Shown: positions 1-64,000 of the stretch, one piece after another
Layout of the letters: each line of letters starts with the position of its first letter
How positions within the stretch are numbered: position 1 is the stretch's first letter
Assembly (NCBI GenBank): GCA_944324675.1
Contig: CALUXE010000003.1
Coordinates: forward strand, 62,001-126,000
Length of the DNA stretch: 64,000 nucleotides
Source: an uncultured Elusimicrobiales bacterium
GTDB taxonomy: Bacteria; Elusimicrobiota; Elusimicrobia; Elusimicrobiales; Elusimicrobiaceae
Direction of reading: 5' to 3'
Notes under the pieces: model-generated
The model's input: the letters and a program-made list of their open reading frames with translations, nothing else
Database searches by the model: none
Told to the model about the DNA's origin: nothing
Translations under genes and position numbers: made by a program

Positions 1-1425
1 ACCGAAGTGAAGGGGCTAAGCCAAAATTCCAAAGAAATAGGAAATGGCTGGGTATTCTTCGCGGTAAAAGGACATACGGTTGACGGGCACGAATATATCC
101 CCTCCGCTTTGGCAAAGGGCGCCTGCGCAATAGTAACGCAGGAAGAATTGGAAGAAGTCTATCCCGTACCCGTAATTAAAGTAGAAAATATTGACCACGC
201 CATGGCCGATGCCGCCTGTTCTTTTTACGGAAATCCTTCCCAAGATTTAAATATGATAGGCATTACGGGAACAAAGGGCAAAACGAGCATATCCTATTTG
301 ATAGAAAGCATACTCTTTGAAGCCAAACGCAAGCCCGCCGTTATGGGTACCATCAATTACCGCATCAATGGTCAAAAGATAAGCAAAGCGCCCAACACGA
401 CTCCCGCGCCTCTGCTTTTGCAAAATATACTTTACCGGGCCAAAGAAGCGGGCTGCGGCGACGTCGTTATGGAAGTATCCTCCCACGCGCTGGAATATCA
501 GCGGGTGCGCGGAATAGATTTTAATATAGCTATTTTTACCAATTTACAAAGGGACCACCTCGACTTCCACTCCACATTCGATAATTATTTCGCCGCCAAA
601 CGCAAACTGTTTGAAAATCTTATCTCGCCCGCCAATACTAAACAAAAGAAAAGCGCCATAATCAATATAGACGATCCCTATGGCGACAAGCTGGCCGAAA
701 TGTTAAAAAACAAAGTCAAGCTGATAACCTACAGCCTGACAAAACCCGCTGACTTTACGGCAAGCGACATAAAAACTTCTCTTGAAGGCGTAAGTTTTAA
801 AATCAACGGCGAGCCCGCCAAAATAAATCTTTTGGGCGCACATAATGTTTACAATGCTTTGGCCGCAGTGGCCGCTGCAGCCAGAATGGGCATACACATA
901 AAAACGGCCATAAAAGGCCTTAGCGCATTAAAAGGCGTGCCTGGCAGAATGGAACGCGTGGATTTGGGGCAGAATTTCTATCTGTTTGTGGATTTCGCCT
1001 ACACCAACGAAGCCCTGCTAAGGGCCTACGACGCCGTCGCTCCGTTTAAAAAAGGGCGTATAATAACCGTTTTCGGCTGCGGCGGGCAGCGCGATACGAC
1101 GAAGCGGCCTTTAATGGGCGAGAGCGCTTCAAAAAACAGCGATTTGGTGCTGATAACAAAAGATAATCCCCGCAAAGAAGACCCCAATACTATCTTCGCA
1201 GATATTTTAAGGGGTATGCCTTTTGCCGATAATTTCAACATAATACCGGACAGGCGCCAAGCCATCTTTGAGGCCGTAAAAACGGCAAAGAAGGACGATA
1301 TCGTCATCATCGCGGGCAAAGGGCACGAAGACTATCAGATCCTGCCAAGCGGCACTATACATTTTTCCGACAGGGAGGAAGCCGAAAAGGCTTTAAAAGA
1401 GTATGTTTTCGCCAAAGCGGTTTAA
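1..1425 (+). CDS. murE: UDP-MurNAc-tripeptide synthetase MurE (5' end outside window)
   Basis: Cytoplasmic Mur ligase adding the third residue to the peptidoglycan stem peptide. The frame is open to base 1 and family members begin about 20 residues earlier, so the true start lies upstream; the GTG at 7 is not it. Numbering from that GTG: substrate-binding N-terminal domain, ATP loop GTKGKT (residues 88-93), and DNPR at 386-389, the family signature for meso-diaminopimelate rather than lysine. Odd points: the usual YAHTPD segment reads FAYTNE (330-335), and GCGGDRD reads GCGGQRD. The last 23 bases overlap murD, so the two are probably translationally coupled. Identity is secure; the meso-DAP assignment rests on the DNPR rule. 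Confidence 0.95.
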   Translation, partial: TEVKGLSQNSKEIGNGWVFFAVKGHTVDGHEYIPSALAKGACAIVTQEELEEVYPVPVIKVENIDHAMADAACSFYGNPSQDLNMIGITGTKGKTSISYLIESILFEAKRKPAVMGTINYRINGQKISKAPNTTPAPLLLQNILYRAKEAGCGDVVMEVSSHALEYQRVRGIDFNIAIFTNLQRDHLDFHSTFDNYFAAKRKLFENLISPANTKQKKSAIINIDDPYGDKLAEMLKNKVKLITYSLTKPADFTASDIKTSLEGVSFKINGEPAKINLLGAHNVYNALAAVAAAARMGIHIKTAIKGLSALKGVPGRMERVDLGQNFYLFVDFAYTNEALLRAYDAVAPFKKGRIITVFGCGGQRDTTKRPLMGESASKNSDLVLITKDNPRKEDPNTIFADILRGMPFADNFNIIPDRRQAIFEAVKTAKKDDIVIIAGKGHEDYQILPSGTIHFSDREEAEKALKEYVFAKAV

Positions 1426-2776
1426 AGGCAAAAAAGCCTGCGTGCTCGGAATGGGCAAAAGCGGGATAAGCTGCGCAAGACTGCTAAAAAGGCAGGGCTT
1501 TCAAGTTCTGATAAGCGACAGCAGGGTTATTCCCGTACCCACCGGCCTTGAGGGAATAGAAACGGAAACGGGCGGCCATTCCGACGCCGTTTACAATTGC
1601 GATTTTATAATCAAGAGCCCCGGCATTTCGCCAAGAAGCGCCGTCATAAAGAAATTAAAACAATTTAAAAAACCCATCTTCAGCGAACTTGAAACGGCCT
1701 GCGCATTTGTCCCCAAAAACTGCAAAATTTTCGCCATAACCGGTACAAACGGCAAAACAACCACCACAGTAATGTTAAGCGAGATTATGAAAGCCCACTG
1801 CCTTAACGAAAAAAAGAACCGCAAAGTTTACACGGTCGGCAATATCGGCAAACCGTTTTCCTCAGTGGCGGATTCTATAGAGCCTGGCAGCATTATAGTT
1901 ATAGAAGTTTCCAGCTATCAACTTGAAGACAGCACCTGTTTTAAACCTTTCGTCAGCGCCTTGCTCAATATCACCCCAGACCACGAAGAACATCACGGCA
2001 GTCTTAAAAAATATATTGCGGCTAAGGGCAAAATTTTCGCTTGTCAAAAAGCGGGCGGATCTTTCATTACCAACGGGGCGGACCCTGTCTGCGTAAAATT
2101 TATGAAAAGGGCAAAATGCAAAGTGTTCAGCTTTTCCTCCACCCCGCGCCACAGCGTAAGAGTGGACGCCTTTTTCGACGGTGACGAAATGATTTTTGCA
2201 AACGGCTGTCATATCAAGCCGCCAAAACTTCTTCTTGGCATACATAATATAGAAAATGCCATGGCCGCCTCTTTAATGGCTTTTGCCGCGAAAGTAAAAC
2301 AAAAGGACGTGCAGGACGGCTTTAATACTTTTAACTGTCTTGAGCACCGTATAGAGCTTTTCTGCGAATATAAAGGCATTAAATGCTATAACGATTCAAA
2401 AGCGACAAATATAGATTCCACCGTAACCGCGCTTAAAGCGCTGCAAAGCGAAAATAAAATATGGATTATTCTGGGCGGGCGCGGAAAAGGCGCCCCTTAC
2501 AAACCGCTTATCCCTTTCTTAAACAAATTCTGCAAACACGCCGTACTTATAGGGGAAGACTCCGCAAACATAAAACAACAACTGTCGGAACTGTTCCCCT
2601 CTACGGAAAAAGGCGATTTGAAAACCGCCGTTGGCTATATCTTCTCCAAAGCGCAGAAAGGCGATATTATGCTGCTGTCGCCCGCTTGCGCCTCGTTTGA
2701 CCAATTTAAAGATTTTGAACACCGCGGAAAAATGTTTAAACAAATAGTTAAAGATTACATAAAAAAACACGGATAA
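1403..2776 (+). CDS. murD: UDP-MurNAc-L-alanine:D-glutamate ligase MurD
   Basis: Cytoplasmic Mur ligase that adds D-glutamate to UDP-MurNAc-L-Ala, the step before MurE. The 457-residue length is normal. An N-terminal Rossmann-like UDP-binding region (GMGKSG) is followed by the ATP loop GTNGKTTTT, the conserved AAKGKIF segment expected to hold the carbamylated lysine, and NDSKATN in the C-terminal domain. The ATG lies inside the end of murE. In most dcw clusters murF and mraY separate murE and murD; here they do not, and ftsW/murG do not follow, since a terminator hairpin and a reverse-strand pilin gene come next. Confidence 0.96.
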   Translation: MFSPKRFKGKKACVLGMGKSGISCARLLKRQGFQVLISDSRVIPVPTGLEGIETETGGHSDAVYNCDFIIKSPGISPRSAVIKKLKQFKKPIFSELETACAFVPKNCKIFAITGTNGKTTTTVMLSEIMKAHCLNEKKNRKVYTVGNIGKPFSSVADSIEPGSIIVIEVSSYQLEDSTCFKPFVSALLNITPDHEEHHGSLKKYIAAKGKIFACQKAGGSFITNGADPVCVKFMKRAKCKVFSFSSTPRHSVRVDAFFDGDEMIFANGCHIKPPKLLLGIHNIENAMAASLMAFAAKVKQKDVQDGFNTFNCLEHRIELFCEYKGIKCYNDSKATNIDSTVTALKALQSENKIWIILGGRGKGAPYKPLIPFLNKFCKHAVLIGEDSANIKQQLSELFPSTEKGDLKTAVGYIFSKAQKGDIMLLSPACASFDQFKDFEHRGKMFKQIVKDYIKKHG

Positions 2777-2847
2777 GCGCTCTTTACGGGATTTTATCAT
2801 AAATAAGCCGGGGAAAGGATAAAACACCAAATATCGCAAGACTACAA

Positions 2848-2880
2848 GGAAGGCCGTCCTTTTAAAAGGGACGGCCTTCC
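2848..2880. terminator. Bidirectional intrinsic terminator between murD and the pilin gene
   Basis: A 12-base inverted repeat (GGAAGGCCGTCC with its exact complement) surrounds a short T/A-rich loop between two convergent genes. It fits the end of murD on the plus strand and of the pilin gene on the minus strand, although the U-tracts outside the stem are short. Confidence 0.75.
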
Positions 2881-2913
2881 TCTTCTCCGTATCGTTTTGG
2901 AAAAGGATATCAT

Positions 2914-3390
2914 CTAAGAAGCCATCATATATTGGGAAAATCCCGAATCCCCCAAATTTACCGCGTCGGGCGTCTCCCTGCCGCTGATTATTTGGCAGAT
3001 TTTATTGGCCTCCAAATTTCCTGTCTGCGCGGCGCAAAAAACATAATCCATATTAGTACTATAATAATACGCGATATAAAAGCTAGTATCTTTATAATAG
3101 CCAAAAACCTGTACATAGCTAGCTCTAAACTGGTATGGGTACCTAAAAACCCTGCCCCTCAATTGAGGAATTTCTATATCCAAATCGCTCTTATTCGTGG
3201 TATAAGAACCGGTAGCCAAATAATGACGCCTTTGCGCTTCCCCGATAGCCTTTAAATTAACCAGGACGCCCCTGGTTTCCGCTTTCAATATGGCTTTATC
3301 ATAATAGGGCAAAGCGATAGCCGCCAATATGGCAACAATCAACACTACTATCAATATCTCTATCAAAGTAAAACCCTTTTTGTCTTTCAT
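2914..3390 (-). CDS. Type IV prepilin (PilA/PilE-like)
   Basis: Pilin or pseudopilin subunit of 158 residues. The start is set by the class III signal: MKDKKG then FTLIEILIVV, with cleavage after Gly6, Phe1 and Glu5 of the mature protein, and one long hydrophobic helix continuing to about residue 30. The globular domain has two cysteines 13 residues apart near the C-terminus that could form the D-region disulfide. No assembly genes (pilB, pilC, pilD, pilQ) are nearby, so the machinery must be elsewhere. An in-frame upstream extension exists but would bury the signal. The Shine-Dalgarno match is weak. A T13 run lies in the putative promoter upstream. Confidence 0.92.
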   Translation of the reverse strand: MKDKKGFTLIEILIVVLIVAILAAIALPYYDKAILKAETRGVLVNLKAIGEAQRRHYLATGSYTTNKSDLDIEIPQLRGRVFRYPYQFRASYVQVFGYYKDTSFYIAYYYSTNMDYVFCAAQTGNLEANKICQIISGRETPDAVNLGDSGFSQYMMAS

Positions 3391-3472
3391 AAGTCTCAAT
3401 AACTCTCTTTTTAACCGACAGAAAAATCCTCCTGTTAGAAGGCGTTTTCTTTTTCGGCCGAACCAAACACAC

Positions 3473-3500
3473 TTTATCAAAAAAAAAAAAACCAAGTCAA
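3473..3500 (-). promoter_or_regulatory. Putative pilin promoter with T13 tract in the spacer
   Basis: On the minus strand TTGACT (3500-3495) is followed by a 16-base spacer, TGG plus 13 consecutive T (3491-3479), then GATAAA (3478-3473) as a four-of-six match to the -10 box. The predicted transcript would have a leader of roughly 75 bases. The homopolymer fills nearly the whole spacer, so slippage would alter -35/-10 spacing. The elements are seen; their use as a promoter is inferred. Confidence 0.45.
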
Positions 3501-3570
3501 TCGGTTAAAAGCCGTCAAGAAACAAGAACCATAAGGTTTACATATCCAGGAGGCGCGGATATCGTCCGAC

Positions 3571-3598
3571 AAAAAACGGCCTCTTTTAAAGAGGCCGT
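3571..3598 (-). terminator. Intrinsic terminator of tRNA-Gly
   Basis: An 11-base perfect stem (ACGGCCTCTTT and its complement), followed on the minus strand by six T, lies five bases past the encoded CCA end of the tRNA. This is a textbook rho-independent terminator for the tRNA transcript. Confidence 0.85.
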
Positions 3599-3603
3599 CT
3601 AAA

Positions 3604-3677
3604 TGGAGCGGGCGAAGAGAATCGAACTCTCGTCTCAACCTTGGCAAGGTCGCGTTCTACCATTGAACCACGCCCGC
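3604..3677 (-). tRNA. tRNA-Gly (anticodon GCC)
   Basis: The minus strand folds into a full cloverleaf. The acceptor stem is GCGGGCG/CGCCCGC, the D arm contains AATGGTAGAAC, the anticodon stem CGACC/GGTTG presents loop TTGCCAA with anticodon GCC, and the T loop is TTCGATT. The 3' CCA is encoded at 3606-3604. It is transcribed alone, ending at the hairpin just downstream. Confidence 0.97.
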
Positions 3678-3725
3678 GTAAATCCGTATAAATATTATAG
3701 CATAAAGCAAAACCCTTTGCAAAAG

Positions 3726-4484
3726 TTAATCAAATATTTGCGCCGCCGCCGCCCGAGTGGCCGGTATTTCGGACAGGATTTGCTTTAAAGTCTGATTTTT
3801 CAAATACGGCGCCAGCGTCGTATTTGACGCCAAAAGCCGTTTTGTTCTGGCGGGATTGCCTAGATAATATTTGCCCGCCGGGCTGTTGAATATATAAGCC
3901 ATCAATTTGCTTTTGAGAAGGCTCCTTAAAAGCATTTCGTTTTTCAAAACGCCCTGCACGGCGGGACCGTTGACGAATTTGTCTATGGCGAAACTCTGCG
4001 AAGAAATCAGGTCGTACGACTTTAGATAATTGGAAGTCATCTCGTAAACGTCTTTGCGGGAGGTAAAACCTCTAAGCACATCTTCATTATCGAAAACGAC
4101 CTCTATAACCTGCGGGGTAGCCAAATTGGTCATCACAGTGTTTGACAGCGAAAACGGCGTCGCGCCGACGCTTTCCAAATCCTGCGGAGTCATCATCACG
4201 ATATTGTTTATATTGACCGACGCTATCGCCGTACCGACATTGCTGAATTTACCGCGCATACCCTCTCCAGGCTGGGCTCCCTGCACCAACTCTTGATATG
4301 AGACTTCCTCTCGTTCCACAAATTCAAGATCGTCGGATTCAAAAGATTTCAGCTGTTCTTGCGTTATTGCGTCTTGGGGCGACTGCGCCTTCTTGGCGTA
4401 CCACATCACCGGCACAAGCAGCAAAAGGGCGAACACTGCCACGCCCGCTACTTGAAGAATATATGTCTGTTTTTCTTTATCCAT
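3726..4484 (-). CDS. Unknown single-pass membrane-anchored protein
   Basis: I do not recognise this 252-residue protein. A short charged N-terminus (MDKEKQTY) is followed by one hydrophobic segment at about residues 9-28 and then by a polar, largely helical domain with few cysteines, so it is probably anchored in the inner membrane with the body outside. It is alone on its strand, between tRNA-Gly and a divergent yjbQ. No Shine-Dalgarno is visible: TAAAAT at 4496-4491 ends seven bases before the ATG, which would place the transcript start on or next to the start codon. Confidence 0.75.
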   Translation of the reverse strand: MDKEKQTYILQVAGVAVFALLLLVPVMWYAKKAQSPQDAITQEQLKSFESDDLEFVEREEVSYQELVQGAQPGEGMRGKFSNVGTAIASVNINNIVMMTPQDLESVGATPFSLSNTVMTNLATPQVIEVVFDNEDVLRGFTSRKDVYEMTSNYLKSYDLISSQSFAIDKFVNGPAVQGVLKNEMLLRSLLKSKLMAYIFNSPAGKYYLGNPARTKRLLASNTTLAPYLKNQTLKQILSEIPATRAAAAQIFD

Positions 4485-4542
4485 AAGCTTATTTTAACAT
4501 AAAATGATATTATTTTTTTAAACTCTTAAAAGGAGTAAAGAC

Positions 4543-4959
4543 ATGAAATCCCATACCGAATATATTACTTTAAAAACACCAGAAAGATACCAAATAGTCA
4601 ATATAACCGATTATGTTCAGGAAGCCTTGTCAAAAAGCGGCATACGGGAAGGTTTATGTTTGGTAAATTCCATGCACATAACTTCCAGCGTTTTCATAAA
4701 TGACAATGAGCGCGGCCTTCATCAAGATTTTATAAAATGGGTTGAGAAGCTCGCCCCTTATGACATTAACGGCTATCAGCATAATCTTACCGGCGAAGAC
4801 AACGGCGACGCCCATTTAAAACGCACTATTATGGGAAGGGAAGTCGTAGTCGCGGTAACCGACGGCAGGCTCGACTTCGGCCCGTGGGAGGAAATATTCT
4901 ACGGCGAATTCGACGGTCAAAGAAATAAAAGAATCCTTATCAAAATCATAGGAGAATAA
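4543..4959 (+). CDS. yjbQ: YjbQ/UPF0047 family protein
   Basis: A 138-residue member of the YjbQ family, small trimeric proteins, some described as having thiamine-phosphate-synthase-like side activity; the physiological role is not settled. Family marks are the [15 protein letters not shown] region, GDAHLKR and the C-terminal [20 protein letters not shown] stretch, with several conserved His/Asp/Glu that could bind metal. An AAGGAG ribosome site precedes the ATG. It is first in a three-gene run: ybgC follows after one base. Confidence 0.88.
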
Positions 4960-4960
4960 A

Positions 4961-5371
4961 GTGAAAAGAAAAGTATATTATCACGATACAGATTGCGGCG
5001 GGGTGGTCTATTACGCAAACTATTTAAAATTTTTCGAGGAAGGGCGCACCGATTTTATGGAGCAGGCCGGCTTCAGCGTACCCGCTCTTGCCCAAAAGAA
5101 CTGCCTTATGATGGTACATCATCAGGAAGTATGGTACAAACATCCCGCCAAATACGGCGACACCTTAGACGTGGAGACTTATGCCGTAGAACTCTCGCCC
5201 GTAAGGATAGTTTTTGAATGTTTCGTTAAGAAAGAAGACGGCACATTGCTGGTGCAAGGAGTGACGGACGTAGTCTGCGTAAATCAAGCGGGCCAACTTT
5301 CCAATTGGCCGCAGGAAGTTATGCGCGCCATCGCCATATCGCCCAGAAAAATAAAAGTGAGGAGGTTCTGA
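4961..5371 (+). CDS. ybgC: YbgC-type acyl-CoA thioesterase (hot-dog fold)
   Basis: Small cytoplasmic acyl-CoA thioesterase of the 4-hydroxybenzoyl-CoA thioesterase family, 136 residues, GTG start. The signature YYHDTDCGGVVYYANYLKFF near the N-terminus holds the catalytic aspartate, and EEGRTDFM continues the long hot-dog helix. In many Gram-negatives ybgC stands with tol-pal, but no tol genes are here. The stop shares bases with the ATG of the next gene (TGATG), and the last codons contain the GAGGAGGT ribosome site of that gene, implying coupling. Confidence 0.9.
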   Translation: MKRKVYYHDTDCGGVVYYANYLKFFEEGRTDFMEQAGFSVPALAQKNCLMMVHHQEVWYKHPAKYGDTLDVETYAVELSPVRIVFECFVKKEDGTLLVQGVTDVVCVNQAGQLSNWPQEVMRAIAISPRKIKVRRF

Positions 5372-5790
5372 TGAGATATTTCCTTTTAGCCGTTCTTGCC
5401 GCTTTAACTTTAAGCGCCTGCTTTACACCTAGGGGAAACAGAGTTTCCTTTAGCAGCTTAAATCCTCAGACGGATATTTCGCCCGTCAGGCCCGCGGCTT
5501 CTTATGAAATGTATTCCTGGTACAACGGGCAGGATTGGGCCTACGCCATATTCGAAAACGGCGTTAAAATATCCTCAACTTTCCAAGAAATAACACAGGA
5601 TAACAATATCATAGTAGGATCGAGATACGCCCAGGAAAAACTCTTGGAAATGCCGCGCGGTACAAAAGTATATTGGAATTTAAAAAGAATCCAAGGCTTC
5701 CAAATGCCGGATCAAAACACCGTAGATGATATTGTCCGCTCCGCCAAGAAAGCCGGCGTAACGGTGGAAGTTATCGCCTGGCCTAATTAA
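5371..5790 (+). CDS. Small lipoprotein of unknown function
   Basis: A 139-residue lipoprotein. The ATG at 5371 is chosen because a strong ribosome site (GAGGAGGT) sits just upstream and because it gives a clean type II signal peptide: MRYFLLAVLAALTLSAC, lipobox LSAC with Cys17. The mature part has no family I recognise and contains several Trp/Tyr residues, suggesting a small folded periplasmic domain. It is the last gene of the yjbQ-ybgC unit; a strong hairpin follows. Confidence 0.82.
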   Translation: MRYFLLAVLAALTLSACFTPRGNRVSFSSLNPQTDISPVRPAASYEMYSWYNGQDWAYAIFENGVKISSTFQEITQDNNIIVGSRYAQEKLLEMPRGTKVYWNLKRIQGFQMPDQNTVDDIVRSAKKAGVTVEVIAWPN

Positions 5791-5860
5791 AATCTGTTCA
5801 TAAAAGGCCCTCTCACAAAACGAGGGGCTGTTAAAGCCTTGTCCAAAATTTGTATTACAA

Positions 5861-5888
5861 AAAACCCCCGCTTTAAAGGCGGGGGTTT
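5861..5888. terminator. Bidirectional terminator between lipoprotein gene and atpC
   Basis: The perfect stem AAAACCCCCGC/GCGGGGGTTTT with an eight-base loop carries T-tracts in both directions. It serves the plus-strand lipoprotein unit and closes the minus-strand ATP synthase operon, whose last gene ends six bases away. Confidence 0.92.
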
Positions 5889-5893
5889 TGGTT

Positions 5894-6310
5894 TTAAAAC
5901 TTAGGCGCTTTCTTTTTAACTTTCAACATCAGCAAGGCTTTCTTTATTTCTATCTCCGCCAATTCCATATCTATATCGGCGTCGTGTTTAGTTAAAGAAG
6001 CCTTGGCCTGAGCCAATTTCTGCTTGGCGGCTTCCTCGTCTATTTCTTCGGCTAAGGCGGCGTCCTCGGCGAATATGCGCACATTATCGTGTTCAATTTC
6101 CGCCAAGCCGCCCATTATCGCGAAAGTCTCTTCCTTATCTCCTTCCTTATAACGCAATACCCCGTAGTTCAGTTTCGCCACGTATTGTATATGGCCCGGC
6201 AATACGCCCATCTCGCCGTTATAGGCGGGCAAGGAGACGAAGTCCACTTCCTTATCCAATACCGGCCGCTGAGGCGTTATAATTTGCAGTTTAAGTTTTT
6301 TCCCCGCCAT
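5894..6310 (-). CDS. atpC: F1 ATP synthase epsilon subunit
   Basis: Central-stalk subunit of F1, 138 residues. The N-terminal beta-barrel shows LPAYNGEMGVLPGHIQYVAKL, with the conserved GEMGVLPGH core, and the C-terminal third is the charged two-helix segment used for inhibition in many species. It is the last gene of the atp operon, two bases after atpD, and ends just before the shared terminator. Confidence 0.96.
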   Translation of the reverse strand: MAGKKLKLQIITPQRPVLDKEVDFVSLPAYNGEMGVLPGHIQYVAKLNYGVLRYKEGDKEETFAIMGGLAEIEHDNVRIFAEDAALAEEIDEEAAKQKLAQAKASLTKHDADIDMELAEIEIKKALLMLKVKKKAPKF

Positions 6311-6312
6311 AC

Positions 6313-8648
<2,336 letters not shown>

Positions 8649-8660
8649 ATTGCCTTTTCC

Positions 8661-9587
8661 TTATTTTGCGTTTCTGGCTTCCAATACTTTTACGTAATCG
8701 GCTATACCTTTCTCCAAGGTATAATCGGGAGTGTAGCCGATTTTCTCCGTAGTATAGCTGATGTCGGCCTGAGTCTTCATCTGATAGAAGCTGTACGGAT
8801 TATCAATATAATCGGGCGCCAAGTTCAGCCTAAGCTCGTTGTTGAGGCATTTGACTATATCGTTAAAATTGCGCGGTATACCCGTGCCTACATTTACTAC
8901 GCAGGACTCTTTGGCATTGTTCAAAGCGCACATATTGGCTTTTATTACGTCTTTGATGTAAACGAAATCGCGCTCCTGCTCGCCCATCTTGAATATCTTC
9001 GGGCGGTATCCCTGCTTCATCTGATTGTAAAGTTGATACATCATGCTCGCCGTCTTGCCTTTGTAATATTCGCCGGGCCCGTATACGTTAAAATACCTAA
9101 GCCCGACTATTACCATATCTCTGTTTTCGGCGGCAAATTCCCTGGCGACATTATCCATTATCGCCTTGGAAAATCCGTAAATGTTCTCCGGCTTTGGAGT
9201 CTGGCTTACTTTCATCGGGCATTCCCCGTTGCCGTATGTCGCCGCCGAAGAAGCGTACACTACTCTTTTGATGTCGTTGGCCGCAGCATAGTAAAGGACA
9301 TTCTTAAACGCTTCGACGTTCATCTCCATCATCAGCTTCTGATCGTGGATATTGGTGTCGGTTATCGCCGCTTCGTGGAATATGCCGTCAAAATAATCTT
9401 CGCCCGGCATTTCCTCAAACACGTTCGCGGCGATTATGTCGCCCTTAAAACCCAACAAGTTTTTAAAATGGCCCGACGAAAAATCGTCGACAACCGTTAC
9501 GCTGTGCCCTTGGTTTTGCAACTCAAAAGCCAAATTGCTGCCGATAAAACCGGCCCCGCCCGTTATTAAATATTTCTTCTGCGTCAT
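8661..9587 (-). CDS. hldD: ADP-L-glycero-D-manno-heptose 6-epimerase, inside the atp operon
   Basis: Short-chain dehydrogenase-type epimerase making ADP-L-glycero-D-manno-heptose for the LPS inner core. NAD(P) motif GGAGFIG is at 10-16, catalytic segments are YASSAATYG (111-119) and YGFSK (Tyr137, Lys141), followed by LRYFNVYGPGE, the family-specific YKGKTASM and RDFVYIKDV. The 308-residue length is normal. It starts on the base after the atpA stop and ends 12 bases before atpG, so it must be part of the ATP synthase transcript. A more distant NDP-sugar epimerase is possible, but the match fits HldD best. With KdsC it supports an LPS-bearing outer membrane. Confidence 0.88.
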   Translation of the reverse strand: MTQKKYLITGGAGFIGSNLAFELQNQGHSVTVVDDFSSGHFKNLLGFKGDIIAANVFEEMPGEDYFDGIFHEAAITDTNIHDQKLMMEMNVEAFKNVLYYAAANDIKRVVYASSAATYGNGECPMKVSQTPKPENIYGFSKAIMDNVAREFAAENRDMVIVGLRYFNVYGPGEYYKGKTASMMYQLYNQMKQGYRPKIFKMGEQERDFVYIKDVIKANMCALNNAKESCVVNVGTGIPRNFNDIVKCLNNELRLNLAPDYIDNPYSFYQMKTQADISYTTEKIGYTPDYTLEKGIADYVKVLEARNAK

Positions 9588-11114
9588 TTATTTGCTCTCC
9601 TTAAACAGAGGTTTAAATTCTTCCAGTACGGCGATCAGCTTCTTTTCAAGTTCCTCGCCGATGCCGATATTGCCGTTTTCGGAAATCTCTTTCAAAACTT
9701 CCGGGTGCGACGCTTTTACAAAAGCCAAAAGTTCGTTTTGATAATCCAAAACTTTATTTACCGCTATATTGTCTACATAGCCCCTAGTCCCCGCAAAAAG
9801 CGTAAGGACCTGTTCAGGCACCATCATCGGGCTGTACTGCGGCTGTTTTAAAAGCTCTTTCATTCTCTGCCCGCGGGCAAGCTGGAACTGTGATTCTTTA
9901 TCCAATTCCGAGCCGAACTGCGCGAACGATTCCAATTCCTGATACTGCGCTAAATCTATTCTCAAAGTACCAGATACTTTGCGAACAGTCTTCTTCTGCG
10001 CGCTGCCGCCCACACGCGAAACCGAAAACCCTACGTCTATCGCGGGTTTCATGCCGGAGCGGAACAAGTTCGCGTCCAGATAAATCTGCCCGTCGGTAAT
10101 GGATATTACGTTCGTGGGAATGTAAGCCGAAATATCGTTGGCTTGCGTTTCTATGATAGGCAAAGCGGTAAGAGATCCGCCGCCGTTTTCGTCGTTAAGT
10201 TTGCAAGCCCTTTCCAAAAGTCTGGAATGCAAATAGAAAACATCGCCCGGGTACGCCTCTCTGCCTGGCGGCCTTCTTAACAGCAAAGACATTTCCCTGT
10301 ACGCCTGAGCGTGCTTTGAAAGATCGTCATATACTATAAGGACGTCCTTGCCCTTCCACATAAAATATTCGCCCATCGCGCAGCCCGCGTAAGGCGCGGC
10401 GTAGAGCAAAGAGGCCGGGTCCGACGCGTTGGCCGCAACAACTATCGTATAAGGCATCGCGCCGAAATCCGTCAGGGTCTGCACCACCTGCGCCACCGTG
10501 CTTTGCTTCTGCCCGATAGCGACATATATACAGATTACACCTTCATTTTGCTGTTTTTGGTTGATTATAGTATCTATCGCGATGGCGGTTTTGCCCGTCT
10601 GTCTGTCGCCGATGATAAGTTCCCTTTGGCCCTTGCCTATCGGCACCATTGAGTCAACCGCTTTTAAACCGGTCTGCAAAGGCTGTTTTACGGGCTGGCG
10701 TTCAACTACGCCCGGCGCCACTATTTCCATAGGGCGGGTTTCCGTCGTCTTTATCGGGCCCTTGCCGTCAAGCGGCTCGCCCAACGGGTTTACCACTCTG
10801 CCCAAAAGCGCTTCGCCCACGGGTATGCTGATTACCTTGCCCGTGCGCTTGACCTGTTCCCCTTCTTTTACGGCCGTATCCGAACCCATAAGCACGCAGC
10901 CGATATTGTCGTACTCCAGGTTCATTACCATACCTTTTACACCGCTTTGAAAATCCAACAACTCGCCCGACACCGCTTTGTTTAAGCCGTATATCCTCGC
11001 GATTCCGTCGCCCACGCTTATTACCGTGCCGATTTCGTCGGTCTGCGTCTGGGGTACAAAATTCTCTATTTTCTCTTTGATGATCGTCGTTATCTCATCA
11101 GGTCTTATACCCAT
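9588..11114 (-). CDS. atpA: F1 ATP synthase alpha subunit
   Basis: Non-catalytic nucleotide-binding subunit of F1, 508 residues. P-loop GDRQTGKT is at 169-176, and the conserved [13 protein letters not shown] segment lies in the C-terminal half. It is four bases from atpH upstream and zero bases from hldD downstream. Confidence 0.98.
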
Positions 11115-11118
11115 ATTT

Positions 11119-11649
11119 CTACCTTTCCGTTAAAATTTTTGACATCTGTTTAAGCCGGCCCTGCGCGCTGCCGTCTATTAAAACGTCGCCGCAGCGTATC
11201 ATTATTCCGCTTAAAAGATTGGCGTCCAATTTGTATTCCAGCGCCAAGGCGCTGTCGAAATATTCGCTAAGCGCCGCGCTAAGCCCGCTCTTTGCTTTTT
11301 CGTCAAGTTCGGCCGCGCTGATTACGCTTACTCTCTTTATGCCTAAGCGCGCGTCAAGCAGAGCGGAAAGTTCTTTCTCTATTTCGCCCGCCAAATAATA
11401 TCTGCCCGACGCTATCAATAATTTGACAAATGCGCCCGCCACGTCCTGTTTCGGATAAACCTTTGAAGCCACTTCCAGCTTGACGCGCGCGGGTATCGTC
11501 GGATTGTTTATGTAATACTCAACAGCCTTAAGCGCCGATAATGCGCCCTTAAAAAGCTCATAATTGTTCTGCGCCGCCGCATTATCTTTGGCTACGCCGT
11601 CATAAGCCTTGGCATATCTCTGCGCCAATACCGTAGTGTTTGCTTTCAT
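11119..11649 (-). CDS. atpH: F1 ATP synthase delta subunit
   Basis: Peripheral-stalk subunit (OSCP-like), 176 residues. The N-terminal six-helix bundle starts with [12 protein letters not shown], and the C-terminal [21 protein letters not shown] matches the family's GG-[LI]-x-[IV]-xx-G-xx-[LIV]-D-GS pattern. It overlaps atpF by four bases (ATGA). Confidence 0.94.
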
Positions 11650-12140
11650 TTCGCTTTTATGTCCTTAAGCAAATCCTCTATCAGCTTCTCGTTTACCGCT
11701 TTGTCTGTTTCCTTGCCGATTACCTTGCGCGCGGCAAGCATTGTGGTGTCCACCAGCTCTTTTCTAACAGCGGCTATCGCTTTCTGCGTTTCGGCTTCTA
11801 TTTCCGTCTTGGCTTGGCTGATAAGATTTTGCGCTTCGTCTTTGGCTTGCGCTATTATCGTCTGGCGCTGCTGCTCGCCCGCTTCAGACGCCTCTTTTAT
11901 CCGCTTTGAGCTCTCTTTGGCGGTATCCGCCAAGGTCTGCTCCAACTGTTTCTTGATGGTTTCAGCGTCTTCTTTGGCTTTGCGCGCGCCGGAAATATCT
12001 TCCGCTATTTGCTTCTCCCTATCGTCCAAAGACTTCATCAGCGGCTTCCAGGCGAATTTGGCCAGCAAAAAAGCAAGCAGAAGAAAATTCACTATCGTCC
12101 AAAACATTAACCCTATATCGGGTTTGATTAACGCGTCCAT
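11646..12140 (-). CDS. atpF: F0 ATP synthase b subunit
   Basis: Peripheral-stalk b subunit, 164 residues. One membrane helix lies at about 8-27 (GLMFWTIVNFLLLAFLLAKF), followed by KPLMKSLDDREKQIAEDI and a long charged coiled coil with many Ala and Lys/Glu. A single b gene is present, so it is probably a homodimer. The next gene, atpH, overlaps its end. Confidence 0.96.
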   Translation of the reverse strand: MDALIKPDIGLMFWTIVNFLLLAFLLAKFAWKPLMKSLDDREKQIAEDISGARKAKEDAETIKKQLEQTLADTAKESSKRIKEASEAGEQQRQTIIAQAKDEAQNLISQAKTEIEAETQKAIAAVRKELVDTTMLAARKVIGKETDKAVNEKLIEDLLKDIKAK

Positions 12141-12152
12141 ACTTCCCTTTTA

Positions 12153-12377
12153 TTATAAGACCATCATCAAGCAGATTACCAACGCGAAAAACGTCGCGCC
12201 TTCCACCAAAGCTGCCGCGATAATCATCGTGATTCTGGCTACCGCCGCGATCTCGGGCTGTCTGCCGGAAGCTTCCAATGCCGCCGCGCCTATCTTGCCG
12301 ATACCAAAGCCCGCGCCTATTACCGCCAAGCCCGCGCCAAATCCTGCTCCTATGTATTTAAGTACTTCAAGTTCCAT
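12153..12377 (-). CDS. atpE: F0 ATP synthase c subunit (proton-type residues)
   Basis: Proteolipid of the rotor ring, 74 residues. Two membrane helices flank the polar loop ASGRQPE; the ion-binding carboxylate is Glu59 in AALVEGATFF. Aligned on the RQPE loop, the helix-1 Gln and the Ser next to the helix-2 Glu that form known sodium sites are Ile and Gly here, so proton coupling is more likely. That is inference from residues alone. Confidence 0.96.
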   Translation of the reverse strand: MELEVLKYIGAGFGAGLAVIGAGFGIGKIGAAALEASGRQPEIAAVARITMIIAAALVEGATFFALVICLMMVL

Positions 12378-12398
12378 TTTTAGCTCCTCCGTATTTCC

Positions 12399-13148
12399 TT
12401 AATGTGAATGCATTTGCAAGCCCGCAAATATAGCCGTAAGCAATGTAAATACATACGCCTGTATCGCCGCGACCAGCAATTCAAGTATACTTACAAAAAG
12501 CGTCATTCCCAATACGGGCCCGGCCGTGCCGTAACCCGCCGCTATGCTCCTTTCGCCCATAATAAATATAAACGAAAACAAGCCTATCAATACTATATGG
12601 CCAGCCGTCATATTCGCAAAAAGACGGACGGCCAATACAAATACTTTTATTATTAAACTTAAAATCTCCAGCGGAAACAAAAGCGGAACCAGCCAACCCG
12701 GAACCCCGCCCGGAATAAACGTCTTAAGGCAGCCTATCGGGCCGTTCTCCTTTATGCTCAAGCCCATTATCAGCACCAAACTCAACAGCGCCATTCCGCC
12801 CGTTACGGAAATGTTGGACGTTATCGTTCTGGAGCCCGGCAACATTCCTATATAGTTTGCCGTCAAAAGAAAAATCAGCAGCGTGCAGAAAAACGGTGTC
12901 AGCTTGCGGCCCTCTTTCTCCCCTAGGTTTGGAATAGCGATTTCGTCGCGGACAAACGTGACGAACATCTCCAAAAACGTTTTAACGCGGCCGCCGCGTT
13001 TCCTGATGAATACCGCCAGAAATATCAACAAAAACACGCTGATGAAAAACATATATACGGAATGCTGAGTGATTGGTAATTGTATACCGAAAAGACTTAT
13101 GCCAAAACTGTGGTCCAATATGTGGTGCGCCAAAAGTTCTTCTATCAT
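12399..13148 (-). CDS. atpB: F0 ATP synthase a subunit
   Basis: Membrane channel subunit, 249 residues with several hydrophobic helices. The essential arginine is Arg175 in VLAVRLFANMTAGH. The PNLGEKEGRKLTPFF and TANYIGMLPG segments are typical of the family. It overlaps the upstream atpZ-like gene by four bases. Confidence 0.97.
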   Translation of the reverse strand: MIEELLAHHILDHSFGISLFGIQLPITQHSVYMFFISVFLLIFLAVFIRKRGGRVKTFLEMFVTFVRDEIAIPNLGEKEGRKLTPFFCTLLIFLLTANYIGMLPGSRTITSNISVTGGMALLSLVLIMGLSIKENGPIGCLKTFIPGGVPGWLVPLLFPLEILSLIIKVFVLAVRLFANMTAGHIVLIGLFSFIFIMGERSIAAGYGTAGPVLGMTLFVSILELLVAAIQAYVFTLLTAIFAGLQMHSH

Positions 13149-13399
13149 TTCTTCGTTCCTTTATATACGTACGCCTTCGCCGATCTCACCATTATATATA
13201 TCGCCAATGCGAAGGCCGCTACGCTGCCGCCCAACATGAATATGGGCATTGTGCCAAACTTCTTATCCAAATAATATCCGCCAAAAGCCCCTATACACAT
13301 TATAACGGCGAATTGTATGCCCAAGCCGGCTATTAAAATATGGTCCTCTTTCTTTATCATACTCTGCCCCGGCTCGGCGAAACGGAGCCTTATTTCCAT
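13145..13399 (-). CDS. atpZ: AtpZ/AtpI-type ATP synthase accessory protein
   Basis: Small membrane protein of 84 residues with two hydrophobic helices (about 20-41 and 51-71) joined by GGYYLDKKFGTMP, which matches the GxxLDxxxGTxP pattern of the 'ATPase gene 1' (AtpZ/AtpI) family. Such proteins assist c-ring assembly or cation supply. It precedes atpB, as usual. Its ATG shares one base with the stop of the glycosyltransferase upstream (TAATG), so that gene belongs to the same transcript. Confidence 0.85.
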   Translation of the reverse strand: MEIRLRFAEPGQSMIKKEDHILIAGLGIQFAVIMCIGAFGGYYLDKKFGTMPIFMLGGSVAAFALAIYIMVRSAKAYVYKGTKK

Positions 13400-14577
13400 T
13401 ATACTATCTTTTTGAAAACTTCGGCATGGTTTTTAAGTTCGCGCGTAATTATAAAATGCTCCTTCACATATTCATGCCCTGTAGCCGCCAACCTTAAAGA
13501 CAAAGCCCTATCCGTCAACAGCCGTTTTATGTTCAGAACAAAACTCTCTTTATCCGCGCAAAGCAAACCCGTCTTATTGTTTATTATTTGATGCCTTATC
13601 CCCCCGACATCGCTTGCCGCGACGGGTTTCTTCTTCCACAGCGCTTCCGTTATCGAAAGACCGAAACTTTCGCTGAAACTCTTTTGCACTACGACGTCCG
13701 CCGCGCTTTGAAGCGCCGCTATTTCGTAATCGTGCCTGTTTATCGAGAGCAGAATTATATCTTTGTGCCCGCCGGCATAATCCTTCAACTCCTGGTATAA
13801 AGCAGCGGCGTTTATATCGTCGGGCGCGAAACCGCCCGCATACACCAATGTCGAAGGGATTTCCTCAGACACTTCTTTGAAAACGTCTATCAGTCCGAAG
13901 GGATCTTTTACCCTGTCAAAACGCGATACCTGTAAAATTATGGGGTTGTCGCGGGGAATATTATAGTTCTTCAAAACCGCCAGTTGCCCTTCCCTCTCAA
14001 CAAAAGTGTTCTTTACCGAACAGGGATCTATGGAAGGCAATATATAGTCGACCTCCCTATTTAAAGGACGATGGCTTTGCGGCGACGGGAAAATAACAGC
14101 GTCGCAATCTTCAATAAACGGCCTTAAAAAATCCCACACGTCTTTATTCGCGCGCGAAATATCAAAATGGCAGCGATATATTTTCTTTATCCCTTTTATC
14201 CTCGACGCAGCTATTAAACCGTGGAAATCATGCAGATACAAAACGTCGCAGTCCGAAGGTATTTCCAGGCGGGAGGACATTTCGGCGAATTTTTCCAACT
14301 CCTTTTTGCTTATACTGTTCATGCTAAGAGAAAGCGAATCGGTAATCTTTTTGCCGAGAACGAAAAAGTCTTTTTCGGCCTCTATCGCACGCCAAAAGCA
14401 GTCAAGCCCCAATTCCCGGAAATAACCCTCCAGCGTAGAAGCCAGCTCGCTCACCCCGCTGCCGTAGAGAGAAGGCGTCAGCATTGCAAGCCGAAAACGC
14501 CCCAAGTTTTTATACATTTCCCTTAGCGCGTTTACCGCTATGCCGTATTCTCTGTCCAATATGGAAAGCTTATCCAT
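13399..14577 (-). CDS. GT4 glycosyltransferase, trehalose synthase (TreT)-like
   Basis: Retaining GT-B glycosyltransferase of 392 residues. TreT-like marks are the segment IYRCHFDISRANKDVWDFL with PFIEDCDAVIF after it, LQVSRFDRVKDPFGLIDVF, and the GT4 signature FGLSITEALWKKKPVAASDV near the C-terminus. TreT joins NDP-glucose and glucose to trehalose; whether this enzyme uses those substrates cannot be told from sequence alone. It is the first gene of the atp transcript and diverges from a GH13 gene 89 bases away, so alpha-glucan or trehalose metabolism is plausible. Confidence 0.78.
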   Translation of the reverse strand: MDKLSILDREYGIAVNALREMYKNLGRFRLAMLTPSLYGSGVSELASTLEGYFRELGLDCFWRAIEAEKDFFVLGKKITDSLSLSMNSISKKELEKFAEMSSRLEIPSDCDVLYLHDFHGLIAASRIKGIKKIYRCHFDISRANKDVWDFLRPFIEDCDAVIFPSPQSHRPLNREVDYILPSIDPCSVKNTFVEREGQLAVLKNYNIPRDNPIILQVSRFDRVKDPFGLIDVFKEVSEEIPSTLVYAGGFAPDDINAAALYQELKDYAGGHKDIILLSINRHDYEIAALQSAADVVVQKSFSESFGLSITEALWKKKPVAASDVGGIRHQIINNKTGLLCADKESFVLNIKRLLTDRALSLRLAATGHEYVKEHFIITRELKNHAEVFKKIV

Positions 14578-14666
14578 AAGACAATTGTAGAAATTTTTAT
14601 CTCGTTTTGCTTAATTTATGGACTTTTTTTTAATAAAGTGATATAACATAATTAATCGAGGTTTTT

Positions 14667-16133
14667 ATGCGTACAAATCCCCATATTTTGGAAATTAACG
14701 CCCATAATTGGCTCAAACAGCTCAGAGAGCGTTTGGGAAACAAAAAACTCACTTTGGCCGATGTGCCGGAAGAAAACCTCTTTGACATTAAATCCCACGG
14801 ATTTGACGCCATTTGGCTTATGGGCGTTTGGCAGGAAAGCCCCGCCTCGCGAGCCATAGCGAGGCAAGATAAAGCCATTAACGATTATTTGGCCAAAACA
14901 GTACCAAATTACGATAAAAAAGACATCGTCGGTTCCCAATACGCGATTTACGATTACAGCGTAAACAAGGATTTCGGCGGTAACGCCGCCCTGCTGACTC
15001 TTAAAAAAAGATTAAATGATTTCGGCATAAAACTTATTTTGGATTTCGCGGGAAACCATTTGGCTAAAGACAATCCTCTTACCTTGACCAATAAAGAGTT
15101 TTTTGTCCACATGGACGATGAACCCAAAGAAAAAGAACTGTTTTTTCAAACGGATAAAGGATATTGGATAGCGCACGGCAAGGATCCTTATTTCCCCTCA
15201 TGGACGGATACCGCTCAAATAAATCAATTTAACCCCAAAGCGAGAGCTTTCCTTAAAGACACTCTCTTTAAAATCCTTCCATTGTGCGACGGCCTGCGCT
15301 GCGATATGGTTATGCTGATGCTTAACAAGGTATTCCGAGACACTTGGGGAACTGTAGTCAAAGAAGAAACGCCCTCCGAAGAATTTTGGCCCCAAATAAT
15401 AAGTGAGGTGAAAAATCTATATCCTTCATTCACCTTTCTGGCGGAAGTATATTGGGGAATGGAATGGGAAGTACAGGAACTGGGTTTTGACTATACTTAC
15501 GATAAAATACTCTACGACAGGCTTCTGCTTTCTACCGCGCAGGATATTCAAGGACACCTTAACGCGGAACATCTATATCAAAAAAGATCTTTGCGCTTTA
15601 TAGCCAATCACGACGAGGAAGCCCCTCTTACCGCTTTCGGGCGAGAAAAATCCAAAGCGGCGGCCGTAGCAGCCTATACTTTAATAGGCGCAAGACTCTT
15701 TACCATATCCCAACTCTACGGAGAAGAAAAAAGGCTTCCTATCCAATATACGCGGGGCATAAGAGTCAAAAATGAGGATATGCTGTCTTTCTACAAACAA
15801 TTCTTGGATATTATAAACAATCCTTGCTTCCACGGCGGACAGTGGACCATAAAAAACCCGAAACCGGCAAATGAGAAAGACTCTTCTTTCAAGAATATTC
15901 TCTGTTGGGCGTGGACCCAGCAAACGACCCAAAAGATTATCGTCATCAATTACAGCTCCGTACCTTCTAAATGCATAATGCCTTTAGACAAAGTGCCGTC
16001 AGACGAAAACCTGATTCTAAAAGAACATTTTAAGAAAAACGAAACCATTCTCCCCAGCGCGCAGGCAAAGAAAGAAGGCCTTCTCTTGGATCTTTTGCCT
16101 TTTGAAGCGAAAATCTTCTCCGTGGACTTTTGA
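14667..16133 (+). CDS. GH13 alpha-amylase-family enzyme
   Basis: A 488-residue alpha-glucan-active TIM-barrel enzyme with no signal peptide, so cytoplasmic. All four GH13 regions are present: region I LDFAGNH (Asp126-His131), region II GLRCDMVM with nucleophile Asp213, region III FLAEVYW with acid/base Glu260, and region IV FIANHDE with His315-Asp316. The small C-terminal domain is beta-rich. Substrate and reaction (hydrolysis or transglycosylation) are unclear. It diverges from the TreT-like gene, and a GT8 glycosyltransferase follows after three bases. Confidence 0.88.
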   Translation: MRTNPHILEINAHNWLKQLRERLGNKKLTLADVPEENLFDIKSHGFDAIWLMGVWQESPASRAIARQDKAINDYLAKTVPNYDKKDIVGSQYAIYDYSVNKDFGGNAALLTLKKRLNDFGIKLILDFAGNHLAKDNPLTLTNKEFFVHMDDEPKEKELFFQTDKGYWIAHGKDPYFPSWTDTAQINQFNPKARAFLKDTLFKILPLCDGLRCDMVMLMLNKVFRDTWGTVVKEETPSEEFWPQIISEVKNLYPSFTFLAEVYWGMEWEVQELGFDYTYDKILYDRLLLSTAQDIQGHLNAEHLYQKRSLRFIANHDEEAPLTAFGREKSKAAAVAAYTLIGARLFTISQLYGEEKRLPIQYTRGIRVKNEDMLSFYKQFLDIINNPCFHGGQWTIKNPKPANEKDSSFKNILCWAWTQQTTQKIIVINYSSVPSKCIMPLDKVPSDENLILKEHFKKNETILPSAQAKKEGLLLDLLPFEAKIFSVDF

Positions 16134-16136
16134 CAG

Positions 16137-17084
16137 ATGCAAACCCCGCAGCAGAAAAAACCTTTAGCGATAGTAATGGCCACCGACGATAAAGCCGCCT
16201 TCGCGGCCGGCAGCGCTCTGTTAAGTCTTAAAGAAAACTCCCCCCTTCTGTTTAAAAAAGCCGATATTATCGTTTACTACCAGAATTTGTCCCCGCAGAA
16301 CAGAAAAGCGCTGCGGGCCATAGGCAGAGTTTTTTTAAAGGATTATCGGTTGAATTTTTCCACGTCCGCCATCCGCACCATATATAGATACAGCCAACTT
16401 ACCCTTGCCAGATATGAATGTTTCTTTCTGCTTAAACAATACCGCCAAGTCCTGTGGCTCGACAGCGATATATTGGTAAGAAAAGAGTTAATTAATATTC
16501 TTAAATTCAAGAAAGCGGGCTTCGCCATAGCACACGACGATAATATTACCGCCTGCAACTTCGCCGGCTCGATAAAGGGATTTGATATGTTAAGGCGCAA
16601 TTTTAACGCAGGAATACTTGTTTTTAGCGACAATATGGCAAATCCGATAAAAATAGGCGCCTGGTGCTACCAGCAAACCAAAATATTGGCTCCGCTTCTG
16701 CTTTGGGCCGATCAGGGGATTTTGAATTTGGCATTGCAAAAATTTTCGATAAAACCCGCCGTCCTGCCTAGAAAATTCAATTCACATCCTGTACTCTCGC
16801 CCATAAAAACGGAAAACGCCCTTGTTCTGCACGCAATGGGCGATTATAAGTTTTGGGATAATTATCCCCTCCCCGATTGGAATAAATTCTATAATCAGTG
16901 GCTGGGCCTCGGCGGGGCGGAAGTAACTATCCAAAACTATAACAAAAAGTATCTTTTTATGTTTAAACTTAAGCTCTTTTTGGAAAAATTACCCTTTTTG
17001 TGGTGGTTTTTTCAAAAGGCGCTTAAAATTAAATTTGCCTTATCAAACAAAAAGACTATAAAAAAACTAGGCTTAAGAAGGTAA
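16137..17084 (+). CDS. GT8-family glycosyltransferase
   Basis: GT-A fold glycosyltransferase of 315 residues. The metal-binding DxD is in VLWLDSDILV, followed by FNAGILVF, WADQGILN, LPRKFN and the final metal-ligand HAMGDYKFW motif, an order typical of GT8 (LgtC, glycogenin, LPS glucosyl/galactosyl transferases). The basic C-terminus with aromatic residues could attach to the membrane, as in LgtC. It lies three bases after the GH13 gene and five before lepB. LPS outer core or glucan priming are both possible roles. Confidence 0.82.
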   Translation: MQTPQQKKPLAIVMATDDKAAFAAGSALLSLKENSPLLFKKADIIVYYQNLSPQNRKALRAIGRVFLKDYRLNFSTSAIRTIYRYSQLTLARYECFFLLKQYRQVLWLDSDILVRKELINILKFKKAGFAIAHDDNITACNFAGSIKGFDMLRRNFNAGILVFSDNMANPIKIGAWCYQQTKILAPLLLWADQGILNLALQKFSIKPAVLPRKFNSHPVLSPIKTENALVLHAMGDYKFWDNYPLPDWNKFYNQWLGLGGAEVTIQNYNKKYLFMFKLKLFLEKLPFLWWFFQKALKIKFALSNKKTIKKLGLRR

Positions 17085-17088
17085 TAAT

Positions 17089-18060
17089 ATGGAACTTACT
17101 TTATTAATAACGGGCGTAATAGCCTTTCTTTTCGCAAAAATTTCAAAAATACTAAAAAAGAAAAATATTTTTGCCAATAAAACTTTTTTTGGCATTTGGA
17201 ACGCACTCTTTGCTTTAATAGGCGGAAACCTGTTAATTTATATATTCAATTTTATGGCTAAGAATGGAATACAAGGAGGCCTTTCCCCCAAAACCTTCGC
17301 CCTTATAACCACTATAACCCTAGCTTGGGCGGTATACAATTTTATCTCCGCGGGAAAAGCCGACAAAAAAAAGGAAGAAAAAATATTTTCCTTTAATATG
17401 GAATGGGCGGAAACGGTTTACTTTGCCGCTTTTTTCGCGGCGGTGGTAATGTTCCTGTTCCTGCAAGCCTTTAAAATTCCCTCCGCCTCTATGAGAAACA
17501 CCCTGTTGGAAGGAGATAATCTTTTCGTCAACAAAATCACTTATGGCATAAGACTGCCTTTTATGAAGGGCCGCCTGATAAAATTCAATGACATAAAAAG
17601 GGGGGATATAATAGTATTCCGCTTCCCCGCTGACAGCAAAGAACAAATAAACTGCGGAGAATCCCAATACGGCAGGGATTTTGTCAAAAGAGTAATCGGT
17701 ATGCCGGGCGACGTAGTGGAAATAAAAAACAAACAAGTTTTTATTAATGGGGAGCTTATGCCTAAACAATCTTATGAGGTTTATCAAGATGTGGAAAGAC
17801 TCGCTGAAGAACAACTCCCTTATACCCAGGAAGAATATCAGAAACTTTGGGAAAACCGCAAGCTGGAAAAGGCCCTAGGGGTATATCTTAGAGATTATTT
17901 CGGCCCCGTAACTATCCCTGAAGGAACATATCTGGGGATAGGTGATAATAGGGATTTCTCCTGCGATTCCCGTTTTTGGGGCCCTATCCCGGAAGAAAAC
18001 ATCAAAGGCAAAGCCTGGTTTATCCACTGGCCGCCAAGCAGAATAGGGTTGGTAAGGTAA
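17089..18060 (+). CDS. lepB: Signal peptidase I
   Basis: Inner-membrane serine protease removing Sec signal peptides. At 323 residues it is long for the family because of an N-terminal region with three hydrophobic segments (about 4-16, 35-56, 70-86) before the usual anchor at 107-126. Catalytic Ser134 is in FKIPSASM, catalytic Lys200 in RDFVKRVIGMPGD, and GDNRDFSCDSRFWGPI is the conserved box E. AAGGTAA is the ribosome site. It ends the GH13-GT8-lepB run. Confidence 0.95.
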   Translation: MELTLLITGVIAFLFAKISKILKKKNIFANKTFFGIWNALFALIGGNLLIYIFNFMAKNGIQGGLSPKTFALITTITLAWAVYNFISAGKADKKKEEKIFSFNMEWAETVYFAAFFAAVVMFLFLQAFKIPSASMRNTLLEGDNLFVNKITYGIRLPFMKGRLIKFNDIKRGDIIVFRFPADSKEQINCGESQYGRDFVKRVIGMPGDVVEIKNKQVFINGELMPKQSYEVYQDVERLAEEQLPYTQEEYQKLWENRKLEKALGVYLRDYFGPVTIPEGTYLGIGDNRDFSCDSRFWGPIPEENIKGKAWFIHWPPSRIGLVR

Positions 18061-18078
18061 CACAGCCTTTTCCATAGA

Positions 18079-18111
18079 ACAAAAGCCCTCGTATTTGAAG
18101 AGGGCTTTTGT
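18079..18111 (+). terminator. Intrinsic terminator after lepB
   Basis: A 12-base perfect stem (ACAAAAGCCCTC and its complement) with a nine-base loop begins 19 bases after the lepB stop; the 3' arm ends in CTTTTGT. Confidence 0.88.
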
Positions 18112-18359
18112 TAGTACTAATTAAGCTCCCTCCTTAAAAATTAAATTTTGACGAAAAACATCTTAAAAAGCTATTAGCTTTGCCCTTGTAAGATAAAGGG
18201 GTATTCCTGCCTTCCCAAAAGAGATTCTCTTTTTAAAATTTCTAAAACCTCCCTAAAAGCTTTTCCAAACATTTCATAACAGCGTATTATTTGGTATAAA
18301 TCAAATTTTATTAAAAACCCTAAATCGCCCCACTACCAGCCACCCACAGCAACCGGGGT
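18112..18359. other. AT-rich intergenic DNA between lepB and the first parS-like site
   Basis: No gene, RNA fold or repeat is recognisable here. The sequence is A/T-rich with several short homopolymers. Together with the next 230 bases it makes a gap of about 475 bases before parA, long for this compact window, and the parS-like sites occupy its second half. Confidence 0.5.
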
Positions 18360-18375
18360 GTTTTCACATGAAAAC
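18360..18375 (+). promoter_or_regulatory. parS-like centromere site 1
   Basis: GTTTTCACATGAAAAC matches the bacterial parS consensus TGTTTCACGTGAAACA in layout: TTTC arms around a CA-TG core. The centre is CACATG instead of CACGTG. It lies 228 bases upstream of parA, in the place where ParB sites often lie. Confidence 0.72.
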
Positions 18376-18512
18376 TTATCCCCCATTAAACAAATTTGTA
18401 TCCGAAATTATTTGACAAACCCTTTCAATATCTTCAAAAACATCGTTTATAAAATAGGAAAGATAATCTTATATCCTTTCTTTTAAACGGCAGACCCTTG
18501 CGAAAAGGATAA

Positions 18513-18528
18513 GTTTTCATGTGAAAAC
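18513..18528 (-). promoter_or_regulatory. parS-like centromere site 2
   Basis: GTTTTCATGTGAAAAC is the exact reverse complement of site 1, 138 bases further on and 60 bases before the parA ATG. Exact conservation of 16 bases in opposite orientation argues for a protein-binding site. It abuts the putative parA promoter, so ParB binding could also autoregulate the operon. Confidence 0.72.
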
Positions 18529-18538
18529 CACAAAAAGG

Positions 18539-18567
18539 TTGACTTAATTTGAAATTTTATATTAAAT
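18539..18567 (+). promoter_or_regulatory. Putative parA-parB promoter
   Basis: TTGACT (18539-18544), a 17-base spacer and TTAAAT (18562-18567) form a sigma-70-type promoter with predicted start near 18574. That leaves a short leader carrying AGGAG before the ATG at 18588. Confidence 0.5.
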
Positions 18568-18587
18568 ATTCTTAATAGGAGATTATA

Positions 18588-19424
18588 ATGGGTGAAATAG
18601 TTTGCATTGCCAACCAAAAAGGCGGCGTGGGGAAGACCACTACCGCCGTAAACTTGTCTTATGCTCTTGCCTGCTTAGGGCAGGAAGTTCTCCTCGTGGA
18701 TTTTGATCCGCAGGGGAATGCCTCTTCCGGCTTGGGGATAGAAGTAAAAGACAATGATAAAACCGTTTATCACTTCTTAACAAAAACGGCGGCGTTTAAG
18801 GAAGTTGTGCGTCAGACCAGTAATGAAATGTTGGATATTCTTCCATCCAACAAAGATTTGGCTGGTGCGGAAGTAGAGCTTGTAAACATAAACGGGCGAG
18901 AAAAATTCTTAAAAGAGCAGCTTTCGACCATAAGGAAAATGTACAATTTTATCATTATAGACTGCCCCCCCTCTTTAAGCCTTCTAACGGTAAACGCCTT
19001 GGTCGCGGCCGATAATGTTCTTACAGCCATACAATGTGAATATTATGCCATGGAAGGCTTGGCTCGTTTCATAAACACCACGACAAAAGTAAAGCAATTT
19101 TTAAGCCCTCAACTGAAAATAGACGGCGGAATACTTACCATGTACGACGGCAGAATGAATTTAGCGAATCAGGTAAAAGAAGAAGTTTCCAAATTTTACG
19201 GCGATAAAGTATACAAAACGCCTATTCCCCGCAATATCAGGTTAGCCGAAGCGCCCGGCTTTGGACAAAGCATCTTTGAGTACGAGCCCTCCTGCAAAGG
19301 GACAAAAGCCTACATGGATTTAGCTATTGAGTTTTTAGTGAGAAGGGGAGCAAAAGCGGAAGACTTTGCAAATATACAATATTCAAGCTCTTCCAAAAAT
19401 TCCGATTTTGATTTTGGAGGATAA
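18588..19424 (+). CDS. parA: Chromosome-partitioning ATPase ParA/Soj
   Basis: Walker-type ATPase that binds DNA non-specifically and moves ParB-parS complexes. In 278 residues it carries the deviant Walker A KGGVGKTTT at 11-19, Walker A' VDFDPQGNASSG, and Walker B IIIDCPPSLSLL. Length and N-terminus match the chromosomal Soj type (no HTH extension), so it is not plasmid-derived. The ribosome site is AGGAG. parB follows after seven bases, and parS-like sites flank the pair. Confidence 0.97.
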   Translation: MGEIVCIANQKGGVGKTTTAVNLSYALACLGQEVLLVDFDPQGNASSGLGIEVKDNDKTVYHFLTKTAAFKEVVRQTSNEMLDILPSNKDLAGAEVELVNINGREKFLKEQLSTIRKMYNFIIIDCPPSLSLLTVNALVAADNVLTAIQCEYYAMEGLARFINTTTKVKQFLSPQLKIDGGILTMYDGRMNLANQVKEEVSKFYGDKVYKTPIPRNIRLAEAPGFGQSIFEYEPSCKGTKAYMDLAIEFLVRRGAKAEDFANIQYSSSSKNSDFDFGG

Positions 19425-19431
19425 TCAAACT

Positions 19432-20301
19432 ATGAGAAAAGCTTTAGGCAAAGGATTAGACGCATTATTAAGCGGAAATATCGATAACAGCAATGAAAAT
19501 CCCGATATAAGCGCTGTTCAAAAAATCCCGCTTGATAAAATTATTCCTAACAGATATCAGCCCAGAAAAACCTTTAATGAAGAGTCTTTGCAAGGGCTTG
19601 CCGAATCCATAAAAAAACACGGCCTTACCCAACCCGTAGTAGTGGTATATGATGCCGGAATGGATAAATACGAACTCGTGGTGGGGGAAAGACGTTTTCG
19701 AGCCTCCCAACTGGCGGGCTTTACGGAAATAGATTGCATAGTTCATACCAAGCTCGACGACAAGCAAATGTGCGCTTTGGCTCTTATAGAAAATATCCAA
19801 AGGGAAGACCTTAACCCCATTGAGACCGCTTTGGGATACAAAAGCCTAATGCAGAAATTTATGATATCCCAAACGGAACTGGGGGAATACTGCGGGAAAT
19901 CAAAAGCGGCTGTATCCAATTCCCTAAGACTTCTTAACTTAGAGCCTGAAATACAAGAAACCATAAAAAACGGCGACATAAGCGAAGGGCACGGGCGGGC
20001 TTTATTAATGGTAACCGACGGAAAAAACAGAGAAATATTATTTAAAAAAATCCTGTCTTCCAAAATGTCCGTCAGGCAAGCCGAAGAAGCGGCAAAGAAT
20101 ATTTCTACCGGGGCGGTAAAAATTAAACCGCGGAAAACGCCGGACGCCCTCTCTTTTGAATCTTCTTTACAGGAAGCTTTGGGCACAAAAGTAGAACTTA
20201 AATACGGGGAAAACCCCAGCAAAGGCAAATTGGTGCTGCATTACAATTCTATAGAGGAATTGGATATGATGGCACAAAGGCTTAAAAATAAAATGTTATA
20301 A
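19432..20301 (+). CDS. parB: Chromosome-partitioning protein ParB/Spo0J
   Basis: CTP-dependent DNA clamp that loads at parS, 289 residues. The ATG at 19432 is chosen because the protein then starts MRKALGKGLDALL, the classical ParA-stimulating N-terminal box, and TGGAGG lies just upstream. The CTP-binding box GERRFRASQLAG, the ENIQREDLNP segment and the HTH (SQTELGEYCGKSKAAVSNSL) follow in order; the C-terminal dimerisation domain ends the protein. A longer in-frame start overlapping parA is unlikely. Confidence 0.96.
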   Translation: MRKALGKGLDALLSGNIDNSNENPDISAVQKIPLDKIIPNRYQPRKTFNEESLQGLAESIKKHGLTQPVVVVYDAGMDKYELVVGERRFRASQLAGFTEIDCIVHTKLDDKQMCALALIENIQREDLNPIETALGYKSLMQKFMISQTELGEYCGKSKAAVSNSLRLLNLEPEIQETIKNGDISEGHGRALLMVTDGKNREILFKKILSSKMSVRQAEEAAKNISTGAVKIKPRKTPDALSFESSLQEALGTKVELKYGENPSKGKLVLHYNSIEELDMMAQRLKNKML

Positions 20302-20315
20302 ATAATACTCCTCCT

Positions 20316-20348
20316 AAAACACGGCCTTTTTAAGGCCGTGTTTTTTTT
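20316..20348 (+). terminator. Intrinsic terminator after parB
   Basis: A 13-base stem (AAAACACGGCCTT with its complement) and three-base loop, ending in a run of eight T, starts 15 bases after the parB stop. Confidence 0.92.
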
Positions 20349-20474
20349 GTTCCAATCAAACTTTATATATCCTTTATACCAAACTAAGAAACTCCAGCCT
20401 TTTAATGTTTTCTTAAATTAAAGTTTAAAAAAAGGGATACTTAAAAATCTTTTTAAAAAATAAAAAAGGAGATT

Positions 20475-20490
20475 GGTTTCATGTGAAAAC
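20475..20490 (-). promoter_or_regulatory. parS-like centromere site 3
   Basis: GGTTTCATGTGAAAAC differs from site 2 by one base and keeps the TTTCATGTGAAA core. It lies 173 bases past parB, so the operon is bracketed by sites, as in many chromosomal par loci. Confidence 0.65.
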
Positions 20491-20805
20491 CAATTTTTCT
20501 CAAAAAAACACTTTGATCGTGTTTTTAAGGCAATATCTCCGTCGGAGAATATCCAAAACCTTTAAATTCGCCTTTGGTTCGCTTTTTGTGCGAAAAACGA
20601 GACATAGGGGCTTAAGCGCAAAAAAAGGCTTTCCGGGGCTTTGGCGCTCAAAATCGCCTTTTTTAAAGCTTTTATCTTGTTTAAGCAAAAAAAATATCCG
20701 CTGTTTTAGCAAATATGTTAGGAATACTAACTTTTAAGGAAAGAAAACATCCATTAAATAATAAACGAAATTTTATCGCAAAGGACAGTCCGCCTTTTGA
20801 TTAAA
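20491..20805. other. Gene-poor region after parS site 3 with possible RNA secondary structure
   Basis: This AT-rich stretch between parB and the speB terminator has no convincing gene. A basic 84-codon frame begins at a GTG inside the parS-like site, but its composition looks random. A perfect nine-base inverted repeat, AAAAAAGGC (20621-20629) with GCCTTTTTT (20656-20664), encloses a G-rich 26-base loop, and the hairpin TTCGC/GCGAA lies near 20580. A small RNA or a structural part of the partition region is possible; neither can be shown. Confidence 0.35.
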
Positions 20806-20806
20806 A

Positions 20807-20838
20807 CAAAAAAAGAGGATGCCTTTCGGCACCCTCTC
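20807..20838 (-). terminator. Intrinsic terminator of the arginine decarboxylase-agmatinase operon
   Basis: On the minus strand a stem of about ten pairs, with one internal A/C mismatch and a GAAA loop, is followed by seven T. It lies 44 bases past the speB stop. Confidence 0.82.
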
Positions 20839-20881
20839 TTAATTAAAAACATTAAGAAAACAATTTTCTTAATTTTTAAAA

Positions 20882-21766
20882 CTATTTGTTTTTCTTGCTT
20901 ACCGTCAAATAGCCCATAAGACGATATATCATCTTTGCGACATTAAACTCCGATATATGGCTTCCTTTCATCGGGGCCGTTTCCACTACGTCGATGGCGA
21001 TTATTTTTTTATTCATACATACCGCTTTGAATAAAGACATAGCCTCATACCACATAAAACCGCCCGGCTGAGGTGTGCCCGTACCCGGCACCACCGACGG
21101 ATCAAAGCCGTCCACATCTATCGTGATATAAACCAAATCGCTGAGGCTCTTTAAAACCTTCTGCGTCAGTTTTTTTACATCAAGGTTGTCGTGCATAAAA
21201 TAAGTGACGACATTGCCGCTGTTGACATTTTCCTTTTCATCGCTGCCGACGGAGCGTATCCCCACCTGCACCACTTTAACTTCTTTTGAGGCGGGATACA
21301 GCGCGCAGGCGTGCGAGCGTTTATCGCCGAAATAAGATTCTCTTAAATCGGCGTGCGCGTCGAAGTGTAAAACGGAAAGTTTTTTGCCGTATTTCTTTAT
21401 ATACGGCGCTATCAAAGCCTGGGAAATGGAATGCTCTCCGCCCAGATAAAAAGGGAAGGCTTTATGTTTGGAGATATAATTCTCCACATACTTTTCTATT
21501 CGGTCAAAGACCACCTTTTCGCTCCCTTTGCAATTTATCGGGGGGAGAGTATGAATACCCTGCTTATAAGTTTCTATGCCGAGCTCCTCGTCCCAAAATT
21601 CTATTTGGGGGGAAGCCTCAATAATAGCGGCGGGGCCCAACTTCGTCCCGCCGCCGTAAGAAACCGTGCGTTCATAAGGTACTGATATTACTGCGAAGCG
21701 GCTGTCTTCTAGGGAAGGTTGTCCTTCTTCCACCGCAAGAAAATGCGTCGCGTGTTCAGGATGCAT
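20882..21766 (-). CDS. speB: Agmatinase
   Basis: Ureohydrolase splitting agmatine into putrescine and urea, 294 residues. Manganese-binding motifs of the arginase/agmatinase family are complete: GGEHSIS, LHFDAHADLR and ITIDVDGFDPSVVPGTGTP. The ATG at 21766 is preferred because AAGGTAA lies just upstream and it starts three bases after the preceding gene; a longer frame would run into that gene. Placed after the arginine decarboxylase, agmatine is the most likely substrate. Confidence 0.9.
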   Translation of the reverse strand: MHPEHATHFLAVEEGQPSLEDSRFAVISVPYERTVSYGGGTKLGPAAIIEASPQIEFWDEELGIETYKQGIHTLPPINCKGSEKVVFDRIEKYVENYISKHKAFPFYLGGEHSISQALIAPYIKKYGKKLSVLHFDAHADLRESYFGDKRSHACALYPASKEVKVVQVGIRSVGSDEKENVNSGNVVTYFMHDNLDVKKLTQKVLKSLSDLVYITIDVDGFDPSVVPGTGTPQPGGFMWYEAMSLFKAVCMNKKIIAIDVVETAPMKGSHISEFNVAKMIYRLMGYLTVSKKNK

Positions 21767-21768
21767 AA

Positions 21769-22320
21769 TTACCTTACGAATACCGCCGCCGCTACCACAG
21801 TCGTCCATAAACCGTCGACGCAGATCGCCGATTGGGTTATGTTCGTACTCTTTACGATTTTACCACTCATCTTCCAGATTTCTTCTTTCTGGTTCCAAGT
21901 GGTGTTATTGTCAAATTCTATGCCTAAGGTCGTCGAAAGCATCATCGCGGCCAAATCTTCGGCGTAATCGCCGGCTTTCTGGTCGGCCTCGCCGAAGCTG
22001 TGATGCTCGGATATATACCCGTGCGTATTTTTGTCTTTCGGAATAGCCAATCCGACGGAAGCGGATATTAAGCGCCTGTTTTCGTTGCTGGTGTTTCTGC
22101 TGATTACGCAGTGCAGTATCTGCCCGGCGTGCAAATGTTCCAGCCCTTTGCTGATTGAAACCACCTTGCACTTAGGCGGGAAAATGCTTGATACCGGCAC
22201 CAAGTTGAATTTAGCTATTTTCGCGTCTCTAAGAGCTTCTTCAAAGCTCGCGAGTTTTTCTTTATGTCTGCCTACACCTTTAGTAAGGAATATCTCCCTT
22301 GGAACAAATGGTTCGTACAT
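21769..22320 (-). CDS. Pyruvoyl-dependent arginine decarboxylase
   Basis: Self-cleaving enzyme converting arginine to agmatine, 183 residues. The serinolysis site is in VPVSSIFPP, with Ser44-Ser45: cleavage between them gives a small beta chain and an alpha chain capped by the pyruvoyl group. GLAIPKDKNTHGYISEHH and the later Asp/Glu-rich helix are typical of PvlArgDC. This form replaces the PLP enzyme SpeA in archaea, chlamydiae and assorted bacteria. It leads a two-gene operon with agmatinase, giving arginine to putrescine, and the same reaction can buffer acid. Confidence 0.92.
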   Translation of the reverse strand: MYEPFVPREIFLTKGVGRHKEKLASFEEALRDAKIAKFNLVPVSSIFPPKCKVVSISKGLEHLHAGQILHCVISRNTSNENRRLISASVGLAIPKDKNTHGYISEHHSFGEADQKAGDYAEDLAAMMLSTTLGIEFDNNTTWNQKEEIWKMSGKIVKSTNITQSAICVDGLWTTVVAAAVFVR

Positions 22321-22420
22321 TTTTTATTCTCTCTGTTAAGTGATATTACCCTGAAAACAGGGGCATTATTTTATAAAATAAATTATAACAAAAAATATAA
22401 TGTAAGTGTAAAGGATTATT

Positions 22421-24469
22421 ATGAACAAAATTTTGTTTCTTACCGCTTTGCTTTTTACGACGGTGAGTTTACACGCTGCGGAGGGTGATATGCCTTATAA
22501 TATGTTCAATGAAAACGGAGTTTTGCATTTCGATTATAAAGCGGAGGATTTGGCCCCGCGCGAAAAAGCCGCCAGAGCCCAGCTGGAAAAAGATTTGCAA
22601 GCCATCATAAATATCGACAAAAAAGACAGAACTTTCGAGAATACTTATCTCGCCTACGACAAAGCCTTTGACGCTTATTCCGATTCGCTCGGCCAGGCCG
22701 GTTTCTTGGCTTATGTATCGCAGGACGAAAAACTCAGAAACGCGGCCCTCGCCCTCGAGCAGGAAGTAAGCAACTATCTTATAGAAGTCGCCACGCGCCG
22801 CGATATTTATCAGGCGTTTAAAGATTACGCCGACACCAATCCCCAACTTGGGCCCATTGAAGCGAAAATGCTTAAAGACGCTATGATAGGCTTTAAGAAA
22901 AGCGGTCTTACCCTTAACGATAAAGATTTGGAAACCTTCAAAGAATTAAATAAACAAAAAGCGAAAAACTCCATAGAGTTTTCCAAAAACATCCGCGAAT
23001 ACAAAGACAGCCTTGAAGTTACAAAAGAACAATTAGACGGCATGGGCGAAGATTATATCAATAAATTAAATAAAACGCCTGACGGGAAATACATCATTAC
23101 TCTTGATTATCCAGACTATGTGCCATTTATGTTAAACGCCAAAGATGAAGCGGCGCGCAAAGCCTTGGAATTTAAATATTCCCGCCGAGGCGGCAAAGAA
23201 AACATCAAACTGCTTGAAGACACCTTGACGCTGAGATACCAAACGGCTAAATTGCTCGGCTACAAAAACCACGCCGAAAACCGCCTTGACACCAGAATGG
23301 CGAAAACCCCAGAGAATGTGGAAAAATTCCTTAAAGATTTGGAAAAGAAATTAAGGAAACTAGCCAAAGCCGAAGAAAAAGAACTGCTTAAATTCAAAGA
23401 AGAAAAAACCGGCTTAAAGGCAAAAGGCTTCCACGCTTGGGACACCGGCTATTGGACCAATCTGCATAAAAAAGAATACTATGATGTAGACCAAGAAAAA
23501 ATAAAAGAATATTTCCAAACCGATATAGTGATAGCCAATATGTTTGAGATTTTCGGCAATTTGTTCGGCATTAAATTTGAAGAGGCCGATATCCCCGTTT
23601 GGCATAAAGATGTAAAAAGCTATAAAGTGCTTGACACCCAAGACGGCCATATCATCGGCTACATCTATATGGATTTATATCCCAGAGACGGCAAATACAA
23701 ACACGCCGCCTGCTTTGACTTGGTCGACGGAGAATTAAAAGACGACGGCACCTATCAACAGCCTTTTACCGCCATTGTCGCCAACTTAAACCCGCCGAGC
23801 AAAGACGCACCCTCCCTGCTCAAACACGACGAGGTGGAAACTCTCTTCCACGAGTTTGGGCATGTCCTGCATAATGTTTTGACCAAGGCCAAATACTCCT
23901 CAATTTCTGGGACTTCCGTAAGCAGGGATTTTGTGGAGGTGCCTTCCCAAATCCTTGAAAATTGGGCTTGGGATCCTTCCGTAATCAAAAAGATGTCGAA
24001 GCATTACAAAACGGGCCAGCCGCTCGACGACGAAACAATAAACAAAATGATAGCGGCAAAAAATCATTTCTCGGGCAGTTTCTATATAAGGCAGAACTTC
24101 CTCGCGCAAATCGATATGATGTATCATACCGCGACAAAACCCGTAGACTCCACAAAAATGTGGGAGAAATATTCCAAGAAAATCAGAATGATACCGATGA
24201 CCAAAGATACTTATCCGCAGGCCAGCTTTGACCATCTTATGGGCGGCTATGACGCGGGCTATTACGGTTATTTGTGGGCGGAAGTCATCGCTTTGGATTT
24301 CTTCTCCGAGTTCCAAAAATACGGTTTGTTCAATCCGGAAATAGGCAAAAAATTCCGTAAGGAAATTTTAGAGCCGGGCGGCAGTTACGAGGAAGAAACC
24401 CTCGTCAAAAACTTCCTCGGCAGAGAAGTTTCCAACGAGCCTTTCCTAAAAAATATAGGCTTAAAATAA
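22421..24469 (+). CDS. M3-family metallo-oligopeptidase, exported
   Basis: Zinc peptidase of the thimet oligopeptidase/Dcp family, 682 residues. A Sec signal peptide (MNKILFLTALLFTTVSLHA, cleavage near Ala19-20) sends it out of the cytoplasm, probably to the periplasm. The zinc motif HEFGH is at 477-481 in LFHEFGHVLHN, and the Tyr/Gly-rich DHLMGGYDAGYYGYLWAE region late in the protein is the family's substrate-binding segment. TATAAT at 22396-22401 and AAAGGA upstream of the ATG suggest its own promoter. It may recycle peptides or digest them for amino-acid use. Confidence 0.92.
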   Translation: MNKILFLTALLFTTVSLHAAEGDMPYNMFNENGVLHFDYKAEDLAPREKAARAQLEKDLQAIINIDKKDRTFENTYLAYDKAFDAYSDSLGQAGFLAYVSQDEKLRNAALALEQEVSNYLIEVATRRDIYQAFKDYADTNPQLGPIEAKMLKDAMIGFKKSGLTLNDKDLETFKELNKQKAKNSIEFSKNIREYKDSLEVTKEQLDGMGEDYINKLNKTPDGKYIITLDYPDYVPFMLNAKDEAARKALEFKYSRRGGKENIKLLEDTLTLRYQTAKLLGYKNHAENRLDTRMAKTPENVEKFLKDLEKKLRKLAKAEEKELLKFKEEKTGLKAKGFHAWDTGYWTNLHKKEYYDVDQEKIKEYFQTDIVIANMFEIFGNLFGIKFEEADIPVWHKDVKSYKVLDTQDGHIIGYIYMDLYPRDGKYKHAACFDLVDGELKDDGTYQQPFTAIVANLNPPSKDAPSLLKHDEVETLFHEFGHVLHNVLTKAKYSSISGTSVSRDFVEVPSQILENWAWDPSVIKKMSKHYKTGQPLDDETINKMIAAKNHFSGSFYIRQNFLAQIDMMYHTATKPVDSTKMWEKYSKKIRMIPMTKDTYPQASFDHLMGGYDAGYYGYLWAEVIALDFFSEFQKYGLFNPEIGKKFRKEILEPGGSYEEETLVKNFLGREVSNEPFLKNIGLK

Positions 24470-24483
24470 AAGTTTAAAACAAG

Positions 24484-24516
24484 AAAAGGGGGGATAAAAA
24501 TATCCTCCCTTTTTTT
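24484..24516 (+). terminator. Intrinsic terminator after the oligopeptidase gene
   Basis: The stem GGGGGGATA/TATCCTCCC (one G-T pair) with a four-base loop is followed by seven or more T, 18 bases past the stop. The next 165 bases before the opposing terminator hold nothing I can identify. Confidence 0.85.
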
Positions 24517-24681
24517 CGCCCAAAGATAAAAGCCAACAAAATTTCCTCCGGAGAGAAAGACCTCGCGAACAATATTAAAATTTTTTCCCGGCTCCAAAGC
24601 ATACACGCCGGCTTTGCCGTCCGCACCGTAGCCTGTATCCTTTCAAATTTTACTCGCGAAAACAAATCCTTTCCGCCAGAT

Positions 24682-24708
24682 AAAAAACCCCCGCTTTGAC
24701 GGGGGTTT
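24682..24708 (-). terminator. Intrinsic terminator of the oxygen-defence operon
   Basis: On the minus strand AAACCCCCG and CGGGGGTTT form a stem followed by six T, 24 bases past the rubredoxin stop. Confidence 0.88.
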
Positions 24709-24732
24709 AATATTGATTGTACAACCGTTAAA

Positions 24733-24888
24733 TTACTGAGCCGAGAATTGATCCTTCCCTACCCCGCATACCGGGCAAACCCAAGTTTCAGGGACATCGG
24801 CCCATTTCGTCCCGGCCGCTATCCCGTTTGACGGATCGCCGATTTCCTCGTCGTATACATATCCGCATACATTGCACACGTATTTCAT
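24733..24888 (-). CDS. Rubredoxin
   Basis: A 51-residue one-iron electron carrier. Cys5-x2-Cys8 ([13 protein letters not shown]) and Cys38-x2-Cys41 ([12 protein letters not shown]) hold the Fe(Cys)4 site, and GDPSNGI plus the Trp/Pro residues between are standard. Its ATG overlaps the TGA of the flavin reductase gene (ATGA), and its ribosome site AAGGAGG is built from the last codons of that gene, so translation is coupled. It probably passes electrons to the A-type flavoprotein, rubrerythrin and superoxide reductase of the same operon. Confidence 0.97.
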
Positions 24889-25412
24889 TTTGCTCCTCCT
24901 TGATAATCTTTAAAAGTAGTGGCGCCTTTTGGCGTCTTGCCTTTAAGCACCGTCTGATAATAATCGTAAGTTAAAGGCTTGCACAGATCGCACAGAACCT
25001 CGGCCTCTTTTATCGGTCCGATAAACATCGTATGAGTACCCAAATCTATACTCTGTTTTACCTCTACCGACAAAACCGCCAAAGTGTTTTCCGTAACGAC
25101 GGGCAAACCGTCTTCGTTCACTTTATATTGCACTTTGGAAAATTTATCGAAGTCCCGTCCGCTTCTAAAGCCGAAAATGCCTATAAACGGCATTTGCGCC
25201 GTTTCCATAAGAGGTTGTACGCAGAATTTCTTTGACGACATTATATAATCGTGCGTAAGAGAATTCTTGTTTAAAGCTACAGCCACCTGCGCCGGCTGCG
25301 CCGTTACCTGAAATACGGAATTGGCTATAAGGCCGTTAAACTTTCCGTCTTTTTCGCTGCTGACGATAAATAGTCCGTAAGATAAATCCGACAATGCTTT
25401 AACATCTATCAT
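24885..25412 (-). CDS. FMN-binding flavin reductase-like protein (Hrb N-terminal type)
   Basis: A 175-residue member of the flavin reductase-like FMN-binding family. The N-terminus ([30 protein letters not shown]) and GPIKEAEVL are family marks. In acetogens such as Moorella, the same domain is fused to a C-terminal rubredoxin (high-molecular-weight rubredoxin, Hrb), which moves electrons from NAD(P)H to the A-type flavoprotein. Here the two halves are separate genes overlapping by four bases. The ATG shares a base with the fprA stop (TAATG). Confidence 0.88.
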
Positions 25413-26608
25413 TATTTATTCTTCTCCAATACCTTTTTGCCTACCGCCAAACCAAGCTCAAAACACTCTTTCAGCTTGTCTTCCGTAGGGACAAATCTGC
25501 TTTTTACGGCGGGCGCCGCTATTTCTATATTGAGCTTTTCTTTCATAATAGTTTCAAGCTCGTTTAAGGCCCCGTCGCTCCAGCCGTAAGAGCCGAATGC
25601 CGCGCCTACTAGATTTTGCTTCTTCAAGCCTTTGAAATAGGTTATCAAATCGCCCAAAGAAGGATACAACTCCTGATTTAATACCGGCGAACCCAGCACC
25701 AGACCCGCACTGTCCAACAGTTCCGTGGCGGCGTCGCTTCTGTGAGCGGCGTGTAAAGACATTTGCTTTACTTCCACTCCGGCGGCTATTAACCCGTCGG
25801 TAACGGAAGAGGCCATCTTCTCCGTACTGCCCCACATTGTATCGTATATAACCAATACTTTGTTTTTGTTTTTCTGCGCCGCAAATTCAGCATAAAGATT
25901 AATTATCTTCGACGGATCCTTACGCCATATCGGACCGTGGTCCGGGCAGATTATACTCGGCTTTATGCCCAATTTTGTCACCTGTCCCAAAAAGGCCGTC
26001 ACTATCTTGGAATAGGGCAATATGATATTGGCATAATATTTTTTTGCTTCGTAAATCCAGTCCTTTTCGCAGACTTCGTCGTCAAAACGTTTGCAGCTGG
26101 CGTAATGCATGCCGAAAATATCATTGCAGAAAAGAACGTTCTCTTTCTTCAAAAGGCATATCATACTGTCGGGCCAGTGCAGCATTCTGGATTCTATAAA
26201 AGTCAAACTGTCTTGTCCGATGTCCAGGCTTCCGCCGTTGGCTATCTCTTCCACAGGCAAGTCCTCGCCCAAATGCGCTTTTAAATTCGCCGTACCCATT
26301 ACAGAGGCGTACACGTGTTCAGGCGCCATATCGGCTATCGCCATTTTTAAAGAACCGCTGTGGTCCAGTTCGGCGTGATTGGATATGATTATATCCACCT
26401 TTTTGGGGTCTATCACGCTTTTTATTCTTGAAAGCATCTCTTGATAAAACTCTTTCTTGACGGTGTCTATAAGAGTTATCTTATCGCCCAGTATCAAAAA
26501 AGCGTTATACGTAGTGCCTTTGTTCGTAGAATAACCGTGGAAATCCCTTACATTCCAATCTATCGCGCCTACCCAATATATCTTTTCCGTAACTTTTATC
26601 GCCTGCAT
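25412..26608 (-). CDS. fprA: A-type flavoprotein, rubredoxin:oxygen/NO oxidoreductase
   Basis: Cytoplasmic flavodiiron protein, 398 residues, reducing O2 to water and/or NO to N2O. The N-terminal metallo-beta-lactamase domain has the full diiron set: His78, Glu80, Asp82 and His83 in NHAELDH, His144, Asp163 and His224. A flavodoxin domain begins near residue 250 with VIYDTMWGSTEKMA, the FMN phosphate loop. There is no C-terminal rubredoxin extension; electrons presumably come from the next two genes. O2 or NO preference cannot be told from sequence. Confidence 0.96.
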   Translation of the reverse strand: MQAIKVTEKIYWVGAIDWNVRDFHGYSTNKGTTYNAFLILGDKITLIDTVKKEFYQEMLSRIKSVIDPKKVDIIISNHAELDHSGSLKMAIADMAPEHVYASVMGTANLKAHLGEDLPVEEIANGGSLDIGQDSLTFIESRMLHWPDSMICLLKKENVLFCNDIFGMHYASCKRFDDEVCEKDWIYEAKKYYANIILPYSKIVTAFLGQVTKLGIKPSIICPDHGPIWRKDPSKIINLYAEFAAQKNKNKVLVIYDTMWGSTEKMASSVTDGLIAAGVEVKQMSLHAAHRSDAATELLDSAGLVLGSPVLNQELYPSLGDLITYFKGLKKQNLVGAAFGSYGWSDGALNELETIMKEKLNIEIAAPAVKSRFVPTEDKLKECFELGLAVGKKVLEKNK

Positions 26609-26629
26609 ATTCCCTATTCCTTATCTTCT

Positions 26630-27013
26630 TTATTTTTTATCCGCCGACCACAATCCGTGCAAATTGCAGTATTCCCGGGCTTTGACAACTTTACCGTTAA
26701 AGCTGAATTTCGCTTCCGGTTTATCCCCGGGTTTTAAGTATTTGCGCCCGATTTTGCCATCATCGGTAAGAACTTCTATAAATTCTATATAATGCTCCGC
26801 CAGCATCGGGTGCGCGGCTGAGCCGACTTTTACCAAAATACCATCATCAAGATATTCTATTACCGGGACGTGTTTTTCCAAGGCGCCGTCGCTGGAGCCT
26901 TCTTTCATCTTAATCATAGGCTTGCCGCAGCAGACCAGCTCCCCGCCGCCGACATGCAGCACTTCCACTATATTGCCGCATACCGGGCATTTATATACAT
27001 CGTTCAATTCCAT
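26630..27013 (-). CDS. dfx: Desulfoferrodoxin (two-iron superoxide reductase)
   Basis: Reduces superoxide to hydrogen peroxide without making O2. In 127 residues, centre I (Cys9, Cys12, Cys28, Cys29) is the desulforedoxin-like FeS4 site and centre II is the catalytic site: Glu46 and His48 in LEKHVP, His68, His74, Cys116 and His119 in EYCNLHGLW. All ligands are present, so this is the 2Fe class. Peroxide made here would be removed by the neighbouring thiol peroxidase and rubrerythrin. Confidence 0.97.
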
Positions 27014-27022
27014 ATTATCCCC

Positions 27023-27529
27023 CTATATCAATTCTTTGACTTTACTTAAAACGCTTTCGTAATCCGGTTCGTTTGATACTTCCTCTACAAACTGAATATA
27101 TCTTATTATGCCTTGAGCGTCTATTATAAAAACCGCCCTGGCAAGCAGGCCCAATCCCTCAATCAAAACGCCGTAATCCTTGGAAAAGGAAGTGTTTTTA
27201 TAATCCGAAAGAGTCTGCAGGTTCTTTACTCCCTGCGCGGCGCACCATCTGCTTTGCGCGAAAGGCAAATCCTTACTGACGGTAAGTATTTTTATCTTTT
27301 CGCCCAATTTGCCGGCCTCTTGGTTAAAGCGCGCCGTCTCAAGAGAGCAAGTCGGCGTATCAAGAGAAGGCACCGTTGTCAAAATAACGACGCGTCCCTT
27401 AAAATCTTTAAGGGACACGTCGCTTAAATCATTGGCGGAAAGCGTAAAATCCGGCGCCGCCGCGCCGACTTTAAGCTCCTCGCCCAATAAAGAGAATTTA
27501 TTCCCGTTAAGGGTTATTTCTCTTGCCAT
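27023..27529 (-). CDS. tpx: Thiol peroxidase (Tpx-type peroxiredoxin)
   Basis: Atypical two-cysteine peroxiredoxin, 168 residues. The start at 27529 (MAREITLNGN) is chosen because it matches the family N-terminus and sits four bases after rubrerythrin; a longer frame would overlap that gene. Peroxidatic Cys61 is in VPSLDTPTCSLETARFN and resolving Cys96 in SRWCAAQG, spaced as in E. coli Tpx. It detoxifies peroxides with thioredoxin-type reductants. Confidence 0.96.
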   Translation of the reverse strand: MAREITLNGNKFSLLGEELKVGAAAPDFTLSANDLSDVSLKDFKGRVVILTTVPSLDTPTCSLETARFNQEAGKLGEKIKILTVSKDLPFAQSRWCAAQGVKNLQTLSDYKNTSFSKDYGVLIEGLGLLARAVFIIDAQGIIRYIQFVEEVSNEPDYESVLSKVKELI

Positions 27530-27533
27530 AGTA

Positions 27534-28106
27534 TTACCAATTCTCGCAGAGAAGCTCAAAATAAGCCTGAGCGTGAGCGCAAGCCGGGCATTTTTCCGGC
27601 GCTTCCTTGCCTTCATGCAAATACCCGCAGTTCAGACATCTCCATATAACGGGAGCGGATTTTTTAAACACCGTGCCATCAAGAATATTCTTCCTGAGTC
27701 CTTTATATCTGTTGGAATGTTGTTTTTCCGCTACGGCTATATTCTCCATAACCACTGCGATTTCTTCAAAACCTTCTTCCCTAGCAACTTTGGCGAAATC
27801 GGGATACATATGCTGCCATTCGTGGTCTTCGCCCGCGGCGGCTTCTTTAAGATTATCTTCCGTACTGCCGATTACCCCGGCAGGGAAAGAAGCCGTTATT
27901 TCAACTTCTCCGCCCTCTAAAAACTTGAACAGCCTTTCGGCGTGTTCTTTTTCCTGGGCGGCGGTTTCCTCAAAAATCTTGCTTATTTGGACATATCCGT
28001 CTTTCTTGGCTTTGCTGGCAAAGAAAGTATATCTGTTTCTGGCTTGCGATTCCCCGGCGAAAGCCGTAAGAATGTTTTTTTCAGTTTTTGTTCCTTTTAA
28101 GTTCAT
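27534..28106 (-). CDS. rbr: Rubrerythrin
   Basis: NADH-linked peroxide reductase of anaerobes, 190 residues. The ferritin-like four-helix domain carries the diiron ligands in AGESQARNRY, EETAAQEKEHAE and ENIAVAEKQHSNRY, and the C-terminal rubredoxin domain has RCLNCGYLHEG and KCPACAHAQAYFE, giving Cys-x2-Cys twice. It is the first gene of the six-gene oxygen-defence operon. GGAGG precedes the ATG. Upstream lie a TATACT -10 candidate at 28137-28132 and a dyad at 28157-28172. Confidence 0.97.
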   Translation of the reverse strand: MNLKGTKTEKNILTAFAGESQARNRYTFFASKAKKDGYVQISKIFEETAAQEKEHAERLFKFLEGGEVEITASFPAGVIGSTEDNLKEAAAGEDHEWQHMYPDFAKVAREEGFEEIAVVMENIAVAEKQHSNRYKGLRKNILDGTVFKKSAPVIWRCLNCGYLHEGKEAPEKCPACAHAQAYFELLCENW

Positions 28107-28131
28107 AGTTTGTAATTTCCTCCGTACAAAG

Positions 28132-28172
28132 AGTATATAAAATTAACCATTATTAAGTATATAGTTATATAC
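28132..28172 (-). promoter_or_regulatory. Putative rubrerythrin promoter region with dyad operator
   Basis: On the minus strand TATACT (28137-28132) is a good -10 box with predicted start about 19 bases before the ATG, but its -35 region is poor. A perfect seven-base inverted repeat, GTATATA and TATATAC separated by two bases (28157-28172), overlaps the -35 position. A regulator binding here could activate or block the oxygen-defence operon. It does not match the PerR or Rex consensus I know; the binding protein is unknown. Confidence 0.4.
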
Positions 28173-28207
28173 CTTTTTTACAAGTACCTTTTTTACAAGT
28201 ACCTTTT
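28171..28207. repeat. 15-bp tandem direct repeat upstream of dnaA and rbr
   Basis: ACCTTTTTTACAAGT occurs twice without error (28171-28185, 28186-28200), followed by seven bases of a third copy (ACCTTTT). It abuts the dyad in the shared rbr/dnaA intergenic region. It could be a binding-site array (replication or regulation) or simple slippage product. Confidence 0.85.
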
Positions 28208-28255
28208 AAGGAGCGTTTTTTGTTTAGAAAAAATACTTTTCAAAAACCCTGTTTA

Positions 28256-28285
28256 TTGACTAATTTTATCAAAAACTGCTAAAAT
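28256..28285 (+). promoter_or_regulatory. Putative dnaA promoter
   Basis: TTGACT (28256-28261), an 18-base spacer ending in TGC (near an extended -10), and TAAAAT (28280-28285) predict a start near 28292. The leader to the first candidate GTG is about 24 bases and no Shine-Dalgarno is evident in it. Confidence 0.55.
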
Positions 28286-28315
28286 TTACCCATATTGCGT
28301 TTTTAATATTTTATA

Positions 28316-29692
28316 GTGTGTTTGGTGTTTACGGTGGAAAATCTTAATATAAACGAAATTTGGGCCGCTCTTTTAAAAAAGCTGGAAAACAGCCTTGGTA
28401 AAGATGTATGCGAAATGTGGATAAAACCAATGAAAATTATCTCTTTTAACGGGGGTATTTTAAAAATTGAATTACCCAGCGAAGTTTGGCTTAAAACCAT
28501 TAAGGACAGATATGAAAACAGCCTATTGGAAGCTTTGACCGAAATTTTAAACACCACTTTTTCCATAGAGTATACCATAACTTCCAAGGAAGATCCTTCT
28601 CGGGATGATTATCACTCCCTGCCTGAAACTTATTCCTATCAGAGCAGAAATCCTTTTATAAACAAACTTAATTCTTACTTTACCTTTGAAGGTTTTATAG
28701 AAGGCCCTTCAAACAGATTTGCCTATAAAGCTTCAGAGGCGGTGGTAAAAAAGATGGGGGAAAGATCCAACAATCCTTTTGTTATCTTCAGCGCGCCGGG
28801 TTTGGGAAAAACCCACCTTTTACACGCTATAGGAAACCAAATATTAAAGGAAAAACCTTTCGCCAAAGTATTATATATGTCAGGGGAGGGTTTTGTTTCG
28901 GAATATATAGAATCTTTACAGAAATCGACACAGGATTCTTTTAGAAAAAAATATCGTTCTTTAGACTGTCTATTGATTGACGACATACAATTTGTTGTGG
29001 GAAAAGAGCGCTGCGAGGAAGAATTTTTCTATACTTTCAACAGTCTTTTTGACAACAGAAAACAGATTGTTTTAACTTCAGACAGGACGCCAAACCAGCT
29101 TGGGCTTAGCGAAAGATTGTCTTCAAGGCTTCTTTCGGGTATAGTAGCCGAGATAAAACGCCCCGATCTTGAAACCAGAATAGCGATTTTAAGGCAGAAA
29201 AGAGATTCAAACCAGTTTGATATTACCGATGACGTTTTGGCCTTTATAGCGGAAGGGGTGCAAGGCAGTATAAGGGAATTGGAAGGTTGTCTTTTCCGTT
29301 TATCAACATACTGCAATATCCACGGCGTAAACGCTACAATATCCATAGCCAAGGAAGTACTTGCAGATATTTTGACTCTTGAAAGGGAAAAATATTCCAT
29401 AAGCGTAAATCAAATAAAAAAAGTGGTATGCAAATATTTTAAGATAAGCATAGAAGATTTAAATTCAAAGAAAAAGAATAATTCCATAGCGTGGCCCAGG
29501 CAGGTTTCCATGTATTTGGCTACGGAGCTTACTTCTCTTTCACTGCCGGAAATAGGAAGAGAGTTTAACCGGGATCACTCTACGGTAATACACGCTAAGG
29601 AAAAGGTAAAGGAAGAAATAGACAATAATCTTCTTTTTGCGCCTATTATCAATGACTTAATAACAAAGGTAAAAGCTGTTGACAACAATTAA
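28316..29692 (+). CDS. dnaA: Chromosomal replication initiator DnaA
   Basis: Origin-binding AAA+ ATPase. Domain I starts at [16 protein letters not shown], Walker A is SAPGLGKT (159-166), Walker B LLIDDIQF, and the C-terminal domain IV ends with the DnaA signature [15 protein letters not shown]. The start is uncertain: GTG codons at 28316, 28325 and 28334 are in frame, and family N-termini and the promoter position fit 28334 as well. It diverges from rubrerythrin and is followed by a 136-base gap with DnaA-box-like sequences, then dnaN. Confidence 0.96.
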
Positions 29693-29828
29693 CATTACCG
29701 TTTTTTGATAATTAATGTTTATAATGTTGATAAAAAGTGACAACCATCAACAAATTACTAAAAAGATTTGTATAGTGCCATGAACATTATCAACACAATT
29801 AACAGGATATAATAATAAGGATAATAAT
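29677..29828. promoter_or_regulatory. Candidate oriC in the dnaA-dnaN gap
   Basis: Two copies of TTATCAACA, one mismatch from the DnaA box TTATCCACA, occur on opposite strands (29725-29733 minus, 29787-29795 plus). Related sequences TTGTCAACA (29677-29685, minus) and CCATCAACA (29744-29752, plus) lie between or beside them, all in very AT-rich DNA. TATAAT at 29720-29725 could be the dnaN -10 box. The placement between dnaA and dnaN is a classic oriC position, and three parS-like sites lie 8-10 kb away. Confidence 0.55.
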
Positions 29829-30938
29829 ATGAAGATAAATATTACTAAGGAAAATTTTTTGGAAGGCATACAAATTATTCAATCGGGATTATCAGGCAGA
29901 ACTACCTTGCCGATTCTCTATAATTTTCTTATGGAAGCGCAGGACGGTAATGTCAAATTGACCAGAACCGATATGGAAATGGCTACCATACACAATATAA
30001 AAGCCGAAGTATTGGAAAAAGGATCAATAACCGTACCGTTAAAGGAATTTGCCGATATATTAAAAAATTTACCTTCAAACCAAGAAATAAATTTGGAAAC
30101 GGACGAAAATAATAAACTTCATATTAAAAGCGGCAAGTCTAAATTTTGGGTAATAGGAACTCCCAAGAGCGAATATCCGATAGTGCCGGAAATAGAAAGG
30201 AACGAAAATTTCAGCATAAAAGCCAAAGAGATAAAAGAGATGGTAGAAAATACGATATTTTCTTCCTCCACTCAAGAAACCAGATATGTTTTAAACGGAC
30301 TTTTATGGGTTAACACGGCCGAGAAATTTGAACTTGTCGCCACCGATGGCAGAAGGTTGGCTTTGGCTACAGCGCCCGCTTTACAAAATTCCAAGGAATT
30401 TAAAATAATAGTCCCCAGCAAGATTTTAAACGAGCTGTTGAAACTTTTGACGATAAACAAACCCTCAGACGAAGATTTTATAGACGTAACCGTAAGCGCC
30501 AATCAAATAAGTTTCAATATGAAGGACACGACTTTTATATCGAGACTTATAGAAGGCAATTTCCCTAATTATGAGCAGGTTATTCCTACTAAGAAAAATA
30601 TTATTCTTAAAGTTAACGCGAAGGAATTATTGTCTTCCACCAAGCGCGCCGCTTTATGCGCGGGCGATTTGGGAGGAACGGTGAAGTATTCTCTAAGCAA
30701 TAATTTGCTTGGCATATCTGCCAGTTCTTCGAAGATGGATTTTTCCGATGAGCTTAAAGTTGAATGTGAATGCGAAGATTTCAGCACTTCTTTTAATCCT
30801 CAGTATTTAATAGACGTCCTGAAGATAGTCGACAGCGATAATATCGTATTTTCGTTTGTAAACGGCTCCAATCCCGTATTGGCGGAACCGGAGAATAAGG
30901 ACCAATATAAATACGTTATTATGCCGGTAAAGGCTTAG
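29829..30938 (+). CDS. dnaN: DNA polymerase III beta sliding clamp
   Basis: Ring-shaped processivity clamp, 369 residues, three similar domains. Family marks are GLSGRTTLPILYNFLMEA near the N-terminus, LVATDGRRLA in the middle, and the C-terminal ending YVIMPVKA (usual form Y-x-x-MP-[VM]-[RK]). AATAAGGATAATAAT precedes the ATG. The gene follows the candidate oriC and is four bases before dciA. Confidence 0.97.
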   Translation: MKINITKENFLEGIQIIQSGLSGRTTLPILYNFLMEAQDGNVKLTRTDMEMATIHNIKAEVLEKGSITVPLKEFADILKNLPSNQEINLETDENNKLHIKSGKSKFWVIGTPKSEYPIVPEIERNENFSIKAKEIKEMVENTIFSSSTQETRYVLNGLLWVNTAEKFELVATDGRRLALATAPALQNSKEFKIIVPSKILNELLKLLTINKPSDEDFIDVTVSANQISFNMKDTTFISRLIEGNFPNYEQVIPTKKNIILKVNAKELLSSTKRAALCAGDLGGTVKYSLSNNLLGISASSSKMDFSDELKVECECEDFSTSFNPQYLIDVLKIVDSDNIVFSFVNGSNPVLAEPENKDQYKYVIMPVKA

Positions 30939-30942
30939 GCTG

Positions 30943-33716
<2,774 letters not shown>

Positions 33717-33727
33717 GGAGTATTTAA

Positions 33728-36247
33728 ATGGCAGAGAATTTAAACAATAATTCGCAGGAACAGGAAGTAAAAAGCGTTGATTTGTTCGGCAGTATAAAAC
33801 AGCGCGATGTAGGCGAGGAAATGAAGAAGTCCTTTATAGATTACGCCATGAGCGTAATCGTCAGCCGCGCGCTGCCCGATGTCAGGGACGGTTTAAAACC
33901 GGTGCACAGGCGCATATTATACGCTATGCAGGAGATGGGCCTCAAATACAACAAGCCGTTTAAGAAATCTGCCCGTGTGGTGGGTGATGTTTTGGGTAAA
34001 TACCATCCGCACGGCGATACGGCGGTATATGACGCCTTAGTGCGTATGGCGCAGGATTTTTCAATGCGCAAGATGCTGGTGAACGGGCAGGGCAACTTCG
34101 GTTCGGTTGACGGCGACAGCGCCGCGGCGATGAGGTATACCGAAGTCCGCCTGCAGGCGATAGCCGATGAGCTTTTGGAAGATATAGATAAAGACACCGT
34201 AAAATTTGTACCGAACTACGACGGCTCCTTGCAGGAGCCTTCGGTGCTGCCGGGCAAAATGCCGCAGCTTTTGGTAAACGGGTCCAACGGCATCGCGGTA
34301 GGTATGGCGACGAATATCCCTACGCACAATCTAGGCGAAATCTGCGACGGCATAATAGCCTTGATAAAGAACCCGGCTATAACGACCAAGGAAATGATGC
34401 AAATAGTAAAGGGGCCGGATTTCCCTACGGGCGGGATACTGCGCGGCACTAAGGGCGTATTTGATTATTTTGAAACGGGCAAAGGCTCTTTAAAGATACA
34501 GGCCAAAGCGGAAATTGAGGAAATGAAAGGCGGGCGCGAGGCTATAATCGTTACGGAGATACCCTATCAAGTCAACAAGACTAATCTTATAGAAACGATA
34601 GCGGGCCTGGTCAAGGATAAGAAGATAATGGAAATATCGGATATCCGCGACGAATCCGACCGCAGAGGCATGCGCCTGGTAATAGAGTTAAAAAGGGACG
34701 GCAACGGCCAAGTGGTATTGAACCAGCTGTATAAGCATACGCAGCTGCAGAGTTCTTTCAGCGTGAATATGCTGGCGATAGTAGACGGCAAGCCGCGCGT
34801 ATTGGGTATGAAGGAAGCTATGCGCCAATACATCAAACACCGCCAGGAAGTTATCACCAACCGCACCCGCTTTGATTTGAACAAAGCTTTAAAGCGCGAA
34901 CATATCTTGGAAGGATTGTTGGTCGCTATAGCGCATATGGACGAAGTGGTAAGCATAATCCGCAAATCCAAGGACGCGGCGGAAGCGAAACTTAACTTAA
35001 TGACGCGCTTTAAGCTCAGCGAAGCGCAAACGCAGGCCATTTTGGATATGAGGCTGCACCAGCTGACGCAGCTTTCTTCCATAGCGATAGAGCAGGAGCA
35101 GAAAGACTTGGTAGCCTTGATAAAGGAATTGCAGGACATTTTGGGATCCACGCAGAGGATATTGGATATTATTGTTACGGAACTTGGCGAGATGAAGAAG
35201 AACTACGGCGACGCCCGCAGGACGGAAATATCCAATGAGGTATCGGACTTTTCCATAGAAGACCTTATAGAGGAAGAGGATGTCGTAATAACTTTGTCCA
35301 ATGACGGCTACGCCAAGAGGATTCCTTTAGACACCTATAAATCGCAAAACCGCGGCGGCAAAGGTATAATAGGCGGCAAGACGAAAGAGGAAGACTTTAT
35401 AGAGCATCTTTTCGTTACGTCGAGCCACTCCACGATACTGATGTTTACCAACAGGGGCAGGGTGTTTGCCTTAAAGGCATTTGAGATACCGGAAGGCAAC
35501 AGGCAGTCCAAAGGCAAGGCGATAGTGAACCTGTTGCAGATAAGCGGGGAAGAGAAAGTAACTTCCGCGATAGCGTTTAAGGATTTTGACCCCAAGAACT
35601 GCGGGGAAACTTACCTTACGATGTGCACGAGAATGGGCACGATAAAGAGGGTGGAACTCAGCGAGTTTGCCAATATCAGGCGCACGGGCATAATAGCGAT
35701 CGGCCTTGAGGAAGGCGACGTGTTGGTGTCGGTGCAGGAAACGCACGGCAAGAGCGACATTATAATCGCGACGAAGAACGGCAAGTCCATAAGGTTTGAC
35801 GAGAACCAGGTAAGATCGATGGGCAGAACGGCCAAAGGCGTAAGGGGCATAAAACTTGCGCAGGGCGACAGCGTAATCGGTATGGAACAAGCCGAGCGCG
35901 ACGGCGAGCAGCCGGATGTTCTGTCCGTATGCGAAAACGGCTACGGCAAACGCACGGAATTCAGCGAATACAGAACGCAGAACCGCGGCGGAAGCGGGGT
36001 CATTACGATAAAGACGACCCAGCGCAACGGCTGCGTGGCGGGCATCAAGCTGGTGGACGAGAGCAAGGACCTTATGGTCATAACGGAAAAGGGCATGGCG
36101 ATAAGGATCCGCTGCGAGGAAATCCGCTCCGTCGGCAGGAACGCGCAAGGCGTAAGATTGGTCAGGCTTGAGGATAATGACAAAATCTCGCGCGTGGCGC
36201 CGGTGGTGAAAGAGGAAGAAGAAAAACCGGAAGACAGCGCGAAATAA
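33728..36247 (+). CDS. gyrA: DNA gyrase subunit A
   Basis: DNA-cleaving subunit of gyrase, 839 residues. The N-terminus has [20 protein letters not shown], and catalytic Tyr137 is in [10 protein letters not shown]. The C-terminal beta-pinwheel includes the GyrA box as QNRGGKG (usual form QRRGGKG), which separates gyrase from topoisomerase IV; a second copy reads QNRGGSG. The ribosome site is AAGGAG. It ends the dnaA-dnaN-dciA-gyrB-gyrA run at a strong terminator. Confidence 0.97.
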
Positions 36248-36270
36248 AATTTAACCTAGCTGGTTAAAGT

Positions 36271-36303
36271 AAAAGCCCCGCTTGCAATAAGGCGGGGCTT
36301 TTT
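36271..36303 (+). terminator. Intrinsic terminator after gyrA
   Basis: An 11-base stem (AAAAGCCCCGC/GCGGGGCTTTT) with a ten-base loop, followed by more T, lies 23 bases past the gyrA stop. The following 175 bases before nusB hold no gene or repeat I can see. Confidence 0.9.
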
Positions 36304-36481
36304 GTCGGGGGAAGTATAATGGCGAAGGCTCTTTTGGGAAAAGGCCGGCCAAGCGGTATTTATTTCCTAAGGGGATAAACCTATCGTTTCGGATCTTTTA
36401 AGCTAATAAGCGGATGCTTTACTTTCCCATATTTGATAAAATTAATAACAGCGGTGCAAATTAATATTTTCGGGACAATTT

Positions 36482-38891
<2,410 letters not shown>

Positions 38892-38909
38892 ACAGGGGAA
38901 AGGGGCTTG

Positions 38910-38938
38910 TTTGGAAAGGCCTCTTTTTTTTGTATAAT
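38910..38938 (+). promoter_or_regulatory. Putative glmU promoter
   Basis: A perfect TATAAT (38933-38938) is preceded at 17 bases by TTTGGA, a weak -35. The start near 38945 would give a leader of about 35 bases to glmU. A T-run just upstream, with a partly paired AGGGGCTT/AAGGCCTCT hairpin, may end the ligA transcript. Confidence 0.45.
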
Positions 38939-38979
38939 ATATACAGTAGTAAAGATTCTACGGCAAGAGTAAAGGAATT

Positions 38980-40377
38980 ATGGTAGCCAAAAAAAATCTA
39001 TGCGTGCTAATTCTCGCAGGCGGGAAAGGCACGAGAATGAAGTCTTCAACACCAAAACCATTGCATGAAATCTGCGGCGGGCCTATACTTTCGCACATAC
39101 TTAAGACGGCCCAAAAATTAAAGCCTTCGGCCATAGGCGTACTTACCGGCCATCAGGCGGGCCTTTTAAAGCAAACGGTACAAGACAATTTGGATAACTG
39201 GGGAATAAAAACCCCGGTGGAATTTTTATTGCAGAAAAATCTTACCGGCAGCGGAACGGCGGTAAAGGATTCGCTGCCTTTTATCAAAAAATACGACAAT
39301 GTTCTGATTTTGGCGGGCGACGCCCCTTTGGTGCGAGCGGAAACTTTAAAGCAACTCATTAAACGCCACAATGACAAAAAGGCGTCTTGTACGGTATTTA
39401 CGGTCAATATAGAAAATCCTTACGGCTACGGGCGTATAGTTAAGGAAGAGGACGGCTCTTTCAAGAAGATCGTCGAACAGAGCGAAGCCGACGAGAAAAC
39501 CGCTTTGATAAAGGAAGTCAATTCCGGCATGTATATTTTTGATACGCCTCTTTTGATAAAGATGCTGGCCTATTTAAAGCCGCAAGGCGCAAAGAAGGAA
39601 TATTATCTTACCGATACCTTAGGCTTGCTTAAGGAAAACGGCAAGAAGGTGGAAGTATATAAGGCGGAGGACTTTACTGAAGCTATGGGAATAAACTCCA
39701 AGAAGCAGCTTGCGCAAGCGGCCGCCATAATGAGGAAAAGAACAAACGAAGCTTTAATGGCCTCTGGAGTAACGATAATCCACCCCGAGGTTACCTATAT
39801 AGACGCTACGGTCAAAATAGGGGCTGACAGCGTCGTATATCCCAACAGCCACATACAAGGCAAGACTGTAATCGGCAAGAACTGTATCATCGGGCCGGAC
39901 TGCTGGATAGAAAACAGCAAAATAGAAGACGGCGCGGTAATAAAGAGCGGCAGCTATATAACGGATTCTACCGTAGGCAAGAAGTGCCAAGTGGGTCCTT
40001 ATGCTCATTTAAGGCCGAGCGCGGTTTTAAAAGAAGGCGCGAAAGTGGGCAATTATGTGGAGATAAAAAAGGCTGTAATAGGTAAAGGGTCTAAGGTATC
40101 GCATTTGACGTATATAGGCGATACGGAAATGGGTGCGGGCGTCAATGTAGGCGCGGGCACGATTACCTGCAATTATGACGGGGTAAACAAACACAAGACG
40201 GTAATAGGCGATGATGTCTTTGTAGGATCCAACACGAATTTTGTTGCACCGGTAAAGATAGGGCGCGGCGCCAAGATAGGCGCGGGCTCTACCGTGACGG
40301 AAGATATACCTGCGGGCGAATTGGCGATAGCCAGGGCGCGGCAGGTGAATTTAAACAGGAAGAAAGGGAAGAAATAA
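38980..40377 (+). CDS. glmU: Bifunctional GlcNAc-1-P uridylyltransferase / GlcN-1-P acetyltransferase
   Basis: Makes UDP-GlcNAc for peptidoglycan and LPS, 465 residues. The pyrophosphorylase domain opens with LILAGGKGTRMKS and has NVLILAGDAPLV and GYGRIV; the second half is a left-handed beta-helix of hexapeptide repeats (from about 255) ending with GAGTITCNYDGVNKHKT and FVGSNTNFVAPVKIG, the acetyltransferase region. It heads the glmU-prs-rplY-pth order also known from Firmicutes. Confidence 0.96.
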   Translation: MVAKKNLCVLILAGGKGTRMKSSTPKPLHEICGGPILSHILKTAQKLKPSAIGVLTGHQAGLLKQTVQDNLDNWGIKTPVEFLLQKNLTGSGTAVKDSLPFIKKYDNVLILAGDAPLVRAETLKQLIKRHNDKKASCTVFTVNIENPYGYGRIVKEEDGSFKKIVEQSEADEKTALIKEVNSGMYIFDTPLLIKMLAYLKPQGAKKEYYLTDTLGLLKENGKKVEVYKAEDFTEAMGINSKKQLAQAAAIMRKRTNEALMASGVTIIHPEVTYIDATVKIGADSVVYPNSHIQGKTVIGKNCIIGPDCWIENSKIEDGAVIKSGSYITDSTVGKKCQVGPYAHLRPSAVLKEGAKVGNYVEIKKAVIGKGSKVSHLTYIGDTEMGAGVNVGAGTITCNYDGVNKHKTVIGDDVFVGSNTNFVAPVKIGRGAKIGAGSTVTEDIPAGELAIARARQVNLNRKKGKK

Positions 40378-40380
40378 AAA

Positions 40381-41331
40381 ATGATACGTTGCCAATGTAC
40401 CAGAGATTTAAAGGTATTTACCTGTAACGCGAACAGGCCCTTGGCGGAAAAGATAGCCAAGCATTTGGGCAAAGAGCTGGGCGCCTTGCGGGTGGACCGG
40501 TTCGCCGACGGCGAGGTAGACGTTCAAATATTGGAAAGCGTGCGCGGCGCGGATTGCTATATAATCCAGCCGACATGTTCGCCCGCCAATGAAAATCTTA
40601 TGGAATTGCTTGTCGCCATAGACGCCATGCGCCGCGCGAGCGCGGGACGAATAACGGCGGTAATACCTTACTTTGGTTATGCCCGTGCCGACAGGAAGAG
40701 CAACCCCCGCGTACCTATAACCGCAAAATTGGTGTCAAATTTGATAGCCATGGCAGGGGCTGACAGGGTAATGTCTATGGACTTGCACGCCGGACAAATA
40801 CAAGGTTTTTTTGATATACCGGTGGACCATTTAAGGGCAAGAGGCGTATTTTTAGAGTATTTCCTTAAGAATAAACCAAAAGACTTGGTGGTGGTTTCGC
40901 CTGATGTAGGAGGGGTGGAACGGGCCAGAAAATTCGCCGCGAAAATGGAGGCGGGCTTGGTCATTATAGACAAACGCCGCCCCAAAAAGAACGAGGCCGT
41001 GGTTTATAATGTCATCGGTGATGTAAAAGACAAAACGGTTATAATCGTTGACGATATCGTTGATACCGCCGGCACTTTATCTGCGGTGGCCAATAAGGTA
41101 AAGGAAAACGGCGCGAAAAAGATTTACGCGGTTTGCACGCACGGGGTCCTTTCCAGGGACGGCGTGGACAAAATAGAACACTCCGCGATAGAAAAATTGT
41201 TTATTACCGACACTTTGCCGGAAAAACGCAAAGCGAGCGATAAAATACAAGTGTTAAGCATAGCGCATATTTTTGCCGACGCGATAAAGAGAAATCATGA
41301 CGGCAGCTCTATAAGCGAGATGTTTAAATAA
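40381..41331 (+). CDS. prs: Ribose-phosphate pyrophosphokinase
   Basis: Makes PRPP from ribose 5-phosphate and ATP, 316 residues. VIPYFGYARADRK is the ATP-binding loop, SMDLHAGQIQGFF the catalytic histidine region, and VIIVDDIVDTAGTL the PRPP-binding signature. It starts three bases after glmU, in the same direction. Confidence 0.97.
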   Translation: MIRCQCTRDLKVFTCNANRPLAEKIAKHLGKELGALRVDRFADGEVDVQILESVRGADCYIIQPTCSPANENLMELLVAIDAMRRASAGRITAVIPYFGYARADRKSNPRVPITAKLVSNLIAMAGADRVMSMDLHAGQIQGFFDIPVDHLRARGVFLEYFLKNKPKDLVVVSPDVGGVERARKFAAKMEAGLVIIDKRRPKKNEAVVYNVIGDVKDKTVIIVDDIVDTAGTLSAVANKVKENGAKKIYAVCTHGVLSRDGVDKIEHSAIEKLFITDTLPEKRKASDKIQVLSIAHIFADAIKRNHDGSSISEMFK

Positions 41332-41371
41332 AAATTTCAAATAAAAAACAGAAGTTGGAGGAAGCAGCACA

Positions 41372-42037
41372 ATGGAAAAGATAAAAGTAACAGCCCAAGC
41401 CAGGCAGAAAGCCGGAGTCAGGGGCGAACTTTCTAAATTAAGAGCGATGAAACAGATTCCCGCCGTTATCTATGGCGCGGGCAAAGAGCCTGCCAGCATA
41501 ACGGTCTCGGAAAAAGATTTGATTGCCATACAGAAAGCCGGCGGCAATGTAATAGTTGAGATATCTTTGCCCACAGGCAAAGAGCAGGCTATCATAAAGG
41601 AAGTACAGTATCATGTCGTAAAAGACACTCCGATACACATTGATTTCCAAAGAGTATCCATGGACCACGCCATTGAAACGGTGGTACCGGTTATGTTGGT
41701 GGGAGAATGCGCTTTCGCCAAGGCAAACGGCGCGATTGTGGACCACATATTGCGCGAAGTAACGATAAAATGTCTGCCGGCCGATATTCCGCACCATATT
41801 GAAGTGGATATTACCAATGTTACCTTGGATAATCACATATCCGTAGCGGACATTAAAGCGCCCAAAGGCGTAACGATATTGGGCGAAGGAGAGAGAACGG
41901 TCGTCCATGTGCTTATGCCTAAGGACGAACCCGCTCCCGCGCCGGCCGCCGCACCCGCGGCTGATGCGCCCGCTCAGCCTGAGCTTTCCGCCACTAAAGG
42001 CAAGAAAGAAGAAGAAGGCGAAGCGGCCAAGAAATAA
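41372..42037 (+). CDS. rplY: Ribosomal protein bL25, long (CTC/TL5) form
   Basis: 5S rRNA-binding protein of 221 residues with an N-terminal L25 domain (PAVIYGAGKEP) and the C-terminal TL5 beta domain (VPVMLVGECAFAKANGAIVD). The tail from about 190 is rich in Ala/Pro, then charged (EEEGEAAKK), and probably disordered. GGAGGAAG precedes the ATG. The position between prs and pth is conserved in many bacteria. Confidence 0.95.
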   Translation: MEKIKVTAQARQKAGVRGELSKLRAMKQIPAVIYGAGKEPASITVSEKDLIAIQKAGGNVIVEISLPTGKEQAIIKEVQYHVVKDTPIHIDFQRVSMDHAIETVVPVMLVGECAFAKANGAIVDHILREVTIKCLPADIPHHIEVDITNVTLDNHISVADIKAPKGVTILGEGERTVVHVLMPKDEPAPAPAAAPAADAPAQPELSATKGKKEEEGEAAKK

Positions 42038-42048
42038 TCTTGCGTGTG

Positions 42049-42079
42049 AAGGGGCGTATTTCTATACGCCCCTTCTTTT
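42049..42079 (+). terminator. Intrinsic terminator after rplY (first of two)
   Basis: AAGGGGCGTAT and ATACGCCCCTT form an 11-base stem with a four-base loop, followed by CTTTTT. Confidence 0.9.
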
Positions 42080-42083
42080 TAAG

Positions 42084-42107
42084 ACCTGCTTTTTGCAGGT
42101 ATTTTTT
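42084..42107 (+). terminator. Second hairpin terminator just upstream of pth
   Basis: ACCTGC/GCAGGT with a five-T loop and a following ATTTTTT lies ten bases after the first terminator and nine before the pth ATG. Tandem hairpins so close to a start could tune read-through into pth. Confidence 0.7.
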
Positions 42108-42115
42108 ATAAGTTT

Positions 42116-42691
42116 ATGGGCGAAGTATATTTAATAGCCGGTTTAGGCAATCCCGGCCGTCAGTATGAGAGCACCCGCCATAATGCCGGTTTTATGGTTT
42201 TGGATGTGTTTGCCGGGCGGTTTAATTGCTCGTGGGAGAAATGGCAAAACGACAAGGGCTTGCTGGCCAAAGCGGAGATGGAAGGCAATACTGTTTATTT
42301 GCTCAAACCGATGACTTATATGAATTTATCCGGACATGCGGTAAGGGGGGTAAGTTCTTTTTACAAAATAAAGCCCAAGAATATTTTGATAATTTTTGAC
42401 GATATGAGCCTGCCCTTAGGCTCCGTTCGTTTGAGAGCGAAAGGCAGCGCCGGCGGGCAGAACGGCATGCGCCACATCATAGAGCAGCTGGGAACGCAAG
42501 ATATAGCGCGCCTTAGAATAGGCATAGGCCCTAGGCCGGAATATTTTGAAGGGAAGGATTTTGTTCTTTCCAAATTCAGTGAGGATCAAAAGCCCCTTTT
42601 AAAGGAAGCTTTGCTTAAAGCGGATTGCGCCGTCTATGATTTTATAGTCGGCGGAATTGACGCCGCTATGACGAAAGCCAACGCCAAATAA
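42116..42691 (+). CDS. pth: Peptidyl-tRNA hydrolase
   Basis: Frees tRNA from dropped-off peptidyl-tRNA, 191 residues. IAGLGNPGRQYESTRHNAGFMVLD holds the catalytic histidine and an Asn of the active site; KPMTYMNLSGHAV and IIFDDMSLPLGSVRLRAKGSAGGQNGM complete it. It follows rplY past two hairpins; no clear ribosome site is visible because the T-rich terminator tail runs up to the start. Confidence 0.95.
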   Translation: MGEVYLIAGLGNPGRQYESTRHNAGFMVLDVFAGRFNCSWEKWQNDKGLLAKAEMEGNTVYLLKPMTYMNLSGHAVRGVSSFYKIKPKNILIIFDDMSLPLGSVRLRAKGSAGGQNGMRHIIEQLGTQDIARLRIGIGPRPEYFEGKDFVLSKFSEDQKPLLKEALLKADCAVYDFIVGGIDAAMTKANAK

Positions 42692-42715
42692 AAAAGATTT
42701 GCCGTGATAGATAAT

Positions 42716-42743
42716 AAGCCCCTTAATCAGAGAGGGGCTTTTT
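42716..42743 (+). terminator. Intrinsic terminator after pth
   Basis: AAGCCCCT/AGGGGCTT with a nine-base loop, followed by TTT, lies 24 bases past the stop. Confidence 0.82.
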
Positions 42744-42780
42744 GTATGTTGTGAAAACCCCGGCTACGCCGGAGTTTTTA
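42742..42780. repeat. Repeated terminator-flank motif, copy A
   Basis: TTGTATGTTGTGAAAACCCC (42742-42761) recurs with two changes at 57600-57619. Here it runs into the stem CCGGC-TAC-GCCGG and then T5, so it also resembles a second terminator for pth. The remaining 110 bases to 42894 show no gene. Confidence 0.5.
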
Positions 42781-42894
42781 TTTTGCGAATATAATATGCC
42801 GCCTGCGGGCGGAAGAGCAATAAAGCCTCTTTTTTGCTTTGGGAGAGATATTTTTTTACGGCGGCTACAACCAAGCGAACTGATATTTTAAAAT

Positions 42895-42927
42895 AAAAAA
42901 ACCTCCTGCCTGAACAGGAGGTTTTTT
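42895..42927. terminator. Bidirectional terminator at the 3' end of the DegT aminotransferase gene
   Basis: ACCTCCTG/CAGGAGGT with a six-base loop, flanked by A6 on the left and T6 on the right, lies 13 bases past the minus-strand stop and works in either direction. Confidence 0.9.
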
Positions 42928-42939
42928 GTAAAAGAATTA

Positions 42940-44067
42940 TTATTTGTTATAAAACTCTTTTATTTTCCCGCATACAATATCTATTTGTTCTTCCGTAATT
43001 TCGGGGAACATCGGGATAGACAGAACTTCCCGCGCGGCCGCTTCGGTGTTTGGGTAATCCTGCGCTTTGCAGTTCAAGTGGGCGTAACAGGGTTGTTTAT
43101 AAAGCGGTACGGGGTAGTAAACGGCGTTGCCGATATTGTTCTCTTTCAAGAAAGAGCTAAGAGCGTCGCGGTCTTTTACTCTAATTGTAAAGACATAATA
43201 GCTTTGGCTCCAGCCTTCGGGCGCTTGGGGAGGGAGGACCACTTCTTTTACGCCGCTTAGTTTCTTTCGGTAAAGCTCGGCCGCTTTTGCGCGGTTTTCA
43301 GTCCATTGGGCAAGGTGTTTAAGTTTTACGCCCAATATCGCGGCTTGGATTTCGTCCATTCTTAGAGTGGAGCCTTCTCTATCGTATTCATAGGCTTTGC
43401 CCAAAGAGCGGCCGCTGTGCCTTATGCTGGCGCAGGCATCGGCTATTTCCTTGTTATTTGTGATTACCGCGCCGGCGTCGCCGCATGCGCCTAGGTTCTT
43501 GCTTGGATAAAAACTAAACGCGCCGGCGTCGCCCCAAGTACCGGTATATTTCCCCGCGCATAAGGCCAAATGGCTTTGGGCGCAGTCTTCTATAACTTTA
43601 AGATTATGCTTTTTGGCGAGGGCCATAATTTCCGGCATATTGGCGGGGTATCCGTAGAGGTGGACGGGAACGATAGCTTTAGTCTTAGAGTTTATTTTGC
43701 GCTCAATGTCTTTAGGGTCAAGATTATAGGTTAAAGGGTCAATATCGGCGAAAACGAAATCCGCCCCCGCAAGGGTTATGGAAGTAGTGGTAGCCACGAA
43801 GGTAAAGGGCGTGGTGATAACCTCGTCGCCTTTGCCTATACCCGCGGCCATAAGCGCTATTTGTATCGCGCTTGCCCCTGAGGAACAGCTGATACAGTGT
43901 TTCGCGTTTAAGGCTTTGGCGAAATCAGCTTCAAACTGCTGAGTCTTGGGGCCTAAGAGCCACTTCATGGAGTTTAAAGCCTCCAAGGCTTCTTTGTTTA
44001 TTTCTTCCTTTAAACTCTCGTGCTGCTTTTGCAAATTAAATAAGGGTACGGCGGTATTGTTTGTCAT
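42940..44067 (-). CDS. DegT/DnrJ/EryC1/StrS-family sugar aminotransferase
   Basis: PLP-dependent aminotransferase of 375 residues, usually acting on NDP-keto-sugars for surface polysaccharides. CISCSSGASAIQIALMAAG binds the PLP phosphate, VIEDCAQSHLA carries the ring aspartate, and the Schiff-base lysine is Lys190 in FSFYPSKNLGACGDAG. The substrate is unknown. No other sugar-biosynthesis gene adjoins it; mgtC and a transporter gene follow upstream with gaps of two and one bases, so the three probably share a transcript led by the transporter. Confidence 0.92.
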   Translation of the reverse strand: MTNNTAVPLFNLQKQHESLKEEINKEALEALNSMKWLLGPKTQQFEADFAKALNAKHCISCSSGASAIQIALMAAGIGKGDEVITTPFTFVATTTSITLAGADFVFADIDPLTYNLDPKDIERKINSKTKAIVPVHLYGYPANMPEIMALAKKHNLKVIEDCAQSHLALCAGKYTGTWGDAGAFSFYPSKNLGACGDAGAVITNNKEIADACASIRHSGRSLGKAYEYDREGSTLRMDEIQAAILGVKLKHLAQWTENRAKAAELYRKKLSGVKEVVLPPQAPEGWSQSYYVFTIRVKDRDALSSFLKENNIGNAVYYPVPLYKQPCYAHLNCKAQDYPNTEAAAREVLSIPMFPEITEEQIDIVCGKIKEFYNK

Positions 44068-44069
44068 AA

Positions 44070-44711
44070 TTATTTATCCAGTGATTTTATCTCTTTCATC
44101 AATATGAGGTCTTGAAAGCTTTCCGAGAAAGCTTTTTTGGACATGTTTATTATCATTTTGACGACAAACAGTCCGTCTTCTTTAAACAAATCCTCTTTAA
44201 TAATCTCGCCTTGATGTTTTTGGAGGGTTTCTCTTATCTTTGGCAGGATATCGGCGGAAGGCTCGCATTTTATCGTCAGGGAATCGTAGAGGCGTATATG
44301 GTCAAAACTGTTCATAAGCTTGCGTATAAACAGCTGGAGAATCAAAACGAAGATTGTCGCCGTTCCGGCGATAACGAACTCTCCGTAGCCGCAGGCCATG
44401 CCCACAGCGGCGACCAGCCATATCCCCGCCGCCGTAGTCAAGCCGGAAATTTTATTCCCGTCCCTTAATATGGAGCCCGCGCCCAAAAAGCCGACCCCCG
44501 CCACTATTTGGGCGGCTATCCTTGCGGGATCAGCCCCGTAATGGAAAGCGGCCGTAAGCGACAACAGCGTAAACACCGCCGATCCGGCGCAGATTAAGGT
44601 GTTGGTTGCAAAGCCTGCGGGCTTGTCGTGGTATTGCCTTTCAAGGCCTATTATTCCGCCTAAAATCAAGGCGGATAAAATCCTTATAATTATTTCTTCC
44701 GTTATTATCAT
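44070..44711 (-). CDS. mgtC: MgtC-family membrane protein
   Basis: Inner-membrane protein of 213 residues. The N-terminal half has about four hydrophobic helices with IIGLERQYHDKPAGFATNTLIC, VAGVGFLGAGSILRDG and GLTTAAGIWLVAAVGMACG, the family core; the C-terminal third is soluble and ACT-like. MgtC proteins relate to magnesium limitation and, in pathogens, to control of the F-type ATP synthase. A direct link to the ATP synthase here is speculation. Confidence 0.92.
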   Translation of the reverse strand: MIITEEIIIRILSALILGGIIGLERQYHDKPAGFATNTLICAGSAVFTLLSLTAAFHYGADPARIAAQIVAGVGFLGAGSILRDGNKISGLTTAAGIWLVAAVGMACGYGEFVIAGTATIFVLILQLFIRKLMNSFDHIRLYDSLTIKCEPSADILPKIRETLQKHQGEIIKEDLFKEDGLFVVKMIINMSKKAFSESFQDLILMKEIKSLDK

Positions 44712-44712
44712 A

Positions 44713-45762
44713 TCAGTACTTAGACGCTACGGGCACAAGGTTCAATATCACAAAGTAAACCAACATTGCCGCTATGCCTACCGGTAAAGCGTCTTTCGCC
44801 CACTCCTTGCTTTTAATTTTAAATTTTGACGCGCAGATAATATTGGGAATATTGCCCGGTATCAAAAAACCGCCCGATATTATCAGGGCCATAAGCAAAA
44901 ATTCTATTTGTTTGTTCGTCATGCTTGGCACTATTTCCGCCGCGGCTAAGGTGGCGTTGTCCAATATCGCTGAAATAGAGTTAGCCCAGTATAGCGCCCA
45001 TTCCGGCAGTTTTAATATGCTGATTTCCGCCAAGGGCGTCAAACCTTGCCCGAAAAACACCAAAGCCATTACGAAGAGAAACACTTTTGCCGCTCTTACC
45101 AGAATGTCTTTTTTGCTTTCGTGATCTACGCTTTGTTTGGTGAGGTTCTGGGGATCTTTTGTCCTGGCGGCCAACAACGAAAAAAGCAGTACGCCCGGCA
45201 ATATAAATTCCCACAGCAAATTAAACAGATAGAAAAACCCCGCGTTATGCGGCGGCTCTGAAAGTTTGCTGGTTACTATGGTGGAAAGAGGTTCTCCCAA
45301 AGGCGTCAATACCGCCCCCATGCCTATCGCGAAACAGCCCATAACTATTACGTGCACTGTATCCCTTTTGGACAGGCGCAAAGTGGCGGCTATCTCGCAT
45401 AATATCAAGGCGGCTATTATCGCCGTAATTACGCTGGATAAAAGCGACAGGACGAAAACAAATAAAAATATAGTCGGCTTAAGGCCTATTTTGGCTTCCA
45501 CCACTTCTATAAATTTTGTTATCGCTTTTCTAAATTGTCGGAACAGCAATCCCGTAATGAGGACCGCCAAAGATATTGCTATCGGCTCTTTAAGAGCATG
45601 GGATACAAGTTCCCAGCTCCACAATCCCGTAATGCTTACGGCCAAAATGCCGAGTACGAACAAAAACGCTTCAAGTTCCTTTTCCACCGCATGGACGGTA
45701 AAAGGCAGAAAAAGCGCCAAACATATTATTACGCTTAATAATACTATTACGGTTATCGTCAT
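44713..45762 (-). CDS. DUF1646-family predicted cation transporter
   Basis: Integral membrane protein of 349 residues with about ten hydrophobic helices. The pattern resembles the ion-transporter (ArsB/NhaD-like) superfamily: GMGAVLTPLGEPLSTIV in the first half and ISGGFLIPGNIPNIICASK in the second are the expected re-entrant loops of an inverted repeat. I recognise DUF1646 by this architecture; substrate is unknown, perhaps Na+/H+ or another cation. It leads the run with mgtC and the DegT gene. Confidence 0.75.
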   Translation of the reverse strand: MTITVIVLLSVIICLALFLPFTVHAVEKELEAFLFVLGILAVSITGLWSWELVSHALKEPIAISLAVLITGLLFRQFRKAITKFIEVVEAKIGLKPTIFLFVFVLSLLSSVITAIIAALILCEIAATLRLSKRDTVHVIVMGCFAIGMGAVLTPLGEPLSTIVTSKLSEPPHNAGFFYLFNLLWEFILPGVLLFSLLAARTKDPQNLTKQSVDHESKKDILVRAAKVFLFVMALVFFGQGLTPLAEISILKLPEWALYWANSISAILDNATLAAAEIVPSMTNKQIEFLLMALIISGGFLIPGNIPNIICASKFKIKSKEWAKDALPVGIAAMLVYFVILNLVPVASKY

Positions 45763-45795
45763 AAGATTATTATATCAAAATAGGTGCTGTACGAT

Positions 45796-45824
45796 AAAAA
45801 AGCCCGCCTGACAAGGCGGGCTTT
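45796..45824 (-). terminator. Intrinsic terminator of the outer-membrane protein gene
   Basis: AAAGCCCGCCT/AGGCGGGCTTT with a four-base loop, followed on the minus strand by further T, lies 16 bases past the stop. Confidence 0.88.
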
Positions 45825-45840
45825 ATTTGGGTTCGCGAAA

Positions 45841-46494
45841 CTAAAGTTTTACGCCGATTTTCAGCATTAAAGAAATATCGGAAAGATAATTTGTATCGGT
45901 GAATTTGTCATCGTCCATCCACCAGTGGTTGTATCTGGCTTCCAAACCCCAGAAGAAGATGTCGTTTAAATCGCTTTCAACGCCCAATCCTACATATAAA
46001 GCGGGTTTGGTGGCGGATTGTTCTTCTTCTCCAAAAACATCGGATTCCATTTTACCTTTATATTTTGCGAAGCCGGCGCCCACGGGTATGTAAAGCCTGG
46101 TTTTGGCGTCGGGCGCGAAGTTGAATTTGCCGACCAAAAACAAGGAGTACTTATCGGCGGAAGTTTTTACCGTTTCGGAAACGGCCCCTACGGAAAAGGT
46201 GTATTCCACTTTTTGATAATTTGCTGCGTTAAATTCCAACCCCAAACCGATGTTTTTGGTCAGGTAGTGCATTATTTGCAGACCGTAGGTCGGGCCGACA
46301 TCGCCATAATCAAAATTTTCATCGTCAAAGTAAAGCCCGTAATCCGAGGGGGAAAACCCGTATTCGCTGGTGGGGACGGCGAATCCGCCCAAAACCGAAA
46401 TGTGAGTCATACCCTTATCAATACCTTGGTCAATACCCGCGAAAGCCGGGGAAAGAAAGACGCAAAACATCGCTGCAATGAGTAGTTTTTTCAT
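45841..46494 (-). CDS. Outer-membrane beta-barrel protein
   Basis: A 217-residue protein with a Sec signal peptide (MKKLLIAAMFCVFLSPAFA, cleavage after Ala19) and a mature part of alternating hydrophobic/polar strands ending in LMLKIGVKL. The general look is of an OmpW/OprF-N-like eight-stranded barrel. The final residue is Leu rather than the usual Phe. GGAGAAG precedes the ATG. Function (pore, adhesion or structural) is unknown. It is a single-gene unit. Confidence 0.82.
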   Translation of the reverse strand: MKKLLIAAMFCVFLSPAFAGIDQGIDKGMTHISVLGGFAVPTSEYGFSPSDYGLYFDDENFDYGDVGPTYGLQIMHYLTKNIGLGLEFNAANYQKVEYTFSVGAVSETVKTSADKYSLFLVGKFNFAPDAKTRLYIPVGAGFAKYKGKMESDVFGEEEQSATKPALYVGLGVESDLNDIFFWGLEARYNHWWMDDDKFTDTNYLSDISLMLKIGVKL

Positions 46495-46543
46495 TTATCT
46501 TCTCCTTAAAGATAGATGTGATTTTTATATTTTATCAAAATAC

Positions 46544-46585
46544 AGGCCGCGCGCGTATTGTTCGGCGCGGGCAAGAGTGCGGCCT
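46544..46585 (-). terminator. Possible terminator hairpin after kdsC
   Basis: AGGCCGC and GCGGCCT enclose a GC-rich 28-base interior that can pair further. On the minus strand it is followed by GTATTTTGAT, only moderately T-rich, five bases past the kdsC stop. Confidence 0.5.
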
Positions 46586-46589
46586 AGGA

Positions 46590-47213
46590 TTAAAAGACGC
46601 CTTGGTAAGAAGGGTCCCAAGTTTTATAATCTATAACAGTAGTTTGCTTTTTCTTGCTTTTGCCGATAGTGCCTTGCTGCGCGCTGAGCATTGTCTGCGG
46701 CCAAAAACCTTGCGCTTTAAGCACTTGTTCGGCAATTTCCCTAAAGGCGCCCTTGCCTCCGGGAGTTTGGGTTACATAGAGGCATAATTCCTTAACCTCT
46801 TTTCTGCTGTTGGATACCGCGCAGGGCAGGCCGACTTCTTTTAAGGCGGGTATATCTATAAAATCGTCGCCTATAAAAACTATTTCTTCCGCTTTAAGGC
46901 CGGCGCGTTTCATAAAATCCCGCAAAGGCGGCAGTTTTGATAGGAAATTATAATACAGAAAATCCATCCCCAAAGAGGCCGCCCTCCGCTCCGTAGCGGG
47001 CGCGTTGCCTCCGGTAATGATGCCGGTTATGATTCCGCAATCCCTGAGCATATGGAAAGCTATGCCGTCGTAGGCGCTGAATTTCTTTATTTCCACCGTT
47101 TTCCCTTCCGGCGTTACGAAGAAATTCATCGTGGAATCCGTCAATACGCCGTCAACATCTGTAAGAACAGCTTTTATTTTTTTAAATTTATCGGAAAGTT
47201 CTTTTTCTGTCAT
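46590..47213 (-). CDS. kdsC: KdsC-like HAD phosphatase (Kdo-8-phosphate phosphatase)
   Basis: Cap-less HAD phosphatase releasing Kdo from Kdo 8-phosphate for lipid A-core synthesis. The nucleophile pair Asp19/Asp21 is in LTDVDGVLTD, followed by SAYDGIAFHMLRDCGI, IITGGNAPATERRA, KLPPLRDFM (catalytic Lys) and IGDDFIDIPALKEVG. The 207 residues exceed the usual length because of an approximately 35-residue C-terminal tail ending DPSYQGVF. The domain also occurs fused to CMP-sugar synthetases, so a nonulosonate phosphatase is an alternative. Confidence 0.85.
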   Translation of the reverse strand: MTEKELSDKFKKIKAVLTDVDGVLTDSTMNFFVTPEGKTVEIKKFSAYDGIAFHMLRDCGIITGIITGGNAPATERRAASLGMDFLYYNFLSKLPPLRDFMKRAGLKAEEIVFIGDDFIDIPALKEVGLPCAVSNSRKEVKELCLYVTQTPGGKGAFREIAEQVLKAQGFWPQTMLSAQQGTIGKSKKKQTTVIDYKTWDPSYQGVF

Positions 47214-47254
47214 AGTTATATCTTATTAAATTTAGGCGCAAAGGTAAAAAATTA

Positions 47255-47260
47255 TATAAT
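47255..47260 (+). promoter_or_regulatory. -10 box giving a probable leaderless mRNA for the CsgG-like gene
   Basis: A perfect TATAAT ends six bases before the ATG at 47267 and no Shine-Dalgarno lies in between, so transcription should begin at or next to the A of the start codon. The -35 region is poor. Confidence 0.45.
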
Positions 47261-47266
47261 GGTATT

Positions 47267-47962
47267 ATGAGAAAGATACTTATATTAGCCGTCTGTTTTT
47301 TAGCCGCAGCCTGCGCGCCGAAAACTTATATAAGCAAGACTTATGATTTTAATAATTTAACTAGGATAGGCGTCTTGGCTTTCGCCTCCCCCGAAGATGC
47401 TTTTAGCGGTGCCGAAAACCTTTTTACCAAAAGCCTTATAAAATACGGATATACCGTAGTGGAAAGGGCGCAGATAGAGGAAGTGTTGAAAGAGCAGAAC
47501 TTATCAACCACTTCCTATCTTTCGCCGGCGGTAACGCGACAATTGGGCAAGGTGCTCGGCGTAGATGTCCTTTTGACGGGGGAAATAACTTCCTATATGC
47601 CGGAGCAGAAACAGTTGGTTTACAATGTCAGCAAAAGAACCTCCAGCGAGCCTGTATTTTCCAAAGAGGTTGTAAAAAACGCAGATGGCAATGTCCAAAT
47701 AAAAAGCACTTATGCCGGCCAGCAGCATACAAGCAGCAGGGATATATACCCCGTAGAATACACCATTTACGCCCAAGTGGGGGTGGTAGCTAAAATGATA
47801 GATGTGGATACGGCGGAAATCATTTGGGTCGGCGATGACACAAAGGAAGGGGTAAGCGGCCTGGACGCCCTTTCTTCCAGCGCGAACGCTCTGATAAAGA
47901 GTTTTGACAAAAAGGTCCGCCAAGCAAAGCTGGAGTATCAGAAAAAACAGGAAAAGCTATGA
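47267..47962 (+). CDS. CsgG-like outer-membrane lipoprotein
   Basis: A 231-residue lipoprotein: signal MRKILILAVCFLAAAC with lipobox AAAC. The body has IGVLAFASPEDA, FTKSLIKYGYTVVERAQIEEVLKEQ, GKVLGVDVLLTGEIT and MIDVDTAEIIWVG, the order of the CsgG/curli-assembly domain family, including the helix and VDV-LLTG strand. True CsgG forms a secretion pore; many distant relatives do not, and no curli subunit genes are visible here. The last four bases overlap the next gene. It is the first gene of a four-gene run to the TPR protein. Confidence 0.75.
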   Translation: MRKILILAVCFLAAACAPKTYISKTYDFNNLTRIGVLAFASPEDAFSGAENLFTKSLIKYGYTVVERAQIEEVLKEQNLSTTSYLSPAVTRQLGKVLGVDVLLTGEITSYMPEQKQLVYNVSKRTSSEPVFSKEVVKNADGNVQIKSTYAGQQHTSSRDIYPVEYTIYAQVGVVAKMIDVDTAEIIWVGDDTKEGVSGLDALSSSANALIKSFDKKVRQAKLEYQKKQEKL

Positions 47963-48210
47963 AGATAGGCGGGGACGATGGATTTGAATTTCACGGCGGG
48001 AGCCCCGCTTTTTGGCTGATACTGTGCGCCATATTGATACCTTTGGTTTTATTTTTCGTAAGACAGATGATATATGTACCCGTTGACACGGGGGTGGTAA
48101 AGGATTTCGTATTGGACGAAAGCAAAGAAAAGGCCAGCCCGATAAAGAAATACTTCCCCAAACCCTATTCCGTAAACGATTTAGCGAGAGGAGATTATGA
48201 TAGACATTAA
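47959..48210 (+). CDS. Small single-pass membrane protein of unknown function
   Basis: An 83-residue protein with one strongly hydrophobic segment at about residues 17-36 (FWLILCAILIPLVLFFV) and charged, Pro/Lys-rich C-terminal 40 residues. No family is recognised. It overlaps the CsgG-like gene by four bases and serS by 14, and its last codons contain the AGGAG ribosome site for serS, so it is clearly translated as part of the operon or at least constrained by it. Confidence 0.7.
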   Translation: MKIGGDDGFEFHGGSPAFWLILCAILIPLVLFFVRQMIYVPVDTGVVKDFVLDESKEKASPIKKYFPKPYSVNDLARGDYDRH

Positions 48211-49489
48211 AATTTTAAACGCCGATGCCGAGGGAACAAAGAAGAAACTTTCCTCCAGAAATCCCAATTTGACCAAGTTGGCGGAAAAAGTACTTGAAGA
48301 GGAAAGGGAATATAAGGCCGCCCTTCAGGAAGTGGAAAATTTAAGAGCTAAAAGAAACGATATTTCCAAAAAAATAGGCTTAGTGCGCGCCAAAGAAGGG
48401 CCGGACGCGGCAAAAGCCGTAATGGAAGAAGCCAACAAACTTAAAGAGAGTATGCAGGGCAAAGAGAGCGAAGTCGCCGCTCTTAAAGAGAAAATCCGTC
48501 AAACGCTTTTGACTATTCCCAATCTGCCTGCGGACGATGTCCCCGTCGGGCCGGACGAAACGGCCAATGTCGTGGTGAAGGAAAACACTTTGCCTATCCC
48601 TCAGTTTGATTTTAAAGTTAAGGACCACCACGAAATCGGCGAGAGTTTGGGCATATTGGATTTCGCGACGGCGGCTAAACTTTCCGGCAGCAGGTTTGTC
48701 TTGTTAAAAGGCGACGGCGCCCGCTTGGAAAGGAGTTTGATATCCTTTATGATAGATCTGCATGTCAAAAACGGCTATACGGAATTTATGCCCCCAGCCA
48801 TAGTAAATGCGGAAGTCCTCTACGGCACCGGCCAGCTGCCCAAATTTAAGGAAGATATGTACCATGTAGACGGGGAAGGCGATCAGTATTTGATTTCCAC
48901 CGCGGAAATACCTCTTACCAATATGCATAGGGGCGAAACTTTGCAGGACAGCGATTTGCCCAAAGCCTTTACCGCATATACTCCTTGTTTTAGGAAGGAA
49001 GCGGGCTCTTACGGCAAGGATACCAGAGGCCTTATCAGACAGCATCAATTTAACAAGGTTGAAATGGTGTGGCTGGCTAAACCCGAGGAATCTATGGATA
49101 TACTTGAGAAGATGACGCAGGAAGCGGAACTCGTTTTAAAGACTTTGGGTCTTCCTTACAGAAGAGTTTTACTTTCCACGGGCGATATGGGATTTTCTTC
49201 AGCCAAGACTTTTGACTTGGAAGTATGGTTCCCCAGCCAAAATACCTTTAGGGAGATATCGTCCTGTTCCAACTGCACCGACTTTCAGGCCAGGCGTATG
49301 AATTTAAGATTCAAACGCGGCGGGGAAAAGGGTACGGAGTATGTCCATACCTTAAACGGCAGCGGCGTCGCTGTAGGGCGGACTTTCGCCGCCATTTTGG
49401 AAAACTATCAGCAGGCCGACGGCAGCGTTATAATACCGGAAGCCCTGCGCCCTTATTTCGGCAAAGACAGGATTGTCCGCAATGATTAA
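48197..49489 (+). CDS. serS: Seryl-tRNA synthetase
   Basis: Class II aminoacyl-tRNA synthetase, 430 residues. The N-terminal long antiparallel coiled coil (about 25-110) binds the tRNA-Ser variable arm. Motif 2 is CFRKEAGSYGKDTRGLIRQH followed by QFNKVEMV, and motif 3 includes the serine-binding EISSCSNCTDFQARR and GSGVAVGRTFAAILENYQ. The start is defined by GAGAGGAGATT. The end overlaps the next gene by eight bases. Confidence 0.97.
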   Translation: MIDIKILNADAEGTKKKLSSRNPNLTKLAEKVLEEEREYKAALQEVENLRAKRNDISKKIGLVRAKEGPDAAKAVMEEANKLKESMQGKESEVAALKEKIRQTLLTIPNLPADDVPVGPDETANVVVKENTLPIPQFDFKVKDHHEIGESLGILDFATAAKLSGSRFVLLKGDGARLERSLISFMIDLHVKNGYTEFMPPAIVNAEVLYGTGQLPKFKEDMYHVDGEGDQYLISTAEIPLTNMHRGETLQDSDLPKAFTAYTPCFRKEAGSYGKDTRGLIRQHQFNKVEMVWLAKPEESMDILEKMTQEAELVLKTLGLPYRRVLLSTGDMGFSSAKTFDLEVWFPSQNTFREISSCSNCTDFQARRMNLRFKRGGEKGTEYVHTLNGSGVAVGRTFAAILENYQQADGSVIIPEALRPYFGKDRIVRND

Positions 49490-50651
49490 GCGGCTGATTT
49501 TAACCGCGGGATTGTTGTTCGGTTTCAGTTTAGGGTGGGCGAACTCTCTCACGCCTGAGGTATTATCCTTGGCGGATGCGGGAGTACAGGCGGTATACTC
49601 CTTGGATTTTGATACCGCTCGTAAGAACATAGAAACTCTTCTAAAGCGCTATCCCAATTATCCTTTAGCCTTGTTCGGCAGAACGATGATAGAGTGGTCC
49701 CGCTTCGAATACGAGTTTGAAAAGAGCAATCCCGCACAGGCGGAAATCTTTGAAGAGAGCATTTCAAGTTCGATAGAAGGCATAAAACAATGGCTTAAAG
49801 ACAACGGCGACGAAGCCCAGGCTTATATGGCGTTGGGCGGAGTTTATGGCGTCAAGGCGCGATTTGAACTTGCCAATAAAAGTTATATAAAAGCGTATTT
49901 CTCCGGCAGGAAAGGGCTTAAATATATGAATAAAGCCACCAAACTTGACCCGGAAATGTACGACGCCTATTTGGGCGAAGCGATATATCAATATTATGCC
50001 GGAACCTTGCCCGCCGTGGTAAAAGTATTGGCTAAATTGGTTGTCAGCGGGGACGCCCAAAAAGGTATAGATTATCTTAATATGATAAAAGACAAAGGCC
50101 GCTTCAGCGCCGATACGGCCAAATTGTTGTTGGTGGAAATATCGATAGAAAGCGATAAATATTACAATCCTCCTTTGGCCGATAAGTATATACAAGAAAT
50201 ATTGGAAAAATATCCAAATAATCCTCTTTATAACTTTGTTGCGATAATAGCTTCTTACGAGAACAAGGATTATGATAATGTCTATAAACAAGGGGTTGAT
50301 TTTTTGGGTAATATTGGTATAAAGCCTTTCTATAAAGACATATATATAGCGCGTTCTTATACGGCAATGGGCACGGCTTTGATGGCAAAAGGGGAATACG
50401 AAGAAGCGGCGAAAGTTTTTGAGCAAAGCAGGCAGGCGACAAAACATCAGGAGATGAGCCGCTGGCAGCTGTATAATGAACTTCGCTTGGCTCAATGCTA
50501 TGACGCGCAAGGCCGCAGAGATTTATCCGCGCCGCTTTATAAGTCTATCATAGCGCGCAAGCAGAACTGGGATATAGACGATATAGCTCAAGTCTTTCTA
50601 AAAGAACCTTTTAAGCCGGGAGCGGAACTTGGCAGAATGTCCCCGCCGTAA
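49482..50651 (+). CDS. Exported TPR-repeat protein
   Basis: A 389-residue protein with a Sec signal peptide (MIKRLILTAGLLFGFSLGWA) and helical repeats of TPR character: LDFDTARKNIETLLKRYPNYP, AYMALGGVYGVKARFELANK, and a clear C-terminal unit MGTALMAKGEYEEAAKVFEQS. Such proteins scaffold complexes in the periplasm or at the outer membrane. The ATG at 49482 is inside the serS end; an upstream TTG is a less likely start. Function is unknown. It ends the run begun by the CsgG-like gene. Confidence 0.8.
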   Translation: MIKRLILTAGLLFGFSLGWANSLTPEVLSLADAGVQAVYSLDFDTARKNIETLLKRYPNYPLALFGRTMIEWSRFEYEFEKSNPAQAEIFEESISSSIEGIKQWLKDNGDEAQAYMALGGVYGVKARFELANKSYIKAYFSGRKGLKYMNKATKLDPEMYDAYLGEAIYQYYAGTLPAVVKVLAKLVVSGDAQKGIDYLNMIKDKGRFSADTAKLLLVEISIESDKYYNPPLADKYIQEILEKYPNNPLYNFVAIIASYENKDYDNVYKQGVDFLGNIGIKPFYKDIYIARSYTAMGTALMAKGEYEEAAKVFEQSRQATKHQEMSRWQLYNELRLAQCYDAQGRRDLSAPLYKSIIARKQNWDIDDIAQVFLKEPFKPGAELGRMSPP

Positions 50652-50694
50652 AGAGGGGCTTGTTTTTCTTTTAAAATACGGCATACTATATAAG

Positions 50695-50715
50695 GCCGGC
50701 TAAAAGCCGGCTTTT
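50695..50715 (+). terminator. Intrinsic terminator after the TPR gene
   Basis: GCCGGCT/AGCCGGC with a three-base loop, followed by TTTT, lies 43 bases past the stop. Confidence 0.75.
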
Positions 50716-50743
50716 AGTAGGCCTGTATAAAAGGAGGGGTTAA

Positions 50744-51523
50744 ATGGAAATGAAGAAGTATGCAGGATTGTTGTTATGCGCCGCGTTTGTCTTAAGCGCG
50801 ACAGCGGCTTTCGCGAGACCCGATGACAGAGGAGTAAGACGCGAAGACAGAAGAAGCTTCCGCGTTCATAATTATATAGCGCAGGATTGCGTTGTAATGT
50901 TCCCTAAGGCGCTGCACGGCAATATGGACGCCTTTGAAGACGATATGGAATATTATATAGAGAACAGCTCTTTCTGGGAAAGATGCGTCGCCCCGTATTT
51001 GGATAGAGGGCAAAACGCGGTAATAAGCTATAAAGTATTCACCGCCGCAGATATGCCCAACGCGAGAGAAGTGGCGCAAGCTGTAAAATCCGCGAAGGAG
51101 TTTACGGAGGAATTGACGGATTATATTGAAGACGTGCAGGAATATAGCGGTGTATATGAAAGACCGGAAATGTTTACGTATTTGCAAGTCCCGTCTTCGG
51201 TAAATATAAATAAACAGCTTTTGCGCGAAGTAAAGAAAGTCAACAAGAGATATAAAGCGAAAAGCGATATGCCCAAAATCTGGGTTGAGCTCGACTTTGC
51301 CGCCGCCGACACCCGCGCCGACATCGGTGCGATAACGGTGCTTGGCCCCGGCTCTAAGGGGATTGTAAGACCCGAGCCCAGGCCCGCGCGCGGCGTTATG
51401 CCCGAGGAGCATTTGAGGCCCGCTCATCACAAAAATGCCCCCGACGCCGCAAAGCCGGCGCCTAGGGCGGAGAGGGAGCCTGCCCCCAAACATGCTTCAG
51501 CGCCGGTTCCTCCGGCAAAGTAA
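50744..51523 (+). CDS. Secreted protein of unknown function with Pro/Ala-rich tail
   Basis: A 259-residue protein. The signal peptide MEMKKYAGLLLCAAFVLSATAAFA is cleaved near Ala24. The mature region begins with an Arg/Asp-rich stretch, then a folded domain of about 130 residues (25-200) with two cysteines (CVVMF, RCVAP) and many acidic and Tyr residues, then a low-complexity tail rich in Pro, Ala, Arg and His from about 210. No family is recognised. AAAGGAGGGG lies at good spacing before the first ATG; the ATG two codons later is also possible. Confidence 0.78.
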   Translation: MEMKKYAGLLLCAAFVLSATAAFARPDDRGVRREDRRSFRVHNYIAQDCVVMFPKALHGNMDAFEDDMEYYIENSSFWERCVAPYLDRGQNAVISYKVFTAADMPNAREVAQAVKSAKEFTEELTDYIEDVQEYSGVYERPEMFTYLQVPSSVNINKQLLREVKKVNKRYKAKSDMPKIWVELDFAAADTRADIGAITVLGPGSKGIVRPEPRPARGVMPEEHLRPAHHKNAPDAAKPAPRAEREPAPKHASAPVPPAK

Positions 51524-51542
51524 AGCGGATAAATTTAGCGCT

Positions 51543-51572
51543 AAAACCCCCGTATTAATATGCGGGGTTTTT
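51543..51572 (+). terminator. Intrinsic terminator after the secreted-protein gene
   Basis: AAACCCC and GGGGTTTT enclose an AT-rich interior that pairs further (TATTAATA), followed by TTATTT, 20 bases past the stop. Confidence 0.78.
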
Positions 51573-51660
51573 ATTTCTATATCTAGACCCAATGGAATAT
51601 TTTATGATGGGAAAGGTGCTGACTGGTCTTGAGGGTATTCTTTTGGACAAAGCCTTAATG

Positions 51661-51688
51661 AAAAAGCCCCCGCATAAGCGGGGGCTTT
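51661..51688 (-). terminator. Intrinsic terminator of the small repeat-protein gene
   Basis: AAAGCCCCCGC/GCGGGGGCTTT with a four-base loop is followed on the minus strand by T, 19 bases past the stop. Confidence 0.9.
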
Positions 51689-51706
51689 AAATCAATGAGT
51701 AAACTT

Positions 51707-51931
51707 TTATTTCGCGTTTACCATTTTCGCTCTGGAGATATCGCCTTTCTTATCTAAGAAATAAAGAAAGCCTTTCTCTTTTTTGATGCCGGCTTTGGCT
51801 ACTTTTTTGGCTTTACCGCCTTTCTTGCCGCCGCGGGCCATCTGTACTCTGGAGACGTCGCCGTCTTTATCTATGTAATAAAGAAAGCCGTCTTCGCGTT
51901 CTACACCAACTTTAAGAACTTTTTCTGCCAT
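51707..51931 (-). CDS. Small basic protein made of two internal repeats
   Basis: A 74-residue, Lys-rich cytoplasmic protein. The ATG at 51931 is preferred: AGGAG lies seven bases upstream, while the ATG two codons earlier is too close. Two units of about 24 residues repeat: VGVEREDGFLYYIDKDGDVS and AGIKKEKGFLYFLDKKGDIS, each ending in SR-x-[QK]M. They are joined by a Gly/Lys linker (ARGGKKGGKAKKVAK). Each unit looks like a short beta meander with an aromatic core (FLYY/FLYF). The linker could bind nucleic acid. No named family is recognised. It has its own ribosome site and terminator. Confidence 0.78.
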   Translation of the reverse strand: MAEKVLKVGVEREDGFLYYIDKDGDVSRVQMARGGKKGGKAKKVAKAGIKKEKGFLYFLDKKGDISRAKMVNAK

Positions 51932-52061
51932 GGTCATTCTCCTGCTTGGAATGGGGCCCGTAAGCCCGATACCACAAGTCTAATAAAAAAATTTAATATA
52001 TGCAAGAGGTTTTTTAGTCGGTGTAAATAAAGATCTTCGTCTAAAGAAGCTTAAGGGGGTT

Positions 52062-55000
52062 TTATTTGGTCTCGAAATCCCAGGCGTTTTGTCCAAAGTT
52101 TTCTTCTATAAAATTAATCAGGGAATTGTGAAGAACAGTTCTGTGAGGCGTTTTTATCAGGGTTTTTTTGCCGTTTTCTTCTATATCCAAAAACACTTCC
52201 GTCAAGCCTTGCGAAGCTTGCAGCAAGGCGTTAAGCCTAAGCATGGCTTCTTTTTCGCAGGAGGACGGCAAGTGTATTATAAAACGCGCCGCTTTTCTTG
52301 ATATCGCGTTAAGAATAGGCTCCACGGAAGATACCATGATTTCCGGTTTGGCGGAGAACTCGTCGCCCCTGATGTCGCCAGTGACTATTACGGCTTGATT
52401 GATTTCCACTTTTCCGTTGATCGCGGCCCAAGCGCGGCTGAAAGCGTTTGCCGTTATCGATTGGGATTCATCTTCTATTGTAAGCTGGGCCCAATTGTCT
52501 TTATTTTTGGTCTGGCGTTTTTTTATTCTGGCTATTATGCCCGCCACTTCCACGGTGCCTACGGTGGGATTGTCGTGAATGGCAGAAATGTCGGCTTTAA
52601 GGAATTTCTTTATATGCCTTTGATATTTTGTCAGAGGGTGTCCCGAGAGATAGAGGCCCAAAACTTCCCTTTCATTGTTAAGAAGTTCCGTTTTGGTTAG
52701 GGGCGCGGCTTTTTTAAGGATAGGTTTGGATTGTTCGGTTATGTCCACAAAGCTGTCCCCAAACAAGGTATCGGCGGCGCTTTCTTTTTCTAATTTTATG
52801 TTAGCGGCATGGGCGATGATAGAGGCCATGTCGCTTAAGAGCTGGGCTCGAACGGTTAAAGGGTCGTCCCCCGGCATTAGAGAATCAAACGCGCCGGCCA
52901 TAGTGAAAGACTCCAACGCCTTTCTGTTTGACAAATATAGATTTATCCTTACGCAGAAATCGTATAAGTCTTTATAGGGGCCGTTTTCTTCCCTTTCTTT
53001 AACTATATTTTTGCAGCCTTCTTCCCCGACATTCTTTATGGCTGTGAGCCCAAAGCGGATGGCTTCCTTGCCGTTTGGCAGTTTTTCCACGCTGAAATAG
53101 GGTTTTGATTTTTGGATGTCGGGCGGCAAAACGTCAAAACCCATTCTTCTGGCTTCTTCCAAATAAGTAACGATTTTATTTTCCTTATCGGAAGAACCTA
53201 TGGCGTTGTGGCCGATTTCGTTTGTCAAAGAGGCGCACATAAACTCTATCGGATAGTTTGCTTTTAGATAAGCCGTTTGGTAAGAAACCAAAGCGTAAGC
53301 CACGGAGTGGGATTTGTTAAAACCATACTCGGCGAATTTCGCCATCTGGTCAAATATTTTATTGGAAAGCTTGGGCGGGACGCGGTTCTTTTCCGCGCCG
53401 GAGATGAATTTCTCGCGGAATTTTTCCATAATATCCAGCTTCTTTTTACCCATGGCTTTGCGCAAGGTATCGGCCTCGCCGGGGGTAAAACCGCTTAAAG
53501 CTTTGGAAACCTCCATAATTTGTTCCTGATAAATCATAGTGCCGTAAGTTTCGGCGAGGATAGGTTCCATAAGCTTGTGGTCCACGGTGATTTTTTCGGT
53601 GCCGTTTTTGCGCTTGACAAAACTATCCAACATCCCGCTTTGCATGGGGCCGGGCCTGTATAGGGCGACCAAAGCCGAAATGTCGCTGAATATGCTGGGT
53701 TTTAAGCGTTTTACCAAGTCTTTCATTCCGCCGCTTTCCAATTGGAATACGCAGGTGGTATGCGCGGCCTGGAGCAGTTCGTAAGTTTTTTTGTCGTCCA
53801 AGGGTATATTGTCTATATCTATGTCTATGCCGCGCAGCTCTTTTACCATTTTGATGGTATTGTCTATTACGGTTAGGGTTTTAAGGCCCAGGAAGTCTAT
53901 TTTCAAAAGCCCCATATCCGATACGGTATTGCCTTCAAACTGCGTTGTTATAATTCCTTTTGAACCTTTCGCCAAAGGAGTGTATTTTGTCACTTCCTCT
54001 TTTGTCACCAAAAGGCCGGCGGCGTGTACTCCCGTATGCCTTTTAAGGCCTTCTATTTTCATTGCGTATTCAAAAAGTTGTTTGACTTTCGGGTCCCTTT
54101 CCATTTCCGAACGGATTTCCGGCACTTGCTCTATGGCGCCTTGTATGGTGGCTTTTAAATCGTCGGGGATATATTTTGCCAGGCGGTTTGTATCGGTTAC
54201 GCTGAAGCCTAAAACGCGGGCGGTGTCTTTTAGGGCCAGCTTTGCTTTCATTGTACCGAAAGTTATTATCTGCGCCACGTTTTTGTTGCCGTATTTATGG
54301 CGCATATAGTCTATCACTTTTTCGCGGCCCGCGTCGGAAAAGTCTATATCCAAATCCGGCATGCTTACCCTATCGGGGTTAAGGAAACGCTCAAAAAGCA
54401 ATTTGTTTTTTATCGGATCAAGTTTCGTTATGTCCATGCTGTAGGCCACTATGGAGCCAGCGCCGGAGCCTCTGCCCGGGCCTACGGGTATATCATTGTT
54501 GCGGGCATAGCTTATGAAATCGGCCACTATCAGAAAGTAAACGGCAAAACCCATAGAAGATATTACGGAGAGTTCATAATCCAGCCTTTTTTGATATTCC
54601 TCGGGAATAAGGTCGGTTTTAAGTTTCTTTTTAAGGCCCTCTACGCATTTAAATCTGAGATAATCGGAATGGGAGTCGAATTCTTTGGGTATTTCGAAGT
54701 TAGGCATTACAAAGCCCTCTTTCTTAAACTCCAAATTACATTTTTCGGCTACTTCCAAAGTGTTTTTTATAGCCTGTGGAGCATAGTCAAAGAGTTTGGC
54801 CATTTCGTCGCCGCTTTTGAAATATAATTCGTGGGTGTTCATCTTAAGTCGGTTGGGGTCGTCCAGAGTTTTGCCCATGGCTATGCACATATGGATATCG
54901 TGGGCCTGCCAATCTTCCCGTTTTTCGTAGTGGCAGTCATTGGTGGCGACGAGCGGTATCCCTGTTTTTTTGGATACTTCCAGAAGTATTTTTAGGGCGG

Positions 55001-55565
55001 CTTTTTCTTCCGGTATGCCGTGGTCCATGATTTCTATGTAATAATTGCCCTTGCCCAAAGCTTCTTGATACTTTAAAGCCAGTTTTATGGCGTCTTCTTC
55101 TCCTTTGCTAAGCGCCGTTTGCGCCAGCTCCCCTTTAAGACAGCCCGATAGGACAATAAGCCCTTCTTTGTTTTTGCAAAGCAAATCGAAGTCTATTCTG
55201 GGGTGGTAATAAAACCCGTCTACCCAGGCATCGGAGTTGAGCTGCATCAAATTGTGATAGCCCTGTAAGTTTTTGCTCAAGACGGTAAGATGGTTATAAG
55301 AGCTTTTGTCTTTGTCGATGACATTGTATTTGAAAGGGGTTGAATAGAACTCGCAGCCTATTATGGGTTTTATGCCTACTTCTCTGGTATTTTTATAAAA
55401 TTCCATCGCGCCGTACATATTGCCGTGGTCGGTCATGGCTAAAGCCTTAATTTTTTGTTCGGCCAGTTTTTTTAGGAAGGAAGAAGGCCCCTTGCCGGCT
55501 ATGCGGATCATGCCGTCAAGCAGGGAATATTCCGTATGGTTATGAAGATGTACAAATTCCGTCAT
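52062..55565 (-). CDS. dnaE: DNA polymerase III alpha subunit
   Basis: Replicative polymerase, 1167 residues, DnaE (not PolC) type. The N-terminal PHP domain opens with HLHNHTEYSLLDG (His6, His8, His10); the polymerase palm has PVGPGRGSGAGSIVAYS and catalytic aspartates in MPDLDIDF (Asp404, Asp406); VALYRPGPMQSGMLDSF and KMRKAMGKK-type finger residues follow; helix-hairpin-helix and OB domain (GIIARIKKRQTKNKDNW) are near the C-terminus. The short terminal region may bind the clamp. It is a single gene divergent from a Nudix gene. Confidence 0.97.
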   Translation of the reverse strand: MTEFVHLHNHTEYSLLDGMIRIAGKGPSSFLKKLAEQKIKALAMTDHGNMYGAMEFYKNTREVGIKPIIGCEFYSTPFKYNVIDKDKSSYNHLTVLSKNLQGYHNLMQLNSDAWVDGFYYHPRIDFDLLCKNKEGLIVLSGCLKGELAQTALSKGEEDAIKLALKYQEALGKGNYYIEIMDHGIPEEKAALKILLEVSKKTGIPLVATNDCHYEKREDWQAHDIHMCIAMGKTLDDPNRLKMNTHELYFKSGDEMAKLFDYAPQAIKNTLEVAEKCNLEFKKEGFVMPNFEIPKEFDSHSDYLRFKCVEGLKKKLKTDLIPEEYQKRLDYELSVISSMGFAVYFLIVADFISYARNNDIPVGPGRGSGAGSIVAYSMDITKLDPIKNKLLFERFLNPDRVSMPDLDIDFSDAGREKVIDYMRHKYGNKNVAQIITFGTMKAKLALKDTARVLGFSVTDTNRLAKYIPDDLKATIQGAIEQVPEIRSEMERDPKVKQLFEYAMKIEGLKRHTGVHAAGLLVTKEEVTKYTPLAKGSKGIITTQFEGNTVSDMGLLKIDFLGLKTLTVIDNTIKMVKELRGIDIDIDNIPLDDKKTYELLQAAHTTCVFQLESGGMKDLVKRLKPSIFSDISALVALYRPGPMQSGMLDSFVKRKNGTEKITVDHKLMEPILAETYGTMIYQEQIMEVSKALSGFTPGEADTLRKAMGKKKLDIMEKFREKFISGAEKNRVPPKLSNKIFDQMAKFAEYGFNKSHSVAYALVSYQTAYLKANYPIEFMCASLTNEIGHNAIGSSDKENKIVTYLEEARRMGFDVLPPDIQKSKPYFSVEKLPNGKEAIRFGLTAIKNVGEEGCKNIVKEREENGPYKDLYDFCVRINLYLSNRKALESFTMAGAFDSLMPGDDPLTVRAQLLSDMASIIAHAANIKLEKESAADTLFGDSFVDITEQSKPILKKAAPLTKTELLNNEREVLGLYLSGHPLTKYQRHIKKFLKADISAIHDNPTVGTVEVAGIIARIKKRQTKNKDNWAQLTIEDESQSITANAFSRAWAAINGKVEINQAVIVTGDIRGDEFSAKPEIMVSSVEPILNAISRKAARFIIHLPSSCEKEAMLRLNALLQASQGLTEVFLDIEENGKKTLIKTPHRTVLHNSLINFIEENFGQNAWDFETK

Positions 55566-55618
55566 TTTATTTTGCCGTATAAAAAGCTAATATAAAAAAA
55601 GCTGTGTTTGGAGGCTCT

Positions 55619-56161
55619 ATGACACATTATAGTAAATTAGTAGAAAAGAAAATAAAGAGCGAAAAGATATATCGAGGAGTGACGGGCTTTAATGTAGATA
55701 CGGTAAGACTTGTAAACGGGAAGACGTCTTTTCGGGAATATATGTTACATCCAGGGGCCAGCGCGGTGCTGGCTTTTATAGAAGGCAAGGTGCTGTTGGT
55801 CGAACAATATCGTTATCCTGTTAAGAAGATAACTTTGGAACTTCCGGCGGGCAAAATGAAGAAGGGGCAAACTCCGCTCGCCTGCGCCCGCGCCGAGCTG
55901 GAGGAAGAAACGGGCTATAAAGCGGGCAAAATAAAGAAACTTCTAAGTTTTAACACCTCGGTAGCTTTTTCCGACGAAGTGTTGCATATATATCTGGCGG
56001 AGAATTTAAAACGCGGCAAAATGCATTTGGACGCGGACGAATTTGTCAACGTAAAACTTATAGATTATAAAAAAGCTCTAAAAATGGTAAAAAGCGGGAA
56101 GATAAGCGATTCCAAAACGGTGATAGCCTTGCTTTATTATCAAAATTTTCACGGTGCTTAA
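55619..56161 (+). CDS. Nudix hydrolase, ADP-ribose pyrophosphatase type
   Basis: A 180-residue Nudix enzyme probably splitting ADP-ribose. The ATG at 55619 is chosen because GGAGG lies just before it. FIEGKVLLVEQYRYPVKKITLELPAGK is the typical ADPR-hydrolase lead-in. In the Nudix box (GKMKKGQTPLACARAELEEE then TGY) the catalytic ELxEE part is intact, but the usual first Glu is Gln and the Arg before the first catalytic Glu is Ala, with an Arg one position earlier. Activity seems likely, but the changes are unusual. Confidence 0.85.
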   Translation: MTHYSKLVEKKIKSEKIYRGVTGFNVDTVRLVNGKTSFREYMLHPGASAVLAFIEGKVLLVEQYRYPVKKITLELPAGKMKKGQTPLACARAELEEETGYKAGKIKKLLSFNTSVAFSDEVLHIYLAENLKRGKMHLDADEFVNVKLIDYKKALKMVKSGKISDSKTVIALLYYQNFHGA

Positions 56162-56219
56162 ACGTCTTGACCGGGCTGTCTGATAGAAAAGAGGGGCAAA
56201 ATTTTATAAAATTTCCATA

Positions 56220-57092
56220 ATGGCAACTATACTGGAAGGGAAAACTTTGGCAGCCGCGATAAGAGAAAGCCTGCCTCAAAAAGCCAAAGAACTAAGCGCG
56301 AAGCTGGGGAGAGCGCCAAGGCTTGTCGGCGTTTCTTGGCAAGGCGATTACGCGGGGCATCTTTATTTGACCAAAGAAGTAAACGCCGCGCGCAAAACGG
56401 GAATACAGGCCGACATTGTATTGGTGGACGCCAAAACATCAGCGGGCGATTTTGTCAAACTGTTATCCAAGATTTATGGCGATAAAACGATAGACGCCCT
56501 GCTGATCCCCCGTCCTTTGCCGCCGGCATTAAACGGGTTGGACATTTCACTATTGATAAATCCCGATCAAGACATAGACGGGGCGGGCCTTATAAGTATG
56601 GGGCGGCTGTTTATGTGCAAGACTTGGGACGACGTGTTAAAATTAGACAGTTTTGTGCCCTGCTGCCCTCTTGCGGTAATGCGTCTTTTAGAGTATCATA
56701 AGATAGCTCTCCGCGGGAAGAAGGTTTGCGTAATCGGGCGCAGCAATACGGTAGGCGGCCCCTTGGCCAAAATGCTGATGTGCAAAGACGCTACGGTAAC
56801 GGTCTGCCATACCAAAACAAAAGATTTAAGGGAAGTATTGCTGGAACAGGATATAGCGATCAGCGCCGCGGGGCAAGCCAGATTTATCAAAAAAGAAATG
56901 GTAAAAAAAGGTACAATACTGATAGATGTCGGCACCAATCAAGACGAAGAAGGAAGGTTTTGCGGAGATATCGATTTTGAAAACATAAAAGAGAGCTGCG
57001 CGATTTCGCCGGTTCCGGGCGGAGTAGGGCCGGTAACCTTGGCGTGTCTGCTTGAGCACACTTTGCGCGCGGCCGAGAGGAAATTAAAATGA
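56220..57092 (+). CDS. folD: FolD-family protein with altered catalytic residues
   Basis: Homologue of methylene-THF dehydrogenase/methenyl-THF cyclohydrolase, 290 residues. The family fold is clear: INPDQDIDGAG, VPCCPLAVMRLLEYHKI, the NADP site GRSNTVGGP, VTVCHTKT and the ending SPVPGGVGPVTLACLLEHTL. But the Y-x3-K motif reads Tyr49-Leu-Thr-Lys-Glu53, with no gap to the following Gly61, so the catalytic Lys position is Glu; and the VQLPLP motif reads IPRPLP, replacing the partner Gln by Pro97. The aspartate (Asp118) remains. Cyclohydrolase activity is therefore doubtful; the dehydrogenase may remain, or function may have changed. The end overlaps the next gene by four bases. Confidence 0.85.
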   Translation: MATILEGKTLAAAIRESLPQKAKELSAKLGRAPRLVGVSWQGDYAGHLYLTKEVNAARKTGIQADIVLVDAKTSAGDFVKLLSKIYGDKTIDALLIPRPLPPALNGLDISLLINPDQDIDGAGLISMGRLFMCKTWDDVLKLDSFVPCCPLAVMRLLEYHKIALRGKKVCVIGRSNTVGGPLAKMLMCKDATVTVCHTKTKDLREVLLEQDIAISAAGQARFIKKEMVKKGTILIDVGTNQDEEGRFCGDIDFENIKESCAISPVPGGVGPVTLACLLEHTLRAAERKLK

Positions 57093-57544
57093 GAAAACTT
57101 CTACTTTTCATAATACTCCCCGCGTTTTTTGCCGGATGTTACGGCGGCGGGACGTCTTCCGGTAAAATAAAGGAGAGGACTTTCAACGAGCAAATAGCGG
57201 CCTTGGAAAAGGAGCCTGTTCCGGAAGATTACAAAAGCGATTTACAAGGAGGCGCTTTGCAAAGCGACGTAGACAGAGCTTTGGACGTATCGGCGCAAGC
57301 GCAAAGAGAACGCCGCGGCGGCTCGCCTTTGGTGGAATCGGATTATATTTTTAGGGTAATGCCCGATAAAGGCACGTATAGTTTTGACGAGTATAATCAA
57401 GTCTGGACCGATGAGCCCAAGTCGGCCGACTATAAGAATACAAAAAGATTATGGGCCAAACCCAAAGCATTCAAGCCGGAAGAAGTTTCCGCCGATTATT
57501 CCTATGAGGAAACTTCCGGCGACGAATATTCTTACGAAGAATAA
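57089..57544 (+). CDS. Small lipoprotein with acidic Tyr-rich C-terminus
   Basis: A 151-residue lipoprotein: MRKLLLFIILPAFFAGC, lipobox FAGC with Cys17, then a Gly/Ser linker. The mature part is highly polar and probably partly disordered, and the C-terminus carries two near-copies of [DE]YSYEE. No family is recognised. The ATG overlaps the folD stop (ATGA), so the pair is co-translated. Confidence 0.78.
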   Translation: MRKLLLFIILPAFFAGCYGGGTSSGKIKERTFNEQIAALEKEPVPEDYKSDLQGGALQSDVDRALDVSAQAQRERRGGSPLVESDYIFRVMPDKGTYSFDEYNQVWTDEPKSADYKNTKRLWAKPKAFKPEEVSADYSYEETSGDEYSYEE

Positions 57545-57563
57545 AATTCTTTGCGATATTTAA

Positions 57564-57595
57564 AAAACCCCGATGGCAATATCGGGGTTTTTATT
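57564..57595 (+). terminator. Intrinsic terminator after the lipoprotein gene
   Basis: AAACCCCGAT/ATCGGGGTTT with a six-base loop, followed by TTATTTTATTT, lies about 20 bases past the stop. Confidence 0.9.
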
Positions 57596-57599
57596 TTAT

Positions 57600-57637
57600 T
57601 TGTATGCCGTGAAAACCCCCGGATAGGCTGGGGATGT
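57600..57637. repeat. Repeated terminator-flank motif, copy B
   Basis: TTGTATGCCGTGAAAACCCC (57600-57619) matches 18 of 20 bases of copy A at 42742-42761. On the minus strand the adjoining ATCCCC/GGGGGT hairpin followed by TTTTC can end the glpQ-like transcript, nine bases from its stop. Confidence 0.5.
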
Positions 57638-57645
57638 TTGTTGTT

Positions 57646-58326
57646 TTAAATGGAAAGCCCAATTTTTAAGAAGGCGGGCGACATAATTTCTGGAAAATCG
57701 CTGAAAACGCCGTCAACGCCCATCTCTTTTAGCTCTAAAGCCGTTTTATAATCGTTGACTGTATAGACAAAAGTTTTTAAATTGTTGCGCTTACATATTT
57801 TGATTATTGAAGGCTTTATTCTTTTGACGTTTATATTTACGCTGTAAGCGTTTATCTCCAATGCTTGGGCAAGATTAAAATCCCTGGTAAGAAGGCCGAT
57901 TTTTACGGAGGGATTTAATCTCCTCACTCGTATAAGCGTATCAAAGTCAAAGGAAGATATAAGCAGGCGTTCCAGTAGCCCTTTGGGTTCTTTTTTAAGA
58001 TAAGAAAAGAGTTGGTTTTCTATATTCGGGTAGAGATTAGCGTCGTTTTTTATTTCCAGATTGATTTTTACAGAGGGATTTCTAGCCGTTTCGAATAATT
58101 CGGGCAAAGTAGGCACTTGCAATTTCCGCAGGGCGGAATAATTAAGATTTTTGATATATTGTCCGTTTGGCAGACGGTAGTCGTGATAGAGGATTAAAAC
58201 CCCGTCTTTGGAGCGCTGCAAATCCGTTTCCATAAAGAGGGCGCCCAAATCAAAGGCGGCTTTAAAAGCCTTAAGGGTATTTTCTTTAAAATAGGCGCTT
58301 GCGCCGCGGTGTGCAATGGTAATCAT
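57646..58326 (-). CDS. Glycerophosphodiester phosphodiesterase family protein
   Basis: TIM-barrel phosphodiesterase, 226 residues, no signal peptide, so cytoplasmic (UgpQ-like). The catalytic and metal residues are in IAHRGASAYFKENT (His-Arg and Glu), ETDLQRSKDG (Glu/Asp) and LYHDY (His). NLEIKND supplies a further Glu. It should split glycerophosphodiesters into glycerol 3-phosphate and an alcohol. It starts three bases after the PHP gene and is last of the Nfu-PHP-GDPD run. Confidence 0.9.
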   Translation of the reverse strand: MITIAHRGASAYFKENTLKAFKAAFDLGALFMETDLQRSKDGVLILYHDYRLPNGQYIKNLNYSALRKLQVPTLPELFETARNPSVKINLEIKNDANLYPNIENQLFSYLKKEPKGLLERLLISSFDFDTLIRVRRLNPSVKIGLLTRDFNLAQALEINAYSVNINVKRIKPSIIKICKRNNLKTFVYTVNDYKTALELKEMGVDGVFSDFPEIMSPAFLKIGLSI

Positions 58327-58328
58327 AA

Positions 58329-59141
58329 TTACAATCCGAAGGCCTGTTTTAAGTCCTCAAGAGTATGTTGCGGAATATCAAATCCGGGCGAGCAACATCT
58401 GCCGCTTTTGGTTCCGTGGAAATCGGAGCCTGCGCTTATCAGCAGTTTATATTTGTCTGCTATGGCAAAGAGGTCCTGCTTGGTTTGGAAAGAATGTGCG
58501 GGGTAGTAAATTTCTATACCGTTTAAACCCGCGTTTACCCAAGCCGGGAAGTTCCAGCAGTCTTTGACTATGCCGGGGTGCGCGATAAAAGCCAAGCCGC
58601 CGGCTTGGCGTATGATTTTTATTGTTTCGGCAACGGAAGCTCCTCTGGGCGGGGCATAACCCGGGCGGCCTTGCACGAGGTATTTTTTAAAACCTTCCTG
58701 CCTGCTGGAAACCAGCTTTTTGTTTTTTAGCGCGTCGGCTATATGGGCGCGCGAGGCAACGGTTTTTACCAAACGGAAAACGTCTTCTTCCACGATATCG
58801 ACGCCCGCTTCCCGCAGTTGTTTGATAATGGTTTTTACTCTTTGATTTCTTTCTCGTCTGCCGAATTCCAGGAACTCCAGCAGGGTTTTGTTTTCGGGAT
58901 CGACGTTAAAGCCGAGTATATGGAGATGGTCGTGTTCTTTCGTGCTTATTTCCACGCCGTTTACGTAAAGGATATTCTGTTCTTTGGCTTTTTCGCGCGC
59001 TTCATTTGTGGCTGAAAGAGTATCGTGGTCCGTTATGGACATCAATCTTACGCCGGCTCTTTTATAATGGCAAACGACTTCAGACGGGCTGTTTGTCCCG
59101 TCTGAATGTTTGGTATGGGCGTGCAAATCGACCAGAGGCAT
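58329..59141 (-). CDS. PHP-domain phosphoesterase (RNase AM/TrpH type)
   Basis: Metal-dependent phosphoesterase, 270 residues. The four PHP motifs are present: DLHAHTKHSDGT, ITDHDT, FIAHPG and GSDFHG. E. coli YciV/TrpH of this family is a 5'-3' exonuclease that trims 5S rRNA and acts on short RNA and 3',5'-pAp. This protein has the family's normal length and probably a similar task. Its ATG shares one base with the Nfu stop (TAATG). Confidence 0.9.
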   Translation of the reverse strand: MPLVDLHAHTKHSDGTNSPSEVVCHYKRAGVRLMSITDHDTLSATNEAREKAKEQNILYVNGVEISTKEHDHLHILGFNVDPENKTLLEFLEFGRRERNQRVKTIIKQLREAGVDIVEEDVFRLVKTVASRAHIADALKNKKLVSSRQEGFKKYLVQGRPGYAPPRGASVAETIKIIRQAGGLAFIAHPGIVKDCWNFPAWVNAGLNGIEIYYPAHSFQTKQDLFAIADKYKLLISAGSDFHGTKSGRCCSPGFDIPQHTLEDLKQAFGL

Positions 59142-59365
59142 TAAGCTTTTTCTACGCTGGTTATTTGCGGAAGGGCCTCTTTAAGATACCTTTCTATTCC
59201 GTTCTTAAGGGTCATTGTAGCCATAGGGCAGGAACCGCAGGCGCCTTTAAGTTTAACGGTAACCACGCCGGTCTTTTCGTCGAAGTTTACGAATTCTACG
59301 TCGCCGCCGTCGGCTTGGAGGGCGGGGCGTACTTTTTGCAACAGTGCGATAATTTGTTCTTTCAT
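59141..59365 (-). CDS. Nfu-type Fe-S carrier protein
   Basis: A 74-residue stand-alone NifU C-terminal domain. LRP-like helix (LQKVRPALQADGGDVEFV), then GACGSCPMATMTLKNGIE with Cys-x2-Cys, which holds a cluster at the dimer interface. It passes assembled Fe-S clusters to targets. The full NifU encoded 1.3 kb away carries a homologous domain, so the cell has two such units. GGGAG is the ribosome site, and the gene leads the PHP-GDPD run. Confidence 0.93.
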   Translation of the reverse strand: MKEQIIALLQKVRPALQADGGDVEFVNFDEKTGVVTVKLKGACGSCPMATMTLKNGIERYLKEALPQITSVEKA

Positions 59366-59464
59366 CTGTACAACTCCCAGTTATCTTCTTTTAAATAATG
59401 ATAGCATTTTATATAATAAGCAGGAACCGCCAAACGTCAAGATGGGCGCAAAGGCAATAGGTGC

Positions 59465-59492
59465 TTGCGGGAACGAAAAAATATGATATACT
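59465..59492 (+). promoter_or_regulatory. Putative promoter of the SH3-domain protein gene
   Basis: TTGCGG (59465-59470), a 16-base spacer and TATACT (59487-59492) predict a start near 59499 and a leader of about 38 bases. Confidence 0.5.
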
Positions 59493-59536
59493 GTTTTCAG
59501 CGGGTAAATTAGATATTTAACGGAGTATGTGAGAAT

Positions 59537-60001
59537 ATGAAAAACATAACAAAAATTTCTGCGGCTTTCATAGCCTTATTTTTGGGAGTAAACGCTTTTG
59601 CCGCGGCTGAATATGCCAGCGTAGGAGTAGAAGAGGGCAATATAAGAACTTGCGCCAGCACCAGATGCAAAGTGGCTTTTAAAGTTTGGAAGTATACCCC
59701 GCTTAGAATGCTTGGCGTAAGCAAAAACAGGAATTGGGTGGAAGTAAAGGATTTCCAAGGTTTTAAAGGCTGGATACACAAGAATTTGCTTTCGGAAACT
59801 CCGGGTCTTTCGGCCAAGAGCGACGCCAATATTAGGGTATCGCCCAGCAGCAATGCGGAAGTGGCGTGGATAGTGCAAGAGGGATATCCGCTGAAATTCA
59901 TAAAGAAGCAGGGTAATTGGCTGCAGGTGGAAGGTACTGACGGCGTAAAGGGGTGGATACACTCCTCTGTAGTCTGGGGCTTTTTAGAATACAAGAAATA
60001 A
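59537..60001 (+). CDS. Exported protein with two bacterial SH3 domains
   Basis: A 154-residue protein with a signal peptide (MKNITKISAAFIALFLGVNAFA) and two SH3_3-type domains: EEGNIRTCASTRCKVAFKVW to GFKGWIHKNLL (about 30-86), and SDANIRVSPSSNAEVAWIVQ to GVKGWIHSSVV (about 94-147). The repeated [FV]KGWIH ending is diagnostic. Such domains bind cell-wall peptides. Two cysteines in domain 1 may form a disulfide. It is a single gene with its own promoter and terminator. Confidence 0.9.
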   Translation: MKNITKISAAFIALFLGVNAFAAAEYASVGVEEGNIRTCASTRCKVAFKVWKYTPLRMLGVSKNRNWVEVKDFQGFKGWIHKNLLSETPGLSAKSDANIRVSPSSNAEVAWIVQEGYPLKFIKKQGNWLQVEGTDGVKGWIHSSVVWGFLEYKK

Positions 60002-60012
60002 ATTTCGGGATT

Positions 60013-60047
60013 AAAAAGCGGAACGCCAAAGCGTTCCGCTTTTTTTA
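60013..60047 (+). terminator. Intrinsic terminator after the SH3 protein gene
   Basis: A 14-base stem (AAAAAGCGGAACGC and its complement) with a four-base loop and T7 lies 11 bases past the stop. Confidence 0.93.
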
Positions 60048-60110
60048 TGCGCCTACAACAAGAAAGAGACACTGTTTAAAACGGGCAAAAAAAGGTATAA
60101 TATTTGTAAT

Positions 60111-60578
60111 ATGAAATATTTGGTAATAACTTTCACATTTTTGGTGCTCGCCTTTGGAGGGTACGTTATAAGTACTACTAAAGCGGACGAGGGCTTTACG
60201 CTTGCGGGTAAGGTTGACGTGGCGGAAAGGCTGCGCAAACCGGCGCAGGCAGACAATGTTTCATGCTCCATAGTCGTAAAAAACGAGGCCGATGTCCCGA
60301 TAGCGATAAAAAGGATAATTAATCCGAAGTTCCCGATGAATTTCAATATCGGCAAGGAAGATTTGCTTATTGATGACGTAGAAGGCAACATAAAGCTTGA
60401 GGTCCAAATAAACTCTCACGGCAATTTAGGCGTTTTGAAAAGCGGCGATATATTCGGCGAGAGCAAGGAGCTTTATGCTTCCGGCCGTAAGGATATAGTG
60501 TTGATAGCCGACAAAATGATGGGCAAGCCGACGCTGGGCTCCAATCGGGGAAATTTTTTCAGAACGGCGGCAAGATAA
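60111..60578 (+). CDS. Orphan CcmI C-terminal-domain-like exported protein
   Basis: A 155-residue protein with an N-terminal hydrophobic helix (about 2-20; signal or anchor). The rest resembles the C-terminal beta-sandwich of cytochrome c biogenesis factor CcmI: FTLAGKVDVAERL, VSCSIVVKNEADVPIAIKRI, FPMNFNIGKEDLL, and IKLEVQINSHGNLGVLKSGD with FGESKEL after it, in the same order as the 'G-x-V ... PLAVKR ... LP ... ARIS-x-SG ... GDL-x-GES' of CcmI. No other ccm gene is here. TATAAT at 60096-60101 and no ribosome site suggest a very short leader. Family assignment is moderate. Confidence 0.6.
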   Translation: MKYLVITFTFLVLAFGGYVISTTKADEGFTLAGKVDVAERLRKPAQADNVSCSIVVKNEADVPIAIKRIINPKFPMNFNIGKEDLLIDDVEGNIKLEVQINSHGNLGVLKSGDIFGESKELYASGRKDIVLIADKMMGKPTLGSNRGNFFRTAAR

Positions 60579-60602
60579 AAGGATTTGTATAAAACGGTAA
60601 AG

Positions 60603-60627
60603 GCCCTCGCGTAAAGCGAGGGCTTTT
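60603..60627 (+). terminator. Intrinsic terminator before nifU
   Basis: GCCCTCGC/GCGAGGGC with a five-base loop and TTTT lies 24 bases past the previous stop. TATAAT at 60656-60661, 27 bases before the nifU ATG, is a likely -10 box for the next unit. Confidence 0.88.
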
Positions 60628-60687
60628 GCGTCGTGAGGGGCGTGGCGTTTTATAGTATAATATACTTAACAGATTTGGAGATATTTT

Positions 60688-61548
60688 ATGTGGGATTATA
60701 CAGATAAAGTGATGGATCACTTTAAAAATCCGAGGAATGTGGGGGAAATAAAAGACGCAGACGGAACGGGCCAGGTTGGCAGCTTAATTTGCGGCGACGC
60801 TTTAAAACTTACCATAAAAGTAAACAAAGAGACCGAGGTTATAGAGGACGTAAAATTTCAAACTTTCGGCTGCGCAAGCGCGATAGCGTCTTCGTCGATT
60901 TTGACTGAGATGGTAAAAGGCAAAACGCTGTCCGAGGCGCTAAAGATAACCAACAGGGACATAGCCGAGGCTTTAGGCAGCCTGCCGGAAGAAAAAATGC
61001 ATTGTTCCGTTATGGGTATGGAAGCTTTGGACGCGGCGATAAAATCATACAAACAAGGCGGCGCGCCCGTGATATTTGAGCAAGAGCCGGGCACCAATAT
61101 AGTATGCCATTGTTTCAACGTGAGCGAGCAGGCTATAATCCAAGCGATACACAACAATAATCTTAAGACGGTTGAAGACGTAACCCACTTTACCAAAGCG
61201 GGCGGAGCGTGCGGGAAGTGTAAAGAAGAAATCGGCCGCATATTAAGCAAAGTTCTTTCGTGCGAAGTCCCTTCCGCCCCTAAAGCGGAGGAAAAGAAGC
61301 CGTATTCCGAAATGACAATAGTGGAAAAAATAAAAGCCGTGGAAGAAGTTCTGAACAATGATATAAAGCCCAAACTTAACTTAGACGGCGGCAGCGTAGA
61401 ACTTACCGATATAAACGGCAATATAGTTACGGTGAAGCTGCTTGGCATGTGCGGCGGCTGTATGAATGCGGCCGCGACGCTTAAAGGCTTTGTGGAAAAG
61501 ACTTTAAGGGACAAAATTTCCAAAGACATAGAGGTAAAACAGGCATGA
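60688..61548 (+). CDS. nifU: Three-domain Fe-S scaffold NifU
   Basis: Fe-S cluster assembly scaffold of 286 residues with the full NifU architecture: an IscU-like domain (Cys35 and Asp37 in LICGDALK, Cys62 in TFGCASAIASSS, Cys106 in HCSVMG), a central Bfd-like [2Fe-2S] domain (Cys140, Cys142, Cys175, Cys178), and a C-terminal Nfu domain (Cys255, Cys258 in GMCGGCMN). No nitrogenase genes are visible; in many anaerobes NIF-type scaffolds do general Fe-S work. The stop overlaps nifS by four bases (ATGA). Confidence 0.95.
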   Translation: MWDYTDKVMDHFKNPRNVGEIKDADGTGQVGSLICGDALKLTIKVNKETEVIEDVKFQTFGCASAIASSSILTEMVKGKTLSEALKITNRDIAEALGSLPEEKMHCSVMGMEALDAAIKSYKQGGAPVIFEQEPGTNIVCHCFNVSEQAIIQAIHNNNLKTVEDVTHFTKAGGACGKCKEEIGRILSKVLSCEVPSAPKAEEKKPYSEMTIVEKIKAVEEVLNNDIKPKLNLDGGSVELTDINGNIVTVKLLGMCGGCMNAAATLKGFVEKTLRDKISKDIEVKQA

Positions 61549-62726
61549 GCTTGATTTACTTTGACAATAACGCCACCACAGGCGTGTTGCCGGAAGTGTT
61601 TGAGGCGATGGCTCCGTATTTTACGGATAAATACGGCAATGCCAGCAGTATGCATCATTTCGGCGGCGGCAACAAGAAAGCGATAGAGCTTGCCAGGGTT
61701 AATGTGGCGGATTTAATCAACGCGAGCGCGGCGGAATTGGTCTTTACTTCGGGCGGGACGGAAGCCGACAGCAGCGCGATATATTCCGCTTTGCGATTTT
61801 ATCCGAACAAAAAGCATATAATCACTTCGGCGGTAGAGCACCCCGCGGTATTGGAAGTATTCAAGAAGTTGGGCAAAGAGGGGTACAAAGTAGATTTTAT
61901 AGGCGTTGACGGAGATGGTCGGTTCAATATGGAGCAATATAAAGCGGTATTGGATAAAGATACCGCGCTTGTCAGCGTGATGTGGGCCAACAGCGAAACG
62001 GGCACGATTTTCCCGATAAAAGACATTTGCGCTTTGGCGCATGAGGCGGGGGCATTGTTCCATACGGACGCAGTACAGGCCGTAGGCAAGATAGACGTAG
62101 ATGTAAAGCTGGCGGGCGCGGATATGCTTTCGTGTTCTTCTCACAAGATAAACGGGCCTAAGGGAATAGGCGCTCTCTACATAAGGCAAGGGCTTAGATT
62201 CTTCCCTTTTATGGTGGGTGGGCACCAGGAGCGGTTGCGCCGTGCGGGAACGGAAAATGTCCCCGCGATAGTAGGCTTCGGCGAAGCGGCGAGAATAGCA
62301 AAGGAAACATTGTTTTTATATGAGGATAAAGTCCGCGTGTTAAGAGATAACTTGGAAAACGGCCTTCTTAAAGAAATACCCGATTGCCGTATCAACGGCG
62401 ACAGGGAAAACCGTCTGCCCAATACCAGCAATATCAGTTTCGGATATGTGGAAGGCGAATCGATATTGATGATGTTGGACGAATATAATATTTGTGCGTC
62501 TTCTGGATCGGCATGTACGTCGGGTTCTTTGGAGCCTTCGCACGTATTGATGGCGATGGGAGTGCCGTTCCAATTTGCGCACGGCTCGATAAGGTTTTCG
62601 CTGGGCAAGTTCAATACGGAAGCGGAAGTGGAGCAAGTTATAAAGGTTCTTCCGCCGATAATAAAGAGGCTGAGGGAAATATCTCCGTTCCACGGGGAGA
62701 AAAGGGCGTGCGCCGCCAGGCAATAA
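61545..62726 (+). CDS. nifS: Cysteine desulfurase NifS
   Basis: PLP enzyme taking sulfur from cysteine for Fe-S clusters, 393 residues. PLP Lys201 is in CSSHKINGPKG; catalytic Cys324 is in CASSGSACTSGSLEPSHV, the flexible-loop form of class I (NifS/IscS). IYFDNNATT opens the protein as usual. It is coupled to nifU, and secA follows after 23 bases. Confidence 0.96.
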   Translation: MSLIYFDNNATTGVLPEVFEAMAPYFTDKYGNASSMHHFGGGNKKAIELARVNVADLINASAAELVFTSGGTEADSSAIYSALRFYPNKKHIITSAVEHPAVLEVFKKLGKEGYKVDFIGVDGDGRFNMEQYKAVLDKDTALVSVMWANSETGTIFPIKDICALAHEAGALFHTDAVQAVGKIDVDVKLAGADMLSCSSHKINGPKGIGALYIRQGLRFFPFMVGGHQERLRRAGTENVPAIVGFGEAARIAKETLFLYEDKVRVLRDNLENGLLKEIPDCRINGDRENRLPNTSNISFGYVEGESILMMLDEYNICASSGSACTSGSLEPSHVLMAMGVPFQFAHGSIRFSLGKFNTEAEVEQVIKVLPPIIKRLREISPFHGEKRACAARQ

Positions 62727-62749
62727 AAATTTAAAGATAAAGAGGAAAT

Positions 62750-64000
62750 ATGCTTACCTATATAGTTGATAAAATAATCGGAACAAAAAGTGAAAGGCAG
62801 TTAAAGAAATACCAACCTGCGGTAGAAAAGATAAATGCGCTGGAGAAGGATATTTCCTCTTTGAGTGACGAGGCTTTAAAAGCGAAGACGGAAGAATTTA
62901 AACAAAGGCTCAACAAAGGCGAAACTTTAAACGACATTTTGCCCGAAGCCTTCGCCGCGGTAAGAGAAGCGGCGAAAAGGGTGTTGGGCCTAAGGCATTA
63001 CGACGTACAGCTTTTGGGCGGCATGGTCTTGCACAACGGCAAAATAGCGGAGATGAGAACGGGGGAAGGAAAGACTTTGGTAGCCACTTTGCCTTCCTAC
63101 CTCAACGCTTTGACGGGCAAAGGCGTTCACGTAGTTACGGTAAACGACTATTTGGCCAAACGCGACAGGCAGTGGATGGGCCCTATACATGAATTTTTGG
63201 GTTTGACGGTTGGTTATATCAGCCACGATATGGATAATGCCGAAAGGCGGGAGATGTACTTAAAAGACATAACCTACGTAACTAACAACGAACTCGGCTT
63301 TGACTATCTGCGCGACAATATGGTGGTGCGTGCGGGCGACAGAGTACAAAGGAAATTAAACTATTGTATAGTCGACGAGGTGGACTCCATCTTGATAGAT
63401 GAAGCCAGAACGCCTTTAATAATATCCGGTCCTTCGGACCAAAAGACGGACAAGTACTATATAGTAAACCGAATGATACCCTCTCTCAAGATCCGCAAGA
63501 TAACGGAAAAGGACGAAGTAAACGCCAAATACGCTGGCGAGGATTTATCCAAAGGATACGACGCTTTAATCGACGAAAAGAACCACACCGTAACCTTAAC
63601 CGACGAAGGCGTAGCCAAGGCCGAAAAAATGCTCGGCGTACCCAATTTGTATAACGACGTGGAATCGGAATGGGTGCACCATATCAATCAGGCATTGCGC
63701 GCGCATCACTTGTACGAGAAGGACGTGCATTACGTAATCAAAGACGGGGAAGTTATCATTGTAGACGAATTTACCGGCAGGCTTATGCCTGGGCGCCGCT
63801 GGTCGGACGGTTTGCATCAGGCGGTGGAAGCCAAAGAACATTTGCCGATAAAGGAAGAGAACCAAACTTTGGCTACGATAACTTTCCAGAACTTTTTTAA
63901 GCTGTACAACAAACTTTCGGGTATGACCGGTACGGCGATGACGGAAGCCAATGAGTTTTGGACTATTTACAAATTAGACGTGGTGGAGATACCGTCCAAC
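62750..64000 (+). CDS. secA: Preprotein translocase ATPase SecA (3' end outside window)
   Basis: ATP-driven motor of the Sec translocon; the first 417 codons are visible and the frame is open to the window end. The start at 62750 follows AGAGGAAAT. Residues show [26 protein letters not shown] then GKTLVATLP (Walker A), [26 protein letters not shown], and the Walker B region [20 protein letters not shown]. The preprotein-binding domain begins after this, and [19 protein letters not shown] is seen near the window end. Everything visible fits a normal SecA. Confidence 0.96.

Follow-up and report, generated by a model that had tools for sequence, protein, structure and literature searches.

The single folD gene in the window, i.e. 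the whole stretch of 64,000 nucleotides from an uncultured Elusimicrobiales bacterium that was analysed here, presumably encodes a FolD restricted to the dehydrogenase activity, the cyclohydrolysis having passed to a separate FchA-like protein that derives from the FTCD of histidine degradation and was kept after this pathway had been lost. We assign a probability of roughly 70% to this reading, in which we infer the activities of both proteins as well as the causal order.

The folD gene and its active site

The genome containing the window comprises 1.40 Mb on 17 contigs and is 99.7% complete. Judged by FolD, its closest named relatives are Elusimicrobiota MAGs (79-92% identity). The FolD protein matches PF00763 (3.4e-17) and PF02882 (1.1e-56) above the cut-offs and over its whole length, and its best sequence match in the PDB is 3p2o (7.5e-53). 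An AlphaFold2 model calculated from alignment A1 (24 sequences) reached a mean pLDDT of 92.5 and a pTM of 0.91. According to Foldseek, the model shares the fold of bifunctional FolD structures (TM 0.83-0.93), the top match among solved structures being C. jejuni FolD (TM 0.93). The features of the gene and its neighbours are as follows (f1, host family; f2, the sister family of f1 within the order):

55604..56161, + strand: NUDIX hydrolase gene, upstream neighbour with no known link to folD (ORF and Pfam)
56220..57092, + strand: folD, 290 aa, predicted dehydrogenase-only 5,10-methylene-THF dehydrogenase (ORF, Pfam, PDB matches, AlphaFold2 model, Foldseek)
56364..56366, + strand: Tyr49, equivalent to E. 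coli Tyr50, the substrate-stacking Tyr, kept (alignments)
56373..56375, + strand: Lys52, corresponding to E. coli position 53, found in 45/45 family members and a possible substitute for the catalytic lysine (family alignment)
56376..56378, + strand: Glu53, replacing the catalytic Lys54 in 45/45 family members (alignments)
56508..56510, + strand: Pro97, replacing Gln98; in the family Pro 38, Ala 8, n=46 (alignments)
56511..56513, + strand: Arg98, where E. coli has Leu99; 45/46 of the family and 24/24 of f2 have Arg or Lys
56577..56579, + strand: Asp120, equivalent to E. coli Asp121, the pterin-binding Asp, kept (alignments)
56736..56762, + strand: GRSNTVGGP dinucleotide-binding motif, kept (translation, PF02882 match, invariant S175 and G179)
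57089..57544, + strand: gene of unknown family, its ATG overlapping the folD stop (ORF and Pfam)

The last of these genes is possibly co-transcribed with folD. A DNA polymerase III alpha gene is located upstream of folD on the opposite strand.

At the E. coli positions 50, 54, 98 and 121 two alignments consistently gave Tyr, Glu, Pro and Asp in the window FolD versus Tyr, Lys, Gln and Asp in the E. coli enzyme. The segment Tyr49-Leu-Thr-Lys52-Glu53 corresponds to E. coli Tyr50-Val-Ala-Ser-Lys54, and Pro97-Arg98 to Gln98-Leu. Tyr49 and Gly61 both occupy invariant alignment columns with no gap between them, and helix 44-59 of the model is unbroken across the region of the changed residues. Among the residues expected of a bifunctional FolD the substrate-binding Tyr and Asp are thus retained, whereas the catalytic Lys of the YxxxK motif and the Gln of the Q-L-P-L-P loop are both replaced. 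An earlier note on this DNA had assigned the missing Lys and Gln to Glu53 and Pro97, had seen no gap between the Tyr and the conserved Gly, and had regarded the rest of the fold and the NADP site as intact; its numbering is correct in both alignments, and the model together with GRSNTVGGP and Asp120 bears out the remainder.

Aligned with its relatives, as that note had suggested, the protein turns out to carry a fixed change. Lys-Glu was found at E. coli positions 53-54 in each of the 45 host-family FolDs that are readable in this stretch, the Glu being encoded by GAA in 36 and by GAG in nine of them, while the residue preceding the invariant Lys is variable. Pairwise dN/dS values of folD among near relatives range from 0.04 to 0.11, and this type of FolD is under strong purifying selection. 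Sequencing error, chance and a pseudogene were rejected as explanations on account of this selection and of the family-wide occurrence of the change. On the evidence of the alignment, the invariant Glu at the Lys54 position exceeds what relaxed selection would leave. The sister family f2 retains Lys54 but has Glu instead of Gln98 in 24/24 sequences, with Arg or Lys following at position 99, which counts against the proposed reading.

The effects of comparable replacements have been described for the E. coli and human enzymes. In E. coli FolD the K54N variant retains 19% of the dehydrogenase activity with undetectable cyclohydrolase, and Q98H retains 8% and about 1%, respectively (PMC5688156). 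For the K56E variant of human MTHFD1, the account of the dehydrogenase assay in PMC9173628 gives a more than six-fold increase in KM and a hardly altered kinetic isotope ratio. In PMC3368264 the Lys and the Gln of FolD are described as cooperating in hydride transfer, and the Lys additionally as a possible carrier of protons during the cyclohydrolase reaction. Based on these mutant data and the roles of both residues, dehydrogenase activity without cyclohydrolase is to be expected of the window FolD, and the earlier proposal of a dehydrogenase-only enzyme is well supported by analogy with the E. coli mutants. Since K54N FolD is insensitive to carolacton and Q98H FolD much less sensitive (PMC5688156), insensitivity to this compound is likewise predicted for the FolDs of the host family.

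The free-standing FTCD_C protein and the probable loss of histidine degradation

The earlier note had also pointed to a second folD, fchA or formyl-THF synthetase as genes to look for elsewhere. In the 99.7% complete genome neither a second folD nor an Fhs was found, although some relatives have Fhs, and a single free-standing protein of the FTCD_C family (methenyl-THF cyclohydrolase (FchA)/cyclodeaminase) was detected (195 aa, 142.6 bits, L240:7003-7590 on contig C11). FchA is its sole NCBIfam match, with 80.2 bits falling far below the cut-off of 275 bits for that equivalog. Among PDB sequences the methenyl-THF cyclohydrolase 7vg4 matches it best, followed by 1o5h and then by the FTCD 1tt9. 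On these similarities we regard it as a protein that probably works like FchA without classing it as a member.

A separate glutamate formiminotransferase (334 aa, above its NCBIfam cut-off) is encoded on a different contig. Glutamate formiminotransferases reportedly have a 5-formyl-THF salvage activity, and the leftover enzyme may serve this purpose. A serC-like aminotransferase gene follows it directly on its 3' side and on the same strand (L239:5016-7176), in a genome without urocanase. Urocanase was absent both from this genome and from eight tested relatives of the host family that have a standalone FTCD_C and no fused FTCD.

FTCD_C was found in all host-family genomes that are at least 85% complete. 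The f2 genomes encode a fused formiminotransferase-FTCD_C protein and, in seven of the eight tested, urocanase. Two host-family genomes (G019, G021) combine an altered FolD with the fused FTCD as their only FTCD_C and have kept urocanase, so that the presence of a free-standing FchA is no strict requirement. In another two (G010, G020) the standalone FTCD_C is accompanied by an additional, fused FTCD that belongs to a foreign branch, and by urocanase, which in G010 lies on the same contig.

In the FTCD_C tree the free-standing proteins of the host family form one clade (98/91), which together with a single free-standing copy from f2 (G051) is sister to the fused domains of f2, G019 and G021. 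This placement indicates an origin of the free-standing form inside the Elusimicrobiales branch of FTCD, either through fission or through a duplication that preceded the split of f1 and f2.

Taking these observations together, FolD would oxidise methylene-THF to methenyl-THF, the residues binding the substrate and NADP being kept. The cyclohydrolase activity would have been lost with the Lys that activates the substrate and water, now Glu53, and with its partner Gln, now Pro97. Glu53 is presumably unable to provide the function of the Lys and may, as a speculation, stabilise the cationic product. 5,10-Methenyl-THF would then be opened to 10-formyl-THF by the separate 195-aa protein in the manner of FchA. 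In the sister lineages the cyclodeaminase domain of FTCD, fused to the formiminotransferase, would serve histidine degradation, whereas the gut lineages lack urocanase and carry the parts of FTCD as separate genes. The FTCD_C protein would have been retained after the loss of the pathway because FolD no longer performs the cyclohydrolase step, FolD having either depended on it already or come to depend on it later.

It seems unlikely that methenyl-THF is instead left to open spontaneously next to a dehydrogenase-only FolD, with FTCD_C acting solely as a formimino-THF cyclodeaminase alongside the separate formiminotransferase. Cyclohydrolase-dead folD mutants of E. coli are indeed viable, which the authors credit to spontaneous hydrolysis, but K54N cells grow very slowly, which in the authors' view may reflect the total loss of cyclohydrolase (PMC5688156). 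The formiminotransferase gene would still permit a cyclodeaminase role in this genome; however, with urocanase absent there is no known internal source of formiminoglutamate, and FTCD_C has been kept throughout the reduced genomes. Furthermore, the 98% complete host-family genome G024 encodes FTCD_C and lacks the formiminotransferase, so that no formimino-THF would be formed by that route.

Quite unlikely, too, is a FolD that is still bifunctional owing to Lys52, which directly precedes Glu53 in the helix and could replace Lys54. The Lys at this position is invariant (45/45) next to a variable preceding residue, as would suit such a substitution. In a straight helix, however, residues at i+3 and i+4 project in directions that differ by about 100 degrees, and the model shows no break in helix 44-59. 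In addition, the pocket position is held by an invariant Glu, the partner Gln is gone as well and an FchA-like protein is retained in the genome.

That the window FolD has left folate C1 metabolism for another job is highly improbable, given that the Tyr, the Asp, the NADP motifs and the fold are unchanged and that it is the sole folD of a genome with otherwise no recognised family enzyme for the dehydrogenase step; the conserved rather than drifting Lys-Glu pair does suggest some new function, yet the other role offered as an alternative in the earlier note is not needed in view of the support for a dehydrogenase-only enzyme.

FolD and FTCD_C across the phylum

The preferred reading of a dehydrogenase-only FolD paired with an FTCD-derived protein is consistent with the distribution of both proteins in the phylum. 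Among the typed genomes, FTCD_C is present in 91 of the 94 with an altered (non-canonical) FolD and absent from 47 of the 51 with a canonical one (present in four). The three with an altered FolD and no FTCD_C are G048, G059 and G105, the first two of which have Fhs. A Fisher test on these counts gives p ~1e-29, a value that takes no account of relatedness and from which we draw no conclusion on significance.

In the families f11, f13, f15 and f17-f19 (L196-L222) FolD carries K54Q together with D121E, and a free-standing FTCD_C is always present; in 10 of the 18 genomes with both genes on one contig this fchA-like FTCD_C gene lies no more than 300 bp from folD. The clade would be an independent case of the same decoupling. 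A single Fusobacteriaceae FolD with K54Q also comes from a genome with a standalone FTCD_C.

A FolD tree built without the active-site columns places four changes at Lys54, namely in f1, in the f11-f19 clade, in the Fusobacteriaceae sequence and, as Lys to Arg, in f7. A phylogenetic sign test of FolD type against FTCD_C had only two to four independent pairs at its disposal. With three or four independent losses of the Lys, the association is therefore strong as a pattern, not as statistics.

A more far-reaching version, which we hold tentatively and at slightly below even odds, is a family-wide split FolD in which the fixed Glu has a positive function, e.g. stabilising the methenyl cation, and cyclohydrolysis is carried out by the freed FTCD domain, so that a central C1 step would depend on the remnant of a lost pathway, the same decoupling having occurred separately in another clade.

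As a separate observation, f7, f8 and G055 (L167, L169-L171, L174, L176, L087) encode a second FolD paralogue, divergent in sequence, in which the motifs read YRDL/YRNL and YPL. Both the catalytic Lys and the Gln are missing from this paralogue, which is possibly a monofunctional dehydrogenase. FolDs of about 600 aa in f7 that resemble fusions were rejected as such, the additional length apparently being open frame ahead of the start codon in GC-rich DNA.

Relation to known enzymes and further observations

The window FolD shares full-length homology, the fold (TM 0.87-0.93), the Tyr, the Asp and the NADP motif with bifunctional FolD/MTHFD1 (E. coli 1b0a, C. jejuni 3p2o, human 1a4i), from which it differs by Lys to Glu, by Gln to Pro and by the predicted lack of cyclohydrolase. 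Yeast MTD1 (1edz) belongs to a distant branch (E 3e-12) and is NAD-dependent, which is a further difference. Dehydrogenase activity without cyclohydrolase, as predicted here, is common to MTD1 and the Peptostreptococcus productus enzyme (named in PMC6443876).

With FchA (7vg4) the 195-aa protein has the FTCD_C family in common; it differs in its NCBIfam score, which is far below the FchA cut-off, and in belonging to the Elusimicrobiales FTCD branch. Both halves of the FTCD of histidine degradation (1tt9, 2pfd) occur in the genome and are homologous to the fused enzyme of the sister lineages, here encoded by two genes that lie on separate contigs of a genome lacking urocanase.

Dehydrogenase-only enzymes and a separate FchA are each already known (PMC6443876, PMC7219735). 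In the open-access literature we found no report of the FolD change or of a takeover by FTCD_C in Elusimicrobiota, and the clade-wide Glu/Pro FolD and its pairing with an FTCD-derived protein appear to be new. FolD is widespread, and its family models carry the name 'bifunctional', which is probably wrong for the whole host family as well as for other clades of the phylum. These proteins would offer natural dehydrogenase-only enzymes for probing how one active site performs two reactions. They may furthermore exemplify, in a bacterial family found mostly in the gut, how the remnant of a gene takes over an activity that a central enzyme has lost.

Elsewhere in the window, overlapping genes for a pyruvoyl-dependent arginine decarboxylase and an arginase-family (agmatinase-like) protein (20882-22320) likely form a putrescine route. 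A cluster encoding a flavin reductase, an ODP/flavodoxin protein, a desulfoferrodoxin and a redoxin (24885-27616) likely represents the oxygen defence of an anaerobe. Within the ATP synthase operon, an NAD-dependent epimerase gene (8661-9587) is located between the genes of the alpha and gamma subunits.
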